A stretch of 8,955 nucleotides of DNA from a bacterium. Lineage in GTDB: Bacteria > Chloroflexota > Dormibacteria > UBA8260 > Bog-877. The DNA lies in NCBI GenBank assembly GCA_021817025.1, contig JAKAWF010000120.1, positions 1-8,955 of the forward strand, written 5' to 3'. The position numbers and the translations under genes are program-made. The notes under the pieces are model-generated. The model was not told where the DNA came from. It made no database searches and saw nothing but the letters and a program-made list of their open reading frames with translations. This document shows positions 1 through 8,955 of the stretch, one piece after another (the stretch's first letter is position 1; the number at the start of each line of letters is the position of its first letter).

Positions 1-138
1 ACTCGTCCTTGAAGATGACGTTGTAGTTCCGGTCCGAGTTGAAGGGCGGTCGCGGTAGATCAGACCAAGGCTCTCGGCCGGGATTTACCGGCGGCGGATG
101 TCGAGGTTGTCGCCGTCATAGAGGACGTTGGTCTTGAC
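1..138 (-). pseudogene. Decayed 5' end of a DNA adenine methyltransferase gene, runs off the left edge
   Basis: Read on the minus strand from about 138 towards 1, the translation gives VKTNVLYDGDNLDIRRR, then a TAA stop, then IPAESLGLIYRDRP. A one-base frame slip follows, and the next frame gives FNSDRNYNVIFKDE. This closely matches the usual N-terminus of site-specific N6-adenine methyltransferases (KTNVLYYGDNLDILRRY..PAESVDLIYLDPPFNSNRNYNV). The catalytic DPPF motif has become RDRP-F. An in-frame stop, a frameshift and loss of the catalytic Asp-Pro-Pro-Phe show that the gene is dead. No start codon is left in frame at the expected place. The rest, if present, lies beyond the left edge. The identification rests on motif recognition; the exact methylase subtype cannot be given. 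Bases 139-282, up to the next gene, hold nothing I can identify. Confidence 0.8.
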
Positions 139-282
139 ACGGGGGCCCCTCGATGATCTCAGTCCGGTGTCATCCGGATTGTATGGCGGTTCCGAACCCT
201 ACCGCCACCGTCCAGTGCGCACCCACTTGCTGACCGCAGCGGCAGATCTCGCGCGACTGCCTTCGAGGGTTACCATAAGTCC

Positions 283-525
283 GTGACGGATGATAGCGCC
301 ACTTCCCCTAGGCACGGTGACTGCGCCTCTTGTGGGGCTCCCGCGGTCCACGAAGCTGTGCGAGGATATCGATACCCCCCGGTTGGCTTCTGCGAGGAGT
401 GCGGGTTACCGATTGGGAGGCTGGGCCACCCAAGTTGGACGCCAGGCTGGTGCCAGCACTGTGAGCGTTGGAGCCTCGCTCCGGGACCGTGTAGGTACTG
501 CGGAGGTCCGGCCCCGGCAGTATAG
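283..525 (+). CDS. Small double zinc-ribbon protein (80 aa), unknown role
   Basis: This 80-residue protein has eight cysteines in four CxxC pairs: C14/C17 (CASC), C37/C40 (CEEC), C57/C60 (CQHC) and C70/C73 (CRYC). That is the arrangement expected for two zinc ribbons, each binding one Zn2+ with two knuckles. Such proteins usually bind nucleic acid or act as adaptors; no specific function can be assigned. There is no signal peptide or membrane segment. The start is GTG at 283; the nearest purine-rich stretch (GAGGG, 265-269) is too far for a good Shine-Dalgarno site, so the start is uncertain or the message is leaderless. It is the only convincing plus-strand gene here and converges on the minus-strand genes ending at 775. 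A longer overlapping frame (290-721) lacks the regular cysteine pattern and is probably spurious. Confidence 0.6.
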   Translation: MTDDSATSPRHGDCASCGAPAVHEAVRGYRYPPVGFCEECGLPIGRLGHPSWTPGWCQHCERWSLAPGPCRYCGGPAPAV

Positions 526-723
526 GTCACAGATTGGCACATGCCTGCCGGGCCACTACCGGAACGGTGGGGCAAGGGACTTGCTTAAGCCAGGGCTGAG
601 CAACAGCCTGGGAATGAGATTGGAGTGGACAACGGACCGTATGTTCAGTCGGGCTCAGGCGGCCTTGGCTGAACTCGGGCGGGGGCTCCGGCCGAGGGTA
701 GGATTCTTTACCCTGCTCTGACG

Positions 724-747
724 CTCCCTGCCGAGAGAGGCCGGGAG
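724..747. terminator. GC-rich hairpin between convergent genes
   Basis: Arms CTCCCTGCC (724-732) and GGCCGGGAG (739-747) pair at 8 of 9 positions around the 6-nt loop GAGAGA. The hairpin lies 28 nt beyond the stop of the minus-strand gene ending at 775 and about 200 nt after the plus-strand zinc-ribbon gene. It is well placed to act as a terminator, but no T-run follows on either strand. The rest of 526-774 shows no gene. Confidence 0.35.
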
Positions 748-774
748 AGACGGCATGGGCACGAGGCGACGGAA

Positions 775-1236
775 CTAGGCGTCCGAATGCTCCTTCGCAC
801 TCGGCCCGTGCCGGAAGTAGTAGGCGGGAACGTTGGGCACGGTCGATTGATGCTCCAGCCATGAAGCGCCGGCGGCCTCCCAGCGAGGGCCTGGGTGAAG
901 GCTGCGCTCCGTGCCGCGGACGTCAGCAAGCCATCCCGTGGCGATCAGCTCCGGGATCAGCTCGGACAGCCCGGCCTGCCAGGCGATCCACTCGGCAGAG
1001 CCGGACTGCGGGCGCGAGTCGCCCGCCGGGGGGACCGGCCCAGCCGGCGGGATACCCAGCTTGTCGCTCAGCTCCCGCCACGTCGGCCCGACGCCGAAGC
1101 GCGCCCGGTAGTCCGCCACGATGGCCGCCGCAAGGGGAGCGGCGCGTGCGATGGCGGCATCCCGGTCTTGCAGCCAGAGCGCCGCCAGGATGCGTCGCCC
1201 GGTGGTCGCCGAGCCTGGAGACATCGCCCCGATCAT
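775..1236 (-). CDS. Winged-helix-like DNA-binding protein (153 aa), hypothetical
   Basis: The open frame runs from 1455, but the part upstream of 1236 overlaps the end of the preceding coding sequence and has shadow-like composition. ATG at 1236 is therefore preferred, with GGAAG about nine bases upstream; ATG at 1224 is the alternative. The segment ADYRARFGVGPTWRELSDKLGIP (about residues 39-61) resembles the first helices of LexA-type winged-helix domains, where a GPTWRELS-like stretch enters the recognition helix region. The later segment LIATGWLADVRGTERSLHPGPR fits the strand-turn-strand 'wing' seen in such domains. The two parts are separated by an insert rich in Pro, Ser and Trp. No protease or catalytic domain follows, so this is at most a DNA-binding regulator or accessory protein. 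It is the last gene of the minus-strand set, 97 bp after the coiled-coil gene, and may share its transcript. The family match is inferred from pattern only. Confidence 0.6.
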   Translation of the reverse strand: MIGAMSPGSATTGRRILAALWLQDRDAAIARAAPLAAAIVADYRARFGVGPTWRELSDKLGIPPAGPVPPAGDSRPQSGSAEWIAWQAGLSELIPELIATGWLADVRGTERSLHPGPRWEAAGASWLEHQSTVPNVPAYYFRHGPSAKEHSDA

Positions 1237-1333
1237 ACCCAGGCGCTTCCGCTCGCCGCCATCGGCCCCGGACGGGACGAGACCACCACGTGCCCAAACA
1301 GTTTGCCGAGCGCGGGCGCACCCGGGCGTTGTT

Positions 1334-2293
1334 TCAGCGGTCGGGCTCTTGGGCCGCAGCGAGAGCGGTGAGCCGCGGCTGCGCCGCGACCCGAGCGAGG
1401 GCAGCCTCAAGGCCCAGAAGCCAGTCCGATGGGTCGCGGCGGGCGCGCTCCGCAATGGCCTCCGCGTTTACGCCGGCCACGACCGTCTCCAGGTCGTGTA
1501 GGCGTGCGGTGGCCGTAGCCAATGCCGCCCGTGCCGCGTCCCGCTCCGCCTGGAGTGTGGCCCGCTCAGTGGCGTGGGTGCGCTGGAGTTCCACGCTCCG
1601 CCCGGCGGCCGCTTCCAGCACAAGTGTCCGTTCGTCCGCGCGGGCCGCCTCGATTTCCGCTGCGACCTGGCGCGGAAGTGGCAGCTGGTCAGCCTGCCGG
1701 ACAAGTGTCGCCCGGATCGCCGCCTCTTGGGCGTTAAGCCAGCTGCTGAGCGCGGCGGCCTGAGATGGCCCATCGGCCCACTCCTGGAGCATCGTGCCGC
1801 GCTCTTCGAAGTACCGGAGCAAGGTCACCGAGCCGGCCTGCCACGACTCCGCCTCCTGCCGTGCCCGTTCCACCTCAGCGATCAGCGCCGGGTCGGCTTG
1901 AGCCCGGCCTCGAGCCTCTGCTTCGGCGACGGCCGCACGGGTCCACTCGCTGGCCGCCCGCTCGCGGGCTTCCGCGTGTTCCTCGGCCGCGGCGAGGGTC
2001 GCCGCATGCTCGCGGCGGAGGATGGCCAGCTCGCGGTCGGCTGCCTTTCGCTCGGCGGCTGCGCCCTCGGTGCGCGTCGAGGCCCGCTCGGCGTCCCGGT
2101 CGGTCAGATCGCATAAAAGAAGGGCTGCCCAGGTCTTACCCTCAGCTCGTCTCCGGGCGTCGAGGACATCGTAGGTAGCCCTGTCGACGTTGACCCCGAT
2201 TGTCGGATGACCAGCTGACCAGCGGGCCTTTGAGGGCGGTGGTCGTCGCCCCGAGGCGCTAGTCGAACCGGCAGGGAGGCGGGTGTTGGGCAT
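1334..2293 (-). CDS. RHH-like N-terminus plus long coiled coil: KfrA-type plasmid/element maintenance protein
   Basis: A 319-aa protein. Residues 31-62 (IGVNVDRATYDVLDARRR..TWAALLLCDL) follow a ribbon-helix-helix pattern: a short strand, a helix, a turn, then a second helix. Residues about 65-275 are extremely rich in Ala, Glu and Arg with heptad spacing and almost no Pro or Gly, apart from a less regular part around residues 150-190; this is a long coiled coil. DNA-binding head plus coiled-coil tail is the architecture of KfrA-type plasmid proteins, but KfrA heads are normally helix-turn-helix, so this is an analogue rather than a sure family member. ATG at 2293 is the first start after an in-frame TAG. 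The Shine-Dalgarno site is weak (AGGTG, too far upstream). The gene lies directly beside two repeat families (2284-2437) that are probable binding sites, suggesting autoregulation and possibly partition. Plus-strand frames across this region are shadows of its skewed codon use. Confidence 0.75.
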   Translation of the reverse strand: MPNTRLPAGSTSASGRRPPPSKARWSAGHPTIGVNVDRATYDVLDARRRAEGKTWAALLLCDLTDRDAERASTRTEGAAAERKAADRELAILRREHAATLAAAEEHAEARERAASEWTRAAVAEAEARGRAQADPALIAEVERARQEAESWQAGSVTLLRYFEERGTMLQEWADGPSQAAALSSWLNAQEAAIRATLVRQADQLPLPRQVAAEIEAARADERTLVLEAAAGRSVELQRTHATERATLQAERDAARAALATATARLHDLETVVAGVNAEAIAERARRDPSDWLLGLEAALARVAAQPRLTALAAAQEPDR

Positions 2294-2359
2294 GGACTAA
2301 CGACACCTGTTGGGAACGGCTTAAGTACCTGTTGGGTGACTGGCGGGATATCCGTTGGG
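2284..2359. repeat. Four TGTTGGG-type direct repeats at 22-24 bp spacing (iteron/operator-like)
   Basis: TGTTGGG occurs at 2284-2290, 2308-2314 and 2330-2336, with a variant CGTTGGG at 2353-2359. Start-to-start distances are 24, 22 and 23 bp, about two helical turns, so all copies face the same side of the DNA. Copies 2 and 3 share the longer core ACCTGTTGGG, and copies 2 and 4 share GTTGGGAA. The first copy lies inside codons 2-4 of the coiled-coil gene, and the others are in its upstream region. This is the layout of iterons or of a multi-site operator. Confidence 0.65.
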
Positions 2360-2368
2360 AAGGCGTTT

Positions 2369-2437
2369 CTACTGTAGCCGACCGTGATGCTGGACCCCCT
2401 ACAGTAGGCAGCCGGGAACCAATTGAAGCTACTGTAG
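2369..2437. repeat. Three CTACWGTAG palindromes exactly 30 bp apart
   Basis: CTACTGTAG at 2369-2377, CTACAGTAG at 2399-2407 and CTACTGTAG at 2429-2437 are 9-bp palindromes differing only at the central A/T. Start-to-start spacing is exactly 30 bp both times, while the spacers between them are unrelated. They are in the upstream region of the RHH/coiled-coil gene and are good candidates for dimer-binding operators or a centromere-like site. Confidence 0.7.
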
Positions 2438-2553
2438 GCGGCACCTTGGCTCAAGGGGTCGGCTGTCCGTTCCCCCCCATCCCCACTGGGACCGGTCTGG
2501 GGGAGGCCGTCGATCTGGCATCAGGATCCCCGGTAGCGATTCCCGACCCATCT
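2438..2553. other. Intergenic remainder downstream of the serine recombinase gene
   Basis: This stretch lies between the palindrome cluster and the stop of the serine recombinase gene. It has a weak possible hairpin (CCCCA at 2481-2485 with TGGGG at 2498-2502, around a GACCGGTC core) that might end the upstream operon, with no T-run. No gene was seen, and no clear -35/-10 pair could be picked for the downstream gene. Confidence 0.3.
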
Positions 2554-3264
2554 TCACTCGTGGGGCAGGATCCCGTCGGACCCACCGCCGAGAAGGCGAG
2601 CGAGAGTGCCCTGGCCGATCCCGAGCTGGGCAGCAGCGGCTCTCCTCGATAGGGCACCCGACCGGACCTGAGGCTCGACCTCAGCCCAGCGGGCTCGGAA
2701 GCCACGACGGCCCTCGACCCGGGGCCGGCCGATCTGCTTCCCCTGGCGACGGGCATGGGCCATCCCCTCCCGGACCCGGTCGGCGATCAGGGAGCGTTCC
2801 ATCTCAGCCACCGCCGCAAGCACCGTGAACACCAGGCGCCCGGTCGGCGAGGTGGTGTCGAGCTCCTGGGTCAGGCAGGCGAAGCCAACTCCCCATCCAT
2901 CGAACTCCTCGAGGGTCCTCAACGCATGGAGCGTCGAGCGGAATGCCCGGTCGAGCTTCCAGACCAAGACCCGGTCCACCCGGCGTCGGCGGGCATCCTC
3001 CAGCAGCCGGTGCCATGCGGTCCGCCGGACAAGGTCGGCCGCCGACGCCTGATCTACATACTCGGTGGCCACCCAGCCCCGGGAGGCGACATACTCCCGG
3101 AGGGGAACCAGTTGGAGCTCCGGGTCCTGGTCCTTGTCCCTGGTGGACACGCGGGCATACAAGGCGACCCGGAGCGGCCGACCTGTAGCGTGGCCAGGGC
3201 ACAGGGGCTGCCGACCCGGGTGAGTGGCAACTAGGCCTGGGCGCTTCCTGGACACCCTGGACAT
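2554..3264 (-). CDS. Small serine recombinase (resolvase/invertase family)
   Basis: A 236-aa serine recombinase. LRVALYARVSTRDKDQD (residues 31-47) holds the catalytic serine (S40) and the conserved Arg two residues before it. DRVLVWKLDRAFRS (about 97-110) carries the conserved Lys-Leu-Asp-Arg active-site segment. TSPTGRLVFTVLAAVAEMER (138-157) begins the long E helix typical of the family. A C-terminal helix-turn-helix (LSRRAAAAQLGIGQGTLARLL, 205-225) would bind the crossover site. The length matches small resolvases and invertases rather than large serine integrases. A 30-residue basic leader precedes the catalytic domain, longer than usual. ATG at 3264 is preferred; TTG at 3279 overlaps the upstream stop (TTGA) and would add five residues. 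Neither has a strong ribosome site. It is the last gene of the primase operon and probably serves multimer resolution or DNA inversion. No recombination site could be identified. Confidence 0.9.
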   Translation of the reverse strand: MSRVSRKRPGLVATHPGRQPLCPGHATGRPLRVALYARVSTRDKDQDPELQLVPLREYVASRGWVATEYVDQASAADLVRRTAWHRLLEDARRRRVDRVLVWKLDRAFRSTLHALRTLEEFDGWGVGFACLTQELDTTSPTGRLVFTVLAAVAEMERSLIADRVREGMAHARRQGKQIGRPRVEGRRGFRARWAEVEPQVRSGALSRRAAAAQLGIGQGTLARLLGGGSDGILPHE

Positions 3265-3275
3265 CGGCTGGGTTC

Positions 3276-3755
3276 TCAACGAGGAACCGCGAAGCCGCCT
3301 TGGTCACCAGCGTGGCTCTCGCGGCGAGCCTCTACCTCGACCGCATCCAGCGCAGCTGTGACGGTATGCACGTATAGGGCGATCCCGGCAGTCCACCTCG
3401 GCGGAGCGGTGGTGGCGCAGCCGGCCGCGATCACGTCGAGGTAGCCCTGCCACCCTGGTCCGGGGATGGCCGGACGGAGGTACGGCAGGCGGGTAAGCGC
3501 TGCGCAACGTGCGGCCAGCGCCCTCTCCGCATCAACGAGCTGGCGCAGTTCTAGCCCTACGGCAGTCGCCTCGGCAGTCAGGGTGGGGGGGATGTCCCAC
3601 CGCTCGCGGCTGCCCACCCACCAGAGTTCGACGGTCTCCAGACCTGGCCCCGGACGCAGGCCGATGCCAAGCCTGTAGAGGGTGCGGAGCAGCGCGAGGA
3701 TCTGGCCGGCATCGGCCGACCGGGCAGGCGTGCTGCAGTGGGGTGGCGCAGCCAT
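3276..3755 (-). CDS. Hypothetical protein of primase operon (159 aa)
   Basis: I do not recognise this protein. ATG at 3755 is preferred because AAGGAGG ends seven bases upstream; a GTG at 3758 directly before it is the alternative. The start overlaps the stop of the preceding gene (GTGATG), so the two are translationally coupled. Residues about 18-75 (ILALLRTLYRLGIGLRPGPG..VELWWVGS..LTAEATAVGLELRQLV) read as helix-strand-strand-helix, loosely recalling the small TubC-docking-like folds found near mobile-element primases; this is speculative. A Trp-containing mid region and a helical C-terminus rich in Ala, Val and Glu follow. There are no cysteine clusters, signal peptide, membrane span or catalytic motif. 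Its position between the primase partner and the serine recombinase suggests a role in element replication or its control. Confidence 0.7.
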   Translation of the reverse strand: MAAPPHCSTPARSADAGQILALLRTLYRLGIGLRPGPGLETVELWWVGSRERWDIPPTLTAEATAVGLELRQLVDAERALAARCAALTRLPYLRPAIPGPGWQGYLDVIAAGCATTAPPRWTAGIALYVHTVTAALDAVEVEARRESHAGDQGGFAVPR

Positions 3756-4570
3756 CACATGCCCTCCTTGGGGGCGCAGTCGGTCTCTCTGTGCAACAGC
3801 TCCGCCAGCTCCGCGTGGTGGGCTCGCAGCCAGATGGCGTCGGAGCTAGCCCCGCCGGTGGGATGCTCGGCGGTCAGCCCATCCTCCGGGCTCAGCCCGA
3901 GCCTCCAGTCGAAGGCCGTCAACGCCGCCACCCCGGCCGTCAGCGGGTCGGGCGGCGCTCCCAACCGGCTCGGGGTGGGCACCAACCTCAGCAGCCTAGT
4001 CAGCCGCTCACGGTGGGGCAGCAGGTAGCGCTCTCGGTCCACCTCCCAGGCGGCCAGGTCGTGCCAGACGGACACCAGCTCGGCCGGGTCGATCCGAGGC
4101 TCGATCCTCCAGCGCCCGTGGGTGAAGGTCAGCAGCGCTCCGCCACAGCGGGCTCCGTGGATGACGCCGTACAGCCCCTTGAAGTCCGAGCGGTCGGTCG
4201 AGGCATAGGCAAGCAGGTGAGCCCAAGCCAGAGAGTCAGCCTCCAGCTCCGGCCTCGGGTCGGAGGGTTCTGTCAGTCTTGGTAGGGCCCCGCCTGGCTG
4301 TTCCAGACGCGTGGCGGCTTGGTTGAGAGAATCTCCGCTCCCACCACCCGGCCCGCTAGCAACGGAGCTGGCGACTACCGACCTCTCGGTTGGAGCATCA
4401 TGAACCTCCGAAGATTGCGCCTGGCTCCCCGGAATCTGGCCGTGGAAACGCATAGGGGAAGCACTGCCAAAACTGCCAAAACCGGGGTCGCGGGTGGTTC
4501 TGTCAGTTTTGGCAGCGCCCCGGGTGGGCGTTTCCGGCTTGAAGTCGAGCCACCGGGACCGCCAGGTCAC
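3755..4570 (-). CDS. Hypothetical primase-partner protein (271 aa) with embedded inverted repeat
   Basis: Starts at GTG 4570, overlapping the primase stop (GTGA), with AAGGGGG six bases upstream. The first ~110 residues look disordered and are rich in Ser, Gly, Pro and Thr. They include AKTDRTTRDPGFGSFGS (20-36), a peptide produced by a DNA inverted repeat (4464-4515). The folded part, about residues 112-205, has a GLYGVIHGARCGGALLTFTHG-type helix-strand segment, a strand RWRIEPR, and a helical WHDLAAWEVDRERYLLPHRERLTRLLRLV stretch. The C-terminus (about 210-271) is helical and ends in HHAELAELLHRE. The central module resembles in outline the helix-strand-strand-helix of the next gene's protein, so the two may be distant relatives (inference). 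I cannot assign a function. Tight coupling to the primase suggests a replication accessory or regulatory role. Confidence 0.75.
   Translation of the reverse strand: MTWRSRWLDFKPETPTRGAAKTDRTTRDPGFGSFGSASPMRFHGQIPGSQAQSSEVHDAPTERSVVASSVASGPGGGSGDSLNQAATRLEQPGGALPRLTEPSDPRPELEADSLAWAHLLAYASTDRSDFKGLYGVIHGARCGGALLTFTHGRWRIEPRIDPAELVSVWHDLAAWEVDRERYLLPHRERLTRLLRLVPTPSRLGAPPDPLTAGVAALTAFDWRLGLSPEDGLTAEHPTGGASSDAIWLRAHHAELAELLHRETDCAPKEGM
3762..3769 (-). promoter_or_regulatory. Strong ribosome binding site for the 159-aa gene
   Basis: The minus strand reads AAGGAGGG here, with GGAGG seven bases before ATG 3755 but only four before GTG 3758. This spacing decides in favour of the ATG start. The site lies within the last codons of the upstream gene, consistent with coupled translation. 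Confidence 0.7.
4266..4285. repeat. Extra copy of the right arm of the 4464-4515 inverted repeat
   Basis: GGTTCTGTCAGTCTTGGTAG matches the right arm at 4496-4515 (GGTTCTGTCAGTTTTGGCAG) at 18 of 20 positions, in the same orientation and 230 bp away. Similarity continues on the 3' side (GCCCCG, then TGG, then TTCC) and more weakly on the 5' side (GGGTCG). In the overlapping gene this copy is read in a different frame (LPRLTEP) from the other copy (AKTDRTT), so the similarity is at DNA level. Confidence 0.7.
4464..4515. repeat. Long inverted repeat, 20-bp arms and 12-nt loop, inside a coding sequence
   Basis: The left arm CTGCCAAAACTGCCAAAACC (4464-4483) and right arm GGTTCTGTCAGTTTTGGCAG (4496-4515) are complementary at 18 of 20 positions; the outer 12 bp are perfect. 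The 12-nt loop is 4484-4495. The left arm is itself a tandem of the 9-mer CTGCCAAAA. It lies 55-107 bases into the 271-aa gene, within its apparently disordered leader, and could form a hairpin in mRNA or a cruciform in DNA. Confidence 0.85.
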
Positions 4571-6960
4571 TCTGATCCCCCTTGGCCAGCGGCCTTGTCC
4601 CGGAGTTCGGGGTGGATGCGGATCACCTCCGACGGGCGGCCACCAGACGGGTCGGCGATATCAACCACTCGCACCCAGCCCGCGCTGACCAGAACAGTGA
4701 GCCCGGCCCGAACGCGCTCCGGGTCGGTTAGCCCAGACCAGCCGTGCCGGTAGATGTCCCGCAAGCTGCTGCGGTCGGGGACTTGGCCCTTCTCGATCCT
4801 CTGCGCCAGCACCGCTGCCGTGCTGAGAACGGGGTCGAGCTCCTCCGCGTAGACCTTTCGCGCGTGTTGCTCAAGAAAGTCGACCCAGGCTGCCCCGAGT
4901 TGAGTGGCTTGGAGCGATACTGGACCTGCCGCCCCACCGCTCACGACTTCGATCAGATGGAATGTCAGAGCGAGTGCTGGGAGCAAGGAACGGTATTTGG
5001 CAAGATGGGAGTTGAACGCGGGCGCGTCCGCGTAGATGCCGCCGCGGAGGTGGCCTTCGAGTTCATCCCGAAACGCGTCGTAGAGCTCCTGTGCATCTGG
5101 TGCGAAGGTGAGGAATGGCAAATCGTTGGCACCTTGATCTGCAGAGAGGGTGCTGGGATCGAGGTGGTCGAGCTGGCTGAAGCACTCGGTGGCACGGGCG
5201 CGCGCCTTGCCGTCGGGCCAGCGATGGGGTCGCTCCCACGGCGGCAGTGCGTCGGGCCAGACGAGAATCTGCAGGCGCTGCAGGAGTCCGTCTGCCCCCC
5301 AGCCCCCGAGCACGGCTTCGGCGACGTAGCGACGGAGCTTGCCAGGCTGGATGCCACCGAACAGACCAAGGCACAGGGCAGGGATGTGGATCGTGCCTCG
5401 TCCGATTCGGTCGAAGGTGTAGTCGCCGGTGCCATTCCAGCCTTCCAGGTAGAATTCCCGTTCTCCCTCGCGCCCGGGCTGGTCCATCATTCTCAGCAGC
5501 CCCGTTAGCTCATCTCGAAGCACTAACAGGCCTCGGGGGTTCTCGCGCAGGAGTTCGCCGAGCTTGGCCACCGTGGAGTCCTGGGTCACGTACCGACGTT
5601 CGACGATCTCCAATTTGGCCGCTTCTTCGTGCTTGACGCGGAGCTTGTCCTCGGCGTCGTCCATTTCGGCGGCCTTTCCGGCCTTCACCGCCGCGTGGAG
5701 GCGATCCTTGATTACCTTGATCTCCAACCCAAGGCGTTCCATCGCACTGACGTTCCCCTCGACCTCCAACTGGTAGGTGGCCATCGCCTCACGGGCAAGG
5801 CCGAAGATTGGGCGGGTGCCCTCGGCGATCGCCTGGGTCTTCATATCGCCAGACGGGCCGACGATCGCGCCCCACAGGTTCGCCACCACGAGGAAGTCGT
5901 CGAATTGGTTTGGGCGAATGGCCAGCTGGCGGCCAATGATGTTGCCAGCCGCTACGACAGCGGGCGCCGCCAGGTATTCGAGCGGCAGCTTGGCTCGGTC
6001 GGCGGCGTCTATGAGCCACGGGCGCCAGGGGCCAGGTACCAACTCGGCGGGTAGCGTCGGAGTTGGCTCAGGCTTGGGAAGGTCCTTCCGGAGGGGCCAG
6101 GGCTCTTTCTCATCGCACGGCAGGCTCGCGGGTCCGGCTGGGGCGTATCTTCCCACCGACACGGCGATCCTATGTACTTCTTCATCGTCAAGGGGCGGCT
6201 GGCAGCGCTCTTGGTTCTCTACCAGCAGAGCGGCCTCAATGGCCGACGCGGACATGCCTGGGCGGCGCATCAACCCTGCGAGGGACGCCAGGGTTGCGTT
6301 GCGTTGGCCCTCGACGAGCACCTCCTCGACGGGGGCCTTGGTCAGGGGTCTCTTTCGCAGCAGGTGCAACAGCCACTCCGGCGCCGCGGGTAGCGCCCCA
6401 TCGATCGGGCTGCGCCACTCATAGAGGGCGCTACCTTTTGCATGCACACTCGGCGGCGCCACCACGTAGCCGTTCACCCCCCGCCAGTCCCAGCCAGGCC
6501 TGAACCCGACAAGGTTTTGGCCGCCGGTGGCCTGGAAGTAGAAGTGCATGCCCTTGGCGGTGAAGACGCTGGGGAGCGCCTTGGGGTCCCCGTCGTCTGC
6601 CCGCACCATGGACTCGAACTCCACCACCGCGTCCGTGGTGTCGAGATCGAGCACGTCAGCCCAGACGCCAGTTCGCAGCCCCACGTTGGCGTCGGGCAAC
6701 TGCGTCCACCAGCGCTCCACGGTGGACACATCGGTGCTGGCGTCCAGTAGCCCCCGGGGGGTCCGGGGGTGTTTGCCGACCGAAGGGCAAATGGCCTTCC
6801 CACATGAGCAGCCCGCGCCGACGGGGCTGTGCAGGGGGAACACGGGCCAACCGCGTCCGGCATAGGCCAAGGCGGCCTCGCCCTGTGGCGATAGGCTGGC
6901 TGACCTCCCACTGCCACCTGGACCTTGGCGGGTTGGAGACGCCGGTTTGGCGGTGGTCAC
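4567..6960 (-). CDS. Bifunctional primase-polymerase with DUF3987 helicase-like domain
   Basis: A 797-aa replication protein. Residues about 25-200 form an archaeo-eukaryotic-type Prim-Pol domain: GEAALAYAGRGWPVFPLH near the start, CSCGKAICPSVGKHPR (51-66, C51/C53/C58/H64), the acidic motif DVLDLDTTD (102-110), GMHFYFQ (137-143) and GVNGYVVAPPS (161-171). Residues about 217-272 (GQRNATLASLAGLMR..DDEEVHRIAVSV) match a primase C-terminal helical module. From about 300 on, a DUF3987-type P-loop domain follows: Walker A-like GAIVGPSGDMKT (364-375), a long helical stretch, a Walker B-like LLVLRDELTG (478-487) and FGGIQPGKLRR (534-544). Priming and unwinding are thus joined in one protein, as in many plasmid and phage-like elements, and would support replication after excision. 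The start is GTG at 6960 with a modest GGCGG five bases upstream. The same frame stays open without a usual start codon back to about 7080. The gene heads the operon and its stop overlaps the next start. Confidence 0.93.
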   Translation of the reverse strand: MTTAKPASPTRQGPGGSGRSASLSPQGEAALAYAGRGWPVFPLHSPVGAGCSCGKAICPSVGKHPRTPRGLLDASTDVSTVERWWTQLPDANVGLRTGVWADVLDLDTTDAVVEFESMVRADDGDPKALPSVFTAKGMHFYFQATGGQNLVGFRPGWDWRGVNGYVVAPPSVHAKGSALYEWRSPIDGALPAAPEWLLHLLRKRPLTKAPVEEVLVEGQRNATLASLAGLMRRPGMSASAIEAALLVENQERCQPPLDDEEVHRIAVSVGRYAPAGPASLPCDEKEPWPLRKDLPKPEPTPTLPAELVPGPWRPWLIDAADRAKLPLEYLAAPAVVAAGNIIGRQLAIRPNQFDDFLVVANLWGAIVGPSGDMKTQAIAEGTRPIFGLAREAMATYQLEVEGNVSAMERLGLEIKVIKDRLHAAVKAGKAAEMDDAEDKLRVKHEEAAKLEIVERRYVTQDSTVAKLGELLRENPRGLLVLRDELTGLLRMMDQPGREGEREFYLEGWNGTGDYTFDRIGRGTIHIPALCLGLFGGIQPGKLRRYVAEAVLGGWGADGLLQRLQILVWPDALPPWERPHRWPDGKARARATECFSQLDHLDPSTLSADQGANDLPFLTFAPDAQELYDAFRDELEGHLRGGIYADAPAFNSHLAKYRSLLPALALTFHLIEVVSGGAAGPVSLQATQLGAAWVDFLEQHARKVYAEELDPVLSTAAVLAQRIEKGQVPDRSSLRDIYRHGWSGLTDPERVRAGLTVLVSAGWVRVVDIADPSGGRPSEVIRIHPELRDKAAGQGGSE

Positions 6961-7093
6961 GAGGGCCGCCGACCGTAGAGACTTGAACTTGTGGTCGAAG
7001 AGCTGGTAATCTCGAACGTGGGGCGACGTGACATGAACACGGGACTCCAGGGCCTCCCGCGCTGGCTGGGCGCTGGAGGCCTATTCTTATCTG
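6961..7093. other. Intergenic region between XRE regulator and primase
   Basis: It holds the 29-nt stem-loop at 7052-7080, probably the primase operon's 5' leader, and an uncertain 25-codon minus-strand frame (ATG at 7034). That frame ends in a TGA overlapping the primase GTG (GTGA), with GGAG ten bases upstream of its ATG. It could be a coupled leader peptide, but its Ser/Thr-rich sequence resembles nothing I know. No clear promoter was found. Confidence 0.3.
7052..7080. terminator. Stem-loop downstream of the XRE regulator gene
   Basis: On the minus strand, GCCTCC-A-GCGC, a 7-nt loop CCAGCCA, then GCGC-G-GGAGGC: ten base pairs interrupted by one A·G mismatch. It begins 13 nt after the regulator's stop codon and lies about 90 nt before the primase start. 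No T-run follows, so it could be a terminator, an attenuator or a processing site. Confidence 0.45.
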
Positions 7094-7447
7094 CTATCTG
7101 CTGCTGGTGGGCAGGGGGCTGGCCTCGGCCACGTTCGTGGGTTCGGACTCTGGCTGGCTCAGGTCCGGCGCGACGCGGATGAGCCGATCGATGCCGTCCA
7201 GGGCAATTGGAGGGGTGTTCGCCAACGCTCGGGCAATTCTGCCGATCGTGGTCCCGCTCACGGGCCGGCCTCGGAGGGCACCGGACAGGGTAGGTTCGGC
7301 AACACCAGCTAGTCGGCAGAGGTCCTGGGCGAGCAAGCCGCGCAGGGCTAGAGCACGTCGCAGCTCGACCGGGTCCAGCCTGAGCTCACCCCCGCGTGAC
7401 GTTGCTGAGCTTCGCACGACCCAAGGATGAGCTCTGCCCGATCGCAA
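7094..7447 (-). CDS. XRE-family helix-turn-helix regulator
   Basis: A small protein (117 aa from TTG 7447; 107 aa if it starts at GTG 7417). Residues about 25-80 form a five-helix XRE/Cro-type DNA-binding domain: LDPVELRRALALRGLLAQDL then CRLAGVAEPTLSGALRG, with helix 2 'LAQDLCRLAG' and the recognition helix 'AEPTLSGALRG', followed by TTIGRIARALANTP. The C-terminal ~30 residues are Pro, Ser and Glu rich and probably unstructured. Neither candidate start has a clear ribosome site; a leaderless message or non-standard start is possible. The gene follows a block of strong inverted repeats (7448-7492) that could be its operator, and precedes the primase operon. It is a likely repressor of replication or excision genes, by analogy with other integrative elements. 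Confidence 0.8.
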   Translation of the reverse strand: MRSGRAHPWVVRSSATSRGGELRLDPVELRRALALRGLLAQDLCRLAGVAEPTLSGALRGRPVSGTTIGRIARALANTPPIALDGIDRLIRVAPDLSQPESEPTNVAEASPLPTSSR

Positions 7448-7492
7448 GTCACCGGGCCAAAATGTGGGCCCGGTAAAGTGACCCCGGGGTCA
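7448..7492. promoter_or_regulatory. Two adjacent strong inverted repeats upstream of the XRE gene
   Basis: First, ACCGGGCC (7451-7458) and GGCCCGGT (7467-7474) form a perfect 8-bp inverted repeat around AAAATGTG. Second, TGACCCCGGGGTCA (7479-7492) is a perfect 14-bp palindrome. GTCAC (7448-7452) and GTGAC (7478-7482) extend the outer symmetry with a 3-nt offset. The block lies between the stop of the 188-aa gene (7495) and the start of the XRE gene. It may be the operator/promoter of the regulator, a terminator of the integrase transcript, or both; no T-run is present. Confidence 0.5.
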
Positions 7493-7494
7493 GA

Positions 7495-8061
7495 TCACTG
7501 GGCGGCTGGCTGACCAGCTGGGGGTGTGATGCCGGCGTAAGCCGCCATCATCTTGCCGATGCCCTCCATCAGCTTGGGTGGGTCCACATCGCCGCACGCA
7601 GTGGATACGGCTCTCTCTGCCTCGCGTTTGACATAGCGCCAACGGTCAGCATCGCCGGGATACCGTGTGGCTTGGCGCTCCGCGATGCCAACCCAGGTTT
7701 GGTGTCGGACGAAGTGCTCCCAGGCCCAAAGTGCTCGGCGCGCCCATACAGGCTCGACGTCTCGGCGGAGTCGAGGCGGTTGACCTCCCATCTGGCGATC
7801 TGTACGGGATGCCCAATCTGCCAGGTTGTGGATGTGATCACGGGCTGTTGACCAGGACATGCCAGCCGCTGGCCAGGGCGGAGGGGCTTCGAAGGATTGT
7901 GACGGCAACAGGGGTGGTCCGGCCAATTCTAGGAGTAGGTCAGCTTCGAACTCCTCGAGTTCCAACCCAGCGTCCACGGCCGCACACTCGATCCAGGTTC
8001 TGCGCACCAAGTACTGGTGCAGTCGGGCGATAGCGGGCTGGGAGGGCACCTTGGTAGTCAA
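7495..8061 (-). CDS. Hypothetical protein coupled to the integrase (188 aa)
   Basis: I do not recognise this protein. The start is TTG at 8061, overlapping the integrase stop (TTGA), with GGAGAG (8070-8075) eight bases upstream, which supports it. The N-terminal ~50 residues (ARLHQYLVRRTWIECAAVDAGLELEEFEADLLLELAG) are helical and could include a helix-turn-helix-like turn around AAVDAGLELEEF. A Pro-rich linker (about 48-66) follows. The C-terminal two thirds are helical and Trp- and Arg-rich (WSTARDHIHNLADWASRTDRQ; WARRALWAWEHFVRHQTWVGIAE). There is no cysteine cluster, membrane segment or signal. Its position directly after an integrase makes an excision or recombination directionality role conceivable, but it is much larger than typical Xis proteins and this is only a positional guess. 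Confidence 0.7.
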   Translation of the reverse strand: MTTKVPSQPAIARLHQYLVRRTWIECAAVDAGLELEEFEADLLLELAGPPLLPSQSFEAPPPWPAAGMSWSTARDHIHNLADWASRTDRQMGGQPPRLRRDVEPVWARRALWAWEHFVRHQTWVGIAERQATRYPGDADRWRYVKREAERAVSTACGDVDPPKLMEGIGKMMAAYAGITPPAGQPAAQ

Positions 8062-8955
8062 CCCGACTTCTCTCCGGTCAGGATTCCATCGAGGGTGTTA
8101 GCGACGGCTCGCTGGGCCCCAGGAACTGCGTGGACGTAGGTGCGAAGGGTCGTGAGCGCCGTGCTGTGTCCCAATTGATCTTGGACATCGCGCACTGGAA
8201 TGCCCGCTGCAGCCAGCACCGTGGCCGTGGTATGGCGCAGATCGTGGAACCTTATCCGGGGAAGCCCCAGGGCTACGCAGGTCCGCTGGAATACTTTGGT
8301 GACGTGCGTTCCCTCGCGTGGGGAGCCGGTTGCGGTCGTGAAGATCAGACCGTCGGTGTCCTGCCAGTCTGCCCCGGCAGCCAGACGCTCCGTTAGCTGC
8401 TGAGCGCGTTGCTGGGCAAGGGCGGCAATGGCCACCGGCGGAAGGAGGAGGGTGCGTCGACTTCGGGACGTTTTCGGCTCCCCGAACACCCAGGCGCCGC
8501 GAACCCGCTGAAGCGTCCGCGCGATCCGCAGTTCACCAAGCTCGGGATCGAAGTCGCCCCAATGAAGGCCAAGCAGCTCGCCTTGGCGAGCGCCAGTCGC
8601 GAGTGCGAGCACCCATAGCGGACCGTCCCGCTCGGTGGCAGTAGCCGCGATGAGCCTCCGCGCCTGGCTTCCCGTCAGGATGGTGGGCTCCCGCTCAGGC
8701 ACCCGTGGCGGATCCGCCAAGGTTGCCACGTTTCGGGTTAAGACACCTTCACGCACGGCAGCTGACAGCGCCGCCCTCAAGACCGCGCGGAGATGGTGAA
8801 CGCTCCGCGGAGCATGCCCATCGGCCAGCTGTGCGGCGAGTAGTGCGTTCACCTGGCGTACCTCCAAGCGGGCGAGCGGCACTGTCCCCAGTGCTGGGAT
8901 CACGTGCTGGCGCAAGAGGCCCCGATAGCGCTCGACGGTCCTGGGTCGGCATCGG
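8058..8955 (-). CDS. int: Phage-type tyrosine recombinase/integrase, 5' end outside window
   Basis: 298 residues are visible; the N-terminus lies past 8955. The frame stays open to the edge and reads TVERYRGLLRQHVIPALGTVPL, a normal SAM-like core-binding domain, so a TTG at 8915 is an internal Leu, not the start. The core-binding domain runs to about residue 90. The catalytic domain follows with all six active-site residues: Arg in LATGARQGELLGLHW (R123 of the visible part), Lys in EPKTSRSRR (K161), His and Arg in FHDLRHTTA (H237, R240), His in QLGHST (H263) and the nucleophile Tyr in LRTYVH (Y273). The enzyme therefore appears intact and would carry out site-specific integration and excision of the element. 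Its stop overlaps the next gene's TTG start. No tRNA or duplicated attachment core is visible in the window. Confidence 0.93.
   Translation of the reverse strand, partial: RCRPRTVERYRGLLRQHVIPALGTVPLARLEVRQVNALLAAQLADGHAPRSVHHLRAVLRAALSAAVREGVLTRNVATLADPPRVPEREPTILTGSQARRLIAATATERDGPLWVLALATGARQGELLGLHWGDFDPELGELRIARTLQRVRGAWVFGEPKTSRSRRTLLLPPVAIAALAQQRAQQLTERLAAGADWQDTDGLIFTTATGSPREGTHVTKVFQRTCVALGLPRIRFHDLRHTTATVLAAAGIPVRDVQDQLGHSTALTTLRTYVHAVPGAQRAVANTLDGILTGEKSG

What the first reader, a model, noticed from the sequence alone, without database searches (positions are those of the whole stretch)
4464..4515. 20-bp-arm inverted repeat hidden inside a coding sequence
Arms at 4464-4483 and 4496-4515 pair at 18/20 positions around a 12-nt loop, with a tandem 9-mer (CTGCCAAAA twice) in the left arm. 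It lies in the leader of the 271-aa primase-partner gene and forces the peptide AKTDRTT...GFGSFGS. I have an unverified recollection of similar KTDKT...FxSFxS peptides in proteins beside primases of other mobile elements. If so, that peptide signature could be the by-product of a conserved DNA or RNA structure: a replication start for single-stranded DNA, a recombination or transposition target, or an RNA regulator of the operon.
Basis: partly seen in the sequence, partly recalled or inferred. Interest (0 to 1): 0.8.

Follow-up and report, generated by a model that had tools for sequence, protein, structure and literature searches.

The report
Replication start site beside primase-helicase gene
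The DNA palindrome at the start of this gene is most likely the replication start of a mobile DNA element, a mirror-image set of short repeats read by the element's own helicase, and the same layout with different repeats follows related helicase genes in several bacterial phyla.

Summary
The palindrome is real: 18/20 arm matches, and the best short-range inverted repeat of the window beats all 60 shuffles. It is a mirror-image array of 9-bp iterons 52 nt behind a PrimPol-DUF3987 gene whose modelled product has an MCM-like helicase domain and a C-terminal winged helix. The same iterons follow DUF3987 genes in records of at least six phyla, whatever primase is fused. Of 129 DUF3987 genes collected by protein model, 55 have a strong inverted repeat there, against 0 of 645 shuffles and 0 of 129 in-gene controls; 53 show no array by either measure. 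Iteron sequence changes between clades while the 8-11-bp period and mirror layout stay. Iteron changes between close relatives go with changes in the winged-helix region (few independent cases). Six of eight DUF3987 plasmids examined have a repeat array or strong inverted repeat there. Closest known kind: SaPI/PICI rep-ori modules. The KTDRT...GFGSFGS peptide is a by-product of the DNA. Best reading: replication origin of an integrative element, a DUF3987 variant of that logic. Binding and origin activity are untested.

The parts
4464..4483 (+). Left arm: two tandem iterons CTGCCAAAA CTGCCAAAA CC
4496..4515 (-). Right arm: two inverted iterons (CTGCCAAAACTGACAGAACC on the minus strand)
   Evidence: 18/20 match to the left arm
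4444..4535 (.). Whole symmetric region with outer arms 4444-4451 / 4528-4535; proposed origin core
   Evidence: the repeat finder I1; fold; outer-arm self-pairing score 8, the 95% level of swapped arms
4266..4282 (-). Third double iteron (CCAAGACTGACAGAACC), direct copy of the right-arm sequence about 230 bp away
   Evidence: (D1, 4261-4302)
4567..6960 (-). Initiator candidate, 797 aa: Prim-Pol (residues 30-196), PriCT_1 (213-274), DUF3987 (325-705)
   Evidence: Pfam; structure
4615..4833 (-). Codons of the C-terminal winged helix (residues 710-782), proposed iteron reader
   Evidence: secondary structure of the AlphaFold2 model; covariation with iterons
3755..4570 (-). 271-aa ORF; the array lies in its first codons; conserved only in its C-terminal part
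8058..8915 (-). Tyrosine integrase gene of the element
   Evidence: Phage_integrase

Best explanation
The palindrome is the core of the replication origin of an integrative mobile element. The winged-helix domains of the element's own MCM-like DUF3987 helicase bind the 9-bp iterons; because the iterons form a mirror-image array, two helicase assemblies are placed head to head, open the DNA, and the fused Prim-Pol domain primes synthesis. Shown here: the array, its position behind DUF3987 genes, its period, its symmetry, its spread, and a statistical link between iteron and winged-helix-region sequence. Inferred: binding, ring loading, head-to-head geometry and origin activity.
Against: 53 of 129 genes show no array by either measure, nor does E. 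coli K-12 yfjI or two cyanobacterial plasmids. Matching arrays also occur in seven loci where I found no DUF3987 gene nearby. Covariation rests on few clades; the all-pairs partial correlation is weak (0.18, with 0.17 for a core segment), the column-wise test was uninformative, and some same-iteron pairs also differ in the helix. The window's spacer is GC-rich, not AT-rich. GC skew gave nothing clear. No binding or replication data.
Confidence: 0.8

Rival explanations
1. The array is an operator: the helicase or another protein of the element binds it to regulate neighbouring genes, with no origin role.
For: It overlaps the junction of two genes; iterons can also serve autoregulation (general knowledge).
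Against: Up to 17 symmetric sites and a place behind, not before, the helicase gene are unusual for an operator; the closest characterised relatives use this place as origin.
Confidence: 0.08
2. The structure acts as RNA or single-stranded DNA: a hairpin for priming or for control of the operon.
For: Strong fold in the window (z -6.4); outer arms self-pair above the 95% swap level in 10 of 32 arrays.
Against: No Rfam match; T run behind 3 of 68 arrays; arms 40-90 nt apart in many relatives; iteron period and strand order persist with changed sequence.
Confidence: 0.06
3. The array is a recombination, resolution or partition site rather than an origin.
For: The window has integrase and serine resolvase genes; several plasmids with arrays have ParA; one array lies 32 nt from an integrase gene (L012).
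Against: Arrays follow the helicase gene, and similar arrays follow DUF927 and VapE-like genes; iteron change goes with the helicase's winged-helix region.
Confidence: 0.05

Closest known systems
SaPI / PICI pri-rep-ori module (passages and section 11 of PMC6092414; passages of PMC7581432; Ubeda 2007 is cited there and was not read)
   Same: Iterons immediately 3' of a self-loading initiator helicase gene; two iteron sets facing each other; primase fused or adjacent; helicase C-terminus as reader.
   Different: Helicase is PF13148 (DUF3987), not the DUF927 or D5-type Rep; in the window the spacer is 12 nt and GC-rich, not AT-rich; array lies in the first codons of the next ORF; spread over at least six phyla.
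SCCmec Cch2 operon origin (passages of PMC7581432)
   Same: MCM/hexameric-type helicase whose C-terminal domain binds repeats directly downstream of its operon.
   Different: Cch2 is of another helicase family; there the direct repeats, not the inverted repeats, were needed for binding.
PICMI satellites (passages of PMC10803314)
   Same: Small integrative elements with int and a DUF3987 'prim' gene; loss of prim lowers replication.
   Different: The passages I saw name no origin; I had no PICMI sequence to test.
Phage P4 alpha protein and its ori/crs (recalled; P4 mentioned in PMC6092414)
   Same: Primase-helicase-origin-binding protein with C-terminal winged helix and iterons (recalled).
   Different: Different helicase family; two separate sites (recalled).

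Membership tests
SaPI/PICI-type rep-ori module | Iterons immediately 3' of the initiator helicase gene | tested here: met
   window, 52 nt; 55 of 129 DUF3987 genes; start of array a median 40.5 nt after the stop in 68 arrays
SaPI/PICI-type rep-ori module | Two iteron sets flanking an AT-rich region | tested here: not met
   two facing sets yes; the window spacer GGGGTCGCGGGT is GC-rich
SaPI/PICI-type rep-ori module | Helicase C-terminal domain recognises the iterons | tested here: inconclusive
   covariation supports it but few independent cases; no binding data
SaPI/PICI-type rep-ori module | Segment drives autonomous replication | not testable with these tools
   needs a plasmid-maintenance experiment
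SaPI Rep / Cch (DUF927, D5-type helicases) | DUF927 or D5-type helicase domain in the initiator | tested here: not met
   Pfam: DUF3987, Prim-Pol, PriCT_1 only
PICI element | PICI gene set and helper-phage induction | not tested
   window has an integrase and a small HTH protein; induction not testable
Iteron plasmid with Rep_3/RepA-type initiator | Rep_3-type initiator gene | tested here: not met
   none among nine window proteins scanned; the nine do not cover every ORF
Known structured RNA | Rfam match | tested here: inconclusive
   no match at gathering score in the window
Intrinsic terminator | T run directly behind the hairpin | tested here: not met
   none in the window; 3 of 68 arrays

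The most novel reading that the evidence does not exclude
DUF3987 genes with the array behind them form a very widespread class of self-contained replicons: an MCM-like helicase loads itself as a head-to-head pair on a mirror-image iteron array, and reader and iteron are replaced together again and again while period and dyad geometry stay. The same layout behind DUF927 and VapE-like genes would make this a general rule of mobile-element replication, and recurring KTDKT...FVSFVS-like peptides would be footprints of such origins.
Probability: 0.5. Interest if true: 0.82.

Novelty: new variant of a known kind. Interest (0 to 1): 0.72.

Why it matters
DUF3987 is still named a domain of unknown function. 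It was predicted to be a helicase of mobile elements (passage of PMC5862659), and a DUF3987 'prim' gene is needed for efficient satellite replication (passages of PMC10803314). My searches of the open-access library showed no paper naming its origin (listings, and passages of seven papers). If right, the start site of such elements can be read from sequence, the prediction is one gel shift away, and many natural pairs of winged helix and iteron offer a DNA-recognition code to solve. [quoted passage not shown]

Tried and rejected
RNA element: strong fold in the window, but no Rfam match, few T runs, long spacers in relatives. Repeat or transposon family: no whole genome is held for the window, so copies elsewhere in its host could not be counted; a distant nucleotide search of plasmids with 4400-4580 gave one chance-level match. 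Peptide as a protein signature: rejected. Of the 20 loci of the exact-pattern scan, 11 have a DUF3987 gene at the array; L006 has only a weak fragment match and no DUF3987 in its genome; eight have none at the locus, and six of these (L005, L013, L014, L018, L019, L021) lie in genomes where one search found no DUF3987; several look like terminator hairpins by eye. Column-wise mutual information between iteron class and residues was uninformative. GC skew of two plasmids was uninformative. No relative in the PDB by sequence. Rows dropped: in the pair analysis six loci with doubtful iterons (L185, L187, L188, L297, L216, L217) and pairs outside 50-98.5% identity; in the gene sets, loci with truncated domains or under 250 nt behind the domain. 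The iteron-similarity measure misread phase-shifted iterons as different (for example L118/L008) and was replaced. Array layout is not exclusive to DUF3987: DUF927 6 of 30 and VapE-like 10 of 27 loci at >=14, vs 0/150 and 0/135 shuffles. The search for close relatives in families gave few. Plasmids examined: eight chosen from the hits; a near-duplicate Bartonella record, two Bacteroides records, Allocoleopsis, and fragments in Sinorhizobium were not.

Full report
Observation. The arms at 4464-4483 and 4496-4515 pair at 18/20 positions and the left arm holds CTGCCAAAA twice. The pair is the best short-range inverted repeat of the window (15.5; best of 60 whole-window shuffles 13.5) and extends to outer arms at 4444-4451 and 4528-4535. 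A third double copy lies at 4266-4282 on the minus strand. The array lies 52 nt behind the end of a Prim-Pol/PriCT_1/DUF3987 gene (4567-6960, minus).

Not a protein feature. Homologues of the 271-aa ORF match mostly its C-terminal 57-65%; only the window's own record (P0121) and P0124 match over more than 90% (17 hits). I read 16 of the 17: the window's own and 15 others. Of those 15 only P0124 has such a peptide (TDETDKT...GSVSFGS), and it has a second stretch, LTKLTEP, at the place of the window's third double iteron; the other 14 have a different N-terminus. The longest contig of P0124 has the same length (4930) as that of P0002, a 67% relative of the window helicase, so both probably come from one element (inference). 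An in-frame ATG lies just behind the array.

Same DNA elsewhere. One exact-pattern scan of genome contigs gave 20 loci. In 11 of them a DUF3987 gene lies at the array, in records named Desulfamplus, Deltaproteobacteria (two), Hyphomicrobiales, Mesorhizobium, Tateyamaria, Paucibacter, Calidithermus, Isosphaeraceae, Fibrisoma and Acidobacteria; by my knowledge of these names that is at least six phyla. The array lies at or shortly behind the 3' end of the gene, or inside its open frame in L016, which has two copies. What is fused in front of DUF3987 varies: Prim-Pol in the window, an NrS-1-type domain in L004 and L011, PriCT_2 in L131, DnaB_N in L085, or nothing recognised. So the array tracks the helicase domain.

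Protein-first sample. In 129 distinct genes with enough flank, the best ungapped inverted repeat from 30 nt before to 400 nt behind the domain end scored >=14 in 55, against 0 of 645 dinucleotide shuffles and 0 of 129 in-gene stretches. Without the six genes from motif-first genomes it is 51 of 123. Relatives are in the sample: clustering at 70% identity leaves 43 of 111 representatives, at 50% 30 of 91. A separate repeat finder exceeded its 99% shuffle level in 59; either measure in 76; neither in 53. By set, either measure: phylum of Mesorhizobium and Paucibacter 34/52, of Calidithermus 17/17, of Isosphaeraceae 8/25, of Fibrisoma 4/10, of the Acidobacteria MAG 2/5, of the Deltaproteobacteria MAG L007 7/14, genomes of motif-first loci 4/6.

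What is conserved is the layout. Iteron cores include CAAAACTGA, TGCTATTCC, TTCGCA, CGCTACTTY, GCTTCCAC, TGCGCCA, TGCCGCCA, GTAGCCA, ACCCGCA and CACTGAC. The best repeat lag in 56 arrays (the 55 and the window) is 9 nt in 32, 8 in 8, 10 in 5, 11 in 6 and another value in 5. In the phylum of Calidithermus, 12 arrays of 12-17 sites and seven iteron types have closely similar mirror layouts: 16/16, 14/14, 14/15, 14/15, 12/14, 12/14, 14/17, 10/12 in three, 10/14 and 8/12 sites lie in mirror positions. Against shuffled gaps and strands, 9 of the 12 beat all 100 shuffles, two were reached once, L228 five times; shuffling strands alone is a weaker control and was reached in 0-21 of 100. Over 68 arrays at >=14 (motif-first loci included), the array starts a median 40.5 nt behind the stop codon (range -427 to 244), 30 lie in a possible downstream ORF, 6 in the open frame of the DUF3987 ORF, 32 in neither, and 3 have TTTT behind them.

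Plasmids. Of eight plasmids with DUF3987 examined, five have an inverted repeat behind the gene above all 40 shuffles: Rhodovastum RHOAph (a perfect 24-bp repeat, 24 vs 13), Salinibacter pSR11 (22.5 vs 11), an Acinetobacter plasmid with the window's own iteron (18 vs 10.5), Sulfitobacter (17 vs 12; not clearly iteron-like) and Bartonella (14 vs 13). Priestia p3 has many inverted CGTAGACA copies (repeat score 55.8) but no long inverted repeat (10.5 vs 11). Two cyanobacterial plasmids have none. For RHOAph and pSR11 the gene tables, which are incomplete, list no other replication protein; Bartonella also has RepC and Sulfitobacter a replication initiator A. E. coli K-12 yfjI in CP4-57 shows no array.

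Other helicases. The same test behind DUF927 genes gave 6 of 30 loci at >=14 and behind VapE-like genes 10 of 27, against 0/150 and 0/135 shuffles and 0/29 and 0/27 in-gene stretches; several have 9-bp repeats by eye. The PICI paper describes as origin two iteron sets flanking an AT-rich region immediately 3' of rep and shows that a cloned rep-ori segment replicates (PMC6092414, passages and section 11). [quoted passage not shown]); there the direct repeats were needed and the inverted repeats were not. Kazlauskas et al. predicted DUF3987 to be a helicase (PMC5862659, passages). In PICMI115, deletion of prim lowered the number of circular copies (PMC10803314, passages); the model there defines prim by DUF3987 and DUF5906. 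None of the listings and passages I saw names an origin for DUF3987 elements.

Single or double strand. Beyond the iterons, the outer arms of 32 CAAAAC-type arrays pair with their own partner somewhat better than with partners from other loci (mean 6.7 vs 5.1; 10 of 32 at or above the 95% level of swaps). This leaves room for further symmetric elements or hairpins in some loci; it is not the rule.

Conclusion. The palindrome is best read as the origin of an integrative element that uses a DUF3987 variant of the SaPI/PICI rep-ori logic. It works like that module; I do not file it as a member, because the AT-rich spacer is missing in the window and the helicase family differs. Iteron binding and origin activity remain to be shown.

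Noticed in passing
L128:2476-2535, L124:5842-5890, L115:2428-2467, L001:11802-11850, L003:3303-3352, L012:1766-1814, L015:636-693: CAAAAC-type arrays without a DUF3987 gene found nearby: between terminase and portal genes (L128), near a terminase-like gene (L124), behind an exonuclease gene (L115), 32 nt from an integrase (L012), others unassigned. They could be origins of other helicases, relics, or copies carried by helper phages.
   Followed up: partly
window:3755-4570: Homologues of the 271-aa protein have a different N-terminal domain, so the array seems to have replaced or displaced the usual gene start in the window's element.
   Followed up: partly
L164, two arms of 39-49 bp behind the DUF3987 gene: A long perfect inverted repeat (CATTCCCGCGAAAGCGGGAATCC type) lies beside a TGCTATTCC iteron array and looks like an unrelated inserted repeat; it inflates that locus's score.
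   Followed up: no
L085:12459-12634: A DnaB_N-DUF3987 gene is followed by two facing double iterons about 140 nt apart, a long-spacer form of the same array.
   Followed up: no
L383-L412 and L353-L382: Inverted 9-bp repeat arrays also follow VapE-like and DUF927 genes in Pseudomonadota-like genomes, some with AT-rich spacers as described for PICI origins.
   Followed up: partly
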